From Halorussus ruber (GTDB taxonomy: Archaea; Halobacteriota; Halobacteria; Halobacteriales; Haladaptataceae): 64,000 nt of DNA. Positions 1-64,000 of the stretch are shown here, piece by piece. A program made the translations under genes and the position numbers. How positions within the stretch are numbered: the stretch's first letter is position 1; each line of letters begins with the position of its first letter. The notes beneath the pieces are model-generated. The model ran no database searches. It saw nothing but the letters and a program-made list of their open reading frames with translations, and had not been told where the DNA came from. The stretch lies in assembly GCF_004765785.1 (NCBI RefSeq), contig NZ_SBIT01000001.1:248001-312000 (forward strand). Direction: 5' to 3'.

Positions 1-606
1 CTACAGGACGAGGCCACGGTGGCCTCGCTCGCGGGACTCCTCGACGGCGGCGAGACGGTCGTCTCGCTCGGCTGCGGCTGGGGCTACGAACTCGGCGTCC
101 TCGCGGAGGCCTACCCCGACTGCGAGTTCGTCGGCGGCGACCCCGCGGAGAGCGGCGTGGCGCTCGGCCGGGAACTGTTCGGCGACCACGACCGCATCCG
201 AGTCGGCGAGTTCGACTTCCGCGACGACGAGTGGACCCTGCTGGAGGAGGCCCTCGAAGCCAGCGAGAGCGACGACGAGGAGGGCAAGAGCGACGATGTG
301 GTCCTGTTCACGCAGGGGTCGCTGACCGCGCTCCCGAGCGTTCGGGACGTCGTCACCGAGACGCTGGCGAAGTACGCCGACCGCGTGAAGGCCGGGGTCC
401 ACCTCGAACACGTCCGCGAACTCCACCCCGAGGAGACCCTGCTGGGGCTTCTCAGGCGACGGTATACGGACACCCGGAACTACAACGATGACCTGCTTGC
501 ATCGCTCCAGACCGCCGCGGGCATCGAAATCGCCACCGCGACCTACGACGTGGTCGGCGGGAATCCGCTCCATCCGCTCTCTGAGATTCGCTGGGAACCG
601 GTGTGA
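1..606 (+). CDS. Class I SAM-dependent methyltransferase-like protein, 5' end outside window
   Basis: The reading frame is open from base 1, so the N-terminus is missing; a GTG at 19 is in frame, but the residues before it read as ordinary protein. The visible part starts with VVSLGCGWGYELGVL, which fits the glycine-rich motif I of class I methyltransferases, followed by an acidic turn (FVGGDP) where the SAM ribose would bind. The remainder has alternating strands and helices with no motif naming the substrate, and the protein ends at IRWEPV. The fold is inferred from motif I only; a non-catalytic Rossmann protein is possible. The next gene downstream is convergent and more than 500 bases away. 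Confidence 0.6.
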   Translation, partial: LQDEATVASLAGLLDGGETVVSLGCGWGYELGVLAEAYPDCEFVGGDPAESGVALGRELFGDHDRIRVGEFDFRDDEWTLLEEALEASESDDEEGKSDDVVLFTQGSLTALPSVRDVVTETLAKYADRVKAGVHLEHVRELHPEETLLGLLRRRYTDTRNYNDDLLASLQTAAGIEIATATYDVVGGNPLHPLSEIRWEPV

Positions 607-683
607 ATCGAGGGATGGAGACGACAGGAGGCACCTACCAGAGTCGCCAACCACGGATTTCGCTCGGTTCGATAGTCTACGTC

Positions 684-875
684 CTTGGCGGACTGAAAGG
701 GCGAGCGCGGTTCGCGGTTGTCGTGAGCGAAGCGAACGACTGCTCGGCGGACGCGGTTTGTCCGCCGGTGGCCGAAGGCCATGGTCGTCTCAGCGTGGCC
801 CTATTTCGCCCGCGCAGAACTGCGCGGGCGAAATATCCCGGTGAGCGACCGCGAACCGCGCGAGGGCTTTCGAGA
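684..875 (+). repeat. Family A structured intergenic element, copy A1 (with GCGGTTT hairpin module)
   Basis: Outer arms GCGCGGTTCGCG (near 705) and CGCGAACCGCGC (850-861) pair, flanked by CTGAAAGG at the 5' side and GGCTTTCGA at the 3' side. Inside is a hairpin at 745-767 (stem CGGCGGAC/GTCCGCCG, loop GCGGTTT). A long hairpin centred near 823 follows (TATTTCGCCCGCG paired with CGCGGGCGAAATA). Other copies are at 16825, 33358, 35588, 48823 and 62791. The copy fills much of the 504-base gap between the convergent methyltransferase and thrS genes. Confidence 0.75.
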
Positions 876-938
876 CTGCGTTGCTGTCTCTGAAGTTTGG
901 TTGAGTAGTACCGGAGAGAAGAAGAGTTAGAAGAAAAG

Positions 939-1090
939 AGCTAGCTTCAGGCTTGAGCATCGGCGTCTGCCGCAACCGCACAGCATGGCCCTCACACCTC
1001 CCCAACCTCCTGCGCTACTCCCTTCGGTCCGTTGCTCGTCCCTCGCGCGGTTCGGCGCGGTCACGAGAGACCGCGCCAGCGCGCGCCGAG
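939..1090 (-). repeat. Family B structured intergenic element, copy B2
   Basis: Shares with the copies at 23431, 33211, 45131 and 56580 a constant CCTCACACCTCCCCAACCTC block (about 989-1010), a GTCCCTCGCG block, and a terminal hairpin before GCGCGCGCC. Here the hairpin is GGCGCGGTC/GACCGCGCC (1055-1077). It starts with AGCTAGCTTCAGGCTTG, as B1 does. It lies directly 3' of thrS. Confidence 0.75.
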
Positions 1091-1110
1091 TCGAAAACTG
1101 AACGAGAGCG

Positions 1111-3039
1111 TTATTCGAGGAAGGTCACGTCGGTCGCCTTGCTCTCGATTTCTTCTTCGAGGTGATTACGGAAGTCCTCGACATCCACGTCGTCACGCGA
1201 ACGCTCCTGTCGGTCGCGCACGGAGATGGTCCCGGCTTCCTCCTCGTCGTCGCCGACGATGAGCATGTAGGGGACGTTGTCGTCGTGGGCCTGCTGAATC
1301 TTCTTGCCGACCGTCCACGACCGGTCCTCGATTTCGACCCGGAAGTCGCCGAGGTACCGGTTCTGAAGCTGCTTGGCGTAGCCGATGTTGTCGTCGCTGA
1401 CCGGCAGGATGCGGACCTGCTCGGGCGCGAGCCACGTCGGGAACTTGCCCTTGAAGTGTTCGATGATGATGCCCATGAATCGCTCGAACGTGCCCAGCAG
1501 CGCGCGGTGGACCATCACCGGGCGGTGTTCGTCGTTGTCCTCGCCGACGTAGGTCAGGTCCAGTCGCTCGGGGATGTTGAAGTCGAGTTGGACCGTGCCG
1601 ATGGTCCACTCCCGTCCGATGGCGTCCACGGCGTTGATGCCGATTTTCGGCCCGTAGAAGGCGGCCTCGCCCTCCTCGACGTCGTAGTCGAGACCTTCCG
1701 AGGAGAGAGCGTCCTTCAGCGCGCCGGTCGCCTGCTCCCAGATTTCGTCGCTCCCGACCGCGTCGTCGCCCTTCGTCTCCAGTTTGTACTGCACGTCGAG
1801 GTCGAAGTGGCCGTAGATGTCGTCGATGGCGTCGAGGACGGCCAGAATCTCGTCCCGAATCTGGTCCTTCCGGATGAAGGCGTGGCCGTCGTCCTGCGTG
1901 AACCCGCGGACGCGGAGCAGGCCCGAGAGTTCGCCCGACTGCTCGTTGCGGTAGCAGGTGCCGAACTCCGAGAACCGGACCGGCAGGTCACGGTAGGAGT
2001 ACTGTTGGTCGTCGAAGACGTGGGCGTGGTTCGCGCAGTTCATCGGCTTCAGGCCGTACTCGGTGTCGTCCTGCTCCCACGCGAACATCTCGCCCGACTC
2101 CTTGAACGTGTCGTAGTGACCCGTGGGCTTCCAGAGTTCCGCCTTGTTCAACTCGGGCGTCCAGACCTCGTCGTAGCCCAGTTCGTCGTTCTTCGTCCGG
2201 ATGTAGTCCTCCAGCTCGCGCCGGATGGTCATCCCGTTGGGGTGGTAGTGGGCGCACCCCGGCGAGTGTTCGGGGATGGAAAACAGGTCCATCTCTCGGC
2301 CGATTTTGCGGTGGTCGCGCTCCTCGGCCTCCTCTCGGCGCTGGATGAACTCCTCCAGTTCTTCCTCGGTCTCGAAGGCCGTGCCGTAGACCCTCGTGAG
2401 CATCTCGTTGTCCTCGTCGCCGCGCCAGTAGGCCCCGGAAATCGAGAGCAGGGCGAACCCGCCGATTTCGCCTGTCGATTCGACGTGCGGCCCCTTGCAG
2501 AGGTCCTCGAACTCGCCCTGCTGGTAGAAGGAGATGGACTCCTCGTCTGCGGCCTCGTCGTCCAGAATCTCGCGCTTGAACTCGTTGTCCTCGTAGACCT
2601 CGAAGGCCTCGTCGCGGGAGCGCTCGAATCGCTCGATGTCGAGGTCCTCGTCGATGATGTCGTAGGCCTCGTCTTCGATTTCTTCGAGGTCCTCCTCGTC
2701 GAGTTCGACGCCGTAGATGTCGTAGTAGAAGCCGTCGTCGGTCCACGGGCCGATGGTGAGTCGGGCCTCGGGATAGAGTCGCTGGAGGGCCTGCGCGAAG
2801 ACGTGGGCCGCCGAGTGGCGGAGTACGTCGAGGTACTCGTCGCTGGAGGGCGTGACGATTTCGAGTTTCGCGCCCTCGTGGAGTTCGCTCGCCTTGTCCA
2901 CGAGGTCACCGTCCACGACCCCGGCGACGGTGTCCCGGCCGAGACCGGGACCGATTTCGTACGCCGCGTCCTCGACCGTCGCACCCTCCTCGAGTTCGAG
3001 TTCGGAACCGTCTGGAAGAACGACCGTAATCTGGCTCAT
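1111..3039 (-). CDS. thrS: Threonyl-tRNA synthetase
   Basis: This cytoplasmic class II enzyme charges tRNA-Thr with threonine; 642 residues is the normal length. In order: a TGS domain (about 1-62); a second additional domain with the HSAAH metal motif near residues 75-79 and a CKGPHV motif; the class II core with motif 1 (GMTIRRELE), motif 2 ([19 protein letters not shown]) and motif 3 ([11 protein letters not shown]); and an anticodon-binding domain at the C-terminus. The TGS plus HxxxH arrangement is the bacterial/eukaryotic type of editing N-terminus, not the deacylase-like domain of many archaeal ThrRS. The ATG at 3039 is followed directly by the TGS strand. It stands alone, transcribed towards the window start. 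Confidence 0.97.
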
Positions 3040-3338
3040 GTTTCGTTTAGGGTTCCGGCGAACTGATAACGCTTTCTAAGCGTGTGTTAGCGTGCCATCG
3101 GTCCTCGCCGCCGTCGCGTCGATGTCGAATCTGACCGCGTTCGCGGCGCTTGCGCCCGTCGAGCGTTACGCCGTCACGACTTCCAAGAGCGCAAAGGCGC
3201 TCGCCGCTATTTCCACCGCCACCCTCAATTCTGTATATCGGTATAAGATTTATTCGTCCGGGTGGCGTCGGCGTCGAGCCGTTCGAATCAGAGAAGCGTC
3301 GATAGAAACAAGACGAAGTCTTCGAGCGGAAAATCGCG

Positions 3339-3506
3339 TCAGGCTTCGGTCGAGTCGATGTTGCCGTCGATCTGCACGAATCGGAAGTCGCACTCCGGAC
3401 AGCCCCACTTGGTCTTCAGACCGAGGTGGAGGTTCGTGCTGGCGGTGCGGTAGAACGTTCGCTCGGTGCCACACTGGGGACAGTCGTGGTCGAGTTCCTG
3501 AGCCAT
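3339..3506 (-). CDS. Small zinc-ribbon protein, 55 aa
   Basis: The short protein starts MAQELDHDCPQCG and carries two CxxC knuckles, CPQC and CPEC, about 25 residues apart: a single zinc beta-ribbon. It resembles a conserved haloarchaeal family of very short zinc ribbons whose function I do not know. The ATG at 3506 was preferred over an upstream in-frame start because the added residues are arginine/serine-rich and unlike haloarchaeal protein. Possible roles include nucleic-acid or protein binding, but nothing in the sequence decides this. Confidence 0.8.
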   Translation of the reverse strand: MAQELDHDCPQCGTERTFYRTASTNLHLGLKTKWGCPECDFRFVQIDGNIDSTEA

Positions 3507-3872
3507 GTTCGAACGTCGAAGCGCGCGGCATTTGAGGATACTGATTCGAGACGCCGATTCCCGGCTCGGTTCTGGCCGAGGAGGTGACAGTCGGCTCCGA
3601 ATCGACCGCACGGTGGCCGGAAAACCCCGACCGAGAAGGTCATGAACCGTATTCCGATATACTAATTCTGTGCAGGCGAGTTCGGTTCGTCGGCGTCGGG
3701 CGGCGTCGAGTTCGATGCTGCGGGCTTCTCGTCGGAAGCGTCGACTCGAGCGGGCGCTATCGTAACGTGGTTCCGACCTTACCGGACCATATCGGATCCG
3801 TGACGGCCTCTAAGCACCATTACAGCTAGGGTGTTAGATAATGACAAAGTCCGCGAACGTCGTTCGGGGGAC
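3507..3872. other. Intergenic, no gene recognised
   Basis: 366 bases between the zinc-ribbon gene and the S-layer-like pseudogene. Short frames here have arginine/serine-rich shadow composition. The last part (3775-3845) is A/T-richer and may hold the promoter that once served the pseudogene. No repeat element is seen. Confidence 0.5.
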
Positions 3873-4975
3873 ATGGAAGCCAGAGACGCGCTCGTAGTCG
3901 TCCTCTCGATACTCATGGTAACGTCAGTTCTCACGGCCCCGGTCGGTGTCGCGTCCGCGTTTCACGGAGGGTCATCCGCGGCGGCGACGAACCCACGTTC
4001 AACCCGGGTATCGGCGGTCCGAACGACGTAATCGTCAGCAACTCGACGCCAGTCGTCTATCAGGGCGAGTCGGACATCGACTACGAGCTACCGAGCGGGG
4101 AGGCGGTCGCTCCGGGCCGACTGGTCGGCGCGTCGGGTAACGCCGAAGGGCAGGTCCTCCAACTGCCGATTCCGCAGGATAAAGCGGTTGGCCAGTACAC
4201 GCTCGGCGGGCAGTCCGATCGGGGAGTCGAGGTCCAGACCCCCGCGTCACGGAGTTCTCGCTCGTCAACGAACGCGGATTCGACGTGAAGGGCGCGAACG
4301 TAGAGGACGACGAGACGATTCTGGTCGAAGCCAAGTGGAACTTCAAGAAGGCCGAAGACCTCTCTCGTCGTCCGGAACGAGCGCGGCGCGGACATCACCG
4401 ACGAAGTTCTCACGTCGGCCGAGGACCTGTCCGCGGCGCAGGAAGCCCGACTCAGCGGTCCCTACGCCACGTACCCCGAGAAGATCGGCGCAGTCGGCGA
4501 ACGCGACACCGGCACCGGCATCGAGTACTTGCAGGGCCTCGGCCAGTTCAGCAGAGCGGAACTCCAGAACTCGTCTCGGCTCGGCACCGCCTACTGGGCG
4601 CTCGACCTCAGCGAGGTCGGTCCGGGCAACGTCACCGTCTCGGTCGAGGGGTGGGACACCCTCAACTTCGGCCCGGCGTCGCGGTCCGCGACGATTCGAG
4701 TGACTGGCGAGACCGAAACCTCGCTGGGTCTCGGGTCCGAGGAGGCCACTCGCGGCCAGCGCGTCGGGTTCTCGGTCCGGAGTTCGGCGGTCGGCGCGGT
4801 CCACAACGTCACCATCGACAGCGACGACTTCAGCGACGACGAGGCCGACGCTCGCGTTTTCGAGACCGTCAACGACGTCATCGCCCGCGGGACCGCGGAC
4901 ACCGACAACGGGAGCGCCTCGGGCAACCAGACGAACGCGAGCGTGCCAGCCGAGAGGCCGCCGAATCATCGGTAG
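3873..4975 (+). pseudogene. Broken S-layer-like surface glycoprotein gene
   Basis: The ATG at 3873 begins a good signal peptide (MEARDALVVVLSILMVTSVL, then VGVASA). S-layer-like protein follows but the frame changes three times: near 3976 (a C missing before CGCGGCGGC), near 4239-4243 (one C short in a C-run) and near 4360-4366 (one CT unit short). Joined across the shifts it reads as haloarchaeal surface glycoprotein, with NPGIGGPNDV, VYQGESDIDYEL, VEAKWNFKKAEDLS, VRNERGADITDEVL and a late VTIDSDDF region. It then stops, without the Thr-rich stalk, PGF motif and final membrane helix expected. Three indels plus a lost 3' end suggest decay; sequencing error in short runs could explain the indels but not the missing end. 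Confidence 0.75.
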
Positions 4976-5057
4976 CACAGGTAGTTCACCGGAGGAGACA
5001 CCCGTCATCACTTCACCCGGCACCAATTTCTTGCCCGCGGAAACCGAACCGCTCTGC

Positions 5058-5297
5058 GTGACAATCGAACTCTACGCGCTCGACGCCTGTCCCTTCTGCG
5101 AGACGGTCCACGACGCGCTGGAGGACCACGGCGTCGAGTACGAGACTCAGTGGGTCGAACCGCTCCACTCCGACCGCGACGAGGTCAAGCGCGTCAGCGG
5201 CCAGCGCGACGTGCCGGTGCTGGTAGACCACGAGGCGGGCGTCACGATGGCCGAGAGCGAGAAAATCGTGGAGTACGTCGAGACCTCGCTCGCGTGA
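5058..5297 (+). CDS. Glutaredoxin-like thioredoxin-fold protein, 79 aa
   Basis: Starting from GTG at 5058 the protein reads VTIELYALDACPFCETVHDAL: the first strand and CPFC active site of a glutaredoxin or GST N-terminal domain. It continues with the cis-proline segment DVPVLVD and the helix MAESEKIVEYVE. The likely role is cytosolic thiol-disulfide exchange; haloarchaea use gamma-glutamylcysteine rather than glutathione, so the natural thiol partner is uncertain. An earlier ATG at 5031 is in frame, but the nine extra residues come from the tail of the neighbouring S-layer relic, so the GTG is preferred. Confidence 0.85.
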   Translation: MTIELYALDACPFCETVHDALEDHGVEYETQWVEPLHSDRDEVKRVSGQRDVPVLVDHEAGVTMAESEKIVEYVETSLA

Positions 5298-5354
5298 AAC
5301 GGCTGTCGGTCGTTCGGGGCGGGAACTAAGTAGCGTCCGGGGCTACGCACTGGC

Positions 5355-5888
5355 ATGAAAATCTACACCGGTCGCGGTGACGAGGGGCAGACTGACCTCC
5401 GAGACATGTCCCGCGTCTCGAAGGCCAGCCCCCGAATCGAGGCCTACGGCACGGTAGACGAGGTCAACGCGCTCGTCGGGCGAATCCGACCCACGGGCCA
5501 CGACGACGTGGACGACCACCTGCGGGAGATTCAGAACCACCTCCACGTCGTGCAGGCCGACTTCGCCAACCCGGACCCCGACGAGGGCGACCCCGTGGTC
5601 CGCGAGGAACACGTCGAGCAACTCGAAGACTGGATTGACGCCTACGACGACGAACTCGAACCCCTCGAATCGTTCATTCTGCCCGGCGGGAGCGACTCCG
5701 GCGCGCGACTCCACCACGCCCGGACTGTCTGCCGCCGCGCCGAGCGCCGCGCGGTGGCGCTGGAGGCCGACGAGGACATCAACGACACCGCCGTCACCTA
5801 CCTGAATCGGCTCTCGGACGCCCTGTTCGTCCTCGGTCGCGTGGTCAACCAGCGCGACGGCGTGCCCGAGGAGTCGCCGACGTACTGA
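5355..5888 (+). CDS. ATP:cob(I)alamin adenosyltransferase, PduO type
   Basis: The enzyme transfers the adenosyl group of ATP to cob(I)alamin or a corrinoid precursor, giving coenzyme B12. The N-terminus MKIYTGRGDEGQTDLRDMSRVSK carries the family's ATP-binding TxxGDxGxT-like loop; the middle AYGTVDEVNALVGRIR and the C-terminal ARTVCRRAERRAVAL and YLNRLSDALFVLGRVVN motifs are characteristic. At 177 residues it is the typical length of this trimeric five-helix bundle. It is not next to other cobalamin genes here. The last bases are in a 16-bp tandem duplication (GTCGCCGACGTACTGA twice) that repeats the stop-codon region. Confidence 0.93.
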   Translation: MKIYTGRGDEGQTDLRDMSRVSKASPRIEAYGTVDEVNALVGRIRPTGHDDVDDHLREIQNHLHVVQADFANPDPDEGDPVVREEHVEQLEDWIDAYDDELEPLESFILPGGSDSGARLHHARTVCRRAERRAVALEADEDINDTAVTYLNRLSDALFVLGRVVNQRDGVPEESPTY

Positions 5889-6037
5889 GTCGCCGACGTA
5901 CTGAGCCGAGTTTTCGGCGGTCGGGCGGTGGCGAACCGCTTCGACTCGCCGACGGGCGATTCGTGCGAACCTTTACCACAGACGAGGTCGTGTTCTAGCC
6001 GAGTCGTCGGTCGAAGCTCGGCGAAAGGAGGTGAACG

Positions 6038-6166
6038 ATGCCCAAGATAGAATGCGAGAACTGCGGACGGAAAGCCACGTTCGGCCGGGACGGTCAGGAG
6101 TCGCGCGTGCCGATGCGATACTGTCGGCGCTGTGGCGACGAACTTCCGCCCCGCGAGGAGTGGTAA
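6038..6166 (+). CDS. Tiny zinc-finger protein, 42 aa
   Basis: MPKIECENCG...RYCRRCGDELPPREEW has two CxxC pairs (CENC and CRRC) about 20 residues apart, so one zinc knuckle is expected. A very strong Shine-Dalgarno (AAAGGAGGTGAAC) sits 5 bases before the ATG, unusual in this largely leaderless genome; it fixes the start and argues strongly that this short frame is real. I do not recognise a named family. It precedes another very small gene and TFB on the same strand. Confidence 0.8.
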   Translation: MPKIECENCGRKATFGRDGQESRVPMRYCRRCGDELPPREEW

Positions 6167-6232
6167 GTACCGCCCGTTCAGCCACTCGTTCGACGCTGCG
6201 CTCGTTCTAGTAGCAACGAGGTCATCAATTAA

Positions 6233-6403
6233 ATGAGCAAACAGATAGAAATCGTCCAGTCTGATAGTCGCCAGCAGGCCGAGAGTTCCGCTAACAACCG
6301 AATCGAGGAGTACGAGGAGAACGGCTTCGAACTCGCCGACCAGGAGGTGGCGCTCGGACGCAACGGCGTGACGCTACTCCTCGTCTTCGAGAGCGTCGAG
6401 TGA
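6233..6403 (+). CDS. Small hypothetical protein, 56 aa
   Basis: [56 protein letters not shown] reads as a compact beta-alpha-beta-beta fold: strand, helix, turn ENGFEL, and a final strand VTLLLVFE. The composition is normal for haloarchaea and the frame is bounded by TAAATG and TGA. An Asn/Gly-rich turn before a terminal strand is common in small sheet-forming haloarchaeal proteins. No function is assigned. It lies 62 bases upstream of the TFB gene on the same strand. Confidence 0.6.
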
Positions 6404-6464
6404 GGGCGGGTCGAATTGGCCAGTCTGCACAACTGTTACCCGTGTACATACCCAAGTCGATAGT

Positions 6465-7442
6465 ATGGAGAGGCTCCGTCGGCGAGACGAGCGCGACGAA
6501 GCGGAGGTAACGGACGAGAAAACGGGCGGGCGGCGGACCTGTCCGGAGTGTGACTCCGTCGATCTCGTCAAGAGTGCCGACGAGACCGAACTCACCTGCG
6601 AGGACTGCGGCCTGATTCTCGAAAACGAGACCATCGACCGAGGCCCCGAGTGGCGCGCCTTCGACAGCCAGGAGCGCGATAGCAAGTCCCGCGTCGGCGC
6701 ACCGACGACCAACACGATGCACGACAAGGGCCTCACCACGTCCATCGACTGGAAGGACAAGGACGCCTACGGCAACTCGCTCTCCTCGAAGAAGCGAAGC
6801 CAGATGCACCGCCTGCGAAAGTGGCAAAAGCGCATCCGGACCAAGGACGCGGGCGAACGCAACCTCCAGTTCGCCCTCGGCGAAATCGACCGCATGTCCT
6901 CGGCGCTGGGCGTCCCGCGGTCGGTCCGGGAGGTCGCCTCGGTCATCTACCGGCGCGCGCTAAACGAGGACCTGATCCGAGGGCGCTCCATCGAGGGGAC
7001 CTCGACTGCCGCGCTGTACGCCGCCTGCCGGAAGGAGGGCATCCCCCGCTCGCTGTCGGAGGCCGCGGAGGTCTCCCGCGTCGAGCGCAAGGAGATCGGC
7101 CGGACGTATCGCTATCTCTCCCAGCAACTCGGTCTGGAGATGCGTCCCGTGGACCCCAAGCAGTACGTCCCCCGCTTCTGCTCCGAAATCGGACTCAGCG
7201 AGGAGGTAGAGGCCAAGACGAACGAGATCATCGACGCCACCGTCGAACAGGGTCTGCTCTCGGGCAAGTCGCCCACGGGCTACGCGGCCGCCGCCATCTA
7301 CGCCGCCTCGCTGCTCTGCAACGAGAAGAAGACCCAGCGCGAGGTCGCCGACGCGGCCCAAGTCACCGAAGTCACCATCCGGAACCGGTATCAGGAGCAG
7401 ATAGAGGCGATGGGCATCCACGACGAGCCGCCCGAGCGCTGA
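6465..7442 (+). CDS. tfb: Transcription initiation factor B (TFB)
   Basis: Archaeal TFIIB homologue: it binds TBP-TATA complexes and recruits RNA polymerase. The 325 residues start with a charged tail, then a zinc ribbon (CPEC...CEDC, about 25-48), the B-reader/linker region ([23 protein letters not shown]) and two cyclin-like repeats, the second containing [11 protein letters not shown] and [18 protein letters not shown]. It ends with a helix-turn-helix that reads the BRE ([18 protein letters not shown]). Haloarchaea carry several TFBs, so the number of this paralogue cannot be told. All functional segments look intact. Confidence 0.97.
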
Positions 7443-7574
7443 AGACTCGGCGACCACCACGTTCTGCTGCTCGGTATCTCTCCGGAACCATCCCTACCGT
7501 CTCCGAAAGCGTCCGCCAGCGCGTCGCCGAGACCGATACGTTAATTCTCCCTCGCTTCCATGCTACAGATAACC

Positions 7575-8126
7575 ATGCGGATACGCGAGTGGCAGGACAT
7601 CGTCGAGGACGTGGTCGAGAAGGACGTGGACCCCGAGGGCTGGCGGGCGGTCGGCGGCTCGCGCGCCGGAGGAGTCGGCGAGGACCTGTATCTGGGCCAC
7701 CCGCGAGGCGGCGTCTACCTCCTCAAGACCTACGCGAAGAACCCCTACGAGGTTCAGGGCGTCGGCACGCGGGTCGCCCGGAAACTCGACGACGAAATCG
7801 GCTCGTTCCTCCCCGAGAAGGAGACCGAGGGGCGCTTCGCGGTCCAGAATCCGCCCGAGGACGAGTCCGACGCCGAGGAGAAGGCCCGCCACCTCGAAGA
7901 GGTCGTCAAGGCCCACGCCGACGCGCCGACCACGCCCAACGACTTCTTCGACGACGTGATGGACGCGATGGACAGTCCGGCGTTCGGCCCCATCGACTTC
8001 GACCAGTACGGTCGCCCCGACCCGGCAGACGAACTCTCCGAGCGATTCGAGGAGGCCGAGGACCTGCTCAACGAGGAGTTGGAGGACCTCATCGAGGACG
8101 CCGAAGTCGGCAAGGGCTTCCAGTAG
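7575..8126 (+). CDS. Conserved haloarchaeal protein of unknown function, 183 aa
   Basis: The protein begins MRIREWQDIVEDVVEKDVDPEGWRAV and has a glycine-rich middle (GVGEDLYLGHPRGGVYLLKTYAKNPYEVQGVGTRVARKLDDEIG) and a long acidic helical C-terminus. It looks like a widespread haloarchaeal family without known role. The ATG at 7575 was chosen over 7560 because a TATA-like TTAATTC centred near 7544 lies about 31 bases upstream and the conserved start is MRIREW. A T6 run (8130-8135) just after the stop fits termination. Confidence 0.8.
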   Translation: MRIREWQDIVEDVVEKDVDPEGWRAVGGSRAGGVGEDLYLGHPRGGVYLLKTYAKNPYEVQGVGTRVARKLDDEIGSFLPEKETEGRFAVQNPPEDESDAEEKARHLEEVVKAHADAPTTPNDFFDDVMDAMDSPAFGPIDFDQYGRPDPADELSERFEEAEDLLNEELEDLIEDAEVGKGFQ

Positions 8127-8183
8127 CATTTTTTATTCGCTGTCGCCCGGGCCGATTCGGCGATATCGCCCGAGACGAGTACC

Positions 8184-8190
8184 CTTAAGC
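8184..8190 (+). promoter_or_regulatory. TATA-like box for the NTF2-like gene
   Basis: CTTAAGC centred 27 bases before the ATG at 8214 predicts a leaderless transcript. Confidence 0.5.
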
Positions 8191-8213
8191 GAGTTCGCCG
8201 ACACCGATGTTGC

Positions 8214-8717
8214 ATGAACCCGACCGAGACCGTCGAGGAGTACTACGAGGCGCTCCGGCGGGGCGAACCTCTCTCGCCGTACTTCGCCGAGCGCGAGGAC
8301 GCGGTGAAGTTCGGCGTCAGCGAGCGTCTCGCGGGCTACGAGGCGATTTCCGAGGGGCTCCGCGAGCAGACTCGGACCACCGAGGACTGGCGAGTCGAGA
8401 GCCGGAATCTGGGAGTGGTCGTCCGCGATTCGGTGGCGTGGTTCACCGACGACGTGGCGCTGTCGTGGACTGCTTCGGAGGGGGCCGACTCGGAGGCCGA
8501 GCAGGAGACTCGCTACTCCTTCGACACGCGGTGGAGCGGCGTGCTGGAGCGGGAATCGAGTGACGACGAATCGAGTAGTGGCAAATCGAGTAGCGGCAAA
8601 TCGAGTAGCGGCGAATCGAATAGCGACGAATCGAGTAGCGGCAAATCGAGTGGTGACAGCGAGGAGCCACGCTGGCGGTTCGTCCAGATGCACGTCAGCG
8701 CGCCCCACGAACTCTAA
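8214..8717 (+). CDS. NTF2/SnoaL-like protein with a serine-rich repeat insertion
   Basis: The fold is inferred from an N-terminal MNPTETVEEYYEALRRGE helix, the GYEAISEGLREQTR segment and strands such as SVAWFTDDVALSWTA, ending WRFVQMHVSAPHEL: the layout of small ketosteroid isomerase-like (SnoaL_3 type) proteins. Between strands (about residues 118-147) sits a Ser/Lys/Gly/Asp insert encoded by a 15-bp tandem repeat (TCGAGTAGCGGCAAA variants, 8566-8655) in at least six copies. It is probably a flexible loop that can change length by slippage. The ligand is unknown. The next gene starts two bases after the stop. Confidence 0.75.
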   Translation: MNPTETVEEYYEALRRGEPLSPYFAEREDAVKFGVSERLAGYEAISEGLREQTRTTEDWRVESRNLGVVVRDSVAWFTDDVALSWTASEGADSEAEQETRYSFDTRWSGVLERESSDDESSSGKSSSGKSSSGESNSDESSSGKSSGDSEEPRWRFVQMHVSAPHEL

Positions 8718-8719
8718 CG

Positions 8720-8917
8720 ATGGTCGGGCCGCCATCTGCCGAGGAGAAGCGCGACTCGATGAATCGCCTCAAAGTCGGCATCGTCGTCATCGTCGGCCTG
8801 TCGGCCGGTCTCATCACGATGTCGGGCGGCGGGTCGATGATGGAAGTCGCCATCGCCGTCGTCGCGGGGTCGCTCGTCGGCGCGGCGCTGCTGGGCTATC
8901 TGGTCTACATCACGTAG
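8720..8917 (+). CDS. Small two-helix membrane protein, 65 aa
   Basis: A short polar N-terminus (MVGPPSAEEKRDSMNRL) is followed by two hydrophobic stretches, VGIVVIVGLSAGLITM and VAIAVVAGSLVGAALLGYLV, separated by SGGGSMMEV: a helical hairpin. The start codon lies 2 bases after the previous stop, so both genes are probably on one transcript. No known family is recognised. Composition and spacing support expression. Confidence 0.7.
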   Translation: MVGPPSAEEKRDSMNRLKVGIVVIVGLSAGLITMSGGGSMMEVAIAVVAGSLVGAALLGYLVYIT

Positions 8918-8945
8918 AAGTCGCCCGGGATGTTGTCACCGGATT

Positions 8946-9899
8946 TCAGGGGTTAACCCGCGCCAGCCAGCGGTCCGGGTCGTCGAGTTCCGCGTCGGTC
9001 GGCAGGTTCTCCGGTCGGTCCCAGACCACGCTCGCGCCTTCGATGCCGCGCTTGGCGGCCACCGCGTCGAAGAAGGCCTTGCCGCGCTCGTACTGGCGGC
9101 GCTTGAGACCGAGGCCGAGCATCCGCCGGAGGAGACGCGAGAGGGGGTCGCCGCCCTGTCTCCGAGCCTCCATCTTCTCGCGGAGGTCGGCGTACTCGTC
9201 GTCGAACGCGCCGTCCATCAGGAGTTCGGCGTAGCCCTCGACCGCGGTCATCGCGGCGTCGAGTTCCTTGAACGCCTCGCGGTCGAGGTGCCCGCCCGCC
9301 AGCGCCTCGATGCCCGACTCCATCCGGGATTCGAGGTGGTCCGAGAGCCACGGGGCCGCGCCGAACTCGGCGGCGTGAGTCACCTCGTGGAAGGCGATCC
9401 AGCGCCGGAACCGGTCGTAGTTCACGTCGAGTTCGCGGGCGATGCGCTCGATGTTCGGCCGGACGAAGTACAGCGCGTGTTCGTCGCCGTCGGCGAGCAG
9501 CAGCGGGTCGTACTGCCCGAGGACGTTCTTGGCCAGCACCGTCAGCATCACCGACATCGTGCCGGTGTTGATGGTCCGGGCGACGCCGGGCATGGCGACC
9601 GGCCCGTGCTCCTCGACGGGTTCCATCACGCGCCGGAAGGTGTCGATGTTGGCGTCGATCCAGTGGTGGCGGTTCTGCACCTCGATGGTCTCGGGCACGT
9701 CGAAGTCGGCACCGGAGACCTCGCGGACCCTGCTCCGGGCGTCCCGCACGTCGGCGGCGTAGCCTTCTTTCTCGGTCTCGGACAACGCGAGCGAACCGGG
9801 GGGTGTCGATGCCTTGGCCGCCTCGGCGACCGCCATCCAGTCGATAGGACCCTCGCCCGACGCGTCGGCGATTGCCCGGACGCTACGATAGATGCTCAC
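8946..9899 (-). CDS. Zinc-dependent metalloprotease-like protein (zincin)
   Basis: The protein contains WIAFHEVTHAAEFGAAPWL, an HExxHxxxF zinc motif as in the family of actinobacterial/archaeal zincins often labelled coenzyme F420-associated. The upstream region (DIDWMAVAEAAKA-like, VMEPVEEHGPVAMPGVARTINTG, MLTVLAKNVLGQYDPLLL) also matches that family, and about 317 residues is the usual length. The GTG at 9899 (VSIYRSVRAIADAS) was preferred over a TTG at 9926 because family similarity begins there. The substrate is unknown and the F420 link is only genome association. It converges on the small membrane protein gene. Confidence 0.85.
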   Translation of the reverse strand: MSIYRSVRAIADASGEGPIDWMAVAEAAKASTPPGSLALSETEKEGYAADVRDARSRVREVSGADFDVPETIEVQNRHHWIDANIDTFRRVMEPVEEHGPVAMPGVARTINTGTMSVMLTVLAKNVLGQYDPLLLADGDEHALYFVRPNIERIARELDVNYDRFRRWIAFHEVTHAAEFGAAPWLSDHLESRMESGIEALAGGHLDREAFKELDAAMTAVEGYAELLMDGAFDDEYADLREKMEARRQGGDPLSRLLRRMLGLGLKRRQYERGKAFFDAVAAKRGIEGASVVWDRPENLPTDAELDDPDRWLARVNP

Positions 9900-9958
9900 G
9901 GATTCGCGTTGGGGACCGACGGTCAAAATCTTTCTGCCGAGTTCCGGGGTTTGGGTCC

Positions 9959-10117
9959 TGTTTCGGTTGTCTCGCCGTGTCTCGGGTAGTCTCGTGGTGT
10001 CTCGAGTGGTCTCGTTGTGTCTCGGGTAGTCTCGTGGTGTCTCAAGTGGTCTCGTTGTGTCTCGGGTAGTCTCGTCGCGCTTCGAGTGGTCTCGTCACGT
10101 TTCGGGTGGTCTTCTCG
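9959..10117. repeat. 20-bp tandem repeat array
   Basis: About eight units of the pattern TGTCTCGGGTAGTCTCGTGG, alternating with a variant TGTCTCGAGTGGTCTCGTTG, so that a 40-bp higher-order period is visible; units decay towards 10117. It lies just upstream of the zincin gene and about 25 bp before the first origin-recognition-like box. No spacers separate the units, so it is not CRISPR. Confidence 0.9.
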
Positions 10118-10141
10118 CGTGTTCGATTTCGTTCTCGCGCC

Positions 10142-10870
10142 CACACCACCGTCGCGGATGTAAGAGGAAATGATGGGCGGGGTGGGTGGACAGCCGGAGA
10201 CGAACCGGCGACACTACCGTCGCGGATGTATCTCTCGTCGGCGGTGTCGAGAACGTTGGAAAAGCTATATCTGGCTTTACGGGCCTATTATTCGAGAATA
10301 TGCGATATTTACATCCGCGACGGTGGTGTGTGTTTCTCGGATAAACCTATTATTCGTTACAGACGCGACGTGGGGGTGTCACTCGTTCTCTATTACATCT
10401 CTTTCACGAGTGTCTCCTCGTTCTCCTTCGTTCACCTAGTTTTCTTACCTAGTCTAGATGGTTACTTATAAAGGCAATAATTACATTGTCTATAAATACG
10501 TATCGAGGGTGGAAAGAAAACTGAGTGTATATTTCCAGTGGTTGTGTAATTCTCTCGGCACGAGTACCCTTCCAATCGTTCTCGAATCGATAGTTCGGGT
10601 ACCGCCGCCGACTCCCGTCCTCGACACCCACCCTCCGGCCCTCGCCTTACATCCGCGAGGGTGGTGTCTGTCCCGTTACCAAAATCCACCGTCCGCCAAC
10701 GCCCTCCTCGAGCGTCCACGACGGCACTCCGCGAGCGTCCACGATGGCACTCCGCGAGCGTCCACGACGGAAAACATCCGCGAGGGTACTCTCAGCGCCG
10801 GTCGTGCCGAACCGTCGGTCGATAGCCCGGGGCGTCACTCGACGGCGGGATACATCCGCGACGATACCCC
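10142..10870. other. Predicted replication origin with ORB-like boxes
   Basis: Six copies of a box with consensus TTACATCCGCGACGGTGGTG or its complement lie in the 0.75 kb upstream of orc1. Two are in one orientation (10142-10163, 10211-10230) and four in the other (10309-10330, 10647-10668, 10773-10790, 10851-10870). The boxes at 10142 and 10309 are perfect 22-bp inverted copies. The DNA between the opposed boxes and on to about 10560 is strikingly A/T-rich, as expected for an unwinding element. Haloarchaeal origins typically have inverted ORBs around an A/T-rich tract beside an orc1/cdc6 gene. Use in vivo is inferred. Confidence 0.8.
10709..10780. repeat. 23-bp tandem repeat ending in an ORB-like box
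   Basis: Units start CGAGCGTCCACGACGG at 10709, 10732 and 10755. The first two are complete and differ by one base; the third runs into the ORB-like box at 10773. It lies between the A/T-rich tract and orc1. Confidence 0.85.
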
Positions 10871-10873
10871 CTC

Positions 10874-10885
10874 CATTTATATTCT
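10874..10885 (+). promoter_or_regulatory. TATA-like box of orc1
   Basis: CATTTATATTCT, about 30 bases before the orc1 ATG and only 4 bases after the last ORB-like box (10851-10870), so origin binding by Orc1 could also repress its own gene. Confidence 0.55.
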
Positions 10886-10909
10886 GAAGTGCGAAGCAAG
10901 GGCCATCAG

Positions 10910-12139
10910 ATGGCTACCGACGACGACGTAGACCGCGACCCCCTCTTCCGGTACGACGAGCCGATATTCGCCGACGAGGACCTCTTGCGCATCTCCCACC
11001 TCCCCGGTCCGAACCGCATCGTCGGGCGCGACGAACACATGCAGAAGGTGGCCGAGGCGCTCAACCCCGCGATTTTCGGCCAAGAGCCGACCCACCTGTT
11101 CATCTTCGGCAAGACCGGGACCGGCAAGTCGCTCATCTCTCGAAGCGTCTCCAAGCGCGTCGAGGACGAGGCCGAGAACGAGGGCGTCGAGGTCGAAACT
11201 GCGTTCATCGACTGCGGCGAGCAGACCACCGAGGCGTCGGTCATCAAGACCGTCGGCCGGGAACTCAACGACCCCAACGAGACCGGAATCACGGTGCCCC
11301 AGCGCGGTCTGGGCACCGGCGACTACTACGACCGACTCTGGCAAATCATCGACGCCTGTAGCGACGTGGCGCTGGTCATCCTCGACGAAATCGACATGCT
11401 CGAAGACGACGAGGTCCTTCGAAAACTCTCGCGCGCGGGCGAGAACCGCCGCGTCACCGACTCGACCATCGGCATCATCGGCATCTCGAACAAGATCGAC
11501 TTCCCCGACGAACTCAACGAGCGCGTCAAGTCGAGCTTCGCCCACGACGAACTGGTGTTCCCGCCCTACGACGCCCACCAGCTCGTGGACATCCTCCAGA
11601 ACCGCGCAGACGCCTTCCGCGACGGGGTGCTGTCGGACGACGCGATTCCGCTCACCGCCGCCCTCGCCGCGCAGGAACACGGCGACGCCCGAAAGGCGAT
11701 CGACATCCTCCGGAACGCGGGCCGAATCGCCACCAAGCAGGAGGACGAGGAGGTCACCGAGGAACACGTCTACGCCGCCAAGGAGAAGACCGAGGCCGAC
11801 CGATTCGCCGAACTCATCGAAGGTGCGCCCACGCAGGCCAAGGCCATCCTGCTCGCGCTCACCCTCCTGACCGAGAACAAGCCCCGCGACCAGTTCCCGA
11901 CCCAGCAGATCTACCGCCAGTACCAGACCATCGCGGCGGACCTCGACATGGACGCCCTCTCCGAGCGCCGCGTGCAGGAAATCCTCCAAGAGCAGGACTT
12001 CCTCAACGTCATCAACTCCGAGACGAAGGGCCGGGGTCGAGGCCGGGGCGTCCACACCAAACACCGACTCCTCGAAGAGCCAGAAATCGTCAAGAAGGTT
12101 CTCAACCGGGATTCCCGCATCGCGGACCTCGGTATCTGA
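10910..12139 (+). CDS. orc1: Orc1/Cdc6 replication initiator
   Basis: AAA+ initiator of 409 residues that binds origin boxes and helps load the MCM helicase. After an N-terminal segment (LFRYDEPIFADEDLL) come NRIVGRDEHMQ, Walker A FGKTGTGKSL, Walker B VILDEIDML, sensor 1 IIGISNKIDF and sensor 2 in HGDARKAIDILRNAG; a winged-helix domain ends the protein with GRGRGVHTKHRLLEEP. The ATG at 10910 directly precedes the conserved N-terminus; an in-frame ATG at 10889 lies inside the promoter. The predicted origin lies immediately upstream. The last codons run into a tandem repeat array. Confidence 0.97.
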   Translation: MATDDDVDRDPLFRYDEPIFADEDLLRISHLPGPNRIVGRDEHMQKVAEALNPAIFGQEPTHLFIFGKTGTGKSLISRSVSKRVEDEAENEGVEVETAFIDCGEQTTEASVIKTVGRELNDPNETGITVPQRGLGTGDYYDRLWQIIDACSDVALVILDEIDMLEDDEVLRKLSRAGENRRVTDSTIGIIGISNKIDFPDELNERVKSSFAHDELVFPPYDAHQLVDILQNRADAFRDGVLSDDAIPLTAALAAQEHGDARKAIDILRNAGRIATKQEDEEVTEEHVYAAKEKTEADRFAELIEGAPTQAKAILLALTLLTENKPRDQFPTQQIYRQYQTIAADLDMDALSERRVQEILQEQDFLNVINSETKGRGRGRGVHTKHRLLEEPEIVKKVLNRDSRIADLGI

Positions 12140-12246
12140 GGGCGCTCTCTCTCTCGGCATCTGAGGACCTCTGCTCCCGATATCTCCGGACGCTCTCCTT
12201 CGATATCTCCGGACGCTCTCCTTCGATATCTCCGGACGCTCTCCTC
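12131..12246. repeat. 23-24-bp tandem repeat across the orc1 stop codon
   Basis: Five units: two diverged 24-bp units (12131, 12155) and three near-identical 23-bp units of GATATCTCCGGACGCTCTCC type (12179, 12202, 12225). The first unit contains the final codons and TGA of orc1. Confidence 0.9.
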
Positions 12247-12355
12247 GAATCGGCAGACACGCAGTTCTCGCTCCTCGAAGCCACGCCAGCAACCCCGGAT
12301 GAATATAAGGCACATATTATTCTAACTAAGGTATTTTAGACATATCGGGACAGAA

Positions 12356-12363
12356 CTTATACG
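12356..12363 (+). promoter_or_regulatory. TATA-like box for the 58-aa zinc protein gene
   Basis: CTTATACG centred about 27 bases before the ATG at 12386, at the end of a clearly A/T-rich stretch (12300-12360). Confidence 0.5.
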
Positions 12364-12385
12364 TGAGAACGTCGGCTTTTCGTCC

Positions 12386-12562
12386 ATGTCAACAACAGCG
12401 ACGTGGAGCGACCCCAACGACTGTCCGTTCTGCGGGAGCGAGCTTCAGAACCCCGGTGCGGGCTTCATCGACCACATCAGCGAGAATCCCGACTGCGAGG
12501 ACGGCTTCGAGACGTGGCGGAGCAACATCAACGACGACATCTGCGCTGGCTGGTCCGGATAG
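12386..12562 (+). CDS. Small haloarchaeal CxxC protein, 58 aa
   Basis: MSTTATWSDPNDCPFCGSELQNPGAGFIDHISENPDCEDGFETWRSNINDDICAGWSG has a CPFC knuckle followed by an H(x6)C pair (FIDHISENPDC), which resembles a C2HC zinc site. The WSDP start and GWSG end look like a family common in haloarchaea, whose function is unknown. The start is supported by the TATA-like box 27 bases upstream, predicting a leaderless mRNA. A DNA- or protein-binding role is possible but not shown. Confidence 0.8.
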   Translation: MSTTATWSDPNDCPFCGSELQNPGAGFIDHISENPDCEDGFETWRSNINDDICAGWSG

Positions 12563-12777
12563 ACGCCGACTCTTTTCACGTCGGTTGCGGATACAACTTC
12601 TGAGAGACGGGTGTGTGGTCATTAATCTCGTTCTCAGAGTCCTCGTTTCTGCTCCTCGACAACCGTGAACGTGGCCCGTTTTGGCACGAGAATAATAGGC
12701 AACCTTATACAGATTATAACGAATTAGTGAAAATTATAGGAAGACTCTTACGTCCGTTTCGGCTACCGACTCCCACG

Positions 12778-12873
12778 ATGAAGTGCCCCCAATGCAGCGG
12801 CGAACTCGTCGCCGCGCAAGGCTACGAAACGTGTTCGAAGTGCGGTCACATCCCGCCCCACGGCGCGGACTGA
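12778..12873 (+). CDS. Micro zinc-ribbon protein, 31 aa
   Basis: MKCPQCSGELVAAQGYETCSKCGHIPPHGAD has CPQC and CSKC knuckles 14 residues apart, a rubrerythrin/TFIIB-like minimal zinc ribbon. The frame is open upstream, but the first part reads poorly; the ATG at 12778 is immediately followed by the knuckle and lies about 30 bases after a TATA-like segment (12743-12752). Very short zinc-ribbon proteins are common in haloarchaea. No specific role can be assigned. Confidence 0.65.
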   Translation: MKCPQCSGELVAAQGYETCSKCGHIPPHGAD

Positions 12874-12958
12874 CGGTCAGTCTCACCGGCCCTCAAGTGG
12901 TCGGGCCACCGTGACCGCCTACTCGAAAACAGCATCGCCTCGACAACCATTCCGAGTT

Positions 12959-13111
12959 TTCCGCCTTCCATCACCGCCCTCCAGCAGACGCTACCCCCAG
13001 CAGACGCCACCTTTCACCTGACACCGCCTTCCAACAGACGCCATCTTTCACCTGACACCGCCTTCCAACAGACGCCGCCCTCCGACAGACACCACCTTCC
13101 AACAGACGCCG
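12959..13111. repeat. Tandem repeat array upstream of dna2
   Basis: Degenerate units built on ACCGCCTTCCAACAGACGCC, some extended by ATCTTTCACCTGAC to about 34 bp. At least five core units occur. It fills the space between the micro zinc-ribbon gene and dna2. Confidence 0.85.
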
Positions 13112-13157
13112 CGCTCGACGCAATGATTTTTCTACCATCGGGCGCTACGACGCACTC

Positions 13158-15920
13158 GTGAACGTTCGGGGAGACGTCGTCGAAGCCGGTGAAGTCCGAA
13201 CCGTCAGCACGCAGTACGGCGAGAGCGACCTCGCCGAGGTCACGGTCCGCGAGGAGGACGGCCTCAAGCAGGTCACCCTCTGGGGCAAGTGGACCGAGAG
13301 CGCCGACCTCCTCGAACCGGGGATGGAACTGCTCGTGACCGACGTGGAGGCCGAGGAGTATCAGGGCGAAACCACCTACCAGACGAGCAAGGATTCGTAC
13401 GTCGTGGTCGAACCCTCCTTCCTCGTGGACGTGACCGACATCCGGTCGTGGGTCCAGTGCCCGCGGATGTACTACCTCAACAAGCTGTCGGGAATCCCGC
13501 TCGCGTACCCCGTGGTCAAGGGGACAATCGTCCACGAGGTCTTCGGCGACCTGCTCCGGGGCCGCGATTTGGACGAGTCCATCGACGAGCGCGTCGAGGA
13601 GGCCGGACTCGAACTCGGCCTCCTCGGCCGGGAGCGCGAGGAAGTCGCCGAGGAGGTCCGCCAGAACGCCGCGGCAATCGAGGGCTGGCTGGCACAAGGC
13701 GCGCTCACCGAGGGAGACAATTGGCGAAGCGAGCAGACGCTCATCAGCGAGCGATTCGGCATCAAGGGTCGGGCCGACGCGCTCCGGCGCGGGATGCCGG
13801 TCGAACTCAAGACCGGCAAGAATCTCAAACGCGACCCCAGATTTCAGGACAAGATTCAGGCGGCGTGCTACGCGCTCGTCCTCCAAGAGAAGGGCGTCCC
13901 GGCGAACACCGGCACCCTGCTCTACACGAAGAACTCGGCGCTCGACCGGACCGAGGAGGACGGCGACCTCTCGCCCGCCAAGGAGTTCTCCATCGGCGAC
14001 GGCCTCCTCGATTTCGTCGTCCGCACGCGAAACGAAATCGCGGCGATGGAGTACCACGTCACGGAATCCGACCACGACCCCACCAAGAGAGGCGACGAGG
14101 GGGAACCCGACGAGTATCCGGGCGTCCCGACCGGCTACGAGGCCGACGCCACCTGCGAGTACTGCTTCGAGCAGGATACCTGCATGGTGGTCTCGGGCCG
14201 TCTGAATCAGGAGTCGAAGGCGGGCCAAATCGGCACCGCGATTCCCGAGGAGGAACGGAAGTACTTCGACCGCAACTACCGACTCATCGAGGAGGAGCGC
14301 CGGGCGACCCACGCCGAGTACGCCAAACTCTGGGAGCAGACCGCGGCGGAACGGGCCGACGACGACCGCGCGCTCATCGACCTCGAACCCACGGACCGCA
14401 GGCAACTCGACGGCGGCCGGTGGGAGATGCGCGCCGAGCGGACCGGCGGCGCAGTCTCGAAGATTCGGGAGGGCGACGTCGTCCTCGCCAGCAACGGCGA
14501 CCCCGTGAACGGCCACGCGGAACTGGCCCGCGTCGAGCGACTCGACGAGGAAGTCGTCGTCACGGCCGACGAGCCGGTCGAACTCCGACGCCTCGACGTG
14601 TACCCCTCGGAACTCTCCGCGGACCGGATGCTCACGGCCCTGCACGACTCCCTGCTCAAGGGCGACAAGCGCCGGAAAGACGTGCTGTTCGGCCGCGAGG
14701 ACCCCGAATTTCGAGACGACCGCGAGACCTTCATCGACAACAACGAGGCCCAGAACGACGCGGTGAACCTCGCGGTGAACGCCGAGGACCTCGCGCTGGT
14801 CCACGGCCCGCCGGGCACGGGCAAGACCTACACCATCGCTCGGACCATCCGCGCTCTCGTGGAGCAAGGCGAGGCGACTCCGTCGCCTCGAAACGGAGGC
14901 GGTGAAACCGCCGGAGGGGGCAATCGGGTCCTCCTCTCGGCGTTCACCAACCGCGCGGTGGACAACGCGCTCGAAGCCCTGCGCGAACAAGGCTTCGAGG
15001 ACATAGTCCGAGTGGGAACGGAAAGTGGCGTCCGCGAGGACATGCAAGACTTGCGGCTCGAACAGGCTGGCGACCCGGGCGAGCGCCTGACAGAACTGCG
15101 CGAGGCCAGCGTGGTGGCGGCGACCACGGCGACCTGCGGGTCCCGAATCATGCGCGAGCAGTCGTTCGACGCCGCGCTGGTGGACGAGGCTTCGCAACTC
15201 ACCGAACCCGAGACGCTCGCGGCGGTGAACTTGGCCGACCGGTTCGTCCTCGTGGGGGACCACCAGCAGCTGCCGCCTGTGGTCCGCACCGAGAACGACC
15301 TCTCGACCTCGCTGTTCGAGCGCCTCATCAACGAGTACCCCGAGGCGGGCGTGATGCTCGACCGCCAGTACCGGATGAGCCAGCGGATTCAGGCGTTCGC
15401 CTCCCGCGAGTTCTACGACGGCGCGCTCCGCCCGGCCAGCGGCGAGGTGGCGGGCCAGCGACTCGCCGACCTGCCGGACGTCGCCGCGGACGAGTTGCCC
15501 GACGACCTGCGAGGGCGCGGCGGCGTCTCGTTCGTGAACCCCGGCGGGCACACCGACGGGAACACCAACCCGGTCGAGGCCGAGCGCGTGGCCGAGGTGG
15601 TCGAGTCCTTCCTCGGTGTGGGCGTCGAACCGGGCGAAATCGGCGTCATCGCCCCCTTCCGCGCGCAGGTCGCCGAAATCGGCCGCCGAGTCGCAGAGGG
15701 CGTCACGGTCGATACGGTGGACCGCTTCCAGGGGTCGAGCAAGGAGGTCATCGTGGTGTCGTTCGTCGCCACCGAGAACCTCGACAGCCCCATCTTCGAG
15801 GACTACCGCCGGGTGAACGTGGCGCTGACCCGCGCGAAGAAGTCGCTCGTGCTGGTCGGCGACGAGGAGGCCCTGCGGAGCGACGACCTCTACTCGCGGA
15901 TGGTCGATTGGGCGCAGTAG
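13158..15920 (+). CDS. dna2: Dna2-type helicase-nuclease
   Basis: 920-residue protein probably acting in Okazaki flap processing and end resection. The first 90 residues look like an OB fold (DVVEAGEVRTVSTQ...VTLWGKWTE). A RecB-type nuclease follows with WVQCPRMYYLN, GIKGRADAL, MPVELKTGK and a C-terminal CEYCFEQDTC; these cysteines fit the Fe-S cluster of Dna2/AddB nucleases. The superfamily 1 helicase has Walker [14 protein letters not shown], Walker B ALVDEASQ, GDHQQLPPVV, and RFQGSSKEVIVVS. Between Walker A and motif Ia is a palindromic insert encoding GEATPSPRNGGGETAGGG. The start is GTG at 13158. It is the first large gene after orc1. Confidence 0.93.
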   Translation: MNVRGDVVEAGEVRTVSTQYGESDLAEVTVREEDGLKQVTLWGKWTESADLLEPGMELLVTDVEAEEYQGETTYQTSKDSYVVVEPSFLVDVTDIRSWVQCPRMYYLNKLSGIPLAYPVVKGTIVHEVFGDLLRGRDLDESIDERVEEAGLELGLLGREREEVAEEVRQNAAAIEGWLAQGALTEGDNWRSEQTLISERFGIKGRADALRRGMPVELKTGKNLKRDPRFQDKIQAACYALVLQEKGVPANTGTLLYTKNSALDRTEEDGDLSPAKEFSIGDGLLDFVVRTRNEIAAMEYHVTESDHDPTKRGDEGEPDEYPGVPTGYEADATCEYCFEQDTCMVVSGRLNQESKAGQIGTAIPEEERKYFDRNYRLIEEERRATHAEYAKLWEQTAAERADDDRALIDLEPTDRRQLDGGRWEMRAERTGGAVSKIREGDVVLASNGDPVNGHAELARVERLDEEVVVTADEPVELRRLDVYPSELSADRMLTALHDSLLKGDKRRKDVLFGREDPEFRDDRETFIDNNEAQNDAVNLAVNAEDLALVHGPPGTGKTYTIARTIRALVEQGEATPSPRNGGGETAGGGNRVLLSAFTNRAVDNALEALREQGFEDIVRVGTESGVREDMQDLRLEQAGDPGERLTELREASVVAATTATCGSRIMREQSFDAALVDEASQLTEPETLAAVNLADRFVLVGDHQQLPPVVRTENDLSTSLFERLINEYPEAGVMLDRQYRMSQRIQAFASREFYDGALRPASGEVAGQRLADLPDVAADELPDDLRGRGGVSFVNPGGHTDGNTNPVEAERVAEVVESFLGVGVEPGEIGVIAPFRAQVAEIGRRVAEGVTVDTVDRFQGSSKEVIVVSFVATENLDSPIFEDYRRVNVALTRAKKSLVLVGDEEALRSDDLYSRMVDWAQ
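14871..14920 (+). repeat. Palindromic in-frame insertion within dna2
   Basis: Two adjacent hairpins: GAGGCGAC/GTCGCCTC with loop TCC (14871-14889) and GGCGGT/ACCGCC with loop GAA (14898-14912). They encode a low-complexity Gly/Pro/Ser loop between Walker A and the next helicase motif, where most helicases have a short turn. Confidence 0.65.
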
Positions 15921-16335
15921 GCCGGTCGCGCGGAGTCGCTACCGACCGGCAAAGAAATAAATAGTTATCTCGAAGGTTTCGAAATGTTTACCTGGGGAAT
16001 AACTTTGGTTCTGTTGCCCCTGGAAACGTTTTCTCCTCCCGGCGCTACGTTGGCGAAGTGACGGTTTAGCGCGGCCGTGACCTCGGGAACCGAAAATCGC
16101 GCGCCCGACTCCAGCACTCGACTCCGATGCCGGACCCCGATTCGCGGCGAGTCTGCCGGATTCGGAGTCTCCTCGAAATCGCCGTCTCCGGCCGTTCGGC
16201 TCTGTCGAGTGTGTTCGAGACGTTTGCGTCACGGGTCGGTGTGTGGACGACTTCCATCCGCAGTTGGGTTCCAGAAACTTTCCTCGTTGAGCATCTTCCG
16301 GTACGTTTAAGCCTTTGACGGGTGCCGCTAATGAT
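15921..16335. other. Intergenic, dna2 to lsm
   Basis: 415 bases. The first third is A/T-richer. Frames in the rest are arginine/serine-rich shadows on both strands and no gene is convincing. The 3' end holds the lsm promoter. Confidence 0.5.
16305..16312 (+). promoter_or_regulatory. TATA-like box of lsm-rpl37e
   Basis: GTTTAAGC centred 28 bases before the lsm ATG at 16336, so a leaderless operon transcript is predicted. Confidence 0.6.
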
Positions 16336-16527
16336 ATGAGTGGACGACCGCTCGACGTGCTGGAAGCCTCTCTCGACGAGGAGGTTACAGTGCAGTTGAA
16401 AGGCGGCGACGAGTACGAGGGAATCCTGACGGGCTACGACCAGCACATGAACCTGGTTCTGGAGGACACCGAGGAGGAAGACACAACCATTATACGCGGC
16501 GATAACCTCGTGTCGATAAGCCCATGA
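16336..16527 (+). CDS. lsm: Lsm (Sm-like) RNA-binding protein
   Basis: 63-residue Sm fold that forms rings binding U-rich RNA. Sm1 is visible as [30 protein letters not shown] and Sm2 as [14 protein letters not shown], with the Asn/Asp and Arg-Gly pair used for RNA contact. An upstream in-frame ATG at 16315 would add seven residues, but the TATA-like box at 16305-16312 points to 16336. Its stop overlaps the start of rpl37e (ATGA), the standard archaeal lsm-rpl37e operon. Confidence 0.97.
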
Positions 16528-16697
16528 CTGGAGCAGGAACCCCGAGCCAGGGGAAGAAGAACACGACCACCCACACCAAGTGCCGTCGCTGTGGTGAGAA
16601 GTCGTATCATACGAAAAAGAAAGAGTGTTCGAGTTGCGGCTTCGGCAAGTCCGCCAAGCGCCGCGACTACGAGTGGCAGAGCAAGTCCGGCGAGTAA
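16524..16697 (+). CDS. rpl37e: 50S ribosomal protein L37e
   Basis: 57-residue zinc-binding large-subunit protein. It begins [24 protein letters not shown] and has the zinc pairs CRRC and CSSC, then [13 protein letters not shown], typical of L37e. The ATG overlaps the lsm stop by four bases, so the two are translationally coupled. It is unusually basic for a haloarchaeal protein, as expected for rRNA binding. Confidence 0.98.
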
Positions 16698-16824
16698 GCC
16701 GCGACGCATCTGCGGTCTCCCTTCTCTCTGCGAAGTTTTGTCGAGTAGCGGTGCGTGTGTCCTTTTGAATCGGTAGTCTCGGAGAAGTTATGAAATAGAC
16801 AGTTGGAACAGATTCGTGATGAAC

Positions 16825-16952
16825 GTTTCTTGAAGCCCCCGCCCGGTCGCGGTCGCTCAGCGACATATCTGACGGACGTAGTTGCGTCAGATAGGGGTCG
16901 CTGAGACGACCACGCAAGCGCGACCGGGCGGCCCCTTCATCCCACCCGGTGG
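16825..16952 (-). repeat. Family A structured intergenic element, copy A4
   Basis: Read on the minus strand: GATGAAGG, arm GCCCGGTCGCG, GGTCGTCTCAGCGACCCC, hairpin TATCTGACG/CGTCAGATA, TGTCGCTGAGCGACC, arm CGCGACCGGGC, GGGGGCTTCAAG. The 3-nt/1-nt internal loop (GCGAC-CCC-TATC against GATA-T-GTCGC) is the same as in A3 although the stems differ. It lies between rpl37e and purF. Confidence 0.8.
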
Positions 16953-17047
16953 TTTGTCAGTCGGGCGTTCGCTGGCGGTTGGTCAGTCGGGCGTTCGCTG
17001 GCGGTTGGTCAGTCGGGCGTTCGCTGGCGGTTGGTCAGTCGGGCGCG
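16952..17047. repeat. 26-bp tandem repeat array
   Basis: Three full units of GTTGGTCAGTCGGGCGTTCG plus CTGGCG and a partial fourth, nearly identical, starting at the edge of element A4. Its downstream flank ends with ACCGAGCGCGCGCTGG, which also follows copy A6 near 35795. Confidence 0.9.
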
Positions 17048-17104
17048 TTCTGGTGGAACGGATCACCGAGCGCGCGCTGGTCGGAAGTGACACCGGGCGA
17101 GGAA

Positions 17105-17195
17105 ACGCCGAGTTCCGACGCGGGCGTCGGAACTCGGCGTAGACGTGAGTTTCCAGCGCGCCAACTGGAAGTATGCGTGTTCGTGCATACTTTTT
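17105..17195 (+). terminator. Three consecutive hairpins, the last with a T-run
   Basis: Hairpin 1 is a perfect 16-bp stem with loop CGGG (17105-17140). Hairpin 2 is TTCCAG/CTGGAA (17151-17170). Hairpin 3 is AAGTATGC/GCATACTT (17169-17192) followed by TTT, a classic intrinsic-terminator shape. No gene immediately upstream needs it, so it may end a non-coding transcript. It ends about 35 bases before the purF TATA-like box. Confidence 0.5.
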
Positions 17196-17231
17196 GGCTC
17201 TGCCGGAGAAAAGTCGGCACGATAGCGAGGG

Positions 17232-17240
17232 TTTTTACTA
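17232..17240 (+). promoter_or_regulatory. TATA-like box of purF
   Basis: TTTTTACTA centred 27 bases before the ATG at 17263. This supports that ATG, and so the long propeptide, rather than an upstream start at 17173. Confidence 0.6.
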
Positions 17241-17262
17241 CGGTGGCGCAGTACCACCGACC

Positions 17263-18816
17263 ATGCCAGACGGCCGGGACGCGGCCCCAAGTGGTCCGAC
17301 CGAGAACGCAAATTCGGGACTCGAAACCGATTCGGGACCCACCGAAACCCCTTCGGAACGCCCAGCGGAGGTCCTTTCGGGGCCGACCGAGAAGTGCGGC
17401 GTCGTCGGCGTCTCGCTCACCGAGCGGGACGCCGCGCGGCCGCTCTACTACTCGCTGTACGCCCTCCAGCACCGCGGGCAGGAGTCGGCGGGCATCGTCA
17501 CCCACGACGGGTTCCAACAGCACAGCCACGTCGAGATGGGCCTCGTCGGCGACGCCTTCGACCAGTCCGACATCGAGGAACTCCGCGGAAGCGCGGGCAT
17601 CGGTCACGTCCGGTACCCGACCGCGGGGAGCGTGGACAAGTCCTGCGCCCAACCGTTCACCGTCTCCTTCCGGAGCGGCGCGCTGGGACTGAGCCACAAC
17701 GGCAACCTCGTCAACGCCGAGGAGGTCCGCGACGAGTTGGCCGCGCAGGGCCACGCTTTCACCTCCGACGGCGACACCGAGGTCATCGCTCACGACCTCG
17801 CGCGAAACCTCTTGGAAGCGGACCTCGTCCGAGCGGTCAAGCGCACCATGGGCCGGATTCACGGCTCGTACTCGCTGACCATCATGCACGACGACACCGT
17901 GCTGGGCGTGCGAGACCCGCAGGGCAACCGCCCGCTCTGCATCGGCGAACTGGACGACGGCTACGTCCTCGCCAGCGAGTCGGCGGCCATCGACACCCTC
18001 GACGGCGAACTCGTCCGCGACGTGCGCCCCGGCGAACTCGTCGTCCTCCAACCCGGCGGCGAGGGATTCGACTCCTACCAGCTGTTCGAGCAAGAGAACA
18101 CTGCTCACTGCTTCTTCGAACACGTCTACTTCGCCCGCCCGGACAGCGTCATCGACGACAAGTTGGTCTACGAGGCCCGGCGCGACTTGGGCCGCAAGCT
18201 CTGGGAGGAGAGCGGCATCGACACCGACGTGGTAATGCCGGTGCCCGACTCCGGCCGGGCGTTCGCCGGGGGGTACGCGGAAGCGGCCCAAGCGGACGGC
18301 GCTGGTGTCGAGTTCGCCGAGGGCCTGATGAAGAACCGCTACGTCGGGCGCACCTTCATCATGCCGACCCAAGACGAGCGAGAGCGAGCGGTCCGCCTGA
18401 AGCTCAACCCCATCAAGTCCACCGTCGAAGGTAAGACCGTCACGCTCATCGACGACTCCATCGTCCGGGGAACCACCTCGACCCAACTCGTCGCGCTCCT
18501 CAAGGACTGCGGCGCGGAGGAGGTCCACATGCGCATCGGTGCCCCGCCAATCGTCGCGCCCTGCTACATGGGCATCGACATGGCGACCCGCGAGGAGCTC
18601 ATCGCCGCGGGCAAGTCGGTCGAGGAAATCGGCGGCGAAATCGAGGCCGACAGCCTCGCGTACCTCTCGACCGAGGCGGTCGCCGAGGCGCTGGACGCCG
18701 AGCAGTCGGACCTCTGCATGGGGTGCGTGACCGGCGAGTACCCCTACGACATCGACGGCGAGGAGACCGACCGCCAGGTGTCTCGGCCCGAAATCGGCTC
18801 CTCGGCCGACGACTGA
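17263..18816 (+). CDS. purF: Amidophosphoribosyltransferase
   Basis: First committed step of purine synthesis: PRPP plus glutamine to phosphoribosylamine. 517 residues. The Ntn-hydrolase glutaminase begins at Cys45 (EKCGVVGVS, then YALQHRGQESAG); the PRPP site is VTLIDDSIVRGTTS and the family's SIDTDVVMPVPDSGR region is present. A C-terminal cluster (DLCMGCVTGEYP) and upstream NTAHCFFEHVYFARPDS fit the Fe-S form. Normally a short propeptide is removed to expose the Cys; here 44 residues precede it, with SGPTE repeated three times. No alternative start lies between the ATG and Cys45. Confidence 0.95.
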   Translation: MPDGRDAAPSGPTENANSGLETDSGPTETPSERPAEVLSGPTEKCGVVGVSLTERDAARPLYYSLYALQHRGQESAGIVTHDGFQQHSHVEMGLVGDAFDQSDIEELRGSAGIGHVRYPTAGSVDKSCAQPFTVSFRSGALGLSHNGNLVNAEEVRDELAAQGHAFTSDGDTEVIAHDLARNLLEADLVRAVKRTMGRIHGSYSLTIMHDDTVLGVRDPQGNRPLCIGELDDGYVLASESAAIDTLDGELVRDVRPGELVVLQPGGEGFDSYQLFEQENTAHCFFEHVYFARPDSVIDDKLVYEARRDLGRKLWEESGIDTDVVMPVPDSGRAFAGGYAEAAQADGAGVEFAEGLMKNRYVGRTFIMPTQDERERAVRLKLNPIKSTVEGKTVTLIDDSIVRGTTSTQLVALLKDCGAEEVHMRIGAPPIVAPCYMGIDMATREELIAAGKSVEEIGGEIEADSLAYLSTEAVAEALDAEQSDLCMGCVTGEYPYDIDGEETDRQVSRPEIGSSADD

Positions 18817-18892
18817 CGAGACCGCTCGGAGATTTCAGTTTCATCGGGTACGAAAATAATTTTTCGGCGGCGCGCCTGTGGGAAATTACACC

Positions 18893-20908
18893 ATGCGCGA
18901 AGACGACGATTCCAGCGTCCACTGGGCCGAGATGGACCGGCGCGGCTTCATCAAGACGACCGGCGCGACCGCCGGGACGATTGCGGTCGGCGCGACTCCC
19001 GCCAACGCGGGGTCCTATTCGACGACCGACCTGACGATTTCGTCCCACGACGGGACCGACCTCGCGGCGACCCTCTACGAACCCGACGACGGCGACGCCC
19101 ACGAGGCGGTCCTGATGACCCACGGTTGGGGGTCGGACCGCAAGTCGGCACGGGTCACCGAGAAGGCGAAGCTCTACGCCTCGAACGGTTACGTCGTGCT
19201 GACCTACGACTCGCGCGGGTTCGGCGAGTCCGGCGGCGAAGTCGGCCTCGACGGCCCCAAGGAGGTAGACGACGCCTCGACTCTCGTGGACTGGCTGGCG
19301 GGCCGGGACAACGTCCTGACGGACGCCTCGGGCGACCCCAAAGTCGGGATGGACGGCTATTCGTACTCGGGCGGGATTCAGTTGCTCGCGGCGGCCAACG
19401 ACGACCGCATCGACGCCATCGTCCCCCGAATCACGTGGAACGACCTCGAATACGCGATGGCTCCTCACGGCGTCGTCAAAATCGGCTGGCTCACGCTCCT
19501 GCTGGGGATGGGCGGCATCAAGTCGTGGGACTTCGAGACCGGGACCGGACTCGACGAAGACCTCTGGGACTGGTACCTCGACGCGGCGTGGACCAACGAA
19601 CTCTCTCAGGACGCCGAGGACGCCTTCGCCGAGCGGTCGCCCGCCAACCAGATTTCGAACGTGAACGCCCCGACTTTCCTGATTCAGGGCTGGGACGACA
19701 CCCTGTTCAAGCCGGTCGAGGCGCTCCGGACCTACCGGTCGCTGCAGGACCGAGGCGTCGAGACTCGCATCTGTTTCTACGAGGGCGGTCACGCGCTGGA
19801 GGGTCTCGACCGAACCCAGAGCGAAATCGACTACCTCAACGGCCTCGCGCTCGACTGGATGGATCGCCACGTCAAGGGCAAATCGACCGACGTGCCCCAA
19901 GCCACGATGTACCTCAAGCAACCCGACGCGTGGCGGACCCACGACCAGTTCCCGCCCGGAGACGTGTCGGACGCGACGCTGAAACTCAGCGAGACCGCCA
20001 GCGGCGACGACACCTACCTCGAAAAGGACATCTGGTGGTGGAACGACACCGAGTACCGATTCGACTGGGAGGCCGGGTCGGACTTCGAAATCGTCGGCGC
20101 GCCAGAACTCGACATCTGGGTCTACCCCACAGGGCCGGAAGAGCGCCTCTTCTTCAACTTCTATCACACCGACGCCGACGGCCACACCAAGATGATAAAC
20201 GACATGGGCGAGACCTACCGCGTGGAGGGCGAAGCCCAGTACCACAAAATATCGGTTCAGTTCTCGCCCATCCAGCGATTCCTGAAAGAGGGCGAGACCA
20301 TCAGCCTCGGGGTCAGCATCTCGAACCCCTTCTACTTCGACTCGCGGGAGTCCGAGGGAACGTACATCATGCACTCGACCGACTACCCCTCGCAGTTCAC
20401 GCTCCCGATGCGGAGCGTCTCGGACACTCACACCGTCGAGAAGGACCTCTCGGTCGGCGACGAGGTCCACGTCTCGGTCGAGAATCTGGCGGTCCGAACC
20501 GGCCCCGGCACGAGTTACGACTCGAAGAAGCAGAAGCACGTCTACTCCTCCGGGCAAATCGTGGACGGTCCCACGTCCGCCGACGGCGCGACGTGGTGGC
20601 AGGTCGAGTACTACGAGGACGACGGCGGGACGACCGGATGGTCCCAGCAGGTCGGCCTCGACACCGGCGCGCGCAACTCCGAGCGCCTCTCTATCGGCGA
20701 CCGGGTCGAAGTCGACACGGACTCGACCCGACTCAACATCCGCGAGGGTCCCGCGACGAGTTACACCGCCATCGACGCCGCCGACAGCGGCGACCGCGGC
20801 CGAATCGTCAACGGGCCGGAGTGGGCAGACGGCTACGTCTGGTGGAAAGTCGAGTACGACGGCCACGCCGAGGGCTGGTCGGCACAGGACTGGCTGAAAC
20901 TGGTCTGA
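18893..20908 (+). CDS. Tat-exported CocE/NonD (S15-type) hydrolase with two SH3b domains
   Basis: 671 residues. The N-terminus has a twin-arginine signal (MDRRGFIKTTGATAGTIAVG, cut after PANA). The alpha/beta-hydrolase core has THGWGSDRKSA, YDSRGFGESGG and the nucleophile motif GYSYSG (Ser157); a galactose-binding-like C-terminal domain of the S15/CocE family follows (about 330-500). Two bacterial SH3-type repeats end the protein, with VRTGPGTSYDS and NIREGPATSYTAI. SH3b domains usually bind surface or cell-wall polymers, so this is likely an extracellular esterase or peptidase held at the surface. The ATG at 18893 is preferred over 18878. The substrate is not predictable. Confidence 0.9.
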   Translation: MREDDDSSVHWAEMDRRGFIKTTGATAGTIAVGATPANAGSYSTTDLTISSHDGTDLAATLYEPDDGDAHEAVLMTHGWGSDRKSARVTEKAKLYASNGYVVLTYDSRGFGESGGEVGLDGPKEVDDASTLVDWLAGRDNVLTDASGDPKVGMDGYSYSGGIQLLAAANDDRIDAIVPRITWNDLEYAMAPHGVVKIGWLTLLLGMGGIKSWDFETGTGLDEDLWDWYLDAAWTNELSQDAEDAFAERSPANQISNVNAPTFLIQGWDDTLFKPVEALRTYRSLQDRGVETRICFYEGGHALEGLDRTQSEIDYLNGLALDWMDRHVKGKSTDVPQATMYLKQPDAWRTHDQFPPGDVSDATLKLSETASGDDTYLEKDIWWWNDTEYRFDWEAGSDFEIVGAPELDIWVYPTGPEERLFFNFYHTDADGHTKMINDMGETYRVEGEAQYHKISVQFSPIQRFLKEGETISLGVSISNPFYFDSRESEGTYIMHSTDYPSQFTLPMRSVSDTHTVEKDLSVGDEVHVSVENLAVRTGPGTSYDSKKQKHVYSSGQIVDGPTSADGATWWQVEYYEDDGGTTGWSQQVGLDTGARNSERLSIGDRVEVDTDSTRLNIREGPATSYTAIDAADSGDRGRIVNGPEWADGYVWWKVEYDGHAEGWSAQDWLKLV

Positions 20909-20964
20909 CCGGCGGAATCTCGCGGGCACAACGGTTAATCCCTCTCGGACCGTGGCTCACGAGG

Positions 20965-21225
20965 ATGGCCGAGCGTCACGACCCGCCAGACCGACCGGCG
21001 GCCCGCGAGAGCGAGACCGACTCCGAGAGGAGGGCCGACCCTGAGAGGGAGACCGAGGACGGAAACGACGAGCCTCGCCCGCAGGGCCAACTCCGGTGGG
21101 TACAACTCCGCGAACCGAAACACGCGCTCGAACTCGGTCGGAACGGCCGCGTCCACGCCAGCCACTTCCACGAGCGGTACGACTCGTGGGAGGTCCTGCT
21201 GGAGACCTACGAGGGCGAGGTCTGA
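20965..21225 (+). CDS. Small haloarchaeal protein of unknown function, 86 aa
   Basis: A highly charged, probably disordered N-terminus (MAERHDPPDRPAARESETDSERR...) precedes a compact C-terminal half: QGQLRWVQLREPKHALELGRNGRVHASHFHERYDSWEVLLETYEGEV. The strand-rich C-terminus with W, H and Y residues looks structured and conserved. It starts 56 bases after the hydrolase on the same strand. No family is recognised. Confidence 0.6.
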   Translation: MAERHDPPDRPAARESETDSERRADPERETEDGNDEPRPQGQLRWVQLREPKHALELGRNGRVHASHFHERYDSWEVLLETYEGEV

Positions 21226-21393
21226 AATCTACGGAGCGCGGTCCGAGCGAGGAGAAAGCCCCGCCGAGCCACCGAAAGAAGGGCACTCCTCCCCGCTTCT
21301 AGACATTCTGGTTCTTTACCTGAAAATATTTATAATTATTAAATAAATATGTGTGTGCCGACAACTTGGAGCGCCGGAAACCCGCGCCCCGCC

Positions 21394-21951
21394 TCAGAAC
21401 AGGTAGAGCATGAGGTAGACGACCACGCCGAGCGCGAACGAGGTCAGCCACAGCGAGGCGGCGACTCGGCCGATGGTCGGGTGCTTCGTCGCGCCGAGTT
21501 CCGACGCCGGGCGGGTCAGCCCCAACAGCAGGACGTAGTAGAGCAGGGGGATGCAGACCACCGCGAGCAGGACGTGAATCCCCAGTATCGGGTAGTAGAC
21601 GAACTGCTCGACGAACGCTGGACCCTCGAACGGCGTCGGCCCGAGGAGCGCCACGCGGTAGAGGTACAGCGTCAGGAACACCGCGAACAGGCCGACGCCC
21701 GCGAGCATCCCCTTGCGGTGGCGCTCGACTTTCCCCTGCCGAATCCACCGCCACGAGGCCCCAATCGTCCCGAACGCCACGACGCTGACGACGGCGTTGA
21801 TGTGCGGAATGGCCGCGAGGAAGACCTCGGGAGCGCGCGGGAGCGTTCCGGCGGGGACCACGCGGAGCGCGGCCGCGAACACCAACGCGAGCGAGACGAC
21901 TGTCAACAATCCGGTTACCGCGGGGACGTGGCGCTCGACGAATCGTTGCAT
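21394..21951 (-). CDS. DUF420-type four/five-helix membrane protein
   Basis: 185 residues with five hydrophobic helices, including VTGLLTVVSLALVFAAAL, AAIPHINAVVSVVAFGTIGASW and YYPILGIHVLLAVVCIPLLYYVLLL. Histidines inside the helices (PHIN, ERHRKGML, GIHVLLA, TKHPTIG) match the DUF420 family, associated with heme-copper oxidase or cytochrome assembly in archaea and bacteria. The ATG at 21951 begins MQRFVERHVPAVTG; upstream in-frame residues are arginine-rich shadow. No oxidase genes are adjacent, so a respiratory role is inferred from the family only. Confidence 0.85.
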   Translation of the reverse strand: MQRFVERHVPAVTGLLTVVSLALVFAAALRVVPAGTLPRAPEVFLAAIPHINAVVSVVAFGTIGASWRWIRQGKVERHRKGMLAGVGLFAVFLTLYLYRVALLGPTPFEGPAFVEQFVYYPILGIHVLLAVVCIPLLYYVLLLGLTRPASELGATKHPTIGRVAASLWLTSFALGVVVYLMLYLF

Positions 21952-22156
21952 GGGTGGGCCTAAGGGGCGGACCGAAATACACCTTGCTGTGTGGTCGCCG
22001 CTTCGCGCGGTGTGTTGACGCTTCTCTCTCCACCTCCTCTTCGGGGCGTACTTTCCCACCGCCCGCGGCGTGTGGGGCCGTGCCGCCCCGGAGTTGAAAC
22101 GAAAGGCATTTTATCTGGGTAGCGTCTACAAAGAAATGCAGAGAAAGACACCGCGA

Positions 22157-22241
<85 letters not shown>

Positions 22242-22383
22242 TCGCAAGCGCGGGTTTCCCGCGATATTCGAGGCGGCCTCGCCGCCGAGGACGATGCAGG
22301 TGGAGTCCCTTGGGACTGCACCCACGCACAATTCCTTCCGAACGCTAACCTTCGAGCGACAGCCGTGTCCTCGGTCGAGAACG

Positions 22384-22737
22384 CTATTCCTGCTCCAGTC
22401 TCGCGCTCGTCGGACAGAACTGTATCGTCGCAAGTCGCCCCGAGGCGACCTTCCGGACCGCCTCGACCCGGTACGTCCGGGTCGGAGAAACCACGGCGTG
22501 CGGGCCGACGAGGAGCGTCGTCGGTTCGGCTCCGACTCGGACCGCGAGTGCCTGATACATCCTCGTCCGCTCGCGTTCGGGCGTCGTCTGTTCGCAGTCC
22601 GGCCGCCGGACGAACGTCGCTCCTCGACAGGCGTGGTCGCGCGGCAGGAGGCCGGCGGTCAGAACGTCGGAGTCGGACAGCGTGTCGTCGGAGTCGGAAA
22701 CAGAGCGGGCGGCGGGCGTTCGGTCGAAGTCGTTCAC
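22384..22737 (-). CDS. Hypothetical protein, 117 aa
   Basis: From GTG at 22735-22737 the frame reads VNDFDRTPAARSVSDSDD..., an acidic N-terminus, then HACRGATFVRRPDCEQTTPERERTRMYQALAVRVGAEPTTLLVGPHAVV and TYRVEAVRKVASGRLATIQF. The second half alternates strands like a small domain. G/C-rich third positions support coding on this strand; the competing antisense frames are Arg/Pro-rich. I do not recognise a family, and the true start could be the internal ATG of MYQALAV. Confidence 0.55.
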   Translation of the reverse strand: MNDFDRTPAARSVSDSDDTLSDSDVLTAGLLPRDHACRGATFVRRPDCEQTTPERERTRMYQALAVRVGAEPTTLLVGPHAVVSPTRTYRVEAVRKVASGRLATIQFCPTSARLEQE

Positions 22738-22871
22738 TACGCGGCGGTTCCACCGAGAGGCGGATAAACCGTGACGACGGTTTACTCCCGAACGGATTTT
22801 CGGGCCGAAAACGCGACCGATGAACGGTTCTGTCGCGGTCCGAACGGTTCGCGCGCCGCGGAAAGCGCCGA

Positions 22872-23273
22872 TTACAGTCCCTCGAACTCCCGCACGTCCT
22901 CGCGCCAGTCGTCGGGAATCGGCCGCGAGGACTTGGTCTCGCTGTCGACCGCGACCAGCACCGTCTCGCCGGTCGCCGCGACGGCCCCGTCGGCGCGGAC
23001 CTCGTACTCCATCGGGAGCGAGGAGTTGCCCAGTTCCGGCACGCGCACGCCGACCGTCACGTCGTGGTCGATTTCGACCGGTCGCCGGAAGTCGATTTCG
23101 AGGGTCGCCAGCACCGACTCGATTTCCCGGAGCGGGACGTCCAGCACCTCCTCGAAGTAGGCCACGCGGGCCTGCTCGAAGTAGGAGGCGTAGACCGCGT
23201 TGTTCACGTGCCCCATCGTGTCGAGGTCTCGGTAGCGAACGTCCACGTCGGTCGTGAAGGAGTAGTCGCTCAT
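22872..23273 (-). CDS. Acyl-CoA thioesterase, hot-dog fold (YbgC/4HBT type)
   Basis: 133 residues. The catalytic segment VRYRDLDTMGHVNNAVYASYFEQAR carries the Asp of the 4-hydroxybenzoyl-CoA thioesterase family, and the rest (ATLEIDFRRPVEIDHDVTVGVRV...MEYEVRADGAVAATGETVLVAVD) is the five-strand sheet. It hydrolyses acyl-CoA esters to free acid and CoA in the cytoplasm; chain specificity is unknown. The ATG at 23273 precedes the first strand; the longer upstream frame is shadow. It appears monocistronic, with a 336-base upstream gap that holds repeat B1. Confidence 0.92.
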   Translation of the reverse strand: MSDYSFTTDVDVRYRDLDTMGHVNNAVYASYFEQARVAYFEEVLDVPLREIESVLATLEIDFRRPVEIDHDVTVGVRVPELGNSSLPMEYEVRADGAVAATGETVLVAVDSETKSSRPIPDDWREDVREFEGL

Positions 23274-23430
23274 CGTCGGTACTGGGAGGTCGGTGTAGTT
23301 CGGTCTGTCGTTTCCGGCGAGGGCTTCGTTTTTGGGTCGGGAGTCGAGTAGAGAACAGGTTGCGAAGTGCCAAGTCGGGAAGGACGCCAAAGGGGAACCG
23401 GTAGCGAATCGGAGACGCGAGCGCGCGAGA

Positions 23431-23577
23431 AGCTAGCTACAGGCTTGAACACAGGAGTCTACCGCCCCGCACCGCGACCGCGGTCCTCACACCTCCCCAA
23501 CCTCGTGGCCACGCAAGGCGGCCACGTCCCTCGCACGTCGATGGTGCGACACGAGGTCGCACCAGCGCGCGCCGAGG
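23431..23577 (-). repeat. Family B structured intergenic element, copy B1
   Basis: Begins AGCTAGCTACAGGCTTG, contains CCTCACACCTCCCCAACCTC, then hairpin CGTGGCC/GGCCACG, GTCCCTCGCA, and the terminal hairpin GGTGCGAC/GTCGCACC before GCGCGCGCC. The blocks match B2 at 939 closely, while both hairpin stems differ in sequence but stay paired. It lies in the 336-base gap between the thioesterase and a DICT gene. Confidence 0.8.
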
Positions 23578-23609
23578 CGGTGGGGTCCGTTCCTCACGAC
23601 ACCTCGAAA

Positions 23610-24335
23610 TCACTCTTCGCCGTAGCTCTCCCGGAGGTAGGCGTCGATGTCGCCGACGAGTTCGGCGTCGTAGGTCCAGAACCCCCGGAAGGAGTTCGGC
23701 CCGGACGCGACCTCCTCGGCGAGGAGCGCGCAGGCCTGCCGGTCGTCGCCCCCGCCGTCGAAGACGACGAACCAGTGGGCGGCGATTTCCTCGGCCTCCT
23801 CGGCGTGGACCGTCGCGTTCTCCGTCTCGGAAATCGACTGGGCGGTGGTCCGGTCCGGTCGGGCGTAGGCGTGAACGTCGAGGTCGGATTTCGAGGCGAT
23901 CGACTCGTATCGGTCGCGCTCGGTCGCAAACCGCGAGAGGGTCTGGAAGCCGCTTCGGAGGGTGCCCCGGCCCTGCCGGTAGGCCCGGTCCTCGATTTCG
24001 CGGGTCGCCGCGAGGAGCTTTCGCCTGTCGAAGGAGACGAAGGTGGTGTCCGCGAGCAGGTTCATCGGGAGCCGAACCCCCTCGTTGGGTCCGAAACCGA
24101 CCTCGCCCGGCGAGACGAACTCGCGGACCGCGCTCCGGGCGAGGCTTCCGACGAACTCGCCGTCTCTGGTCACGACGACGAACCCGCCCGAGCCGTCGTC
24201 GGGGAGCGGTTCGTGTTCGACCGTGACGTTGCGCGTCTCGAAGTACCGTTCCAGCGTCTCGTCCGGGGCGGGCGCGAACACCGTAATCGTCCGGCGATAC
24301 GACGCGACTTCGTCCACGAACTCTCGGAGCATCAT
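23610..24335 (-). CDS. DICT sensory-domain protein, copy 1
   Basis: 241 residues. The protein runs MMLREFVDEVASYRRTITVFAP, then VEHEPLPDDGSGGFVVVTRDGEFVG, a central TTFVSFDRRKLLAATREIEDRAYRQGRGTL and the C-terminal AAHWFVVFDGGGDDRQACALLAEE, ending FRGFWTYDAELVGDIDAYLRESYGEE. This is the DICT sensory domain seen in haloarchaeal signalling proteins, with no output domain attached. Its ATG overlaps the TGA of the winged-helix gene upstream (ATGA), so the pair is translationally coupled. The neighbouring pair 24807-26023 is a diverged duplicate. The ligand is unknown. Confidence 0.85.
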   Translation of the reverse strand: MMLREFVDEVASYRRTITVFAPAPDETLERYFETRNVTVEHEPLPDDGSGGFVVVTRDGEFVGSLARSAVREFVSPGEVGFGPNEGVRLPMNLLADTTFVSFDRRKLLAATREIEDRAYRQGRGTLRSGFQTLSRFATERDRYESIASKSDLDVHAYARPDRTTAQSISETENATVHAEEAEEIAAHWFVVFDGGGDDRQACALLAEEVASGPNSFRGFWTYDAELVGDIDAYLRESYGEE

Positions 24336-24754
24336 TCGTCGTTGGGTTCCTTTTCGTTGCCCGACTCCCGTCGGTCGGAGTGGTCTGGCTCTCGGTCGGC
24401 GAGTCGCTCGTAGACCAGCGACTTCTCCAAGATGGCGTCCGCCATTTCGGGCAGGGACTCCGCGGTGACGGTCTTCGAGTCGAAATCGTACCGAACCAGT
24501 CCGGCGTCTTCGAGCGCCGGGAGGTCGGCGTGGTGGAGCGAGACCATCACGCGCTGTCGGTCTTCCGGGGTCACGATTTCGGGGTCGGCCGCCCGGGCCT
24601 GCGTCCAACTCGCCACGACCGTCGCCAACTCCGCTAGCGTCGCTGTCTCTCTGTCCTGCAGGTAGTAGAGCGCGTAGCGACAGTTGCTCCGTCTGAGGGC
24701 GTCGAACAGTTCGCTGACCGACTCAGCGGGGCCGTCCGGTCGGTCCTCGACCAT
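24332..24754 (-). CDS. Winged-helix regulator paired with DICT protein, copy 1
   Basis: 140 residues. ESVSELFDALRRSNCRYALYYLQDRETATLAELATVVASW followed by RQRVMVSLHHADLPALEDAGLVRYDFDSKTV matches the haloarchaeal winged-helix domain that controls many sensory operons (DUF7344-like by memory). Typical signatures are RRxxLYYL, LHHxHLPxLxDAGLV and a C-terminal wing. The ATG at 24754 is preferred over an in-frame start at 24823. It overlaps the downstream DICT gene by four bases and probably acts with it as a one-component sensor-regulator. Confidence 0.82.
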   Translation of the reverse strand: MVEDRPDGPAESVSELFDALRRSNCRYALYYLQDRETATLAELATVVASWTQARAADPEIVTPEDRQRVMVSLHHADLPALEDAGLVRYDFDSKTVTAESLPEMADAILEKSLVYERLADREPDHSDRRESGNEKEPNDE

Positions 24755-24806
24755 CGTCGTGTGTTCTTGCGGCTTGGTGACAATGAGTGTTCGGTGTTCG
24801 AATCGG

Positions 24807-25559
24807 CTACCCGTAGGTCTCACGGAGGTAGGCGTCGATGTCGCCGACGAGTTCGGCGTCGTAGGTCCAGAACCCCCGGAAGCGCCCCGAGTCGGGAGGG
24901 TCCTCCTCGGCGAGGAGCGCGCAGGCCTGCCGGTCGTCGCCCCCGCCGTCGAAGACGACGAACCAGTACGCGCCGATTTCGGTGGTCGGGTCGGCTGTGT
25001 CGCTCTCCTCGCCGCTCTCTCCGTCCACGGCGTGAATCGTCACGCCCGACACGTCCGGCGACCAGTCGCGCTCGCCGTAGACGTGAACGTCGAGGTCTGA
25101 TTTCGCGGCGAGGGTCTCGTACACGTCGCGCTGGGCCTTCAGCGCCTGTAGCGCCTGAAACCCGGTTCGGAGGGTGCCCCGGCCCTGCCGGAAGGCCCGG
25201 TCCTCGATCTCGTGTGCCATCACGACGAGTTGGCCCTTGTCGAAGGAGACGAAGGTGGTGTCCGCGAGCAGGTCGAGCAACGCTCGCATCGCCTCGCTCG
25301 GGGCGGACTTGGCGTCTGCGGCGGTCGGCGAGACGAGGGTCCGGATTGCGGCCGCGTCGACGCTCCCGACGAACTCGCCGCCCTCGGTCACGACGACGAA
25401 CCCGCCCGACCCGTCGTCCGGGATGTCCTCCTGCTCGACGGTCACGTTTCGAGTCTCGAAGTGGGATTCCAGCGCGTCGTAGCGCTCCGGCGCGAACACG
25501 GTGACTCTCTTCCGGCGCTCGGCGACGCCGTCGAGGAACTCGCGGAGGCTCACGGTCAC
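24807..25559 (-). CDS. DICT sensory-domain protein, copy 2
   Basis: 250 residues, clearly paralogous to the gene at 23610. Near-identical segments include VEQEDIPDDGSGGFVVVTEGGEFVGS, TTFVSFDKGQLVVMAHEIEDRAFRQGRGTL, YWFVVFDGGGDDRQACALLAEE and FRGFWTYDAELVGDIDAYLRETYG. The centre differs most (VYGERDWSPDVSGVTIHAVDGESGEESDT). The chosen GTG at 25559 overlaps the upstream stop (GTGA), matching the ATGA overlap of the other pair; a GTG at 25553 and an ATG at 25574 are alternatives. The two sensors may read different signals through the variable central loop. Confidence 0.85.
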   Translation of the reverse strand: MTVSLREFLDGVAERRKRVTVFAPERYDALESHFETRNVTVEQEDIPDDGSGGFVVVTEGGEFVGSVDAAAIRTLVSPTAADAKSAPSEAMRALLDLLADTTFVSFDKGQLVVMAHEIEDRAFRQGRGTLRTGFQALQALKAQRDVYETLAAKSDLDVHVYGERDWSPDVSGVTIHAVDGESGEESDTADPTTEIGAYWFVVFDGGGDDRQACALLAEEDPPDSGRFRGFWTYDAELVGDIDAYLRETYG

Positions 25560-26023
25560 TTCCCGGTCCGCCACCCGAAGCGCCGCTCTTCGGGCCGGTC
25601 GGGCGCGTCCCGTTGCTGTTCGAGAGAGGTGTCGAGAGCCGCCTCGACGATTTCGGGAAGCGACTCGACCGACACGTCGCCGGTCTCGGGGTCGTAGCTG
25701 ACGAGGTCAGCTTTCGTGAGTTCCGGCAGGTGAGCGTGGTGGAGCGCGACCAGCAGTCGCTCGCGCTCCTCGGTCGTGACGACTCGACTCGCGTCCCCGC
25801 GGGTTCCGAGCCACCCGGCGAGTATCGTCGCCAACTCCGCTATCGTCGCGGTCTCCCTGTCCCGCAGGTAGTAGAGCGCGTAGCGTCGATGCACGTCCGA
25901 GAGGACCCGAAACGCCGCATCGACCTCGGCGGCCGTGTCGGTGTTCGCCGAGTCAGAGTCCGAGGAGTCGGCGTCCGTCGAGTGAGAGTCCGACGAGTCG
26001 ATGTCTGGTCCGTCGGAGGTCAT
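25556..26023 (-). CDS. Winged-helix regulator paired with DICT protein, copy 2
   Basis: 155 residues. After an acidic Ser/Asp-rich N-terminal tail (MTSDGPDIDSSDSHSTDADSSDSD...) comes VDAAFRVLSDVHRRYALYYLRDRETATIAELATILAGW and LLVALHHAHLPELTKADLVSYDPETGDVSVESLPE, the same winged-helix architecture as copy 1. The ATG at 26023 starts the acidic tail; upstream in-frame residues (Thr/Pro/His-rich) look like shadow. It overlaps the DICT gene by GTGA. Promoter elements for the four-gene cluster should lie in 26024-26100. Confidence 0.82.
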   Translation of the reverse strand: MTSDGPDIDSSDSHSTDADSSDSDSANTDTAAEVDAAFRVLSDVHRRYALYYLRDRETATIAELATILAGWLGTRGDASRVVTTEERERLLVALHHAHLPELTKADLVSYDPETGDVSVESLPEIVEAALDTSLEQQRDAPDRPEERRFGWRTGK

Positions 26024-26252
26024 AGTCGAGTCGAATACGACACGAAAGACCATTAACCATTCGGCAGCGGTAAGACCGGTCGCTGGCGGAGCGACTGTTG
26101 CGGTAGTGGTCGGCGGGAAGTGGTAGTGGTAGTCCGCGGGAAGCGCCAGTGGTGATTGACGACAGGAGGCGGTGGTCGGAAGGAGCGGGTACCGACGGAA
26201 TGTGAACGACAAGCGGGGTATTCAAATGCGTCGTGCCCTAACTGGTTGGTAT

Positions 26253-26753
26253 ATGGCTAAGTACTCGACTGGCGGGTCGTCCGGCGGCGGTGGCGGCGGC
26301 TCGTGCGAACTCTGCGGGAAGTCGAGCGACTCGCTGACCGAGGCCAACGTGGCCGGAGCGCAGTTGCAGGTCTGCTCGGAGTGCGCGTCGCACAACGACA
26401 ACGCCAAGACCGACTCCGAGACCGACCGCGAGCGCGAACGCAACCGCAAGGCGGCCCAGAACACCGCCAAAGCGAGTGGCGTCTACGACGGCGATTCGAG
26501 TCGCTGGGAGGAAGAGGGCACCAACTACGACGACGACCCGCTCCCGTATCTGGTCACCGACTACGGCGAGAAGGTAGAGCGCGCCCGCCAGGACGCTGGC
26601 CTCCAGCGCGACGAACTCGCCGAGGAGCTGGAAATCTCCGAGAACGACCTGCTGGCGGTCGAACAGGGCCGCGCGAATCAGGCCAACGTCGCCGGGTCGC
26701 TGGTCGAGGCGCTCGAAGACCGCCTCGACGTGCAACTGGCCGAGGAGCGGTGA
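26253..26753 (+). CDS. Multiprotein bridging factor 1 homologue (MBF1)
   Basis: 166 residues. An N-terminal zinc ribbon (CELC...CSEC) follows a Gly/Ser-rich start. A charged linker (TDRERERNRKAAQNTAKA) leads to a Cro-type helix-turn-helix, YGEKVERARQDAGLQRDELAEELEISENDLLAVEQG. This is archaeal MBF1, which joins TBP to gene-specific factors in eukaryotes and contacts the ribosome in archaea. The ATG at 26253 (MAKYST) precedes the conserved segment; the upstream frame is basic shadow. Confidence 0.93.
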   Translation: MAKYSTGGSSGGGGGGSCELCGKSSDSLTEANVAGAQLQVCSECASHNDNAKTDSETDRERERNRKAAQNTAKASGVYDGDSSRWEEEGTNYDDDPLPYLVTDYGEKVERARQDAGLQRDELAEELEISENDLLAVEQGRANQANVAGSLVEALEDRLDVQLAEER

Positions 26754-26893
26754 GCTTTCTCGCGGACTACTGACCCCGCTCCGTCGTTGGTTGCGCGGTC
26801 CTCGCTGTCGATTGCGACGGTATCATTCAGCAGAGAGAAACAATATTGTTTGGTAAGGAATTGTATATAATACTTTAACCACGATGTACGTTT

Positions 26894-27202
26894 TCATATC
26901 GTCTCGATGTGCCAGTAGAGATACCGACGTGCGAACTCGTGGCGGTGGTCGAACCCGCAGTTCGGACACCCGAACCCGCTCGTCTCGTCCTCGACGACCG
27001 GATAGACGTACCCACAGTCGTTTTCGCACTCGGTGCCGCTGTACGTCTCGGCGAACGCCGCCGAGACCTCCTGATAGTCGTGGTCCTTCAGATGCCGCCG
27101 TCCGTCGCGCTTCAACTCCTCGACGGCCTCCGACCGCAGTACGGCATCGCAAGCGGGGCAATCGAATCGAAAGTCCGTCTCGAATGGGGTTTCTACGGTC
27201 AT
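26894..27202 (-). CDS. Double zinc-ribbon protein, 102 aa
   Basis: MTVETPFETDFRFDCPACDAVLRSEAVEELKRDGRRHLKDHDYQEV begins with a CPAC knuckle. After a helical middle (AAFAETYSGTECENDCGYVYPVV) comes CPNC (SGFGCPNCGFDHRHEF). Four cysteine pairs and two histidines could bind two zincs. It follows the winged-helix gene 27204-27566 with one base between, so the two are probably cotranscribed. No named family; a C2H2-like DNA- or RNA-binding role is possible. Confidence 0.78.
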   Translation of the reverse strand: MTVETPFETDFRFDCPACDAVLRSEAVEELKRDGRRHLKDHDYQEVSAAFAETYSGTECENDCGYVYPVVEDETSGFGCPNCGFDHRHEFARRYLYWHIETI

Positions 27203-27203
27203 C

Positions 27204-27566
27204 TCATCCGACGAGGACGGCCAGAAGGTCGTCGAGCAGTTCGCCGCCACGATACCGGACGGTGTCGGTCCCCGAGTCGAGTTCGACCACGCCGTCGTCC
27301 GCCAATCGCGGCAGTATCCTGTGGTGGAGTCCGACTGCCACGCGGTCGCGGTCGAGAGCGTCCGGGTCACGAGCGAGGACGCGGTCGGCGAGGTCGTCGG
27401 TCGATAGCTCAGTCCCGACTGTCGTGTACAACGTTTCGAGGACGTAGCGCCGCCGCTGGTTACCGAGCAGGTCGAACGCCTGATTGAGCGTCCTGTCGTC
27501 CATCGCACTCACGTTCGGTCCGCCGTTCCATTCTTCCAACTCTCCCTCTGAATCAGCGTTAGACAC
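27204..27566 (-). CDS. Winged-helix transcription regulator, 120 aa
   Basis: NQAFDLLGNQRRRYVLETLYTTVGTELSTDDLADRVLAR followed by VAVGLHHRILPRLADDGVVELDSGTDTVRYRGGELLDDLLAVLVG is the haloarchaeal winged-helix family (same class as the genes at 24332 and 25556): the NxRRRYVLxxL helix and LHHxxLPxLADxGVV recognition helix are clear. An acidic N-terminus MSNADSEGELEEWNGG precedes it. It leads a two-gene unit with the zinc-ribbon protein. Confidence 0.82.
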   Translation of the reverse strand: MSNADSEGELEEWNGGPNVSAMDDRTLNQAFDLLGNQRRRYVLETLYTTVGTELSTDDLADRVLARDPDALDRDRVAVGLHHRILPRLADDGVVELDSGTDTVRYRGGELLDDLLAVLVG

Positions 27567-27643
27567 ACCTACGCTAGCCGCCCGATACGGAAAACCTTAA
27601 GAGATTTTCACTAAAGAACGAGTTTTGATTAACTGGGTGAAGT

Positions 27644-27908
27644 GCCTCGGGGTCAAACCCCGAGGCTTCCTGTTTCCACGACACGCTTTGCAGAGTCCAC
27701 GAGGGAATCCACAGGGAGCGCAGTCTCCGCAGGCGTGGATTCGGCCTCTCCCACTCCTACTCGGTGGCGACAGAGCATCTGACCGTCCGTGTTTTTGGAC
27801 TCTAAGCCAGACGCAGATTACGTCGTCACACCTTCTTGTTTGAAGTATTTCGACTTAATGGTTTGGTTCACGAGTTGTCGGCTTCATCCACGGGGTCAAG
27901 CCCCGTGG
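27644..27908 (-). mobile_element. Decayed IS200/IS605-family (TnpB-type) element, PATE/MITE-like
   Basis: Two subterminal palindromes bound it: GCCTCGGGG/CCCCGAGGC with loop TCAAA (27644-27666, right end of the minus-strand element) and CCACGGGG/CCCCGTGG with loop TCAAG (27888-27908, left end). Between them the minus strand encodes a remnant ending AESTPAETALPVDSLVDSAK... and a TGA at 27653-27655, the typical C-terminal tail of haloarchaeal TnpB. All nuclease domains are gone. The size and two hairpins match non-autonomous palindrome-associated elements mobilised by TnpA in trans. The right end may still encode part of a guide-RNA scaffold. Confidence 0.8.
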
Positions 27909-27984
27909 CATTCGCCTCGCACCACCTGTAAACTCCTTTGCTCGGGCGGCGAGTCGGTTCAGTCGGATTTCTGCGACTCCCACA

Positions 27985-27993
27985 ATCTTATTC
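27985..27993 (+). promoter_or_regulatory. TATA-like box for the isomerase/epimerase gene
   Basis: ATCTTATTC centred 29 bases before the ATG at 28018, about 80 bases after the left end of the IS200/IS605 relic. Confidence 0.5.
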
Positions 27994-28017
27994 ACGCCGT
28001 CCGTGGTGGGTCGGGGT

Positions 28018-28986
28018 ATGGACATCGGTGTACTCACAGTCCCGCTCGGCGGACAGTCGCTGGACGACGCGCTGGCGTACCTCCACGGCATCGGAGCCGA
28101 TGCCGTCGAACTCGGATGCGGGGGTCACCCCGGCGACGACCACCTGCCCCGCGAGGAGTATCTGGACAACGACGAGGCCCGGAACCACCTCTTCGACCTC
28201 CTCGACGAGTACGAGATGCGCATCTCGGCGCTGGCGACCCACAACAATCCGCTCCACCCCGACGACGAGACCGCCGAGGAGGCCGACACCGAACTCCGAG
28301 AGGCCATCGAACTCGCCGACCAGTTGGACGTGGACGCGGTGACGTGCTTCTCGGGGCTTCCCGCGGGGAGTCCGAACGACGAGACGCCCAACTGGATTAC
28401 GGCCCCGTGGCCCGGCGAACACGCCGAGGCCCACGAGTACCAGTGGGAGGAGGTCGCCATCCCCTACTGGTCGGACATCGCCGACCACGCCGCCGACCAC
28501 GGCGTCGATGTCGCCATCGAGATGCACCCCAACATGCTGGTCTACGAACCCTCGGGCATGCTCCGCCTGCGCGAGGAGACCAACGACCGCATCGGCGCGA
28601 ACTTCGACCCCAGCCACCTCTACTGGCAGGGCATCGACGTGACCGACGCCATCCGATTGCTGGGCGAACACGACGCCATCCACCACTTCCACGCCAAGGA
28701 CACCAAGGTCTACGACGCGCAGGCCCGGACGAAAGGCGTCCTCGACACGACGCCCTACGACGAGGAGGCCGACCGCTCGTGGCTGTTCCGCTCGGTCGGG
28801 TACGGCCACGGCGAGGAACACTGGAAGGACATCGTCAGCACCCTCCGGATGGTGGGCTACGACGGCGCGCTCTCCATCGAACACGAGGACTCGCTGACCA
28901 GTTCCAACGAGGGCCTGGAGAAGGCGGTCGCCATGCTCCAGCGCGCGGTGTTCCGCGAGCAACCGGGCGAGGCCTACTGGGCCTGA
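28018..28986 (+). CDS. Sugar phosphate isomerase/epimerase (xylose isomerase-like TIM barrel)
   Basis: 322 residues. MDIGVLTVPLGGQSLDDALAYLHGIGADAVELGCGG opens the barrel. Metal-binding candidates of the AP-endonuclease 2 superfamily follow: VAIEMHPNMLVYEP (Glu), GANFDPSHLYWQGID (Asp, His), IHHFHAKDT (His, Asp) and ALSIEHED (Glu, His). It probably interconverts a sugar or inositol in the cytoplasm; the exact substrate is not readable. A Gfo/Idh/MocA oxidoreductase about 2 kb downstream is the usual partner of such enzymes in inositol or sugar catabolism. The ATG at 28018 is preferred over 28003 and fits the TATA-like box. Confidence 0.9.
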   Translation: MDIGVLTVPLGGQSLDDALAYLHGIGADAVELGCGGHPGDDHLPREEYLDNDEARNHLFDLLDEYEMRISALATHNNPLHPDDETAEEADTELREAIELADQLDVDAVTCFSGLPAGSPNDETPNWITAPWPGEHAEAHEYQWEEVAIPYWSDIADHAADHGVDVAIEMHPNMLVYEPSGMLRLREETNDRIGANFDPSHLYWQGIDVTDAIRLLGEHDAIHHFHAKDTKVYDAQARTKGVLDTTPYDEEADRSWLFRSVGYGHGEEHWKDIVSTLRMVGYDGALSIEHEDSLTSSNEGLEKAVAMLQRAVFREQPGEAYWA

Positions 28987-29427
28987 CTACAGGTCCGCCA
29001 GCGCCGCCTCGGGATAGAATGGCTCGCCGTCTTCTTCCAACTCGCAGACCGGCTTCCAGACGCACTCGAACGCCTCGCCATCGGGTTCGGAGGCGGTGAA
29101 CTGCTCGCGCTGGTAGGGCCAGCCGTCCGAAATCTCGACGTCGTAGACTCGCCAAATCTCGTGTTCGGCCCGGCCCTCGAAGGTGAACACGTTTTCGTAG
29201 GTTCCGAGAGAGGAGATGTCGGCCAGTTCGACGCCCAACTCCTCGCGGAACTCCCGGCGGAGGGCCTCCTCGCTGTGTTCGCCGAACTCCACGCCACCGC
29301 CGAGGAGGTAGTAGAACGATTCGCCCGCTGTTGGGTCGCGCTCGCGGGCCACCAGTAGCTCCTCGGTCCCGCCGCGCGTTCGCCGGACGAGGCCCCGCGC
29401 GACGACTCGGATAGCGCGCTCGGTCAC
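28987..29427 (-). CDS. Nudix hydrolase
   Basis: 146 residues with the full Nudix box GGGVEFGEHSEEALRREFREELG (GX5EX7REUXEEXGU) at about residues 43-66, preceded by the strand EELLVARERDP and followed by VFTFEGRAEHEIWRVYDVEI. Nudix enzymes cleave nucleoside diphosphates linked to another moiety; here the substrate cannot be told. It converges with the isomerase gene, with stops touching (28986/28987). The start MTERAIRVVARGLVRR leads straight into the first strand. Confidence 0.9.
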   Translation of the reverse strand: MTERAIRVVARGLVRRTRGGTEELLVARERDPTAGESFYYLLGGGVEFGEHSEEALRREFREELGVELADISSLGTYENVFTFEGRAEHEIWRVYDVEISDGWPYQREQFTASEPDGEAFECVWKPVCELEEDGEPFYPEAALADL

Positions 29428-29619
29428 GGATTCGGGAGAATGTCCGATTGGTTAAAAAGTGTTTCAATCCCTTCCCGGGTTTTCTGGGTCCTGTGACCCG
29501 CTCAACCGGTTCGACCGCTCTGGACTTCTTCGTCAGCCATCGCCAAAACCGTACAGGTCAATTCCCGAATTCCGGTGACGCCAACAGCATTTTTCCCCTA
29601 GTCCGTGGTAGTCTCACGC

Positions 29620-30039
29620 ATGCCGGAATCAGTACCGTCAGACCTCGCCGACCAACTCGTCAGTACCTGCCGGACCGCCGTGGGGGACGAACTCCGGAGC
29701 GTGACCTACTTCACCGACGACGAGGAGGAACAGATCTACCTGCGCGACGACCTCGAATCCGACGCCGACCTCGTGGGGTTCGCCGACAACGAGCGACTGG
29801 GCTTTCACTCCCAGTCGCTGTATCAGGAGACCGAACTCGGCCAGTACCACTTCACCATCCGGGTGTTCGACTACGGCTACCTCACGCGGGTCATCGTCGG
29901 CGACCACGGCGCGTTCGTGACCACCGACCCGATGGAGATGGACCGGTTCAAGGAACTGGCCTCGGCGGTCGAGTCGGTCCTCGGCGAGGAGGAAGGCGAC
30001 GAGGCGAGCGGGAGCAAATCGACCGAAGCCGAGGAGTGA
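29620..30039 (+). CDS. Conserved haloarchaeal protein, 139 aa
   Basis: MPESVPSDLADQLVSTCRTAVGDELRSVTYFTDDEEEQIYLRDDLESDADLVGFADNERLGF, then YHFTIRVFDYGYLTRVIVGDHGAFVTTDPMEMDRFKELASAVESVL and an acidic Ser/Glu tail. The alternating strands suggest a sensor-like alpha/beta domain (similar proteins exist across haloarchaea, unnamed). Start 29620 was preferred over an ATG at 29605. A methyltransferase gene starts 12 bases downstream, so an operon is likely. Confidence 0.75.
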   Translation: MPESVPSDLADQLVSTCRTAVGDELRSVTYFTDDEEEQIYLRDDLESDADLVGFADNERLGFHSQSLYQETELGQYHFTIRVFDYGYLTRVIVGDHGAFVTTDPMEMDRFKELASAVESVLGEEEGDEASGSKSTEAEE

Positions 30040-30051
30040 CGGAGAGAAAGT

Positions 30052-30810
30052 TTGGGAGACGACGAAAACGAATCCAATCGCTCCACACCTCCACCCTCGA
30101 CGGTCGCCGAGGGCTACGACCTGCTGGCCGAGAGGGCCCGAGAAGCCGACGGCGACCTGCATCGCGCGGACAGCCCGTGGGGCGACAGCCACTTCCAGCG
30201 ACACTACTCGTGGCCCGCGACGGAGCGCGTGCTTCCCGACGTGTCCGACGAGCGAGTCCTCCTCGCGGGGTGCGGCCGCGGCGACCACGTCGAGTGGTTC
30301 CGCGAGCGCGGGGCGGGAGTCGTCGGCGTGGACGCCAGCGCGGAGGCGATTCGGACGGCCCGCGAGCGATTCGGCGACGTAGCGGCCTTCTCCGTGGCGG
30401 ACATCACCGACTCACTCGACTTCGAGGCCGGCGCGTTCGACCTCGTGTTCAGCAACCTCGTGCTGAGCCACGTCGAGGAGTGGACGCCGGTCTTCGAGGA
30501 GTTCCACCGCCTCCTCTCGCCCGACGGGCGACTCGTGTTCACCACGGTCCACCCGGAATACCTCCGCGCTGGCACCGACGCGAACTACTACGAGGTCGCC
30601 GAGTTCTCGAACAGTTGGCCGGGCGTCGAGATTCCGACCTTCTACCGACCGATTGGCGCGATTGTCGGGGCGCTCCTCGGGGCCGACTACCGACTCGACG
30701 CCTTCGAGGAGCCGAAACCCGAACCCGAATTTCGGGACCACTACCCCGACCGGTACGAGGCCGCGATGGACGCGCCCGAGATTCTGGTGGTCCGAGCGCG
30801 TCGCGGGTGA
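30052..30810 (+). CDS. Class I SAM-dependent methyltransferase
   Basis: 252 residues from a TTG at 30052, 12 bases after the previous stop and following GACGGAGAG, a weak Shine-Dalgarno. SAM motifs: RVLLAGCGRGDHVEWFRERGAGVVGVDAS (motif I and acidic loop), FSVADITDSLDFEAGAFDLVFSNLVLSHVEEW (motifs II-III) and LLSPDGRLVFTTVHPEY. It belongs to the methyltransferase 11/25 type; the C-terminal YYEVAEFSNSWPGVEIPTFYRPIG shapes the acceptor pocket. The substrate is unknown. No ATG occurs near the N-terminus, so the exact start is uncertain. Confidence 0.88.
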   Translation: MGDDENESNRSTPPPSTVAEGYDLLAERAREADGDLHRADSPWGDSHFQRHYSWPATERVLPDVSDERVLLAGCGRGDHVEWFRERGAGVVGVDASAEAIRTARERFGDVAAFSVADITDSLDFEAGAFDLVFSNLVLSHVEEWTPVFEEFHRLLSPDGRLVFTTVHPEYLRAGTDANYYEVAEFSNSWPGVEIPTFYRPIGAIVGALLGADYRLDAFEEPKPEPEFRDHYPDRYEAAMDAPEILVVRARRG

Positions 30811-30843
30811 GAGACCGCTGGCGAAATTCCGCGCCTGCCTGAA

Positions 30844-30852
30844 CTACTAAGC
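30844..30852 (+). promoter_or_regulatory. TATA-like box for the Gfo/Idh gene
   Basis: CTACTAAGC centred 29 bases before the ATG at 30877. Confidence 0.45.
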
Positions 30853-30876
30853 GTCTCGCTACAGTACACCGCCACG

Positions 30877-31986
30877 ATGACGCTCACAGTCGGAGTCCTC
30901 GGCTACCGGTTCATGGGCAAAGCCCACGCCAACGCGATGGCGCGATTACCGATGTTCTTCCCCGACGCGCCCGAAATCGAGCGCCACGTCCTCGTCGGCC
31001 GCGACGAGGCGGCGCTCGCGGACGCCGCCGACCAGCTCGGGTTCGAGACCACCGCGACCGACTGGGAGGACGTCGTGGACGAGGTGGACGCCTTCTACAA
31101 CCTCGGGCCGAACCACGTCCACGCCGAGCCGTCCATCGCCGCGCTCGAAGCCGGGACCCCGGTTCTCTCGGAGAAGCCGCTGGCCAACGACCTCCAGTCG
31201 GCCGAGCGCATGGCCGAGGCCGCCGAGTCGGCGGGCGTCCCGACCGCGACCGCGTTCAACTACCGGTTCGTCCCGGCGATTCGGTACGCGAAGAACCTCA
31301 TCGAGGACGGCGAACTCGGCGAGATTCGGCACTTCCGGGGCACCTACATGCAGGACTGGCTGGCCGACCCCGAGGCCCCGTGGTCGTGGCGCAACTCCGA
31401 GGAGATGGCCGGGAGCGGGGCGCTGGGCGACTTGGGTGCCCACACCATCGACCTCGCGCGCTTCCTCGTCGGCGACGTGGAGCGCGTCTCGGGCCACCTC
31501 CAGACCTTCGTGGACGAACGCCCGGTGGAGGGCGATGGCGACGAGACCGAGATGCGCGAGGTCACGGTGGACGACGCCTACTCCGCGCAGGCCGAGTTGG
31601 AGGGCGACGTGATGGCGACCTTCGAGGCCTCGCGGTTCGCCACCGGGCACAAGAACGACCACAGCATCGAGATTCACGGCTCGAAGGGGAGCCTGAAGTT
31701 CTCGCTGGAGCGCCTGAACGAACTCGAAGTTCTGCGGGAAGGGAACCGGGGATACGAGACGATTCTGGTGACCGACGCCGACGACCCCTACGTCGAACAC
31801 TGGTGGCCGCCGGGCCACGTCCTCGGGTGGGAACACACCTTCGTCCACGAGAACTACGAGTTCCTGAGCGCCGTTGACTCAGGCGAAGCGTATCATCCGA
31901 ACTTCGCCGACGGTCTCGCAGTCCAGCGGGCGCTGGCGGCGATTCAGGAGAGCGACGAGAACGGTGAGTGGGTCGCGGTGGAGTAG
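30877..31986 (+). CDS. Gfo/Idh/MocA family NAD(P)-dependent oxidoreductase
   Basis: 369 residues. The Rossmann start VGVLGYRFMGKAHANAMARL has the GxxxxGxxH nucleotide motif; SEKPLAND carries the family's EKP lysine; FNYRFVPAIRYAKNLIEDGELGEIRHFRG and GALGDLGAHTIDLARFL (catalytic Asp/His) complete the signature. It oxidises or reduces a sugar, inositol or sugar-acid. The TIM-barrel isomerase/epimerase about 2 kb upstream is a plausible partner. Its 3' end overlaps a convergent small gene by 108 bases. Confidence 0.93.
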   Translation: MTLTVGVLGYRFMGKAHANAMARLPMFFPDAPEIERHVLVGRDEAALADAADQLGFETTATDWEDVVDEVDAFYNLGPNHVHAEPSIAALEAGTPVLSEKPLANDLQSAERMAEAAESAGVPTATAFNYRFVPAIRYAKNLIEDGELGEIRHFRGTYMQDWLADPEAPWSWRNSEEMAGSGALGDLGAHTIDLARFLVGDVERVSGHLQTFVDERPVEGDGDETEMREVTVDDAYSAQAELEGDVMATFEASRFATGHKNDHSIEIHGSKGSLKFSLERLNELEVLREGNRGYETILVTDADDPYVEHWWPPGHVLGWEHTFVHENYEFLSAVDSGEAYHPNFADGLAVQRALAAIQESDENGEWVAVE

Positions 31987-32178
31987 TCGGTCGAAGTCGA
32001 TGAAGCCGAGCGAACCGAATCCCAGTAGCGCCCCCAAGACGAACAGGAACACCGTTCCGAGGTCCGGCATGCCGAACGGGTGGATGAGCATCGCGCCCGA
32101 CCCCCAGACCGTGAGCGTGTAGCCGTAGGCTTCGGATTCGGCGACGAGATTGTGCGTGAGCCTGTCCGTGGGGTCCAT
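31879..32178 (-). CDS. Small membrane protein, 99 aa, antisense overlap with Gfo/Idh gene
   Basis: MDPTDRLTHNLVAESEAYGYTLTVWGSGAMLIHPFGMPDLGTVFLFVLGALLGFGSLGFIDFDRLL reads as genuine haloarchaeal membrane protein with one or two hydrophobic segments (VWGSGAMLIHPFGM, TVFLFVLGALLGFGSLGF). The last 35 residues lie opposite the end of the oxidoreductase gene and are more basic, so the ancestral stop may have been lost. A convergent 108-base overlap is unusual but possible. No family is known. Confidence 0.6.
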   Translation of the reverse strand: MDPTDRLTHNLVAESEAYGYTLTVWGSGAMLIHPFGMPDLGTVFLFVLGALLGFGSLGFIDFDRLLHRDPLTVLVALLNRRQRPLDCETVGEVRMIRFA

Positions 32179-32242
32179 CGAGAAGGATAACCTCGGGAAG
32201 TCCCTTCGGCCTGCTGACTAAACCGCCACGCGCTCGGGGTCC

Positions 32243-33094
32243 TCAGAACTCGCGGACGCCCTCGTCGGTCACGACCGAGTCGAGGAGGTCGGTCGGCGTC
32301 GCGTCGTAGGCCGGATTCTCGACGGAGAAGCCCTCTGCGGGTTCGCGCAGGACCTCGCTGGGCGAGCGGAAGTCGTTCTCGAACCGGAAGCCCTCGCCGA
32401 CCAGCTTCGCGGAGGAGCCGACCACCGTGACGGGCACGTCGGTCCGGTTCGCGGTCGCGGCCAGCGGGAAGGTCCCGACGCGATTGTAGAGGGTGTCGTC
32501 CACGATGCAGTCCATGCCGATGAACACGCGGTCGCACTCCGGCAGGTAGTGGCCACAGGCCCCGTCCACGACGAGGTGGGCGTCCACGCGGTCCATCTCG
32601 GCGAGGGCGCGGGCGGTCTTGCGACCGAGGTAGCGCGGCCGGGCCTCGGTGACGTAGACGGTGACGTACCGGCCCTCCGAGACCGCCTGCTCGATGGCCT
32701 CCAGCACCGTCGAGGAGTAGTCGTGGGTCAGGATGGTCGCGCCGTCCTCCACGAACTCCGTGGCGTTCTCGGCGGCCCGGCGCTTGGCTGTCTCGACCTG
32801 CTGGACCACGTCGTCGATGGCGTCGGCGAGGGTGGCTTTGGCCTCCTCGACAGTCCCGGCGTCGGCGTCCTCGACCATCGAGACGATGGCGCGCTGGGTC
32901 GTCACCAGCGAGGCGTGGGAGGGGTTGGCACGCCGGAGCGCCGACGAGTTGCGTTCGAGGTCGCGCTCGAAGTCCTCGACCGAGGCGAAGTCGCGTTCGA
33001 GCAGGTCCTCCAGCGCGCGGGCGGCCTTCACCGCGACGACGGAGGAGCTATGGGTCTGCATCTCGCGTATCTCCTCGACCGTCTCGTCTATCAT
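32243..33094 (-). CDS. eIF2B-alpha-like / ribose-1,5-bisphosphate isomerase-like protein
   Basis: 283 residues. The helical N-terminus (MIDETVEEIREMQTHSSSVVAVKAARALEDLL) precedes a Rossmann-like domain with TILTHDYSSTVLEAIEQAV, VYVTEARPRYLGRKTARAL, VFIGMDCIVDDTLYNRVGTFPLA and VVGSSAKLVGE. This is the eIF2B alpha/beta/delta fold, which in archaea includes ribose-1,5-bisphosphate isomerase of the AMP/pentose bisphosphate pathway. Haloarchaeal proteins of this length are often called translation factor eIF-2B subunit; sequence alone does not decide. The ATG at 33094 directly precedes the conserved helix. The 593-base upstream region holds repeats B3 and A5. Confidence 0.85.
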   Translation of the reverse strand: MIDETVEEIREMQTHSSSVVAVKAARALEDLLERDFASVEDFERDLERNSSALRRANPSHASLVTTQRAIVSMVEDADAGTVEEAKATLADAIDDVVQQVETAKRRAAENATEFVEDGATILTHDYSSTVLEAIEQAVSEGRYVTVYVTEARPRYLGRKTARALAEMDRVDAHLVVDGACGHYLPECDRVFIGMDCIVDDTLYNRVGTFPLAATANRTDVPVTVVGSSAKLVGEGFRFENDFRSPSEVLREPAEGFSVENPAYDATPTDLLDSVVTDEGVREF

Positions 33095-33210
33095 ACCCGA
33101 ATGCTCTCTTCGGCGGGCCAAATGTCTTGCTCCTCGGGGCGCGGGCGGAGATTCACGACGGGGAGTCGGGACCGACTCGGGGTTCGCTCTCGAACAGTTT
33201 TCTTCCACTC

Positions 33211-33320
33211 CGGCGCGCGCTGGCACGACCTCCGTGTCGTGCCATCGGCGTGCGAGGGACGAGTGAGCGACCAGCGGGAGCGAACGAGGAGGCTGGGGAG
33301 GCGTGAGGCACGCGCTCAGT
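33211..33320 (+). repeat. Family B structured intergenic element, copy B3
   Basis: CGGCGCGCGCT, then hairpin GGCACGAC/GTCGTGCC with loop CTCCGT, GTGCGAGGGACGAG, and GGAGGCTGGGGAGGCGTGAGG. These are the blocks of family B in the opposite orientation to B1 and B2. It lies just upstream of element A5, the only place in the window where the two families sit side by side on the same strand. Confidence 0.78.
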
Positions 33321-33357
33321 GGCACTTTCACCTGCAAACGCTTGACTGAGCAACTGC

Positions 33358-33490
33358 CACGGGTGGATGAAGGGGCCGCCCGGTCGCGTTCATTTCAGTC
33401 GTTGCTCGGCCGCTATCCGAGGTCGGGCGGTGCGGAGAGACCGAGGATATGCCGAGCAACGACTGCGACCGGACGGGGGCTTCAAGAAAA
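33358..33490 (+). repeat. Family A structured intergenic element, copy A5
   Basis: GGATGAAGG, arm GCCCGGTCGCG, inner stem CAGTCGTTGCTCGG paired with CCGAGCAACGACTG, internal loop CGC/T next to TATCC/GGATA, then arm CGACCGGAC and GGGGGCTTCAAGAA. The inner stem is unlike the other copies in sequence but equally well paired. It lies between the divergent eIF2B-like gene and the 115-aa zinc protein gene. Confidence 0.78.
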
Positions 33491-33687
33491 CTCCACGATG
33501 ACAATTCTGCGGTTCGTGCTCACGGTCACGCCACAACGAAGCGACCGAGTAGAGGCTTGCGACCGAGTAGAGGCTTCAGAAACTACCATCGCTAATCGGT
33601 TCTCAGTCTTCGACCTGATTCTCGTTCACCTTCGATCCGATTTTCCTAGTCGTCAATCGAAAGTGCCCGGCCCACCTACAACACACC

Positions 33688-34035
33688 ATGACCGAGGTCC
33701 GCTACTACTGCCCGCGCTGTGGGGCAATCGCCACCCTCGACCGCGAGGGGTACCTCGCCGACAAGTGCGTGACGCCGACGCCGCTGGACGGGTGGGAGTA
33801 CGCCGACGCCTACGACGACTTCGAGGAGGCGGACGGCGTGAAAATCGTCTGCGGGGCCGACGAGACCGAGGGCGAAGGCTGTGGCGAAGTCTACTACCTG
33901 AGTTTCGTGAAGTACGAGGAGGGAACAGAGATAGACCCCAAAGACCGGTCGTTCGTGCCGCCGTCGGTCGAAGGGCCGTCGATAGACGACCCCGACTCGG
34001 ACGACGACGGCCCGCGGTTCGACTTCAAACCGTAG
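33688..34035 (+). CDS. Zinc-ribbon protein, 115 aa, unknown function
   Basis: MTEVRYYCPRCGAIATLDREGYLADKCVTPTPLDGWEYADAYDDFEEADGVKIVCGADETEGEGCGEVYYLSFVKYEEG has a CPRC knuckle, a lone Cys (DKC), and a second cluster CGADE...GCGEVYY: one or two zinc sites. The C-terminus (PPSVEGPSIDDPDSDDDGPRFDFKP) is acidic and disordered. No named family is recognised. It converges with the ribbon-helix-helix gene downstream. Confidence 0.75.
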   Translation: MTEVRYYCPRCGAIATLDREGYLADKCVTPTPLDGWEYADAYDDFEEADGVKIVCGADETEGEGCGEVYYLSFVKYEEGTEIDPKDRSFVPPSVEGPSIDDPDSDDDGPRFDFKP

Positions 34036-34054
34036 GTCACCCTCGAATCGCGGG

Positions 34055-34261
34055 TCACTCGTCGCAGGGCGCTCCGGATTCGGACTCCTCTGCCTCGGCG
34101 TCCGCTCGCTTGCGGGCCTTCAACCACTGGTCGAGGAGTTCCCGAATCGCGGCCTCGCGGTTGTCCCGGTGGTCCGCGAACGCGATGTCGTCGATGCGGT
34201 CGAGTTCCTCCTCGGAGAGTTCGAGGGTGACCGACTCCATGTCGAGGTGGTCCTGGTGCAT
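34055..34261 (-). CDS. Ribbon-helix-helix protein, 68 aa
   Basis: MESVTLELSEEELDRIDDIAFADHRDNREAAIRELLDQWLKARKRA is the CopG/Arc pattern: a strand that reads DNA, helix A, a turn (HRDNREAAI) and helix B. A dimeric DNA-binding repressor is likely. A cysteine-bearing acidic tail ends the protein. A TATA-like ATTTATTTG about 32 bases upstream favours the ATG at 34261 (MHQDHLDMESV) over 34240. No toxin gene is adjacent, so an antitoxin role is not supported. Confidence 0.78.
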   Translation of the reverse strand: MHQDHLDMESVTLELSEEELDRIDDIAFADHRDNREAAIRELLDQWLKARKRADAEAEESESGAPCDE

Positions 34262-34387
34262 ATTGGAAACTCACCGCAGAGCGAACACAAATAAATACGT
34301 CAGACGAGCGGCCGACGCGGACGAAGCGAGTCGGGCAAAAGAGTAGTAGTCGAGAAGAGAGCGGGAGTCGAGAAGAGAGCAGTCTAT

Positions 34388-34591
34388 TTATCGCGTTTCG
34401 ACCAGTGTGGCGGGGGTCTCGACCACGTCGGTCGGCGTGCGGACGAACATCGCGTGGCCAATCATCCCGGCCGAAATCGTGCCAGCGAGCGGGACGGCGG
34501 CGGTGAGCGCGAACCCGGCGGTGGTGAGGAGCGCGGTCAGACCGAGGAGGGCGAGCGGGATGAGGCCGAGAACGAGGTCGTAGTAATTCAT
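34388..34591 (-). CDS. Small two-helix membrane protein, 67 aa
   Basis: MNYYDLVLGLIPLALLGLTALLTTAGFALTAAVPLAGTISAGMIGHAMFVRTPTDVVETPATLVETR has two hydrophobic helices and a polar C-terminus. This short hairpin with the ending GHAMFVRTPT looks like a conserved haloarchaeal membrane protein of unknown function. The upstream region (34592-34640) is A/T-rich and holds TATA-like sequence. Confidence 0.75.
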   Translation of the reverse strand: MNYYDLVLGLIPLALLGLTALLTTAGFALTAAVPLAGTISAGMIGHAMFVRTPTDVVETPATLVETR

Positions 34592-34804
34592 ACTATATAC
34601 TACGCTCTATGGGTATATAAATACATTGGGTTGGAAAGAGAGTGGTTCAGAAAATAATCTACATAAGTTATGAGCTCGCCGAGAGCGAGGCCCGTCGCTC
34701 GACGGACTCACGACCACCGCCACAAAAGACAGCTATAGAGTTATTTAGAAAATAAAAACAAGTTCGAGAGAATGAATTAGATTGCTAGCTCGGTTTCTCC
34801 TCGC

Positions 34805-35065
34805 TCAGTCGCTCGCGCGGCGCTCGACCACCACCTCCTTGGTCTGTTTGGCGTCGATGCCGAACAGGAACCCGGAGATGAACAGCAGTTCGTTGCCGAG
34901 GTAGTACCGCTGGACGATGTGGTCCAAGAGCGTAATCTGGGGCGTGGCGACCCCGAGAATCACCAGAACCAGCGCGACGAACGCCGCCAGCCCCGCGAAC
35001 CAGCGGACGACCGTGCCCGAGACGAATCCGACGACGAAGACGACGAGTGCTTCCAGAAGGGCCAT
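34805..35065 (-). CDS. Small membrane protein, 86 aa
   Basis: MALLEALVVFVVGFVSGTVVRWFAGLAAFVALVLVILGVATPQITLLDHIVQRYYLGNELLFISGFLFGIDAKQTKEVVVERRASD has two strong helices, an amphipathic segment (LLDHIVQRYYLGNE) and a third hydrophobic stretch before a charged tail. It has the look of a conserved haloarchaeal protein with a FUN14-like topology, but no family is assigned. Neighbours give no functional clue. Confidence 0.72.
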   Translation of the reverse strand: MALLEALVVFVVGFVSGTVVRWFAGLAAFVALVLVILGVATPQITLLDHIVQRYYLGNELLFISGFLFGIDAKQTKEVVVERRASD

Positions 35066-35189
35066 CGTCTCGCCGTTCGCGGGGCAGCCACATCAAATTC
35101 CGGGCAAACTGGTGGTTCCGCCCTCGAAAAATAAGAAATAACTGATATTTCCAGCAATGCATATTACACTTCGGATTGCATAATCAGGC

Positions 35190-35498
35190 ATGACCGAGGA
35201 GGGTGGGGAAACACCACCAGACTCTGACAGCGTCATCGTCCACCGCGAACTCTTCGAGGGCCAGCTTCCGGGCGACGCCGACGACCCCGAGATCGACATC
35301 GCGCGAATCGTCGCGGACCTCGAAGGCGAGGACCCGACCGACATCGGGTCGCTGTACGACACCATCGACCACGTGGTCGAACACCTGTTCTCGAACCCGC
35401 CGCCAATCGAAGCGCAGGCCGAACTGGCGTTCACCTTCGAGGGCTACCGCATCGAACTCTCTCAAGACGGGCGGGCGACGTTCCTGAAAATCGACTAG
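35190..35498 (+). CDS. HalOD1 output-domain protein
   Basis: 102 residues: MTEEGGETPPDSDSVIVHRELFEG, then IARIVADLEGEDPTDIGSLYDTIDHVVEHLFSNPPPIEAQAELAFTFEGYRIELSQDGRATFLKID. The order helix (IVADLEGxDPTDIxxLYDTID), helix (VVEHLF) and three strands (LAFTFEGYRIELSQDGRATF) is the haloarchaeal output domain 1 found after response regulators or alone. It probably works in signal output or transcription control, without a receiver domain here. Confidence 0.88.
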   Translation: MTEEGGETPPDSDSVIVHRELFEGQLPGDADDPEIDIARIVADLEGEDPTDIGSLYDTIDHVVEHLFSNPPPIEAQAELAFTFEGYRIELSQDGRATFLKID

Positions 35499-35587
35499 GT
35501 GTGTTTTCAGGCCTCTTCTTCGCTCTGTCGCGGCAGTTTGGATTCGGGAGACGAACCGCACCACGACAGAATACGCGGCTGTGAACG

Positions 35588-35731
35588 CTTCTTGAAGCCC
35601 CCGCCCGGTCGCGGTCGCTGAGACGACCACGGGCCTAACGGCCACCGGCGGACAAACCGCGTCCGCCGAGCAGTCGTTCGCTTCGGTCACGACGGCCGCG
35701 ACCGGGCGGTCCCTTCATCCCCCGGTGGACT
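35588..35731 (-). repeat. Family A structured intergenic element, copy A6 (with GCGGTTT hairpin module)
   Basis: Read on the minus strand: GGATGAAGG, arm CCGCCCGGTCGCG, GAAGCGAACGACTGCTCGG, hairpin GGCGGAC/GTCCGCC with loop GCGGTTT, GGTCGTCTCAGCGACC, arm GCGACCGGGC, GGGGGCTTCAAG. The CTATC/GATAT hairpin of the other copies is absent here; the GCGGTTT module takes its place. It lies between the HalOD1 gene and the rtcB 3' end. Confidence 0.8.
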
Positions 35732-35827
35732 GGTCGAGGAAGCTCTTTCTCGGTGGTTTGTTTGGCCGAGCGTTTGCTTGTGGTCTGTTCCACCGAGCGC
35801 GCGCTGGCCGAAATCAGGTGTCCGGAG

Positions 35828-37306
35828 CTACCCCTTGATGTTACAGACCGGGAAGGTCCGGGCCACCTTGTCGCCGATGCCCAGCGCGTCCGAGACCCGA
35901 ACCACCTCGTCCACGTCCTTGTAGACGCCCGGGGCCTCCTCGGCGACCGTGGCACCGCTCTGGGCCTTGACGTAGATGTGTTCCTGCTCCAGTTCGTCCT
36001 GCACGTCGCCGCCCCAGTAGTCCTTCTTGGCCTGCGTGCGGCTCATCGTCCGGCCCGCACCGTGGGCGGTCGAGCCGAAGGTCAGGTCCATCGAGTCCTC
36101 GCCGCCCCGGAGGACGTAGCTTCCCGCGCCCATGCTTCCGGGGATGATGATGGGCTGGCCCACGTTGAGGTACGCGCCGGGGACCTCCTCGTGGCCCGCC
36201 GGGAAAGCTCTGGTCGCGCCCTTCCGGTGGACGTAGAGTTCTCGCTCCTCGCCGCCCTCGACGGTGTGGGTCTCCTTCTTGGCGATGTTGTGGGCCACGT
36301 CGTAGAGGAGGTCCATGCCCATCGACTCCCAGTCGTTACCGAAGACCTTCTCGAACACCTGCCGCGTGCGGTGCATGATGAGTTGGCGGTTCACCCACGC
36401 GAAGTTGATGGACGCGCACATCGCGTCGTAGTAGTCCTCGGCCAACTGGCTCCCTGCGGGCGCGGCGGCGAGTTCCTTGTCCGGAAGCTGGTCCAGCAAG
36501 CCAGCGTGGGCCTTCTCGATGTCCCGCAGGTAGTCGGTGCAGACCTGATGGCCCAGCCCTCTGCTCCCGCAGTGGATGAGGACGACGATTTGGCCCTCCT
36601 CCAAGCCATACGCGTCTGCCACGTCGTCTAGATACGTGTCGGTCACGCGCTGGACTTCGAGGAAGTGGTTGCCCGACCCGAGGCTTCCAATCTGGTTCTT
36701 GCCCCGGTCCTTGGCCTTCTGGGACACCTTCGAGGGGTCCGAATCGTGGCGCACGCCCTCGTCCTCGCAGTGGGCCAAGTCCTCTTCGACGGCCCAGCCC
36801 TCTTCGAGCGCCCACTCCATCCCTCGGTCGAGGATGGCCTCCACGGTGTCGATGTCGCCCTCGACCACGCCGCCCCCGCCGAGGCCCGAGGGGATGTTGG
36901 CGAACAGCGCGTCCAAAAGCTCCTCCTCGCGGCCCTTCAGGTCCTCGTATGTCAGGTCGGTCTTCATCATCCGGACGCCGCAATTGATGTCGTAACCGAC
37001 CGCTCCCGGCGAGATACAGCCCTCCTCGGCGTCGATTCCGGCCACGCCGCCGACCGGGAAGCCGTAGCCCTGATGGCCGTCGGGCATGCAGACGTTGTAC
37101 TTCCGGACCCCCGGCAGGTGCGTCGAGTTCTGCAACTGCTCTAAGGTCTTGTCGTCGGCGATTTGGTCGAGTAGCTCCTCGCTGGCCAGCACTCGCGCCG
37201 GGACGCGCATGTCCCCCTCTCGGGGAATCTCCCAGACGTAGTCACGGACCTTCTGTAGCGTGACCTCGCCCGCCTCGTAGGTGTCTCCCGCGTCGTTGTC
37301 GGTCAT
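35828..37306 (-). CDS. rtcB: RNA-splicing ligase RtcB
   Basis: 492 residues. GTP/Mn-dependent ligase that joins tRNA exon halves (2',3'-cyclic phosphate to 5'-OH) after intron cutting. Signatures: LPGVRKYNVCMPDGHQGYGFPVGGVAG, GAVGYDINCGVRM (metal ligands), LGSGNHFLEVQ, IHCGSRGLGHQ, GSMGAGSYVL and the C-terminal histidine segment ending VCNIKG. No intein, although many archaeal RtcB genes carry one. The archease gene lies 95 bases upstream on the same strand, its standard activator. Confidence 0.97.
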   Translation of the reverse strand: MTDNDAGDTYEAGEVTLQKVRDYVWEIPREGDMRVPARVLASEELLDQIADDKTLEQLQNSTHLPGVRKYNVCMPDGHQGYGFPVGGVAGIDAEEGCISPGAVGYDINCGVRMMKTDLTYEDLKGREEELLDALFANIPSGLGGGGVVEGDIDTVEAILDRGMEWALEEGWAVEEDLAHCEDEGVRHDSDPSKVSQKAKDRGKNQIGSLGSGNHFLEVQRVTDTYLDDVADAYGLEEGQIVVLIHCGSRGLGHQVCTDYLRDIEKAHAGLLDQLPDKELAAAPAGSQLAEDYYDAMCASINFAWVNRQLIMHRTRQVFEKVFGNDWESMGMDLLYDVAHNIAKKETHTVEGGEERELYVHRKGATRAFPAGHEEVPGAYLNVGQPIIIPGSMGAGSYVLRGGEDSMDLTFGSTAHGAGRTMSRTQAKKDYWGGDVQDELEQEHIYVKAQSGATVAEEAPGVYKDVDEVVRVSDALGIGDKVARTFPVCNIKG

Positions 37307-37401
37307 ACTCGCCAGTTGGTCGCCCTGCCGGAATACGTTTCGCCATTCGTCTCTGCGCGTGACGTGTCAACAGCGGTGCCCCTCGCGCCACGCTCTCGCA
37401 C

Positions 37402-37839
37402 TCACACGTCGAAGACGACGTAGGCCCGCCATCCCGACTCGGTCTCCTCTAAGGCCATCTCGGAGTAGGTCACGGCCTTGATTTCGCGGGCCGAGATGTC
37501 TGCGAGGGGGAGACCGCGGGCGCTGGCCTCCAACGCCCATTCCCCACTTTCCCCGTCCTCGTCTCCCCTCTCTGGCTCTCGAATCTCCACCTCGTTGTCC
37601 ACGGGGAGGACCGACCGCACGTCTCGCTCGTAGATGAGGTCGTCGAGATAGTCGAACAGCAGGGCCTCGCGGCCCTCGGCGCGGACCTCGAACTCGAAGC
37701 GCTCGCCGCCCGCCTCGGGAATCTCCTCGCACATCGCGGCCGCCAGTCCGTCGCCCGCCGCGGCGAACACCGATTCGAGGGTCGGCCCGGTCGCCTCGAC
37801 CGCCACGTCGGCGGTGTGGTCCCGAAGTTCGTAGCTCAT
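37402..37839 (-). CDS. Archease (RtcB activator)
   Basis: 145 residues. MSYELRDHTADVAVEATGPTLESVFAAAGDGLAAAM carries the archease metal-binding HTAD motif; LLFDYLDDLIYERD and the C-terminal REIKAVTYSEMALEETESGWRAYVVFDV (KAVTYH-like region) complete the family. It stimulates guanylylation and turnover of RtcB. A 12-residue Asp/Glu/Gly loop (REPERGDEDGESGEWA) is inserted before the conserved end. Start 37839 is preferred over 37851. Operon order is archease then rtcB. Confidence 0.95.
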   Translation of the reverse strand: MSYELRDHTADVAVEATGPTLESVFAAAGDGLAAAMCEEIPEAGGERFEFEVRAEGREALLFDYLDDLIYERDVRSVLPVDNEVEIREPERGDEDGESGEWALEASARGLPLADISAREIKAVTYSEMALEETESGWRAYVVFDV

Positions 37840-37954
37840 ACCGGTTCTCACGAGGCGACGCCGGAAACTGTTTCGCCATCGCTTCGGGTCGAGTACCGGC
37901 GACCGACGCGCGCGGGCGGTGGAATTATATTGACCACGGGCTTACGGCAAACTA

Positions 37955-38473
37955 GTGAGCGTCAACGTCGATTTCGAAATCGCCCGCCCCGGCGACGATA
38001 GCTACGTCGAGGCGGCGTGGCGGCTCAAAGAGCGCATCCGGCGCGAGGAGGACGTGCTGAAACAGCGCAAGGGATTTTTCACCGACGCGTATCGGCGCTC
38101 GACGGTCCACCTCCTCGTGACGCGCGAGGTCCGCGGCAGTTCCGAGCGGGGGAGCGGCGGGGGCGACGAGACACTGATGGGGTTCGCGGCGGTCCGGCGC
38201 GACGGCTATATCCTCTTTCTCGCCGTCAGCCCGGAGTTCCGCGGCGAAGGAATCGGCAAGCGCCTCGTCGGACAGGTCGCGGAGAACCACGACAGCGTCA
38301 CCTGCCACGCCCGCGCCAGCAATCAGAACGCCCTCGGGTTCTACGAGCATCTCGGGTTCGAGGTCGAGCGACACATCGAGAACTACTACGAGGACGGCGG
38401 CGACGCCTACTACCTCAAACTCGGTGGGAACGGCGGCCTGACCCAGAAGATTTCGGAGTTCATGCGGGGCTGA
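37955..38473 (+). CDS. GNAT-family N-acetyltransferase
   Basis: 172 residues from GTG at 37955, with a TATA-like ATTATATTG about 27 bases upstream. The acetyl-CoA site is ILFLAVSPEFRGEGIGKRLVG (motif A: QxxGxG/A form RGEGIG), followed by VTCHARASNQNALGFYEHLGFEVERHIENYY (motif B with the late Tyr). It resembles RimI-type enzymes but the target is unknown. A Ser/Gly-rich stretch (GSSERGSGGGDE) is inserted before the central strand. The neighbouring tRNA-ligase genes face the other way. Confidence 0.9.
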   Translation: MSVNVDFEIARPGDDSYVEAAWRLKERIRREEDVLKQRKGFFTDAYRRSTVHLLVTREVRGSSERGSGGGDETLMGFAAVRRDGYILFLAVSPEFRGEGIGKRLVGQVAENHDSVTCHARASNQNALGFYEHLGFEVERHIENYYEDGGDAYYLKLGGNGGLTQKISEFMRG

Positions 38474-38512
38474 GGTCGGCCGGGCCGAAGTCGGTCTGTT
38501 CGACTGGTCGCG

Positions 38513-38884
38513 CTACTGGAGGTACTCCCGTCGCTGGAGGACGTAGACAGTCCCGACCAGCGGCGAGAACGGGAGCGCCCCGAGCATGTACAGCGCCCGG
38601 TTGGGCGACCACTGCACGTCGGACTCGGCCACCGCGGGCGCGTCGAAGAAGATGCCGACTTCCACGAGGAGCAGGGTCAGAAAGCCTCCGAGGATGAGGA
38701 CGACGAGTCCGAGTCCGCTCAGGACTGCGAGGAATCGCACCTCGGTCGCCAGATAGAGGCCGATGCCGAGTATCGTCAGGATGGACAGCACCATGTTCAC
38801 CGGTCCGGCGTACACCAGATAGTGCCACGGGAACCCGTCGTCGGTCGGCGAGTCGGTCTCGGTCGAGTTCGTCTCGACGTTCAT
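38513..38884 (-). CDS. Membrane protein of unknown function, 123 aa
   Basis: A Thr/Asp-rich N-terminus (MNVETNSTETDSPTDD) leads to YLVYAGPVNMVLSILTILGIGLYLATEV, FLAVLSGLGLVVLILGGFLTLLLVEVGIFF and the last segment ALYMLGALPFSPLVGTVYVLQRREYLQ: three or four helices with a conserved-looking NRALYML before the last. No known family. It is divergent from priS, 109 bases apart. Confidence 0.72.
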   Translation of the reverse strand: MNVETNSTETDSPTDDGFPWHYLVYAGPVNMVLSILTILGIGLYLATEVRFLAVLSGLGLVVLILGGFLTLLLVEVGIFFDAPAVAESDVQWSPNRALYMLGALPFSPLVGTVYVLQRREYLQ

Positions 38885-38960
38885 ACCCGGTTCTGTCTCG
38901 TCGGTAATTTAATCGTACCGATATTTGGTGAGGGTTCCCGACCGAGTAGCGATTAGGTAG

Positions 38961-38969
38961 CGTTTTAGG
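38961..38969 (+). promoter_or_regulatory. TATA-like box of priS-gins51
   Basis: CGTTTTAGG centred 28 bases before the priS ATG at 38994. Confidence 0.5.
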
Positions 38970-38993
38970 GTCCGCCCGAGACAGCAAAACAGC

Positions 38994-40151
38994 ATGGAAG
39001 AGCGCACCCGAGCGTACCTCCGCGGTCGCTTCCGCGACCACTACCGACGGAGCGAGCTGACGCCGCCGCCGGACCCGCAGTTCCGCGAGTGGGGCTACAT
39101 CCCGTGGACGACGGGGCCGACGACGATGGTCCGCCACCAGTCGCTGCTGGAACTGGGCGAGGTTGGCGATTTCCTCCAGCGCGAACGCCCGCGCCACGTC
39201 TACTTCTCGGCCGGGCGCTACGACGACCCCGGCGCGGACGACATGGAGGAGAAGGGGTGGCGCGACTCCGATTTGGTCTTCGACATCGACGCCGACCACC
39301 TGACCGGCGTGGACCCCCAGCGGGACTCCTACGGCGAGATGCTCGCCGAGGGGAAAGAAGAGGTCCTGAACCTCGTGGACCTGCTCGAAGACGACTTCGG
39401 CTTCTCGGAGCTGACCGTGGTCTTCTCGGGCGGTCGAGGCTACCACGTCCACGTCCGCGACGAGGGCGTTCGGGGCCTGAATCGGGACGAGCGCCGGGAA
39501 ATCGTGGACTACATCCGGGGTGAAGGTGTGAATTACGAATCAATTATTCAGAAGAAGCAACGGGTAACAACAACTGCTCGTGTAATTCCGAACGAGGGTG
39601 GTTGGGGCCAGCGCATTCATAATACCCTTCTTGCGTTTACTGACGAACTACAGAACCGTGACAAAGATAGCGCATTGAAACGATTGGAATCGTTCGACAG
39701 AATTGGCGGTGAACGAGCAGAGAAAATTCTAGAAGCTGTTTACGACGATTATGAGAAAATTAAGTCCGGTAATATCGAAAAAGGAGGACAGGGGATTCGT
39801 ATCTTAATTAAACATCTCATAAAGGAAACTGTCGAATCCCAGTCGGCCGCCATCGACGAACCCGTCACCACCGACCTCCGGCGGCTCATCCGCCTGCCGG
39901 GGAGCCTCCACGGCGGAACCGGACTGAAGGTCATTCGCATCCCGCGCGACGAGGTCGAGGCGTTCGACCCACTCAGCGACCCGGTTCCCGAGACCTTCGA
40001 GGGCAACGAGGTCGCAATCGAGGTCACCGACCCCGGCCCGGTGGAACTGAACGACGAAAGCTTTACCCTCTCGGACGGTGACGTATCGGTTCCGGAATAC
40101 GTCGCGGTGTTCCTGATGGCCCGCGGTCGGGCGGAGAAGGGGCGCGAATGA
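38994..40151 (+). CDS. priS: DNA primase small (catalytic) subunit PriS
   Basis: 385 residues. It makes RNA or DNA primers with PriL. Catalytic aspartates are in LVFDIDADHL (residues 97, 99 and 101); VVFSGGRGYHVHV holds the conserved SGGRG(Y/F)HV motif, and DLRRLIRLPGSLHGGTGLKV is the nucleotide-binding end. Residues about 180-282 (bases 39530-39835) are encoded by strikingly A/T-richer DNA, about 43% G+C, with non-haloarchaeal codon choice (AAT, ATT, GAA, AAA), while both flanks are ordinary. Protein and frame stay intact, so this looks like a recombined or converted patch. gins51 follows 42 bases later. Confidence 0.95.
   Translation: MEERTRAYLRGRFRDHYRRSELTPPPDPQFREWGYIPWTTGPTTMVRHQSLLELGEVGDFLQRERPRHVYFSAGRYDDPGADDMEEKGWRDSDLVFDIDADHLTGVDPQRDSYGEMLAEGKEEVLNLVDLLEDDFGFSELTVVFSGGRGYHVHVRDEGVRGLNRDERREIVDYIRGEGVNYESIIQKKQRVTTTARVIPNEGGWGQRIHNTLLAFTDELQNRDKDSALKRLESFDRIGGERAEKILEAVYDDYEKIKSGNIEKGGQGIRILIKHLIKETVESQSAAIDEPVTTDLRRLIRLPGSLHGGTGLKVIRIPRDEVEAFDPLSDPVPETFEGNEVAIEVTDPGPVELNDESFTLSDGDVSVPEYVAVFLMARGRAEKGRE
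39530..39838 (+). other. Low-GC patch inside priS
   Basis: Bases 39541-39840 count 128 G+C of 300 (43%), against roughly two-thirds in the rest of the gene. Both edges are abrupt within one or two codons, and the frame is unbroken. Possible gene-conversion tract. Confidence 0.85.
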
Positions 40152-40193
40152 GTACGACCACGAAACTGACTGGACAAACATGACGGGACGACG

Positions 40194-41177
40194 ATGAATC
40201 TGGACGAACTCCGCACGGTACAGAGCAAGGAGCGGTCGAAAGACAGCCTCCAGCACCTGCGGGAGTCGTTTTACGCCGACGTGGCCGACTACATCGCCGA
40301 CCTGAAAGACCAGCGCGAGCGGGCGGCCGAGCAGGCAGATAGCCCGTTCGACGACCCTGAGGTCAACCGCCTGACCGACGAGGTCAACACCGCCGAGGAC
40401 GTGGTAGAAGCGATTTACGAGCGCCGCGTCGGCAAAATCGTCAAGCGCGCGAGTCTCGCCGCGGCGGGGATGCCCGCCGACGAGGAGGGCCTGACCAGCG
40501 AGGAGCAGGACCTCTTCGAGGGACTGGTAGAGCGCATCGAGTCGAACAAACAGGAGGTGCTGGACATCCTCGCGGGCGAGGCCGAACCACACTCCGAGTC
40601 GCCGACCCCGACGCCCGCTGACGACGCCGCGTCGGGCGCAGGCGGAGACTCGACTCCTGCGGCGACCCCCGACCCCGGCGACCCGCCTGTCGGGGATTCG
40701 TCCGCTCCCGGCGCGGGCGCAGACGACTCGGGCGAGGTCAGCGCCGCCGACGTGATGGGCGAGACCGACGCCGGAGCGAGCGCCGGGAGTCCGGCGACTG
40801 CGTCGTCGGACTCCGGCGCGGCGGGGTCGGACGGAGATTCGGACGGCGCGCGCCCCGCAGCCGCCGAGGCCGCCGCGATTGCCGACGCACCAGACGAGAG
40901 CGGGCCTGACGCGGACGGACCTGACGCGGAGACAGCTTCGCCTGGGTCGCCGGACGAGTCGCCGTCCGAAGCAGACCCGGACTCCGAACGTGGTGACGAG
41001 GACGGCCCGCTTTCGGGTCTCGCCGAGCGCACGACCGTCCGCATCACCGACGACGTGGGCGAGATTTTCGGCGTGGACGAGCGCACCTACGATTTGGCGC
41101 GCGAGGACGTGGTGACCCTGCCCGAGGCGAACGCCGCGCCGCTCGTGGAGCGCGGCGCGGCCGAGGAACTGGAGTGA
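40194..41177 (+). CDS. gins51: GINS complex subunit Gins51 (Gins15)
   Basis: 327 residues. GINS activates the MCM helicase (CMG complex). The N-terminal A domain is helical (MNLDELRTVQSKERSKDSLQHLRESFYADVADYIADLKD, ERRVGKIVKRASLAAAG, EEQDLFEGLVERIE). The C-terminal B domain is short and stranded (ERTTVRITDDVGEIFGVDERTYDLAREDVVTLPEANAAPLVERGAAEEL). Between them lies about 140 residues of Asp/Ser/Ala/Pro/Gly-rich sequence (about 130-275), a large disordered linker for this family. The priS-gins51 order is conserved in archaea. Confidence 0.92.
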   Translation: MNLDELRTVQSKERSKDSLQHLRESFYADVADYIADLKDQRERAAEQADSPFDDPEVNRLTDEVNTAEDVVEAIYERRVGKIVKRASLAAAGMPADEEGLTSEEQDLFEGLVERIESNKQEVLDILAGEAEPHSESPTPTPADDAASGAGGDSTPAATPDPGDPPVGDSSAPGAGADDSGEVSAADVMGETDAGASAGSPATASSDSGAAGSDGDSDGARPAAAEAAAIADAPDESGPDADGPDAETASPGSPDESPSEADPDSERGDEDGPLSGLAERTTVRITDDVGEIFGVDERTYDLAREDVVTLPEANAAPLVERGAAEELE

Positions 41178-41351
41178 GGCGACGGCGATTTTCCCGCCAG
41201 ACGCAGACGGCGTAGCGACCGCTTCGGAAATATACGGATTTATCTAAGAAACGAAAACGTTTCCAAAAGAACGAAAATTGTTTCTTCAATCGGCTTGCGC
41301 TCGGCGAGCCAATCCACCCGAGTCACCGCAATCGACCGCGACCGAGGAGCG

Positions 41352-41393
41352 GCGGCGCGGCGCTTCGCGCCGCGCAAGCGACGAGCGAGCGGA
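41352..41393. repeat. GC-rich hairpin downstream of gins51
   Basis: GCGGCGGCGCGGCGC/GCGCCGCGCAAGCG-type inverted repeat, similar in style to family B hairpins but without the constant blocks. It lies in the 381-base gap between convergent gins51 and cdc48, which holds no gene. Confidence 0.5.
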
Positions 41394-41460
41394 CCAAGGG
41401 AGGACCAAAGCGAACGAAGTGAGCGGCGGGACGACCGCCGTGTCGTCGGGAGCAAAGCGA

Positions 41461-41491
41461 CCGACTGCTCGGAAGACGCGGTTTGTCTTCC
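41461..41491 (+). repeat. GCGGTTT-loop hairpin module, isolated copy
   Basis: CCGACTGCTCGG is followed by stem GGAAGAC/GTCTTCC closing the loop GCGGTTT, then CGGTG. In A1 and A6 the same flank and loop are closed by GGCGGAC/GTCCGCC instead, a set of compensatory changes. Confidence 0.75.
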
Positions 41492-41497
41492 GGTGTT

Positions 41498-41557
41498 TTT
41501 CATGAACGTTTTGCCAGGGAGAGCGCGCCTACGGCGCGCTCGACCGCGGCAAAAGGT
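41498..41557 (-). terminator. Hairpin at cdc48 3' end, family C copy 2
   Basis: Read on the minus strand directly after the cdc48 stop: ACCTTTTGCCGCGGTCG, stem GAGCGCGCC/GGCGCGCTC with loop TAC, CTGGCAAAACGTTCATGAAAA. TTTTGCC and GGCAAAA pair outside the inner stem. A related copy is at 58783. Confidence 0.65.
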
Positions 41558-41558
41558 T

Positions 41559-43826
41559 CTACTGGAAGGTCCTTCCGAGCGTGTCCTCCTCGGTCGCGGG
41601 TTCCGCGGAGTCGAACTCCTCTTCGATTTCCTCGTAGCGTTCCTTGGTCTCCTCGGTGACGCTCGGGGTCACCTCGTCCAAGGCCTGCTCGAAGTGGTCC
41701 TTGCTGATGCGGACGTTACCCACGCTGTCGCCGATCTCCTCGGGGTCCACGCTGTTGATGAACTCCCGGCTGGCGGCCATCGAGGCCTCGCGCGTGACGG
41801 CCTCGATGTCCGCGCCGACGTAGCCCTCGGTCTCGCTGGCGAGCCAGTCGAGGTCCACGTCGTCGGCGACCGGCTTGTTCCGGGTGTGGACCTCGAAGAT
41901 GGCCTTACGGGCCTCCTCGTCGGGCACCGGGACGTGGACGTGGCGGTCCAAGCGACCGGGGCGCAGGAGCGCGCTGTCGATGAGGTCCGGCCGGTTCGAG
42001 GTGGCGATGACGACCACGTCCTCCAGTTCTTCGAGGCCGTCCAACTCGGTCAGCAGTTGGGAGACGACCCGCTCGCTGACCTGCGTGCCGCCGCCCCCGC
42101 CGCTTCCGCGCTCGGTGGCGATGGAGTCGATTTCGTCGAAGAACACCACGGTCGGGGCGTTCTCGCGGGCCTTGCTGAACACTTCGCGGACGCCCTTCTC
42201 GGACTCGCCGACCCACTTCGACAGGAGTTCCGGACCCTTGATCGAGATGAAGTTGCTGTCGCTCTCGTTGGCGACGGCCTTCGCCATCAGGGTCTTGCCG
42301 GTCCCGGGCGGGCCGTACATCAGCACGCCCTTGGCGGCCTGCATGTCGAGTTCCTCGAAGACCTCGGGGTAGTCAAGCGGCCACTGGATGGTCTCGCGCA
42401 ACCGCTCTTTGGTGTCCTCCAGTCCGCCGACTTGGTCCCACGTCACGTCGGGGACCTCCACGAACACCTCGCGGAGCGCCGAGGGTTCGATGCCCTTCAG
42501 CGCCTCCTTGAGGTCGCGCTCGGTGACTTTCAGCGATTCGAGCACGTCGGCCGGAATCTCCTCCTCTTCGAGGTCGATTTCGGGCCGGATGCGCCGGAGC
42601 GCGTTCATCGCGCCCTCTTTCGCCAGATTTTCGAGGTCAGCGCCGACGAAGCCGTGGGTGTTGTCGGCGTACTCCTCTAGGTCCACGCCGTCCGCGAGGG
42701 GCATCCCGCGAGTGTGGACCTGCATGATTTCGAGGCGGCCCTCGCGGTCCGGCACGCCGATTTCGATTTCGCGGTCGAACCGACCGGGACGCCGGAGCGC
42801 GGGGTCCACCGCGTCCACGCGATTCGTGGCGGCGATGACCGTGACCTCGCCGCGGGATTCCAGCCCGTCCATCAGCGAGAGGAGTTGCGCGACGACGCGC
42901 CGTTCCACGTCGCCACCGGCCTCCTCGCGTTTCGGCGCGATGGAGTCCAACTCGTCGATGAAGACGATGGCCGGGGCGTTCTCCTCGGCCTCCTCGAACA
43001 CTTCCCGGAGCTTCTCCTCGGACTCCCCGTAGTACTTCGACATAATCTCGGGGCCCGAGATGGTCTGGAAGTGGGCGTCGATTTCGTTGGCGACGGCCTT
43101 CGCCATCAGGGTCTTGCCCGTGCCGGGCGGGCCGTGGAGCAGGACGCCCTTGGGCGGGTCGATGCCGAGCCGACTGAACAGCTCGGGGTGGCGCATCGGC
43201 AACTCTATCATCTCGCGGACCTGCTCTAGCTCGTCTTCGAGGCCGCCGATGTCCTCGTAGGTCACGCTGGGCGTGCCCTCGGGTCCGCCAGCGCCGCCGC
43301 CCTGCGCGATCTCCTCGGCGGCGCGCTCGCTGATGTTGATTTCGGTCGAGTCGGTGACGACCACCGTCCCCTCGGGGTCGGTGCTAGCGACTTTCAGCGG
43401 GATGGACTGGCCCGAACCCATCCCCATCAGCCCGAAGCCGAACGGGACGTTCTGGCCCTTCGTGATGGCCTGTCCGCTCAGCTTGTCGCGGACGTGCGGC
43501 GTGATGTCGCCCCGAATCTGGAGGTTCTGGGGGAGCGCGATGGTGACGGAGTTCGCGGGCTTGACGTCGGCCTTCTCGATAGTGACCTTGTCGTCGATGC
43601 CGACCCCCGCCTCCTGTCGCAGCTGTCCGTCGATGCGGACGACTCCCCGGCCCTCGTCCTCGGGGTAGCCCGGCCAGACGCGGGCGACGGCCCGGCCCTG
43701 ACTCTTCCCCTCGATGACGATGTAGTCGCCGTTCTCGACGCCGAGTTCGTGCATCGACTGGCGGTCGATGGCGGCCAGTCCGCGCCCGGCGTCCTTCTGT
43801 TTTAACGGCTTGACAGTGAGTTTCAT
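41559..43826 (-). CDS. cdc48: AAA+ ATPase Cdc48/VCP-like
   Basis: 755 residues. Unfoldase feeding protein substrates to the proteasome. N-terminal double-psi barrel ([25 protein letters not shown]...) and CDC48 domain 2 (about 105-170). D1 has Walker [16 protein letters not shown] and Walker [15 protein letters not shown]2 has [15 protein letters not shown] and [15 protein letters not shown], with SRH arginines RRPGRFDRE and LRPGRLDRH. The C-terminus ends with an acidic tail ([14 protein letters not shown]) instead of the HbYX motif of eukaryotic p97. Its ATG overlaps the stop of the small Hsp20-like gene upstream. Confidence 0.97.
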
Positions 43827-44083
43827 AGTCCCACCTCGATAGTGAGGACGCCGTTGGTGATAAACGCTTGTGCCCCACCGTCGGGCAGTTGCAGCTCGAT
43901 TTGGCGCGAGCCCTCCTCGTCCTCGAAGACGACGATTGCCACGTCGTCGAGGATATCGACGGAGGCGTCGCCCGCGACGCCGAGGTCAGCGACGAGGACC
44001 TCCTCGTCGCCGTAGTCGTAGCGCCGGGCGAACACGTCGTCTCTGTCGGCGATGTGCTGTAGTGACATTTTGATGCTAACCAT
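43823..44083 (-). CDS. Small Hsp20/alpha-crystallin-like protein, 86 aa
   Basis: [81 protein letters not shown] resembles a shortened alpha-crystallin domain: strand EVLVADLGV, strand VAIVVFEDE, the ELQLP motif and the final TNGVLTIEV strand. This short form next to cdc48 appears recurrently in haloarchaea (an unnamed DUF family as I recall), suggesting a chaperone or adaptor link to Cdc48. Its stop overlaps the cdc48 start (ATGA). Start 44083 (MVSIKMSLQ) or 44068 (MSLQHI) are both possible. Confidence 0.85.
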
Positions 44084-44312
44084 AGGTTAGGGATTCTAAT
44101 ACTTAAATCTTTCTCCAAAAAATCGCAAGAAGGCGACGGGGTATCTGGATACGGCCTGAATTGCGGTTCGGATGGCGAGCGCCGGGTGTATCACGAAGAC
44201 TGAACTTTCGGCCGAACCGACTGCGCTCCGGACCGAGGACGACTCCGTTCCTGACCGGAGGTTCGCGCTCCTGACCGGAGGTTTGTTGTCTCGCGCACGC
44301 GAAGACCGTTAC

Positions 44313-45092
44313 ATGCAAGAGGTCACGCACCACGGCAGGACCACGGCCTACCGAGTCGCCGACCGAGGAGCCGAGGAGTCGCCGCTCCTCTGCGTTCACG
44401 GCTCCGGCGGCACTCACGAGGCTTGGAAGGGCCAACTCGGCCGATTGGCGAGCCAGCGCCCGGTCGTCGCCCTCGACTTGAGCGGTCACGGCGAGTCGGA
44501 GGACTTCGACGCCGACATCGGGTGGGAGACAATCTCGGCCTACGCCGACGACGTGCTGGCGGTGGCCGACGAGACCGACGCGGGGGTGCTGGTCGGCAAC
44601 TCGCTGGGCGGCGCGGTCGCGCTCCACGTCGCCATCGAGCGCGACCACGGCTTCGACGCGCTGGTTCTGACGGGCACGGGGGCCAAGCTCCCCGTTCTGG
44701 ACGACCTCCGGCGCTGGCTCGAATCTGATTTCGACCGGGCGGTCGAGTTCCTCCACGGCGAGGACCGCCTCTTCCACGACGCCGACTCGCGCTACACCCA
44801 ACTCTCGACCGAGGCGATGCGGGCGGTCGGCCAGCGCGTGACCCGCCGGGACTTCGAGTCCTGCCACGTCTTCGACGTGCGCGACAAACTCGGCGAGGTG
44901 GACGTGCCGACCCTCGCGCTCGTCGGCGAACACGACCACCTCACGCCGCCGGACTACCACGAGGAGCTAGCCGACGGGATTCCCGACGCGCGCTACCGGG
45001 AGGTGCTGGGCGCGGCCCACCTCGCCATGCTGGAGGAGCCCGAGGGCTTCAACGCGGCGGTTCGGGACTTTCTGGACGACGAAGGAATCTGA
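44313..45092 (+). CDS. Alpha/beta-fold hydrolase
   Basis: 259 residues. LLCVHGSGGTHEAWKGQL is the oxyanion loop (HGSGG), LDLSGHGESEDF the strand-turn after it, VLVGNSLGGAVALHVAIE the nucleophile elbow (GNSLGG), and LALVGEHDHLTPPDY plus LGAAHLAMLEEPEGFN the Asp/His of the triad. A cytosolic esterase, lactonase or C-C hydrolase is expected; substrate unknown. The ATG at 44313 was chosen; the in-frame upstream stretch contains a tandem CCTGACCGGAGGTT repeat (about 44250-44283) and reads as shadow. Confidence 0.9.
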   Translation: MQEVTHHGRTTAYRVADRGAEESPLLCVHGSGGTHEAWKGQLGRLASQRPVVALDLSGHGESEDFDADIGWETISAYADDVLAVADETDAGVLVGNSLGGAVALHVAIERDHGFDALVLTGTGAKLPVLDDLRRWLESDFDRAVEFLHGEDRLFHDADSRYTQLSTEAMRAVGQRVTRRDFESCHVFDVRDKLGEVDVPTLALVGEHDHLTPPDYHEELADGIPDARYREVLGAAHLAMLEEPEGFNAAVRDFLDDEGI

Positions 45093-45130
45093 GTTTCCGG
45101 CGGCGACACGGGGACAAATTTTTCTTCCGG

Positions 45131-45273
45131 TGCGCGTGGGCGCGGCGCGCGAGCGCCGCGCCGCACGTGCGAGGGAGTCGGCCGCCTGCGGCGGCCGACG
45201 AGGTTGTGGGGCGTGAGGCCGTCGCGGTGCGGGGCGGTTGCGGTGTCGTCCGTGAGTCGGCAACAGCTAGCTC
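45131..45273 (+). repeat. Family B structured intergenic element, copy B4
   Basis: Hairpin GGCGCGGC/GCCGCGCC, GCACGTGCGAGGGA, second hairpin GTCGGCCGC/GCGGCCGAC with loop CTGC, then GAGGTTGTGGGGCGTGAGG, GGGGCGGTTGCGG and finally CAACAGCTAGCT. The closing AGCTAGCT matches the start of B1 and B2 read in reverse. It lies in the 283-base gap between convergent hydrolase and panB. Confidence 0.8.
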
Positions 45274-45375
45274 CTCGCCGCCATTAACAATCCATACCTA
45301 GTCTAAATGTGTATACTTATGGCTCAAGAATATAGATGAGGAAAAACGGGCTTCCAGACCAGCACCGAAGCGTCG

Positions 45376-46188
45376 TCAGTACAGGTCGTCGATTTCGGCT
45401 TCCTCGTAGCTGTGTTCCTCGGCGGGGAACTCGCCCGACTCGACCGCGTTGCGGAACCCGGCCACGGCGCGCTCCATCTCGCTTCGCACGTCGCCGAACT
45501 GCTTGGAGAAGGAGGGACTGCGGTCGCTCATGCCGAACACGTCGTTGAGGACGAGGACCTGCCCGTCGGTGTCCGGTCCCGCGCCGATGCCGATGGTCGG
45601 GATGTCGATGGCTTCGGTGATTTGGCTGGCCACGTTCGAGGGGACGTGTTCCAGCACCAGCGAGAAGGCTCCGGCCTCCTCGTGGGCCGTCGCCAGTTCC
45701 AGCATCTCGGCGGCGCTCTCCTCGTCGGTGCCCTGCCGGAAGTAGCCCCCGAGCTGGTTGACGCGCTGGGGCGTCAGCCCGAGGTGGGCCATCACGGGAA
45801 TGCCCAAGTCCACGAGTCGCTCGGTGAGTTCGACGGTGTGAGGGCCGCTCTCGATTTTGACCGCGTTGGCCTCGGCCTCCTTGAGCATCCGACCGCAGTT
45901 CTCGATGGCCTCGCTCTCGTCCACGCCGTAGCTCAGGAAGGGCATGTCCGCGACCACCATCGCGTCGTCCGCCGCCCGCGCGACCGAGGCGGTCCGGCTC
46001 TGCATCTCTTCGACGGTCACGGGGAGCGTCGAGTCGTGGCCCATCACCGCGTTGCCCATGCTGTCGCCGACCAGAATGAGGTCCACGCCCGCCTCGTCTA
46101 CGATTTCGGCCGTCGGTGCGTCGTACGCGGTCAGCATCGTGATCTGCTCCTCGCCCGCCTTCTCCGCGAGGTCCTGAACGGTCGTCAT
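45376..46188 (-). CDS. panB: 3-methyl-2-oxobutanoate hydroxymethyltransferase (PanB)
   Basis: 270 residues. First committed step of pantoate synthesis, adding a hydroxymethyl group from 5,10-methylene-tetrahydropterin to ketoisovalerate. Family motifs: MLTAYDAPTAEIVDEAGVDLILVGDSMGNAVMGHDST (metal-binding Asp), VVADMPFLSYG, NAVKIESG, PVMAHLGLTPQRVNQLGGY and IGIGAGPDTDGQVLVLNDVFGM. Everything is intact. The ATG at 46188 has a TATA-like box 27 bases upstream. It is monocistronic here. Confidence 0.97.
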   Translation of the reverse strand: MTTVQDLAEKAGEEQITMLTAYDAPTAEIVDEAGVDLILVGDSMGNAVMGHDSTLPVTVEEMQSRTASVARAADDAMVVADMPFLSYGVDESEAIENCGRMLKEAEANAVKIESGPHTVELTERLVDLGIPVMAHLGLTPQRVNQLGGYFRQGTDEESAAEMLELATAHEEAGAFSLVLEHVPSNVASQITEAIDIPTIGIGAGPDTDGQVLVLNDVFGMSDRSPSFSKQFGDVRSEMERAVAGFRNAVESGEFPAEEHSYEEAEIDDLY

Positions 46189-46211
46189 GTTCGTTGACTG
46201 GTTCGCGGTGT

Positions 46212-46218
46212 GTTAAAC
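46212..46218 (-). promoter_or_regulatory. TATA-like box of panB
   Basis: On the minus strand GTTTAAC is centred 27 bases before the panB ATG. Confidence 0.55.
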
Positions 46219-46232
46219 ATGTTCGGTTCCGG

Positions 46233-46574
46233 TCATCGCGCCGACTCGGAGTCGCCGCCGAGGCGTTCGGCACGTCGCTCGAACTCCGCGTCGTCGATTT
46301 CACCCCGAGCGTACTGCTTCCGGAGTTCTTCGAGCGCGGGGTCCACCTCGCCGGTCGCTCGTCCGCGGTCCTCGACGGTCGAGTCCCGTCCGCCGGTCTG
46401 AGCTTGCTCGCTCCCCCCGAGCGCGCTCACGAGGAGGTATCCGATTGTGCCGAGGACGAGGGCCATGACCGCGAGACCGACGAAACCGAAGCCGAACCCC
46501 CAGCCGCCCGGTCCCATGCCGTTTCCCATCTGGCCGCCGCCCATCTGGAGGGCGACGAGCGGAATCGTACTCAC
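46233..46574 (-). CDS. SHOCT-domain membrane protein
   Basis: 113 residues. A Met/Gly-rich N-terminus (MGGGQMGNGMGPGG) precedes one or two helices, WGFGFGFVGLAVMALVLGTIGYLLVSAL, a polar linker and the SHOCT motif DPALEELRKQYARGEIDDAEFERRAERL. SHOCT segments are short helical pairs found at protein ends, thought to mediate oligomerisation. Such proteins are common in haloarchaea; function is unknown. It stops 45 bases from the panB start and is in the same direction. Confidence 0.88.
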   Translation of the reverse strand: MSTIPLVALQMGGGQMGNGMGPGGWGFGFGFVGLAVMALVLGTIGYLLVSALGGSEQAQTGGRDSTVEDRGRATGEVDPALEELRKQYARGEIDDAEFERRAERLGGDSESAR

Positions 46575-46675
46575 ACTTGTGAGTTGGGTTTCGGACCGTA
46601 AGTATTGTCTGGCGCTTTCAAGACTGTGAGATTTCTCGCTGCCGAACGCTGTCCGGCTGCCGCGCCGAACTGCAA

Positions 46676-46684
46676 CGTTTAAGC
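46676..46684 (+). promoter_or_regulatory. TATA-like box for the DUF5822-like gene
   Basis: CGTTTAAGC centred 28 bases before the GTG at 46708, supporting the GTG start and a leaderless mRNA. Confidence 0.55.
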
Positions 46685-46707
46685 CCCGAGCGACCCGCGT
46701 TCCAGAC

Positions 46708-46944
46708 GTGCCCGAACCAGTCGAGTCCCACGACCCCGAGGGCGTCGATTACGGGTGGGTGATGCAGACCACCTTCGTCCTCACCATCGTCGTGGGCGCG
46801 CCAGTCGTCGCCGTCGTCGCCCTCCTCGTCGGCGTCTCGCTCCCGACGTGGGCCGCGCGAGCCGAGTTTGCGATTCGAGTCGGCGCGCTGGTGTGGTTCG
46901 TGATGGCCGTGGGCGTGTTTCTCTACGCCCGGAGTCAGGAGTAG
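46708..46944 (+). CDS. Two-helix membrane protein (DUF5822-like), 78 aa
   Basis: MPEPVESHDPEGVDYGWVMQTTFVLTIVVGAPVVAVVALLVGVSLPTWAARAEFAIRVGALVWFVMAVGVFLYARSQE: a polar start, helix VLTIVVGAPVVAVVALLVGV, a short loop and helix AIRVGALVWFVMAVGVFLYA. I recall a haloarchaeal family of this pattern (DUF5822), function unknown. The start is GTG, supported by the TATA-like box. Confidence 0.82.
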   Translation: MPEPVESHDPEGVDYGWVMQTTFVLTIVVGAPVVAVVALLVGVSLPTWAARAEFAIRVGALVWFVMAVGVFLYARSQE

Positions 46945-46996
46945 AATACTCTCGTTCTCTCTCGCCGAGCACCCTCCAAACCCTTTCTCACTCGAC

Positions 46997-47551
46997 TTAC
47001 TCGACCCACTCGAACTTCGTCCCGGCGCGTTCGGCTGTCTCCTCGTCGCTCGCCGAATCCCCGACGAACAGGACGTTCTCGGGTTCGACGCCCAACTCCT
47101 CGATTGCCGCCAACAGGGCGCGCGGGTGGGGTTTGCGCTCGGGCACCGTCCCCCGGCCGACCACGCTCTCGACGTGTTCGGTCAGGTCGTGGCGGTCCAG
47201 CGCGATGCGGACCGCCGACTCGTGGTTGAGCGAGCAGACGCCGACCGGAACCTCGTGGTCGGCGAGGGCGTCCGCGAGGTCGAGTCGCCACGAGTCGGCG
47301 GCCCCGCCGCGCTCGGCCTCGGCGATGAGTTCGTCGGCCTCGTCGCCGACCCCGGCCTCCTCGGCGGCGTCGAGGAGGTTCCACGCGCTGTGCGGGCCGG
47401 TGTCTACGCCCTCGCGCTCCAGCAGGGCTTCGAGTCGGGCCTCTAACTCCTCCCAGTCCACGTCGAGTCGGACCAGCGTCCCGTCGAGGTCGTAGACGAC
47501 CGCGGCCAACTCGTCGGCGTCGTCTCTGGTCACGACTCGCGGTAGGGCCAC
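46997..47551 (-). CDS. HAD-superfamily hydrolase (phosphatase-like)
   Basis: 184 residues. Motif I is VVYDLDGTLV (nucleophile Asp, DxDGT), motif II VCSLNHES, motif III KPHPRALLAAI and motif IV VLFVGDSASDEETAERAG. A helical cap lies between motifs I and II (LEARLEALLEREGVDTGPHSAWNLLDAAEEAGVGDEADELI). Probably a phosphoglycolate phosphatase-like or general sugar-phosphate phosphatase. The chosen GTG at 47551 gives MALPRVVTRDD; GTGs at 47536 and 47533 are alternatives. It is divergent from nothing and 41 bases from acyl-CoA dehydrogenase on the same strand. Confidence 0.88.
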   Translation of the reverse strand: MALPRVVTRDDADELAAVVYDLDGTLVRLDVDWEELEARLEALLEREGVDTGPHSAWNLLDAAEEAGVGDEADELIAEAERGGAADSWRLDLADALADHEVPVGVCSLNHESAVRIALDRHDLTEHVESVVGRGTVPERKPHPRALLAAIEELGVEPENVLFVGDSASDEETAERAGTKFEWVE

Positions 47552-47591
47552 CGCGGAAAAAGAGGTGTCGGTCGGCCGAATCTTCTCCCGG

Positions 47592-48719
47592 CTATTCCAG
47601 CACGTTGCGCGCGATGACCTTCTTCTGAATCTCGGAGGTCCCCTCGTAGATGGGTAGAATCTTCGAGTCCCGGTAGAGTCGCTCCACGTCGAAGTCGGTG
47701 GTGTAGCCGTAGCCGCCGTGAATCTGGACCGCCTCGTTGGCCACGTCGACCGCGGCCTCGCTGGCGAAGTACTTCGCCATGCTGGCGGCCATCTCGACGT
47801 TCTCGCCCTCGTCGTCGCGCCGGGCGGCGTCTCGGGTCAGCAGACGGGCGGCCTGCACCTGCGTCTGCATGTCGGCCAACTTGTGGCGAATCGTCTGAAT
47901 CTCCGAGAGTGGCTGGTCGAACTGCTCGCGGTCCTGGGCGTAGGCCACCGCCTCGTCGAGCGCCGACTGGGCCAGTCCGACCGACTGGCTGGCGATGCCG
48001 ATGCGCCCGCCGTTCAGGATGTGGAAGGCCGCAGACAAGCCCCGGCCCTCCTCGGTCAGGCGGTTCTCGGCGGGGATGCGCACGTCCTCGAAGACGAGCG
48101 TCGTGGTGTCGCTGGCGCGCAGGCCGAGTTTGTCCTCCTTCTTGCCGACCTCCAACCCATCGGCATCCTTCGGGACGACGAACTGGGTGACCGACCGGGG
48201 GTCGTCGCGGTCGGTCTTGGCGAACAGGACGACGACGCCAGCGCGGTGGCCGTTGGTTATCCACTGCTTCTTGCCGTTGATGACGTACTCGTCGCCCTCG
48301 CGCTTCGCTTCGGTCGTCATCTCCGCCGGGTTCGACCCGGCTTGGGGTTCCGAGAGCGCGAAGGCTCCGACCGGCCGACCCTCGGCCATGTCGGGGAGCC
48401 AGCGCTCCTTCTGGTCCTCGTCGCCGAACTCGGCGATGCAGGAGGTTGCGAGGCTGTGGACCGAGAGCGCGGTCGCCACCGCGAGTTGACCGTAGGCGAC
48501 CTCCTCGTTGACGATGCTGTAGGTCAGGCGGTCCACGTCGAGGCCGCCGTACTCCTCGGGGACCGTGAGGCTGGTCATGTCGAGGTCGGCGAGGCCGTCC
48601 CAGACCTCCTCGGGGAAGGTCTGGTCGGCGTCGCACTCCTCGGCAGTCGGGCGGATTTCTTCGACCGCGAACTCCCGCACCACGTCGCGGATGGCCTGCT
48701 GTTCGTCCGAGAGGTTCAT
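47592..48719 (-). CDS. Acyl-CoA dehydrogenase
   Basis: 375 residues. FAD enzyme that inserts an alpha-beta double bond in acyl-CoA. Start MNLSDEQQAIRDVVREFAVEEIRP, FAD/substrate segment GAFALSEPQAGSNPAEMTT, KQWITNGHRAGVVVLFAKT, and the C-terminal helical domain with LSEIQTIRHKLADMQTQVQAARLL and the catalytic-base region HGGYGYTTDFDVERLYRDSKILPIYEGTSEIQKKVIARNVL. All are typical for the short/medium-chain type. The ATG at 48719 is used; further in-frame upstream codons read as shadow. It is the last gene before the divergent gap holding element A2. Confidence 0.95.
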   Translation of the reverse strand: MNLSDEQQAIRDVVREFAVEEIRPTAEECDADQTFPEEVWDGLADLDMTSLTVPEEYGGLDVDRLTYSIVNEEVAYGQLAVATALSVHSLATSCIAEFGDEDQKERWLPDMAEGRPVGAFALSEPQAGSNPAEMTTEAKREGDEYVINGKKQWITNGHRAGVVVLFAKTDRDDPRSVTQFVVPKDADGLEVGKKEDKLGLRASDTTTLVFEDVRIPAENRLTEEGRGLSAAFHILNGGRIGIASQSVGLAQSALDEAVAYAQDREQFDQPLSEIQTIRHKLADMQTQVQAARLLTRDAARRDDEGENVEMAASMAKYFASEAAVDVANEAVQIHGGYGYTTDFDVERLYRDSKILPIYEGTSEIQKKVIARNVLE

Positions 48720-48822
48720 ACCGGATTTGTGGGCGAGCGGGTGGAAAAAGTTGCCTGTTCCGGAGCGCTCGGAGGAAGACAGCGGTCGGAACAATCGAAT
48801 AGTGGTCGGGGAGCAGATAGAG

Positions 48823-48958
48823 TCTCGAAAGCCCTCGCGCGGTTCGCGGTCGCTGACGCGACGTATCCGGCGCGCGCAGAACTGCGCGCGCCGGATAGGG
48901 GTCGCGCAGGCGACTAAACTGCACGCGAACCGCGCTCGTCCTTTCAGTCCGCCAAGGA
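48823..48958 (-). repeat. Family A structured intergenic element, copy A2
   Basis: On the minus strand: CTTGGCGGACTGAAAGG, arm GAGCGCGGTTCGCG, CGCGACCCC, hairpin TATCCGGCGCGCGCAG/CTGCGCGCGCCGGATA, CGTCGCGTCAGCGACC, arm GCGAACCGCGC, GAGGGCTTTCGAGAC. The internal loop is CCC opposite C. It lies in the 322-base gap upstream of acyl-CoA dehydrogenase and of the divergent 99-aa gene. Confidence 0.82.
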
Positions 48959-49041
48959 GGTGGAGTGGTTCATCGAGCGAAGCGGCTGAATACTGTCACC
49001 TCTCCCGAGGATTTTCGTGGGCCGCCCTCCCAATCCCTTCC

Positions 49042-49341
49042 GTGACTGCCGACCTGCGCGCCGCCCGCGAGGACCTCCGGGCGCGGGGATTCGACTTCGA
49101 GATCTCCGACGAGGAGGACCACGACCCGATTCTCGACGGGCACGTCGAGGTCGAGTATCCCGAACCCGAGGGACTCCTCGGGCGCTTGCTCCGGGCGTTG
49201 CCCGTCACTGCCGTTCCGACCGACACCGAGATTCTGCCCGAGGCGGTGGCCTCGGTCGCCGAGGAGTACGACCTCCGGGTTCAGATTCTCGGCGGTGACG
49301 GCGAGACGGTCTACGTCGTCCTCTCGGAGAACGGGGTGTGA
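49042..49341 (+). CDS. Small haloarchaeal protein, 99 aa, unknown function
   Basis: From GTG at 49042: VTADLRAAREDLRARGFDFEISDEEDHDPILDGHVEVEYPEPEGLLGRLLRALPVTAVPTDTEILPEAVASVAEEYDLRVQILGGDGETVYVVLSENGV. The arrangement helix, strand pair, turn PEPEGLLGRLL, helix AVASVAEEYDL and two strands looks like a small alpha/beta domain. No family name is certain. The preceding frame from 48565 runs through repeat A2 and is not protein-like. Confidence 0.7.
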   Translation: MTADLRAAREDLRARGFDFEISDEEDHDPILDGHVEVEYPEPEGLLGRLLRALPVTAVPTDTEILPEAVASVAEEYDLRVQILGGDGETVYVVLSENGV

Positions 49342-49368
49342 CGGAAACGCGGCGCGTGAGAGGTCGAT

Positions 49369-49788
49369 TCAGGCGGACTGGAGTCGGTCCGCCAGCGACG
49401 CGATGCCGCCGAGGGCGCGGGGAAGTGCGGCCGCGCCGACGACCGAGACGATTGCGGCGGTCAGGATTCCCGCGAACGGGGTGGCGAGCGCGGTGTGGGC
49501 GGCAGTCCCGAGGGAGGCCGCCCCGGCGATGGTCGCGCTGTAGTAGGCCGAGCGCACCGGGAGGGTGTAGGGGTCGCCCGCCGGAGGCCAGTCGCGGGAG
49601 TCGAACCATCCGCCGCGGAAGGTCCCGACCGCGCAGGTCAGGACGACGACGGCGACCAGCCCGGCCAGCGAGATGGGGCCTTGGGGGCTGGCGAACAACA
49701 GGACGACCAGCGCCGGAATCGACAGCACCGAGACTTCGAGTCCGGCGAAGAAGACGTGGTCGAGCCAACGTTCGAGTCCGTCCACCAT
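49369..49788 (-). CDS. Membrane protein, 139 aa, unknown function
   Basis: MVDGLERWLDHVFFAGLEVSVLSIPALVVLLFASPQGPISLAGLVAVVVLTCAVG gives two helices; after GTFRGGWFDSRDWPPAGDPYTLPVRSAYYSATIAGAASLG come ALATPFAGILTAAIVSVVGAAALPRA. Four helices with a conserved-looking extramembrane WPPAGDPYTLP segment. It lies 15 bases from the pelota stop on the same strand and could be cotranscribed with it. Confidence 0.72.
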   Translation of the reverse strand: MVDGLERWLDHVFFAGLEVSVLSIPALVVLLFASPQGPISLAGLVAVVVLTCAVGTFRGGWFDSRDWPPAGDPYTLPVRSAYYSATIAGAASLGTAAHTALATPFAGILTAAIVSVVGAAALPRALGGIASLADRLQSA

Positions 49789-49803
49789 TCGGGTCCCTCT
49801 CTG

Positions 49804-50871
49804 CTACTCCAGCCTGTAGCGCAGGAGCGCGGCGATGCCGCCGAACCCCGAGAGTTGGTCGCCCGGCGCGAACTCGCTGGAGAAGACGGTCACGTCGCCG
49901 CCCTTCTGCTCGGTCGTCGTGATGAGGTCGTTCACGTCGAACTCCCACTCGCCGTCCTTCCCCCGTTCCTCGCGGAGGCGCTCGTCCAGAAGCAGGAGGT
50001 GTTCGATGGCTCCGAAGTCGGCGGCCTTCTGGACCTGCTCGGCACCGTAGGCCGCGCGCGCCCCCTCGCCGATTCGGCGGGTGAGTTCGTCGATGAGTTC
50101 GGCCTCCTCGGCGATGCGGGTCTCCTTCTGGACCTCCTCGACCGCGCCGCGCTTGAGGACCTCGTGGACGCCCCGGTCGCCGACCGCGCTGGTGTCCACG
50201 GTCGTGATTTTCTCGGTCAGTTCGGGTTCGTTCTCCTCGATGTAGTCGTAGGCGTCCTGCTTGGTGAACCCCGGCCCGGCGAGGACGATGGCGTCCACGT
50301 CGAGGCGCGAGACGGCGTCGGTGAGTTCCGCGAACAGTTCGTCCCGACCCCGAGCGTACTCGCCCTTGCCGGTGGTGCCGGTGAACTCGGCGCGCTCCTC
50401 GGCCCCGTACTGGGCGACAGTGTGGATGTGAGCCTTGCCCTCCTCGACCGTGACGATAGCCACGTCGGGGTTGTCGGTGGCCTCCTCGGCCTCCTCGAGG
50501 CGGTCGAGTTGATCCGGCTTCCAGACCTTCTCGATGGCGAGTTCCTTGTTCTCCTCGAAGTTGATGGTGTGGTGCTGGCCGAGTTGGTCCTCGCGCGAGC
50601 AGTTCTCGATGACGCCGCCGACCCGGAGGCGGTTGGCGAACTTGTGGAACTCGACCGTCTCGACCTCGATGGTGACGTGCATGTGCTCGCGCTCCCCGCC
50701 GGTGTCGCGCATCTGGTCGTCGTTGCGCTGGATGCGCCGGGTGGTGTCGCCCGAGACGAGGTCGCCGGGTTCGAGGACGTAGGTGAGATGCCAGAGGTCG
50801 TCGAGGCTCTCGGGGACGAGCGTGATGCGCTCGCCGCCCCCGTCGACCCGCTGGCGATTGCTGATTCGCAT
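49804..50871 (-). CDS. pelA: mRNA surveillance protein pelota
   Basis: 355 residues. Pelota with aEF1A or ABCE1 rescues ribosomes stalled on mRNA ends (no-go decay). Domain 1 starts [41 protein letters not shown]. The middle eRF1-2-like domain has [20 protein letters not shown] and [24 protein letters not shown]. Domain 3 includes [21 protein letters not shown] and ends [23 protein letters not shown]. It lacks the GGQ motif of release factors, as expected. RqcH, another ribosome-quality protein, is encoded 3.5 kb downstream. Confidence 0.96.
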
Positions 50872-50899
50872 GCCCGGAAATGGGTCGGCGGGCGATAAG

Positions 50900-51349
50900 T
50901 TACCTGCGGTCGAACGCGGGGGAATTCGGACGACCGTCGCCGTCAGACTCGTCCACTACCGGGTTGCGGAACCGACGGAACAGGTACGGAACCACGACGA
51001 ACACGATAGACGGGTTCCTGCTGACCGCGTACGCGAGGAGCGACCACAGGACCCCGCCGCCGACCCAGAGTCGGCGGTCCGGATTCCACGGCGAGGAACT
51101 CCCTCGGACGATACCGGCATCGGCGTAGAGCGCGACGAAGAAAACCGGCGTGAGGAGGAGACCGAACAGTCCACCGAGCAGGTAGACGAGCGAAACGACG
51201 GTTCCCGCGTCGAAGAAGAAGCCGTCTCTCACCACCGTCCCGGCGAGCGACCATCCGAGGTTGACGAGCGTGATTCCGACGAGTGCGTAGCACCACTTCG
51301 AGAGCCGCATGCGTTCCAACCACGATGGCACCGGCATGTATCTTCTCAT
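50900..51349 (-). CDS. Membrane protein, 149 aa, unknown function
   Basis: The ATG at 51349 begins [40 protein letters not shown]; then [67 protein letters not shown] and a polar tail. Four hydrophobic segments. Similar small proteins with [15 protein letters not shown] occur in haloarchaea; their role is unknown. The longer in-frame region upstream is shadow. It lies between pelota and the DUF4013 genes, all on the minus strand. Confidence 0.7.
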
Positions 51350-51384
51350 CGTCTCCTCGGTCGAATCGCTCGCGCTCCCCGCGT

Positions 51385-52092
51385 TCACCGAACGCTTCGC
51401 CCGACCAACCGCGAAACAGCGACCAGCGCGTAGAACGACAGCGCGAGGGCGGCGACCTCGCCGGGGCGGCCGAGCGCCGCCAGCGACCCGAGGACGACCA
51501 CGGAACTCCCGGCGACCAGCAGAGCCGAAATCCACCCGACGAAATACCCGCCGTCGCCCGCGAATTTGCGCAGTCGGCCGCGGTCGAAGCCCTCAGACAC
51601 CGACCGACGCCGAGCGACCCCGGCCAGCGCCGCGGGCAGGAGGTAGGCGAACGCCAGCGAGACGACCAGCACCGTCGTACTCGCGCCGAAGAGGAGAACC
51701 GTCGCGCCGAGGTCCGCTGGTCCACTGCCCGCCGCCGCGCCCCGAATCGTGACCGCGAGCGCGACCGCCGGGACCAGCAGGTAGCCGACCGCGACGACCA
51801 GCGCCCGGACGCCGTCGGCCGCGAGCGCCCCGAAGTCGCCGAACCGGGGCGGCGCGTCCGACCGTAGCGAGGAGGAACTGCCGTCGGACTCCGCGGTCGC
51901 CCGGACGACCGCGACGGCGTACCCGACCAGCAAAATGGCGGGGAGGAGGCCGAGGAGCGCGAGGACGCCGAGGCGGGCGAGGAGGCCGACGGCGAGCGAG
52001 CAGATGACGCCGACTAAGAGGGGCTGCTCGGCGTGGTCTCCTCGAACGGGGTAGGTCAGCGCCTCGCGGAACACGGTGGAGGATTCGCGCAA
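51385..52092 (-). CDS. DUF4013-family membrane protein, copy 1
   Basis: 235 residues. MRESSTVFREALTYPVRGDHAEQPLLVGVICSLAVGLLARLGVLALLGLLPAILLVGYAVAVVRATAE, then PPRFGDFGALAADGVRALVVAVGYLLVPAVALAV, two further helices (LLFGASTTVLVVSLAFAYLLPAALAGVA) and a last pair. The FxDFGxLxxDGxRAL segment is the family's conserved cytoplasmic piece (DUF4013). A homologous protein is encoded at 52221. A membrane organisation role is assumed; nothing specific is known. Confidence 0.85.
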   Translation of the reverse strand: MRESSTVFREALTYPVRGDHAEQPLLVGVICSLAVGLLARLGVLALLGLLPAILLVGYAVAVVRATAESDGSSSSLRSDAPPRFGDFGALAADGVRALVVAVGYLLVPAVALAVTIRGAAAGSGPADLGATVLLFGASTTVLVVSLAFAYLLPAALAGVARRRSVSEGFDRGRLRKFAGDGGYFVGWISALLVAGSSVVVLGSLAALGRPGEVAALALSFYALVAVSRLVGRSVR

Positions 52093-52220
52093 TCGGAGTT
52101 AGTTCTGGCGTCTCGTGGTCGCTTTAGATACGTCGGGGGAATAGCCGAAAGAGAATTAATCTGGATTACTAAAGACAACAGAATATTTACTTAGGAAACA
52201 AAATTATTACTCGAAACGGG

Positions 52221-52970
52221 TCACACCGACGCCTGTCGGTCGCCCTCGACAGGTTCCCGACGACCGGTCCCGGTCGCGTCGCGGTAGCCCTGTCCGTAGA
52301 GCGCGAACGCGACGACGTTGAGGTAGAACGACGCGAACGGAAGCAGCGCCCAGCCGAGGAGGGGAATCGACGCGAGGCCGCTCACCAGCGCGCCGCCGAC
52401 GACGAGGACGACCAGCGCGACCAGCCAGCCGGTGGCGTAGGCCCCGCTCGTGAGAACCGGCCAGAGCCGCCCGAACTCGAACGCCGCGCCGAAGCGACCC
52501 TCGACCGCGAGGCGGGCGAGCGCCGCGGGCAGGGCGTACCACGCGACCAGCGACGTGAGTCCGGCGAGCGCGAGGCCGCCGAGGACGACGAGAACGCTGA
52601 GGGGGTCAGGGCCGACGCTCGTGACTGGTTCGGCGACCGTGGTGGGGTCGGCGACGGACTCCTCGACTGTGGTCTCGACCGAGACCACCACCAGACTCGC
52701 TAGCACCGCGGTCAGCAGGACTATCGGTACTGCGACGTACGCTATCACGACCCCGATTGCCTTCAGACCGTCCCAGAATAGGTCGGCCCAGTCGTCGAAG
52801 GATGGGGCTGGCTCGCCGTCGTTGGTCCGCGCGAGGACTCGCTGGAGGTAGCCCGCGACCAACACCGCCGGAATCAGGAGCCACCCCAGCAAGGTCAGCA
52901 GTCCGCCGACCAGAATCGTCTCGGTCCCGTCGTCGCTATCTACGAGGTATCTGAGTGCTGTTTCGAACAT
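52221..52970 (-). CDS. DUF4013-family membrane protein, copy 2
   Basis: 249 residues with the same layout as the 51385 gene: MFETALRYLVDSDDGTETILVGGLLTLLGWLLIPAVLVAGYLQRVLARTNDGEPAPSFDDWADLFWDGLKAIGVVIAYVAVPIVLLTAVLASLVVV, with FDDWADLFWDGLKAI matching the conserved segment. It has an extracellular Thr/Val loop and five more hydrophobic segments, ending ALYGQGYRDATGTGRREPVEGDRQASV. The two paralogues are separated by 128 bases of A/T-rich DNA, and probably arose by tandem duplication followed by divergence. Confidence 0.87.
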   Translation of the reverse strand: MFETALRYLVDSDDGTETILVGGLLTLLGWLLIPAVLVAGYLQRVLARTNDGEPAPSFDDWADLFWDGLKAIGVVIAYVAVPIVLLTAVLASLVVVSVETTVEESVADPTTVAEPVTSVGPDPLSVLVVLGGLALAGLTSLVAWYALPAALARLAVEGRFGAAFEFGRLWPVLTSGAYATGWLVALVVLVVGGALVSGLASIPLLGWALLPFASFYLNVVAFALYGQGYRDATGTGRREPVEGDRQASV

Positions 52971-53079
52971 GATTGGGTCCCGAGCAGGCGCTTCGGTAGA
53001 ACTCGCTCAAGAGAAGGACGCTCGCTATCGGCTTAATCGTTGTGTGGCGAGAGAAGGCATAGGATTAGAATTCGAGACA

Positions 53080-53502
53080 CTACTCGGGGCGTTCCCCATC
53101 GACGCTCCAGAGGTCACTCTGAATCTCGCGCTTACCGAGGTTCGTGAGTCGATAGAACGTCTGGCGACCGTCCGCGCCGTCCGGGGCCGGGACCTCCGCG
53201 AGCAAGTTCGCTTTCAACAGCGGTCTCATGTGAGTCTGAAGGCCGTTTTTCTCCCGGTCCAGCAGTCGCTTGAGTTCCTTCCGAGGGACCCGCTCGGTCT
53301 CCTCGGCGTCTGTCGCCGTGAACAGGTAGTAGAGAATCGCGTAACGGACCGGATGTGCGAGCGCCTGTTTTCGTGCGGTAAACCGTTCGAGCGTGTCGGT
53401 ACGCTCGTCGAACAGTCGGTCGTCTACGAAATCCACGAGTTCGCCGTCGTCCGGAATTCCCGACCGCGAATTTTCACCCTCGGAACGCGATTCTGTAGCC
53501 AT
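53080..53502 (-). CDS. Winged-helix transcription regulator, 140 aa
   Basis: DTLERFTARKQALAHPVRYAILYYLFTATDAEETERVPRKELKRLLDREKNGLQTHMRPLLKANLLAEVPAPDGADGRQTFYRLTNLGKREIQSDL has the ArsR-like core: helix HPVRYAILYYL, helix ELKRLLDREKNGLQTHMRPLLKANLL and the wing RQTFYRLTNLGKREI. Start 53502 (MATESRS) is preferred over 53526. It is divergent from the nucleotide-fold gene at 53613 with 110 bases of A/T-rich DNA between, so it may control both. Confidence 0.8.
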   Translation of the reverse strand: MATESRSEGENSRSGIPDDGELVDFVDDRLFDERTDTLERFTARKQALAHPVRYAILYYLFTATDAEETERVPRKELKRLLDREKNGLQTHMRPLLKANLLAEVPAPDGADGRQTFYRLTNLGKREIQSDLWSVDGERPE

Positions 53503-53612
53503 CGTATCTGTTACTACTCGGACCATCCTGATTAAGGTTAGGATTTGCTAACCTTCTTTGCCGATAGTCAAAATAGGAAATATTAACCCTCGGCAGTGAT
53601 GGCATTTCAGTA

Positions 53613-54314
53613 ATGGGCCGACGGGATTTGACGCTCGAATACAGGGGAAAATCCATTTACCGCCACATTCTGGACGCTACGTCCGCGCCTAAAAACCGCC
53701 CCGACTTTTTGTGTTACGTCATGGGGCCGTACACGCCGTTCGACTTGACGTACGCCTATTCGGACGAAGATATCGGACGCCCGTACATCGACGCAGAACT
53801 CTTCGACCCGGACGAACACGAGGACATGGAGGCGACACTTCGGGACATCTGCACCGAACTCGGAAGTGACCCTGGAATACGGGCGTTTATCGCCACCGAT
53901 ATCGGAATTCCAACGACGAGAGAAGCGAGGAGAGAGCGCTTGGACGAAACCGGTCTGAGTCCGCTCGACCAGTCCATCGAATACGCGACTGTCAGCGATG
54001 CCGTCATTTTCATTCTAGACGAGGCCGGTCTCAACGCGGGAGTGGCCAGCGAAATCGGGGCCATACTCGGCGAATTCAACCTTCGGCGCCGAAATCGAAA
54101 CCCAAGCCGGAAGCCGCGACGACGCTTCCGAATCTATCACTCCGACGGGTTCTCCAGCGCGAGTATCGAGGAGATACCGCACGGCTTCGGAATCGACACC
54201 TACGAATACGAAAGCGAGACCGACCTTCTCCGGAATATCCGCAACTTCGTTACTAATGTTGAAAATCTAACTCGGTTCGAAGGTCTCGAACTGTACAACC
54301 GACCGAGAGACTGA
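53613..54314 (+). CDS. Nucleoside deoxyribosyltransferase-like fold protein
   Basis: 233 residues. After a basic start (MGRRDLTLEYRGKSIYRHIL) come FLCYVMGPYTPFDLTYAY, GIRAFIATDIGIPTTREARRERL, SIEYATVSDAVIFILDEAGLNAGVASEIGAILGEF and RRFRIYHSDGFSSASIEEIPHGFG. The GPYT loop, the SDAVIFI strand and the VASEIG helix resemble nucleoside 2-deoxyribosyltransferases and related nucleotide-binding (SLOG-like) folds. Similar proteins occur in other haloarchaea (a DUF7509-like family by memory). G+C is about 55%, clearly below neighbours, suggesting transfer. Function unknown; a nucleotide-sensing or stress role is possible. Confidence 0.75.
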   Translation: MGRRDLTLEYRGKSIYRHILDATSAPKNRPDFLCYVMGPYTPFDLTYAYSDEDIGRPYIDAELFDPDEHEDMEATLRDICTELGSDPGIRAFIATDIGIPTTREARRERLDETGLSPLDQSIEYATVSDAVIFILDEAGLNAGVASEIGAILGEFNLRRRNRNPSRKPRRRFRIYHSDGFSSASIEEIPHGFGIDTYEYESETDLLRNIRNFVTNVENLTRFEGLELYNRPRD

Positions 54315-54352
54315 GTGGTGGCAGTCTGAAAACGCGGTCGAACCGTCGCCGT

Positions 54353-56473
54353 TTACTCCTCTTTCATCCGACTCCCGCCCGGCGGCAGGAACTCCTGAAT
54401 CAGGTCGGCGCTGGCCACCTTCCGGACGAAGGAGGTGTCCTCGAATCGCTCGCGGAACTCCCGGTAGATGCGCTTGGCGATGTCGTTCTGGGCGTACCGG
54501 CCGGGTTCGACCTCGACGTGGGTCTCGACCTGCGGCACGATGGCCGAGGGCGGACCGCCCAGCACTCGGGTGTGGGGTTCGCAGGCGATACCGACCGCGA
54601 CGCCGACCTCCACGTCACGGAAGTAGTTGCGGTCGCCGCGGATGGCGAACCCGCCCTTCTCCAGATACTCGCCGCTCTCGGGCGTCTTGCTCACCTGGTC
54701 CGGCGTGACCATGTAGGCCTCTCCGGCGAATCGGCCGTCCTTCCAGACCGAGGAGTACGACACCGCGAACTGGGCGGCCTCGCGCTTGCTCTGGTCCGGC
54801 ACGTCCACGTCGCGGGAGGGTTCGCTCGGGTCGGAGGTCTTGAGGACGGTGACGGGGCCGCCGTGGGCCTGCGTGTGGAAGAACAGGTCGTTGCCCTCCA
54901 AGTACTTCTGAACCAACTCCTCGTTCTGGTCGGCGTTGCGCCCGCCGATGACCAGAAAGCCGTCGCTGGTCCGGAACCAGCGGAATCGCTCGTACCACTG
55001 CTCTTGCTTGCGAATCGGAATCGAGGGTTCCGAGAGCCAGTCGGTTTCCTCCTGCTCTTCGTCGCCCTCGCCGCTTTCGCCCTCTCCGCTCTCGTCTGGT
55101 TCGGCCTCCCACTCTTCCTTGCGGCGCTTGACCTCCTCTAAGTCCTCGCGGGTGTCCTCGATGGCGGCCAGCGCGCCCTCTTTTTTCTCCTCGATGCGCT
55201 TGGCCTCGGTGTAGAGTCGGTCGGCGTTCTTCTCGACTCCCATCTCGGCGTCCAGCGGCACGTTCGTCCCGTCGATTTCGACCGTAATCATGCCGTTCTC
55301 GGGGTCGACGCCCTGCACGGCCTCGGCGGCAGCGATGCCCTGTTCTGCGCCCTCTGCGAAGCGCTGTTCGATTTCCTCCCACGAGGTCCCCTGGTCGAGG
55401 GCGTTCTGGACCGTCGTGAGAATCTCGTCGGCCAGTCCGTAGTGGCCGTAGAGGAGTTCCGCCTTCTCGCGCTCCTGTTCGGCCTCCTGCTCGAACCCCT
55501 CGATGGCCTGCTCCTGCTGTTCGATGATGCGCTTTTGCTTCTCGATTTCGGCCTCGAAGTCCGGGCGCTGGTCTCCGGCCCCGGCACCTTCGCCGCCGTC
55601 CTCGCCCTCGTAATCGACGTTGGCGAAGTAGAAATCGACCGCCTCGTTGAAGGTGTCGAACGGCTCCGAGTCGAGGTCGGCGTACTCTTCGAGAGCCACC
55701 GGAGTCACGTCCACGAGGCGGTCGTCCTCCCGATAGACTCGCGGGTCGAACTCGCGTTCCCGAACCTGCTCGGCGAGGCGCTGGATGGCGTCGAAGACGG
55801 CCTCGTAGTCCTCCTCGCTGGCGTCCTCGATGTCTTTTCCTTTCTCGACGCCAGCGCGAGTGCAGACCTCCTCGGCGTAGAGGCCCCCGAAATTGAGCTG
55901 CGTGGCGAGGGTCCGCACGATGTCGGTGTCCGACTCCTCCATGTGCGCCGCCAAGGTCTCGTAGTCGATTTCGAGGGGATTGACGCGCTCGTCGGGGAAC
56001 TCGTATTGGCTCCCCGGCGCGACGGTCCGGGATTTCAGCCGGACGGTGTCGAGGCTATCCACGACTTCGTTGTTCTCGTCCAGCACCGCGACGTTGCCCT
56101 GTCCGAACAGTTCGGCGACGATGGTGGTGTCCTCGTCGCCGCGCTCGAAGTGGAACTGGAGGATGCGGTCGAAGCCGTACTGCTCGACGCCCGCGAAGTC
56201 CGCCCCGGAGAGTCGATTGCGGAGCATCATGGCGAAGTTCGGCGGTCTGCCGGGCGCGTCGGGGACGTTCTCGGGAGCCGAGACGTGCGCCCGCTTCAGG
56301 TCGCCGACTTCCACGAGGAGTTCGACCCGACCCCGGTCGAAGTCCCGCATCTTCAGCCGCAGAAAGTCGTCGTCGTAGAGGTAGGCCTTGTCGAGTTTCG
56401 CGCCCTCGTAGGTCCCCAACTCGGAGACGACGGCTGCGAGGTCGATACTCGACAGTTCCCGCTTCTGGTCCAT
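54353..56473 (-). CDS. rqcH: Ribosome rescue / quality-control protein RqcH (NFACT family)
   Basis: 706 residues. RqcH binds split 60S/50S subunits with stalled nascent chain and adds Ala-type tails. NFACT-N: MDQKRELSSIDLAAVVSELGTYEGAKLDKAYLYDDDFLRLKMRD...; a helical hairpin/coiled coil (about 300-400, EIEKQKRIIEQQEQAIEGFEQEAEQEREKAEL); and NFACT-R: RKQEQWYERFRWFRTSDGFLVIGGRNADQNEELVQKYLEGNDLFFHTQAHGGPVTVLK, with VEPGRYAQNDIAKRIYREFRERF at the end. A Glu-rich insert (EPDESGEGESGEGDEEQEE) is haloarchaeal. The ATG at 56473 starts MDQKRE; an ATG at 56500 adds nine lysine-rich residues. Confidence 0.95.
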   Translation of the reverse strand: MDQKRELSSIDLAAVVSELGTYEGAKLDKAYLYDDDFLRLKMRDFDRGRVELLVEVGDLKRAHVSAPENVPDAPGRPPNFAMMLRNRLSGADFAGVEQYGFDRILQFHFERGDEDTTIVAELFGQGNVAVLDENNEVVDSLDTVRLKSRTVAPGSQYEFPDERVNPLEIDYETLAAHMEESDTDIVRTLATQLNFGGLYAEEVCTRAGVEKGKDIEDASEEDYEAVFDAIQRLAEQVREREFDPRVYREDDRLVDVTPVALEEYADLDSEPFDTFNEAVDFYFANVDYEGEDGGEGAGAGDQRPDFEAEIEKQKRIIEQQEQAIEGFEQEAEQEREKAELLYGHYGLADEILTTVQNALDQGTSWEEIEQRFAEGAEQGIAAAEAVQGVDPENGMITVEIDGTNVPLDAEMGVEKNADRLYTEAKRIEEKKEGALAAIEDTREDLEEVKRRKEEWEAEPDESGEGESGEGDEEQEETDWLSEPSIPIRKQEQWYERFRWFRTSDGFLVIGGRNADQNEELVQKYLEGNDLFFHTQAHGGPVTVLKTSDPSEPSRDVDVPDQSKREAAQFAVSYSSVWKDGRFAGEAYMVTPDQVSKTPESGEYLEKGGFAIRGDRNYFRDVEVGVAVGIACEPHTRVLGGPPSAIVPQVETHVEVEPGRYAQNDIAKRIYREFRERFEDTSFVRKVASADLIQEFLPPGGSRMKEE

Positions 56474-56579
56474 GGCCTTTCGTTTTTTATCGGCGGACAA
56501 AGGCGTGTCGTTACAGCGAATCGGACAGTCGCCGACGGGGAGTTACAGCGAACCGGACAGTCGCCGACGAAGACAGTCA

Positions 56580-56705
56580 CGGCGCGCGGCGGCGCAGGCT
56601 TCGCCTGCGTCGCTCGCGCGAGGGACGAGGACCGCAGGCCATCGGCCGAGGACCGCAGGAGGGTGGGGAGGTTCGAGGGCGGTGCTGTGCGGTTGCGGTG
56701 ACGCC
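56580..56705 (+). repeat. Family B structured intergenic element, copy B5
   Basis: CGGCGCGCGGC, hairpin GCGCAGG/CCTGCG with loop CTTCG, CGCTCGCGCGAGGGACGAG, a middle hairpin (GACCGCAGGCCATCGGCC...), GGAGGGTGGGGAGGTTCGAGG and GTGCGGTTGCGGTGAC. It sits in the 355-base gap between the divergent rqcH promoter and the MBL gene, which holds no protein gene; a short tandem repeat (CGAATCGGACAGTCGCCGACG-type, about 56517-56570) precedes it. Confidence 0.78.
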
Positions 56706-56828
56706 TAGGATTCGGAAGTAGTTCGCTCGCCAGTTTTGTCGCGCGTTTCGTCGGTCGGGCTATTTTCCCCATTCGCTATTCGTTCCGTAAATATTGTACC
56801 CAATTCCGTGGACCATCACGTTCACGTC

Positions 56829-57716
56829 TTACACCTCAATGTCCATCCCGTCGCGGCCGAACTCCAGATTCAACTCCGGGAACGCAGATTCGAGGTCGGC
56901 GTACTCGCCGGGTCGCCGCCGGTAGATCTCCTCGATTTCGGTCAGGACGGTCCGGTCGGGTTCGACGGTCCGGACCTGTTCGAGCGTCTGGTCGAAGGTG
57001 GTCTGATGCTCGCGCTCCTCGGCCCACAGCTCCTCGCTCAGGATGAGGTCGCCGCTCGGCGTCTCGCGGAACATCCCGCACTCTCGGACCCACAAACCGA
57101 GGTCGTCGGGCACTTTTTCGAGGTCGAGAAACGTCGTCTCGTCGGGGAAGACGAGCGCCGAGGAGTCCGCATCGCCGGATTCGCCGTCCTCCTCGAACAG
57201 GTACCCCATCGCGGCGTCCTCCGGTCCACCGGGGTCGAGGGGTGCGCCGATGGCCGTGACCGCGATACCTCCGCCGAGGTCCATCGTCTCGCCGTCCGCC
57301 AGAAACTCGAACTCGGCGTAGCCCCGGTCGTCGTACTGCGATTCGAGGTCGAGCGACTCGGCGATGCGGTCGTAGGTCGTCTCGCTCATCACGACAGTCG
57401 CGGGGTCCTCGTTGTTCCAGTCTTCGAGGGGGTACTGGGGTCGCCCGATGGCTTGGACGATTCGCAGGCCGCCGACGTGGTCGACGTGGTGGTGCGAGAT
57501 GAAGATGTAGTCCACGTCGGTCACCTCCTCGCGGTTCAGCATCGCCCAGATGGACTCGGGGGCGTCCACGACGGCGTTGGCCTCGTGGACGTACGTCGAG
57601 TTGCCGAGTCTGGCGTGGGGTCGGCCCTGTTGGCGGGCGGGAGTACAGACGCGGCACTCGCAGGTCGGCATCGGCGTCTGGGAGTCGCCACCCGAGCCTA
57701 AGAGAGTGAGGTTCAT
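56829..57716 (-). CDS. MBL-fold metallo-hydrolase
   Basis: 295 residues. MNLTLLGSGGDSQTPMPTCECRVCTPARQQG begins like PqqB/phosphodiesterase-type enzymes with a Cys-rich start (CECRVC); the metal motif is FISHHHVDHVGG (HxHxDH). The last third (ECGMFRETPSGDLILSEEL, FDQTLEQVRTVEPDRTVLTEIEEIYRRRPGEYADLESAF) is unusual and probably helical. Some members cleave phosphodiesters (tRNase Z-like, cyclic-nucleotide) or are accessory to cofactor synthesis; nothing here decides. Start 57716 chosen over 57740. Confidence 0.88.
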   Translation of the reverse strand: MNLTLLGSGGDSQTPMPTCECRVCTPARQQGRPHARLGNSTYVHEANAVVDAPESIWAMLNREEVTDVDYIFISHHHVDHVGGLRIVQAIGRPQYPLEDWNNEDPATVVMSETTYDRIAESLDLESQYDDRGYAEFEFLADGETMDLGGGIAVTAIGAPLDPGGPEDAAMGYLFEEDGESGDADSSALVFPDETTFLDLEKVPDDLGLWVRECGMFRETPSGDLILSEELWAEEREHQTTFDQTLEQVRTVEPDRTVLTEIEEIYRRRPGEYADLESAFPELNLEFGRDGMDIEV

Positions 57717-57779
57717 GCAACGAGTTGCTGGCGAGCGCACTAAAGCCGGATGGCTCCGAGGAGCTGACGAGGTAGGAGA

Positions 57780-57905
57780 TTACTCGTCGCCGACCGTCTC
57801 CACTGTCGTGTCGGTTTCGTCCGGATGCCTTCCCTCGACCCATTGGAGTGAATATCCCTTCGGGATTTCCTCTAGATCCATATCGTCATTATCGTCTTTT
57901 CGCAT
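57780..57905 (-). CDS. Tiny acidic protein, 41 aa
   Basis: MRKDDNDDMDLEEIPKGYSLQWVEGRHPDETDTTVETVGDE reads as real haloarchaeal protein with a possible strand at KGYSLQWVEG. It starts 9 bases after the stop of the 188-aa membrane protein gene, so the two form an operon. It is below the length caught by most gene callers. No family is recognised. Its codon use is A/T-richer than the neighbours', like the partner gene. Confidence 0.65.
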   Translation of the reverse strand: MRKDDNDDMDLEEIPKGYSLQWVEGRHPDETDTTVETVGDE

Positions 57906-57914
57906 GAGTATCGT

Positions 57915-58481
57915 TTATTCGCGCTCGTATTTATCCCTTCTCCAGAGCGCAACGACTGAGACGACCACGAGCAGAACCACGTCGAACTGGAAGGGATACG
58001 ACGGAAGGAGTTGGCGAACAGCCACGTAGCCAAAGAAGACGAGCGCCGTTATCGACGCCCAGAGCGCGTTACGGAAGGTTTTCCGTACCGCACCGTATGC
58101 GGTCGATAAACGCAGAATCGCTCGTCTGTAGGAAAACATGAGGTGTCGGTAGTGTTCTTCGGCGTTTCTTCCGCTCCGAGCGGACTCGTCTATCTCCTCG
58201 ACGGCCTCGGCACCGATGCCGTGGGTGAACGACCGTGGTTCGTAAACGCGGACACAACACCAGAGCGCGTAGCCGAACGTCACCAGACCGGCGACGAGCG
58301 GAAGACTGAGCGATAGCTTGGAGAGGGAAATCCCAGCGAGGACGGCGCTGACCGTGAGCAAGTCGATTTTCGCCAAATCGACTGCGAGTTGGTTTATCCG
58401 GGCGTACGCTTCCCGCTGGTTCTCCATCGTTTTCCGGAGTTCCTCCGCCGACGACCGATAGATTTTCTCTTCCGACGACAT
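57915..58481 (-). CDS. Four-helix membrane protein, 188 aa, lower-GC island gene
   Basis: MSSEEKIYRSSAEELRKTMENQREAYARINQLAVDLAKID is a long cytoplasmic helix. Helices LLTVSAVLAGISLSKL and LPLVAGLVTFGYALWCCVRVYEP follow, then a cytoplasmic charged region (AVEEIDESARSGRNAEEHYRHLMFSYRRAILRLSTAYGAVRKTFRNA) and two more helices. The two-plus-two helix plan with an amphipathic cytoplasmic loop resembles SLATT/S-4TM effector proteins of nucleotide-signalling defence systems, but no cyclase gene is adjacent. G+C is near 57%, below its neighbours. A tiny acidic protein is encoded 9 bases after its stop. The defence link is only a hypothesis. Confidence 0.65.
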   Translation of the reverse strand: MSSEEKIYRSSAEELRKTMENQREAYARINQLAVDLAKIDLLTVSAVLAGISLSKLSLSLPLVAGLVTFGYALWCCVRVYEPRSFTHGIGAEAVEEIDESARSGRNAEEHYRHLMFSYRRAILRLSTAYGAVRKTFRNALWASITALVFFGYVAVRQLLPSYPFQFDVVLLVVVSVVALWRRDKYERE

Positions 58482-58689
58482 CCTCGACGGGACGAAGTTG
58501 GCCGCTTTGGTTTATATACTCTCGCGCGAAGGTTGAAAAATGAAGCCGAGTCGGTCGAGCGGTGGCGGGAATTCGCCAGCGTATCGACACGGACAGAGGA
58601 CCTCTGGAGAAATATATACATTTCTTCCGAATAAATTTGTATGTCTTTAACGATGGTAAGATATACTGGGGCGACGGGCGAGTAGTCGT

Positions 58690-58777
58690 CGGCCCGCTCG
58701 CTGTGCTCGCGGCGATTCAGAGCCGCTTGCTCACGTACGGGCCGTCCTGATAGTAGCCCAACTTCTCGCGGTAGTAC
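58690..58777 (-). repeat. Duplicated 3' end of elp3
   Basis: 88 bp identical at 87 positions to 58866-58953, the last codons of elp3 plus 27 bases beyond its stop. The copy still encodes YYREKLGYYQDGPYVSKRL and the stop. The two copies are separated by 88 bp, so a local duplication or recombination between elp3 alleles is likely. The rest of the 411-base gap 58482-58892 holds no gene; 58600-58680 is A/T-rich. Confidence 0.93.
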
Positions 58778-58782
58778 GTCCG

Positions 58783-58836
58783 ACCTTTTGCCGCGCTCGT
58801 TCGCGCCGCTCACTCGCTGGCAAAACGTCGATGAAA
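58783..58836 (+). repeat. Hairpin family C, copy 1
   Basis: GACCTTTTGCCGCGCTCG, a loop of GC-rich sequence, then CGCTGGCAAAACGTCGATGAAAA. TTTTGCC pairs with GGCAAAA. The copy at 41498 has the same outer sequence with a different inner stem. Here it lies between the two elp3 3'-end copies. Confidence 0.6.
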
Positions 58837-58892
58837 AGCCGTCGTTCGTCCCTTCGGTCCTCACTCGGCCCGCTCGCTGTGCTCGCGGCGAC

Positions 58893-60548
58893 TCAGAGCC
58901 GCTTGCTCACGTACGGGCCGTCCTGATAGTAGCCCAACTTCTCGCGGTAGTACTCCCGCGCGCCGATGCCCGAGATGACGCTGACCTTGTCGTAGCCCGC
59001 GTCGCCCGCAATCTCCTCGGCCTTGCGGAGGAGTTTCTTGCCGTAGCCCTTGTGCTGCCAGTCGTGGCTCTGGTCGCCGACCTCGACCATCGGGCCGTAG
59101 ACGTGGAGTTCGCGCACGAGGGCCGCGTCCTCCAGTTCCCGCCGGACCGGGTCGCCGGGGAAGCGCAGTCGGCAGAAGCCGACGAGGAGGTCCTTGTCGG
59201 GGTCCTCGTAGCTGATGAAGTGTTCGGTGCCCCCGGCGGCCTCGTAGGTCATCACGTCCAGTTCGACGTTCTCGGGGTCCTCGTCGTTCATCCCGACCTC
59301 GCGGCACCGGATGCAGTCACATTCCCACCCGTGGTCGTCCATCTTCTGGCGGGCGAGCTGTCGGAGGTTCGACTTCCAGACCCCGGCGTCGATGAAGTCC
59401 GCGGGGATGTCGCGCTGGACGCGCTGGAGGCGGGTGTACTTCGGAATCATCGACTTGATTTCGGCGACGAGTTCGGCGGCCTCCTCGTTCTGGAGCGGTT
59501 CGTACTCGTCCTGATACCACCAGTCGTAGGTCGCGGTGCCCCGGACCACGAGCGTCGGGTAGATTTTGAGGTAGTCGGGCTTCCACTTCTCGTCCTCGAA
59601 GAGCCGTCGGAAGTCTTCTAGACACATCTCCTTGGACATGCCGGGTTGGCCGGGCATCATGTGGAAGCCGACTTTGAACGCCGAATCTCGCAATCGCTGG
59701 TTGGCGTCGATGGAGGCCTGCACGCCGTGGCCGCGGTGCATCTCGCGGTTGATGCGCTCGTAGGTGGTCTGGACGCCGACCTCGACCTTCGTGCCGCCCA
59801 AATCGAGCATCCGGTTTATCTGCTCGGGGTCGCACCAGTCGGGCTTGGTCTCGAAGGTGATGCCGATGGCGCGAATGTCGTTCTGCTCGTTCTCCGCGAT
59901 GACGTCCTCCAGATACCGGAACTGCACCTCCTCGGGGTCCTCGGCGAAACTGACGCCCTCGGCTGGTTCCGGCGACTTGTCGGTGTCGTAGTCGTTCATC
60001 GCCTCCAGCGCGCGCTTGACGAACCACTCCTGATAGTCGTGGCTCCGGGCCGTCATCGTCCCGCCCATCAGGATGAGTTCGACCTTGTCTACGGGGTGGC
60101 CGATTTCCCGCAACTGTTCGAGGCGGAGCGTGACCTGCCCGTATGGGTCGTAGTCGTTCTGGACGCCGCGCGCCGCGGCGGGTTCGTGACCGGTGTAGCT
60201 CTGGGAGGAGGAGAACTCCGACCCCGGCCCGCCCGGACAGTAGAGACACTTGCCGTGGGGGCACTGGTGGGGACTGGTCATGATGGCGACCGGCGAGACG
60301 CCCGAGGCGGTCCGGACCGGCTTGTTCTGGAGGACCTCCTGCAAGTCCTCGCGGCGCTCGTCGGGCGCGTAGTCGAGCAACTCGGAGTTCTTCGGAACCT
60401 TCGGTGAGGAGTACTCCGAACAGACCGATAGCTTCTCGCTCTCCAAGTCGTCGCGCTCGATGTCGCCGTCGAGGATGCGCTCGACGAGCTCCTCGCAGAC
60501 TCGCTCGAACGCCTCGGTCTCGGTGGCGTCCGGCGTCTCGGTACTCAT
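58893..60548 (-). CDS. elp3: tRNA uridine(34) acetyl-/carboxymethyl-transferase Elp3
   Basis: 551 residues. Archaeal Elp3 modifies wobble U34 of tRNA via a radical-SAM step and a KAT acetyl-CoA domain. The radical-SAM cluster is CPHGKCLYCPGGPGSEFSSSQSYTGHEPA; other motifs are LILMGGTMTARSHDYQEWFVKRAL, FETKPDWCDPEQINRMLDLGGTKVEVGVQT and VGFHMMPGQPGMSKEM. The C-terminal GNAT domain has VGFCRLRFPG and HKGYGKKLLRKAEEIA, ending EYYREKLGYYQDGPYVSKRL. The 3' end is duplicated downstream. Start ATG 60548. Confidence 0.96.
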   Translation of the reverse strand: MSTETPDATETEAFERVCEELVERILDGDIERDDLESEKLSVCSEYSSPKVPKNSELLDYAPDERREDLQEVLQNKPVRTASGVSPVAIMTSPHQCPHGKCLYCPGGPGSEFSSSQSYTGHEPAAARGVQNDYDPYGQVTLRLEQLREIGHPVDKVELILMGGTMTARSHDYQEWFVKRALEAMNDYDTDKSPEPAEGVSFAEDPEEVQFRYLEDVIAENEQNDIRAIGITFETKPDWCDPEQINRMLDLGGTKVEVGVQTTYERINREMHRGHGVQASIDANQRLRDSAFKVGFHMMPGQPGMSKEMCLEDFRRLFEDEKWKPDYLKIYPTLVVRGTATYDWWYQDEYEPLQNEEAAELVAEIKSMIPKYTRLQRVQRDIPADFIDAGVWKSNLRQLARQKMDDHGWECDCIRCREVGMNDEDPENVELDVMTYEAAGGTEHFISYEDPDKDLLVGFCRLRFPGDPVRRELEDAALVRELHVYGPMVEVGDQSHDWQHKGYGKKLLRKAEEIAGDAGYDKVSVISGIGAREYYREKLGYYQDGPYVSKRL

Positions 60549-60611
60549 TACGTGGTATTTGGTCGGTTGGTCGGGAAAAGGGTGTCGTCTGTGGGTGCGC
60601 GACTCGTTTGT

Positions 60612-61250
60612 TCACGAAATCGCCGAGTCCGGTTCCGCCCGGAACTCGCCGCCGGTCTGGAACCAGAACGCGCCGACAACGACCGCCGCGATGACGAGGA
60701 GGGCGACGACCGACTCGGCCCAACTGTGGGCGTCGAGATAGACGCGGTTCGGGACCATCACGACCGGAATCAACAGCGTCGGCCAGAACTTCCGGTCCAC
60801 GAGCGTCAGGTAGAGCGTCGGCACCAGCGCCATCGTGACGTGACCCGAGAAGTTCCAGAAGGGCGAGAGCGCGATGTAAGGCACCGTGGCGACCGCGAGG
60901 GCCTCGGCGTACCCCGGCACGAGCGACCCCCAGTCGTAGCGGTGCCAGACGAACCACATCACCCCGGCGGTGAAGAACATCCCGCCAGCGACGAGCGCGT
61001 CCACCTGCCACGCGTTGCCCTTCGTGACCTCGTAGAGGCCCTGTCCGGTGGCGAGGACGTAGAGGCCGGTCGGGACGAGCGAGCAGACGCCCGCGCCGAG
61101 GAAGGCACCGAGGCGACGGGCGAGCGCCGACTTGTCGGCGTCTCGTCGCGCCCACTCGTAGTGAATCAGGACGAGCGCCCCCGCGCCGACCATCACCGCG
61201 GGGTGGAAGACGTAGGGGTACAGTTCCATCGCGGTCTCGAACGCACTCAT
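60612..61250 (-). CDS. PAP2-like membrane phosphatase family protein
   Basis: 212 residues, five to six helices. MSAFETAMELYPYVFHPAVMVGAGALVLIHYEW begins the protein. The active-site-like motifs are SPFWNFSGHVTMALVPTLYLTLVD (GH) and MVPNRVYLDAHSWAESVVALL (R-x5-H), as in the type 2 phosphatidic acid phosphatase fold, but the first KxxxxxxRP motif is not clear. A lipid phosphatase or transporter role is possible. The ATG at 61250 is chosen; 46 in-frame residues upstream are shadow. Confidence 0.75.
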   Translation of the reverse strand: MSAFETAMELYPYVFHPAVMVGAGALVLIHYEWARRDADKSALARRLGAFLGAGVCSLVPTGLYVLATGQGLYEVTKGNAWQVDALVAGGMFFTAGVMWFVWHRYDWGSLVPGYAEALAVATVPYIALSPFWNFSGHVTMALVPTLYLTLVDRKFWPTLLIPVVMVPNRVYLDAHSWAESVVALLVIAAVVVGAFWFQTGGEFRAEPDSAIS

Positions 61251-61400
61251 GTCCGGTCCAAGTACGCCGCCGCGAGGGAAAACCTCGCTGGCGGTCGAGC
61301 AGGGTCGAGGAGGTCCGACGCAGGCCCGAGGAGTGACAGTGTGTGACGGTATAACATCTCGGATAAGCTTCAAATCGCTGTGTGACAACTGTCACACCAC

Positions 61401-62723
61401 ATGCCGAGTCGCCCCGAACAGAGCGAAATCCGCGAGAGGGTCGCCGAACGCCTGCCGTCTCGACCCGTCGGCGTATTTTACCTCTACGTCCTCTCGCGGT
61501 CGCTGGCGTTCACGGTCCCCATCTACGTCGTCTTCTACCAGTCGCGGGGCCTCTCGCTGGCCCAGTTCGGCCTGCTCGAAGCCACCTTCACCGTCGCAGT
61601 CCTCGGCTTCGAGTTCCCGACGGGCTACCTGTCCGACCGCATCGGCAGGCGGAACGGCCTCGCGGTCGCCAACGCGCTCGGGGCGCTCGGCGCGGTGGGG
61701 TACGCGCTATCCCACTCCTTTCCGGCCTTCCTCGCGGCGGTCGTGATTCGAGCAATCGGCGCGACGTTCTCCTCCGGCGCGTCGGACGCGTGGCTCTACG
61801 AGGTGCTGGCCGACGCGGACGCCGAAGCCGAGTTCGCGCGCGTCTCGGGCCGCGCGCGGGCGCTCGGCCTCGCGGGACAGGCGGGCGCGGCCCTCCTCGG
61901 GAGTTGGGCCTACGCCGTCAGCCACCTCCTGCCGTGGGCGCTCGACGCCGTCGCGCTCCTCGCGGGCGTCGCGTTGCTCCTCGTCGCCGTGCCTGCCGCG
62001 CAGGCCGAGAGCAATCAGAATAATGCAGAAAGAAATCAAAATAGTGCCCAAAAACATAAAGATGATTCCGACGACCCGGACTACCTCACCGTCCCGGAGG
62101 CCGTCGCCGTCACCCGGACCGCGCTCGCCCGGCCCGGCCTCCGGTCGTTCGTGGCCTACACCGCGCTCTTCCTCGGCGTAGTCTCGGCGGCGCTCCTGTT
62201 CGTCCAGCCGTTCAGCGTCGAGGTCCTGTCCATCGCGCCCGAGCGCCTCGGCGCGATTTACGCCGGGCTGACGCTGGTCTCGGCCGCCGCCGCGAGCCAG
62301 ACCGGCCGCATCGAGGCCGTCGTCGGCGTCGAGGAGTGGTTCCGGGTCGCGCCCGTACTCGCGGGCGTCGGCCTCCTCGCGGTCCTCGCGGAGCCGTGGC
62401 TCGCGCTCCCGCTGTTCTTCCTCCTGCGGGCGCTCGGCGCGACTTCTCGGCCGCTCGCCGACGGTCGAATCAACGACGCCATCCGGTCGCGCGGTCGGGC
62501 CTCGGTCCTCAGCACGGTCTCGATGCTCCGGTCGGTCGCGGTCGCCCCGCTCAAAATCGCCGCCGGGGCGCTCGCGGTCGCGGCGCTCCCCCGGATGCTG
62601 GCGGCGCTGGGCGCGGTCCTGCTGGTCGGCGCGGTCGCGCTCGCGGTCTGGGCCGCGCCGCTCTCGGTGGGGGGCGATTCGGAGGCGGTGCGGGCGTCTG
62701 CTCCCGCGGACGGCGAGGGGTAG
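61401..62723 (+). CDS. MFS transporter
   Basis: 440 residues, about twelve helices. VFYLYVLSRSLAFTVPIYVVFYQSRGLSLAQFGLLEATFTVAVLGFEFPTGYLSDRIGRRNGL has the MFS signature loop GYLSDRIGRR between helices 2 and 3. The central cytoplasmic loop (about 198-228) contains ESNQNNAERNQNSAQKHKDDSDD, encoded by an abruptly A/T-rich stretch (62005-62068) amid very G/C-rich DNA. The second half carries TALFLGVVSAALLFVQPFSVEV and LAALGAVLLVGAVALAVW. Substrate unknown, drug or sugar export possible. Confidence 0.9.
   Translation: MPSRPEQSEIRERVAERLPSRPVGVFYLYVLSRSLAFTVPIYVVFYQSRGLSLAQFGLLEATFTVAVLGFEFPTGYLSDRIGRRNGLAVANALGALGAVGYALSHSFPAFLAAVVIRAIGATFSSGASDAWLYEVLADADAEAEFARVSGRARALGLAGQAGAALLGSWAYAVSHLLPWALDAVALLAGVALLLVAVPAAQAESNQNNAERNQNSAQKHKDDSDDPDYLTVPEAVAVTRTALARPGLRSFVAYTALFLGVVSAALLFVQPFSVEVLSIAPERLGAIYAGLTLVSAAAASQTGRIEAVVGVEEWFRVAPVLAGVGLLAVLAEPWLALPLFFLLRALGATSRPLADGRINDAIRSRGRASVLSTVSMLRSVAVAPLKIAAGALAVAALPRMLAALGAVLLVGAVALAVWAAPLSVGGDSEAVRASAPADGEG
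62005..62068 (+). other. A/T-rich, repeat-like insert in the MFS loop
   Basis: About 64 bases of AATCAGAATAATGCAGAAAG-type sequence within a gene that is otherwise about 70% G+C. It encodes an imperfect duplicated NQNxA unit (SNQNNAER, RNQNSAQK) in the cytoplasmic loop. Confidence 0.7.
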
Positions 62724-62790
62724 AGCCGCGGATAGTGTCCAGCGTAGCGCGTCCATCAACTAGTTTCGGCCGGTGGGCCAACTGCCATCC

Positions 62791-62924
62791 TCGGCGGACT
62801 GAAAGGGCGAGCGGGCCTCGCGTTTATCACGGTCGTCTGCGCGACCCCTATCTGGCGCGCGCAGTTCTGCGCGCGCCAGATATGTCGCGTCAGCGACCGC
62901 GAGGCCCGCGAGGGCTTTCGAAAC
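62791..62924 (+). repeat. Family A structured intergenic element, copy A3
   Basis: CGGCGGACTGAAAGG, arm GAGCGGGCCTCGCG, GGTCGTCTGCGCGACCCC, hairpin TATCTGGCGCGCGCAG/CTGCGCGCGCCAGATA, TGTCGCGTCAGCGACC, arm CGCGAGGCCCGC, GAGGGCTTTCGAAAC. This is the cleanest copy. Against A1 and A2 the outer arm has changed GCGGTTCGCG to CGGGCCTCGCG and the partner arm has changed to match. Confidence 0.85.
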
Positions 62925-63009
62925 CACAGTTCCAGAATCGTCGCTCTTCTGACCACGACTACGGCGCACCACCGAAACTACTTATCGAAGTGAAACGAAC
63001 TCCCGAGCC

Positions 63010-63144
63010 ATGAGCAACGACCACGTCACCAAGCCGAACCCCTCGGCGTTCGACGACGTGCACCTCGTCTGGAAGCTCTTCTGGGTGGTCGCCGGTGGCT
63101 TCCTGCTGCTGTTCTGGGCGGCGGTGCTGTTCGGAATGCTCTGA
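63010..63144 (+). CDS. Single-helix membrane protein, 44 aa
   Basis: MSNDHVTKPNPSAFDDVHLVWKLFWVVAGGFLLLFWAAVLFGML: a polar N-terminus followed by one long hydrophobic segment (LFWVVAGGFLLLFWAAVLFGML). A TATA-like ACTTATC (62978-62984) lies about 30 bases upstream, supporting expression. Such micro membrane proteins are often missed. Function unknown; possibly a small subunit of a membrane complex. Confidence 0.68.
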   Translation: MSNDHVTKPNPSAFDDVHLVWKLFWVVAGGFLLLFWAAVLFGML

Positions 63145-63223
63145 CGGCGCGGACTTCGGCAGTCGCTCACCACGAGAAACGGACGGAAGAAGCGTCTTCG
63201 ACGCTGTTCTGGCTGTCCGCGGA

Positions 63224-64000
63224 TTACAGCTGGTCGCTGATGGCGAGGACCACCGCGTCGAGGGTGGCCTCGCGCTCGCCGGAGAGGAACTCGATGGCTC
63301 CGTCGCGGGTGCCCTTCGCGGAGATGCCCGCGTCGGAAACCTCCTCGCTGGCGGCGTCGGCGATGTCGCGGGCGTTGACCCGGCCGTCGCTCCGGATGTG
63401 AATCTCGTCCTCGCCCACGCCGAGCGTGACGTGGTCGCCGTCCGAGGCTCCCTCGGCACCGAGTTCGCGCCGGTGAATCTCGTCCAGCAGGAGACCCGTC
63501 GGCGGGAAGTCGAACCGGTGAGTGAACGCCTCGGTGTCCAGCACGGTAAAGGAGACGCCGTCGGCACCGCGGACCGAGAGGTTCGGCTCGACGGTGTCGA
63601 GTTCGTTCTGGAGCTTCTTGCTGAACTGCTCGCTGACGTGTTCGGCGAGGTCGCGCTTCTCGTGCTCGAACAGCAGGTCCGTAATCAGTTCGCGCTTGTC
63701 CTCGTAGGACTGGTAGTAGGCTTCGAGCGCGACCGCCTCGCGGAGCGCGGTGGTGTGGGCCTCGTCGTAGCCCGCGTCGCTGGCGAGGTCGGTGTAGTCC
63801 TCGGGGGCCTCGTCCCAGTAGCTGACCGCCGGGAGGTGCGAGACGTCCTCGCGCACGTCGTCGTTGACGTGGGCCGCGAGGTTCGTCCCGAGGAGGCCCG
63901 CGGTCACGTCGTCGGCCTCCTCGCCTTCGAGGTACGGGTTGACCGCCACGTCGGCGAGGTCGGTCACGCCCTCGTCGGGGTATCCGGCGTCCACGACCAC
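63224..64000 (-). CDS. RecJ/DHH-like nuclease, C-terminal part, 5' end outside window
   Basis: The visible 258 residues correspond to the C-terminal half of a haloarchaeal RecJ-like (DHH/DHHA1) protein. MVVDAGYPDEGVTDLADVAVNPYLEGEEADDVTAGLLGTNLAAHVNDDVRED comes after the missing catalytic DHH block, and LGVGEDEIHIRSDGRVNARDIADAASEEVSDAG plus GAIEFLSGEREATLDAVVLAIS look like the DHHA1-type domain. Such proteins associate with GINS in archaea, which fits with gins51 in the window. The frame is open to the window edge. Assignment is moderate because the catalytic motifs lie outside. Confidence 0.65.
   Translation of the reverse strand: MVVDAGYPDEGVTDLADVAVNPYLEGEEADDVTAGLLGTNLAAHVNDDVREDVSHLPAVSYWDEAPEDYTDLASDAGYDEAHTTALREAVALEAYYQSYEDKRELITDLLFEHEKRDLAEHVSEQFSKKLQNELDTVEPNLSVRGADGVSFTVLDTEAFTHRFDFPPTGLLLDEIHRRELGAEGASDGDHVTLGVGEDEIHIRSDGRVNARDIADAASEEVSDAGISAKGTRDGAIEFLSGEREATLDAVVLAISDQL

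Follow-up and report, generated by a model that had tools for sequence, protein, structure and literature searches.

Proteins of the replication core function in tight complexes and for that reason should be resistant to horizontal exchange, and the locus analyzed here raises the question of how a primase gene came to carry a single stretch of deviant composition in an open reading frame. The gene, priS, lies in a 64,000-nt window of a Halorussus genome (G000), a draft of 31 contigs with an estimated contamination of 4.29%. Its product was identified as PriS by a profile search (NF001639 PriS equivalog, 592.6 bits against a cut-off of 577), in agreement with the preliminary description, which held that the protein still looked like PriS across the patch. 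The genome contains one PriS copy. The coordinates of the features discussed below are collected in the table.

Features of priS and of the other genes discussed. Plain numbers are positions in the window; C1 to C3 are contigs of the window genome unless another genome is named.
Feature	Location	Strand	Basis or remark
priS, DNA primase catalytic subunit, 385 aa	38994..40151	+	ORF, profile match
Native left part of priS, start to YIRG	38994..39519	+	94% identical to G007
First catalytic motif, D97/D99	39282-39290		native left part
SGGRGYHVHV motif	39426-39455		native left part
Low-GC tract of priS, helical subdomain, divergent allele	39520..39838, codons 177-282	+	composition, identity, trees
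Native right part of priS, including RLIRLPGSLHG motif	39839..40151	+	91% identical to G007
Third catalytic Asp, D288	39855-39857		native right part
Next gene, putative GINS	40194..41177	+	by position and the H. volcanii priS-GINS operon (PMC7776575)
PriL	C2:154251-155318 (L229:14251-15318; L268)		low GC over aa 1-297, 6-residue deletion at junction
MCM	C2:326495-330163 (L276)		intein and separate low-GC divergent C-terminal winged helix
nrdJ, B12-dependent ribonucleotide reductase	C1:88428-92093 (L200:8428-12093)		low-GC mini-intein, about 175 aa
Three paralogous lineage-specific proteins, about 700 aa	C1:235048-237126, 241464-243638, 355042-357177		low-GC, variable C-termini
PolD large subunit	C3:387773-391375		weaker GC3 dip
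PriS-like sequence in another genome	G430:C1:5222-6411		broken, diverged copy
PriS-like sequence in another genome	G239:C71:23170-23820		26%-identical relative

The deviant tract is 319 bp long and has a GC content of 0.421, compared to 0.680 and 0.673 in the left and right flanks; the corresponding GC3 values are 0.377, 0.898 and 0.845. GC-ending codons make up 40 of the 106 codons of the tract versus 245 of 279 in the rest of the gene (Fisher p = 6e-22), and none of 10,000 shuffles of the priS codons gave a 106-codon window below 0.50 GC. A two-breakpoint fit placed the limits at 39499-39837, and the identity edges in a codon alignment with the nearest congener (G007) fell at 39519-39530 and 39837-39839. 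Identity to G007 in 30-nt windows was 0.80-0.97 before the tract, 0.33-0.63 inside it and 0.83-0.93 after it, and the reading frame is open throughout. The abrupt patch, its sharp edges and its intact frame were thus as first described; the 3’ limit at 39838 was also correct, whereas the 5’ limit of 39530 was about 10 bases short. The adjacent putative GINS gene has a uniformly high GC3 and no such tract. When internal GC3 drops were ranked over 1.24 Mb of the genome, containing 822 genes, the priS tract came second to the nrdJ intein. An intein in priS itself was excluded, as the tract aligned with G007 without gaps, the protein is equal in length to those of its congeners and no intein profile matched it. 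The ungapped alignment also leaves no extra DNA that a mobile-element insertion would have brought in.

We compared the tract and its flanks with the PriS of 17 other Halorussus species, whose named members include H. aquaticus and H. salinisoli, and with those of further haloarchaea. The tract position is high in GC in 17 of the 17 other Halorussus species, making the window genome the only one among 18 with an abrupt low-GC tract. The flanks of the window protein are 94 and 91% identical to those of G007 and 73-94% identical to those of the congeners, compared to 50% identity to G007 for the tract, which is 45-50% identical to most congeners, about 60-61% to G017 and 32% to G013. Separate trees of the two parts gave different phylogenies. 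The flanks grouped with G007 (support 96/94) within an 11-species clade, while a 15-species clade excluded the tract, which grouped with G017 (100/97). AU tests rejected placement of the tract with its own flank clade (p = 0.003) or with G007 (p = 0.0004), and placement of the flanks with G017 (p = 0.0002). A mosaic permutation test was significant in four of five parent pairs (P from 5e-5 to 1.5e-3); with a distant fifth parent it was not (P 0.11). As tract and flanks conflict in AU-supported trees, replacement by a divergent allele, and not local mutation, accounts for the tract. At the level of sequence comparison, these results establish the tract as a recombinational allele replacement and uphold the proposal in the preliminary description that a gene-conversion tract from a low-GC donor lies in an essential replication gene. 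The tract branch is long (1.1 changes per site), as might be expected if local hypermutation or relaxed selection with an AT bias had altered the native priS in situ. The grouping with G017 against the tract's own flank clade, the sharpness of both edges and the retention of conserved residues make such a change in place very improbable.

We further considered whether the subdomain is a general hotspot of recombination. The ratio of tract to flank divergence was 0.9-2.1 in five other genera (112 PriS; 28, 29, 31, 15 and 9 sequences), compared to about 7 for the window genome against G007, and no comparable replacement was seen in these 112 sequences; a general hotspot is therefore unsupported. 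Within Halorussus, the PriS of G013 (L018) has in this subdomain a tract of a third type, which is high in GC, six residues longer and 39-47% identical to those of the other congeners, with flanks mostly 70-87% identical. With G013 included, the AU test rejected monophyly of the genus for the tract (p = 0.038), whereas the flanks keep the genus together. The G013 tract is probably an older replacement, and the genus has probably undergone two or more replacements at this site. In G001 (L017, L050) and in Halorussus halobius (L090, L091), PriS was matched twice with equal scores, on separate contigs, reflecting either duplication or assembly redundancy. Second PriS-like sequences were also present in two other genomes (G430 and G239).

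In a structure model (mean pLDDT 91.9), codons 177-282 form a helical subdomain and a small hairpin, flanked by the SGGRGYHVHV motif on one side and the third catalytic aspartate on the other. Residues D97, D99 and D288, which we take to be catalytic from the known PriS family, are invariant in the PriS alignment and all three lie in native sequence. The right part of the gene also holds an invariant block, DEPVTTD..RLIRLP..HGG, and conserved residues are still present within the tract. The preliminary description had suggested that an altered zinc region might be under selection; the tract contains no cysteine and corresponds to the helical subdomain, so that it does not represent a zinc region. 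Pyrococcus PriS (1g71, 1v33, 9f26) has a mostly helical module at the same site, after the SGGRG-H motif and before the third catalytic Asp. In Sulfolobus PriS (1zt2) the subdomain is reduced, with about 24 residues kept at the tract position in a profile alignment to solved structures, indicating that archaea differ in this helical module. According to a review (PMC4434180), such subdomains in small primase subunits have no structural relationship other than their helical content. The Halorussus case differs from these archaeal subdomains in that the module comes from another allele lineage than the remaining protein. In P. abyssi, PriS residues K239, E240 and E244 touch the winged helix of RPA (PMC11686378), and a profile alignment suggests that these residues map inside the tract. 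Haloferax volcanii depends on both PriS and PriL for viability (PMC7776575) and PriS is single-copy here, so the chimera must work. Primase function is thus expected of it, and the native prim core, which holds all catalytic residues, should keep the enzyme active. The swapped module would then alter regulation or contacts with partners (PriL, RPA, helicase or an antagonist) rather than chemistry.

We attempted to identify the source of the tract. No donor was found among about 470 Halobacteria genomes, in which the best match was G017 at about 60-61%, and a scan of genome contigs with the PriS tract alone gave no match. The preliminary description had offered a Haloquadratum-like organism or a virus-borne primase as the donor. 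The low-GC PriS of G037 (L048), judged Haloquadratum-like from composition, shows about 33% identity and has an insertion absent from the tract, and this candidate was rejected. No relatives of the PriS tract were found in IMG/VR or among phages, and viral, phage and plasmid searches for donors of the PriS, PriL and MCM tracts found none. The sole haloarchaeal plasmid match for PriS was on a Natrinema megaplasmid (59% overall); no other PriS or PriL homologues were found on haloarchaeal mobile elements. The source would be a low-GC relative or a mobile element of haloarchaea, or several of these, and may be one and the same for the PriS, PriL and MCM tracts.

PriL was examined as the obligate partner of PriS. 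The whole gene, which is at the orthologous locus, has a GC of 0.50 and a GC3 of 0.48, versus a GC3 of 0.79-0.92 in 16 congeners. GC3 is 0.41 over aa 1-297 and 0.86 over aa 298-355. The 3’ edge of the tract is sharp and lies near C2:155143, after which nucleotide identity to G007 is about 90%; the 5’ edge is less sharp. The low-GC tract is roughly 50-60% identical to its relatives, with the N-terminus closest to G003/G016, and PriL keeps four alignment-invariant cysteines. Composition and identity strongly indicate that aa 1-297 of PriL are a low-GC replacement similar to that in priS. PriL of G013 was no clear outlier, leaving a joint swap of PriS and PriL as a repeated pattern unsupported.

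A scan of 2.04 Mb (47% of the genome), made with no prior hypothesis, revealed a third tract at the end of the MCM gene. It covers aa 1159-1222, corresponds to the Pfam MCM_WH_arc domain and runs to the stop codon, with a GC3 of 0.31 versus 0.93 just upstream. Identity of this winged helix is 52-56% to those of the congeners and about 50% to those of Halobacteria generally, with no phylogenetic gradient; for the 333-aa C half as a whole, identity to most congeners is 84-87%. By subtraction, the C half without the winged helix would be about 92-96% identical to the congeners, and the absent gradient suggests that the winged helix is ordinarily conserved among congener MCMs. Replacement of the C-terminal winged helix by a low-GC allele, as in priS, is strongly indicated by these comparisons. 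In MCM, the winged helix has a regulatory role and binds Orc1 (PMC11686378; PMC4619765).

The scan kept tracts with a GC under 0.50; a loose version gave mostly wrong-frame start extensions, and filtering on tract GC was then applied. Start-codon artefacts aside, the other strong tracts in the 2.04 Mb were the nrdJ intein and those of three paralogues only, and no strong low-GC tract was found in further widely conserved genes, inteins aside, in about 2 Mb. The larger finding is likely to lie in the three domain-scale replacements that the replisome of this one genome carries: in both primase subunits and in the replicative helicase, domains look exchanged, and the catalytic core of the primase is native. 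An assembly or contamination chimera might be suspected in a draft of this kind, given its contig number and estimated contamination. Both priS edges lie in frame at conserved blocks, there is one PriS copy with native neighboring genes, and the tracts occur in three unlinked genes that share a pathway, so that an artefact of this sort is scarcely credible.

We consider it probable that the three tracts are connected and represent the replacement of domains in the primase-helicase machinery by sequence from a low-GC donor or donors. The PriS helical subdomain was exchanged in frame by gene conversion or homologous recombination, with conserved blocks on either side, and comparable low-GC replacements would have taken PriL aa 1-297 and the MCM C-terminal winged helix. 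The three would be linked by the cooperation of these parts at the fork or by a common partner, with selection on surfaces that primase and helicase would have in common or that a common antagonist would target. Haloarchaea convert genes across species, and in polyploid Haloferax foreign alleles likewise replace residents at homologous loci by interspecies gene conversion or homologous recombination, even from distant species (PMC8223754). The Haloferax tracts exceed 600 bp, are often kilobases long and cover whole ORFs without chimeras (PMC8223754), whereas those described here are 0.2-0.9 kb and end near domain edges inside genes. As known conversion tracts are long and span whole ORFs, the short tracts require that breakpoints were confined to conserved blocks or that the domain itself was selected.

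The same cross-species conversion could also have struck priS, priL and mcm independently, at different times and with essentially neutral effect, from low-GC haloarchaea or mobile elements, the shared pathway then being coincidence or a consequence of the replication genes that mobile elements often carry. The closest matches indeed differ among the three (G017 at 60% for PriS, G003/G016 for PriL, and about equidistant relatives for MCM), and this genome is rich in low-GC accessory ORFs. Plasmid-borne MCM copies exist in Halorussus, and the MCM genes of archaeal mobile elements, which are widespread and exchanged (PMC12934983), would likewise supply foreign MCM alleles. However, none of the plasmid MCMs matches the swapped winged helix above about 55%, and the only PriS or PriL homologue found on haloarchaeal mobile elements was the PriS of the Natrinema megaplasmid. 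The scarcity of other such tracts in about 2 Mb and the similar GC3 of the three (PriS 0.38, PriL 0.41, MCM 0.31) also argue against separate events, which we regard as rather unlikely.

Returning to connected replacement, a narrower proposal is that one selective pressure lay behind a coordinated swap of interacting surfaces (the PriS subdomain, PriL aa 1-297 and the MCM winged helix), revealing either a contact between primase and the MCM C-terminus or a common antagonist; we advance it tentatively, as a possibility with the balance against it. If the swaps were coordinated, they would amount to a natural domain-swap experiment on surfaces that must change together and would bear on the coupling of archaeal primase to the helicase. 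The similar replacements in two partners of PriS suggest such coordination. In the form of an escape, which the preliminary description had raised with respect to viruses, a virus, plasmid or toxin protein would have bound the primase-helicase and recombinants with foreign surface domains would have survived. All three swaps affect whole domains or surfaces and spare the catalytic residues of PriS, and both the regulatory, Orc1-binding winged helix and the mapping of RPA-contact residues into the PriS tract (PMC11686378) fit with such a history. The absence of any identified antagonist, spacer or viral partner, and of an archaeal example in a literature search, weighs against escape, which we judge unlikely.

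Other genes in the scanned part of the genome also carry foreign or low-GC segments. The inteins of nrdJ and MCM, like the priS tract, represent foreign DNA in essential DNA-metabolism genes, the nrdJ intein being low in GC as well; inteins insert and are spliced out, whereas the priS tract replaces homologous sequence and remains in the protein. The nrdJ mini-intein gave no match to a homing endonuclease. The three paralogues match no Pfam family and appear by eye to be caspase-like (CHAT-type). The gene for the PolD large subunit has a weaker dip, with a GC3 of 0.43 over about 30 codons, presumably near the site of known inteins in relatives.
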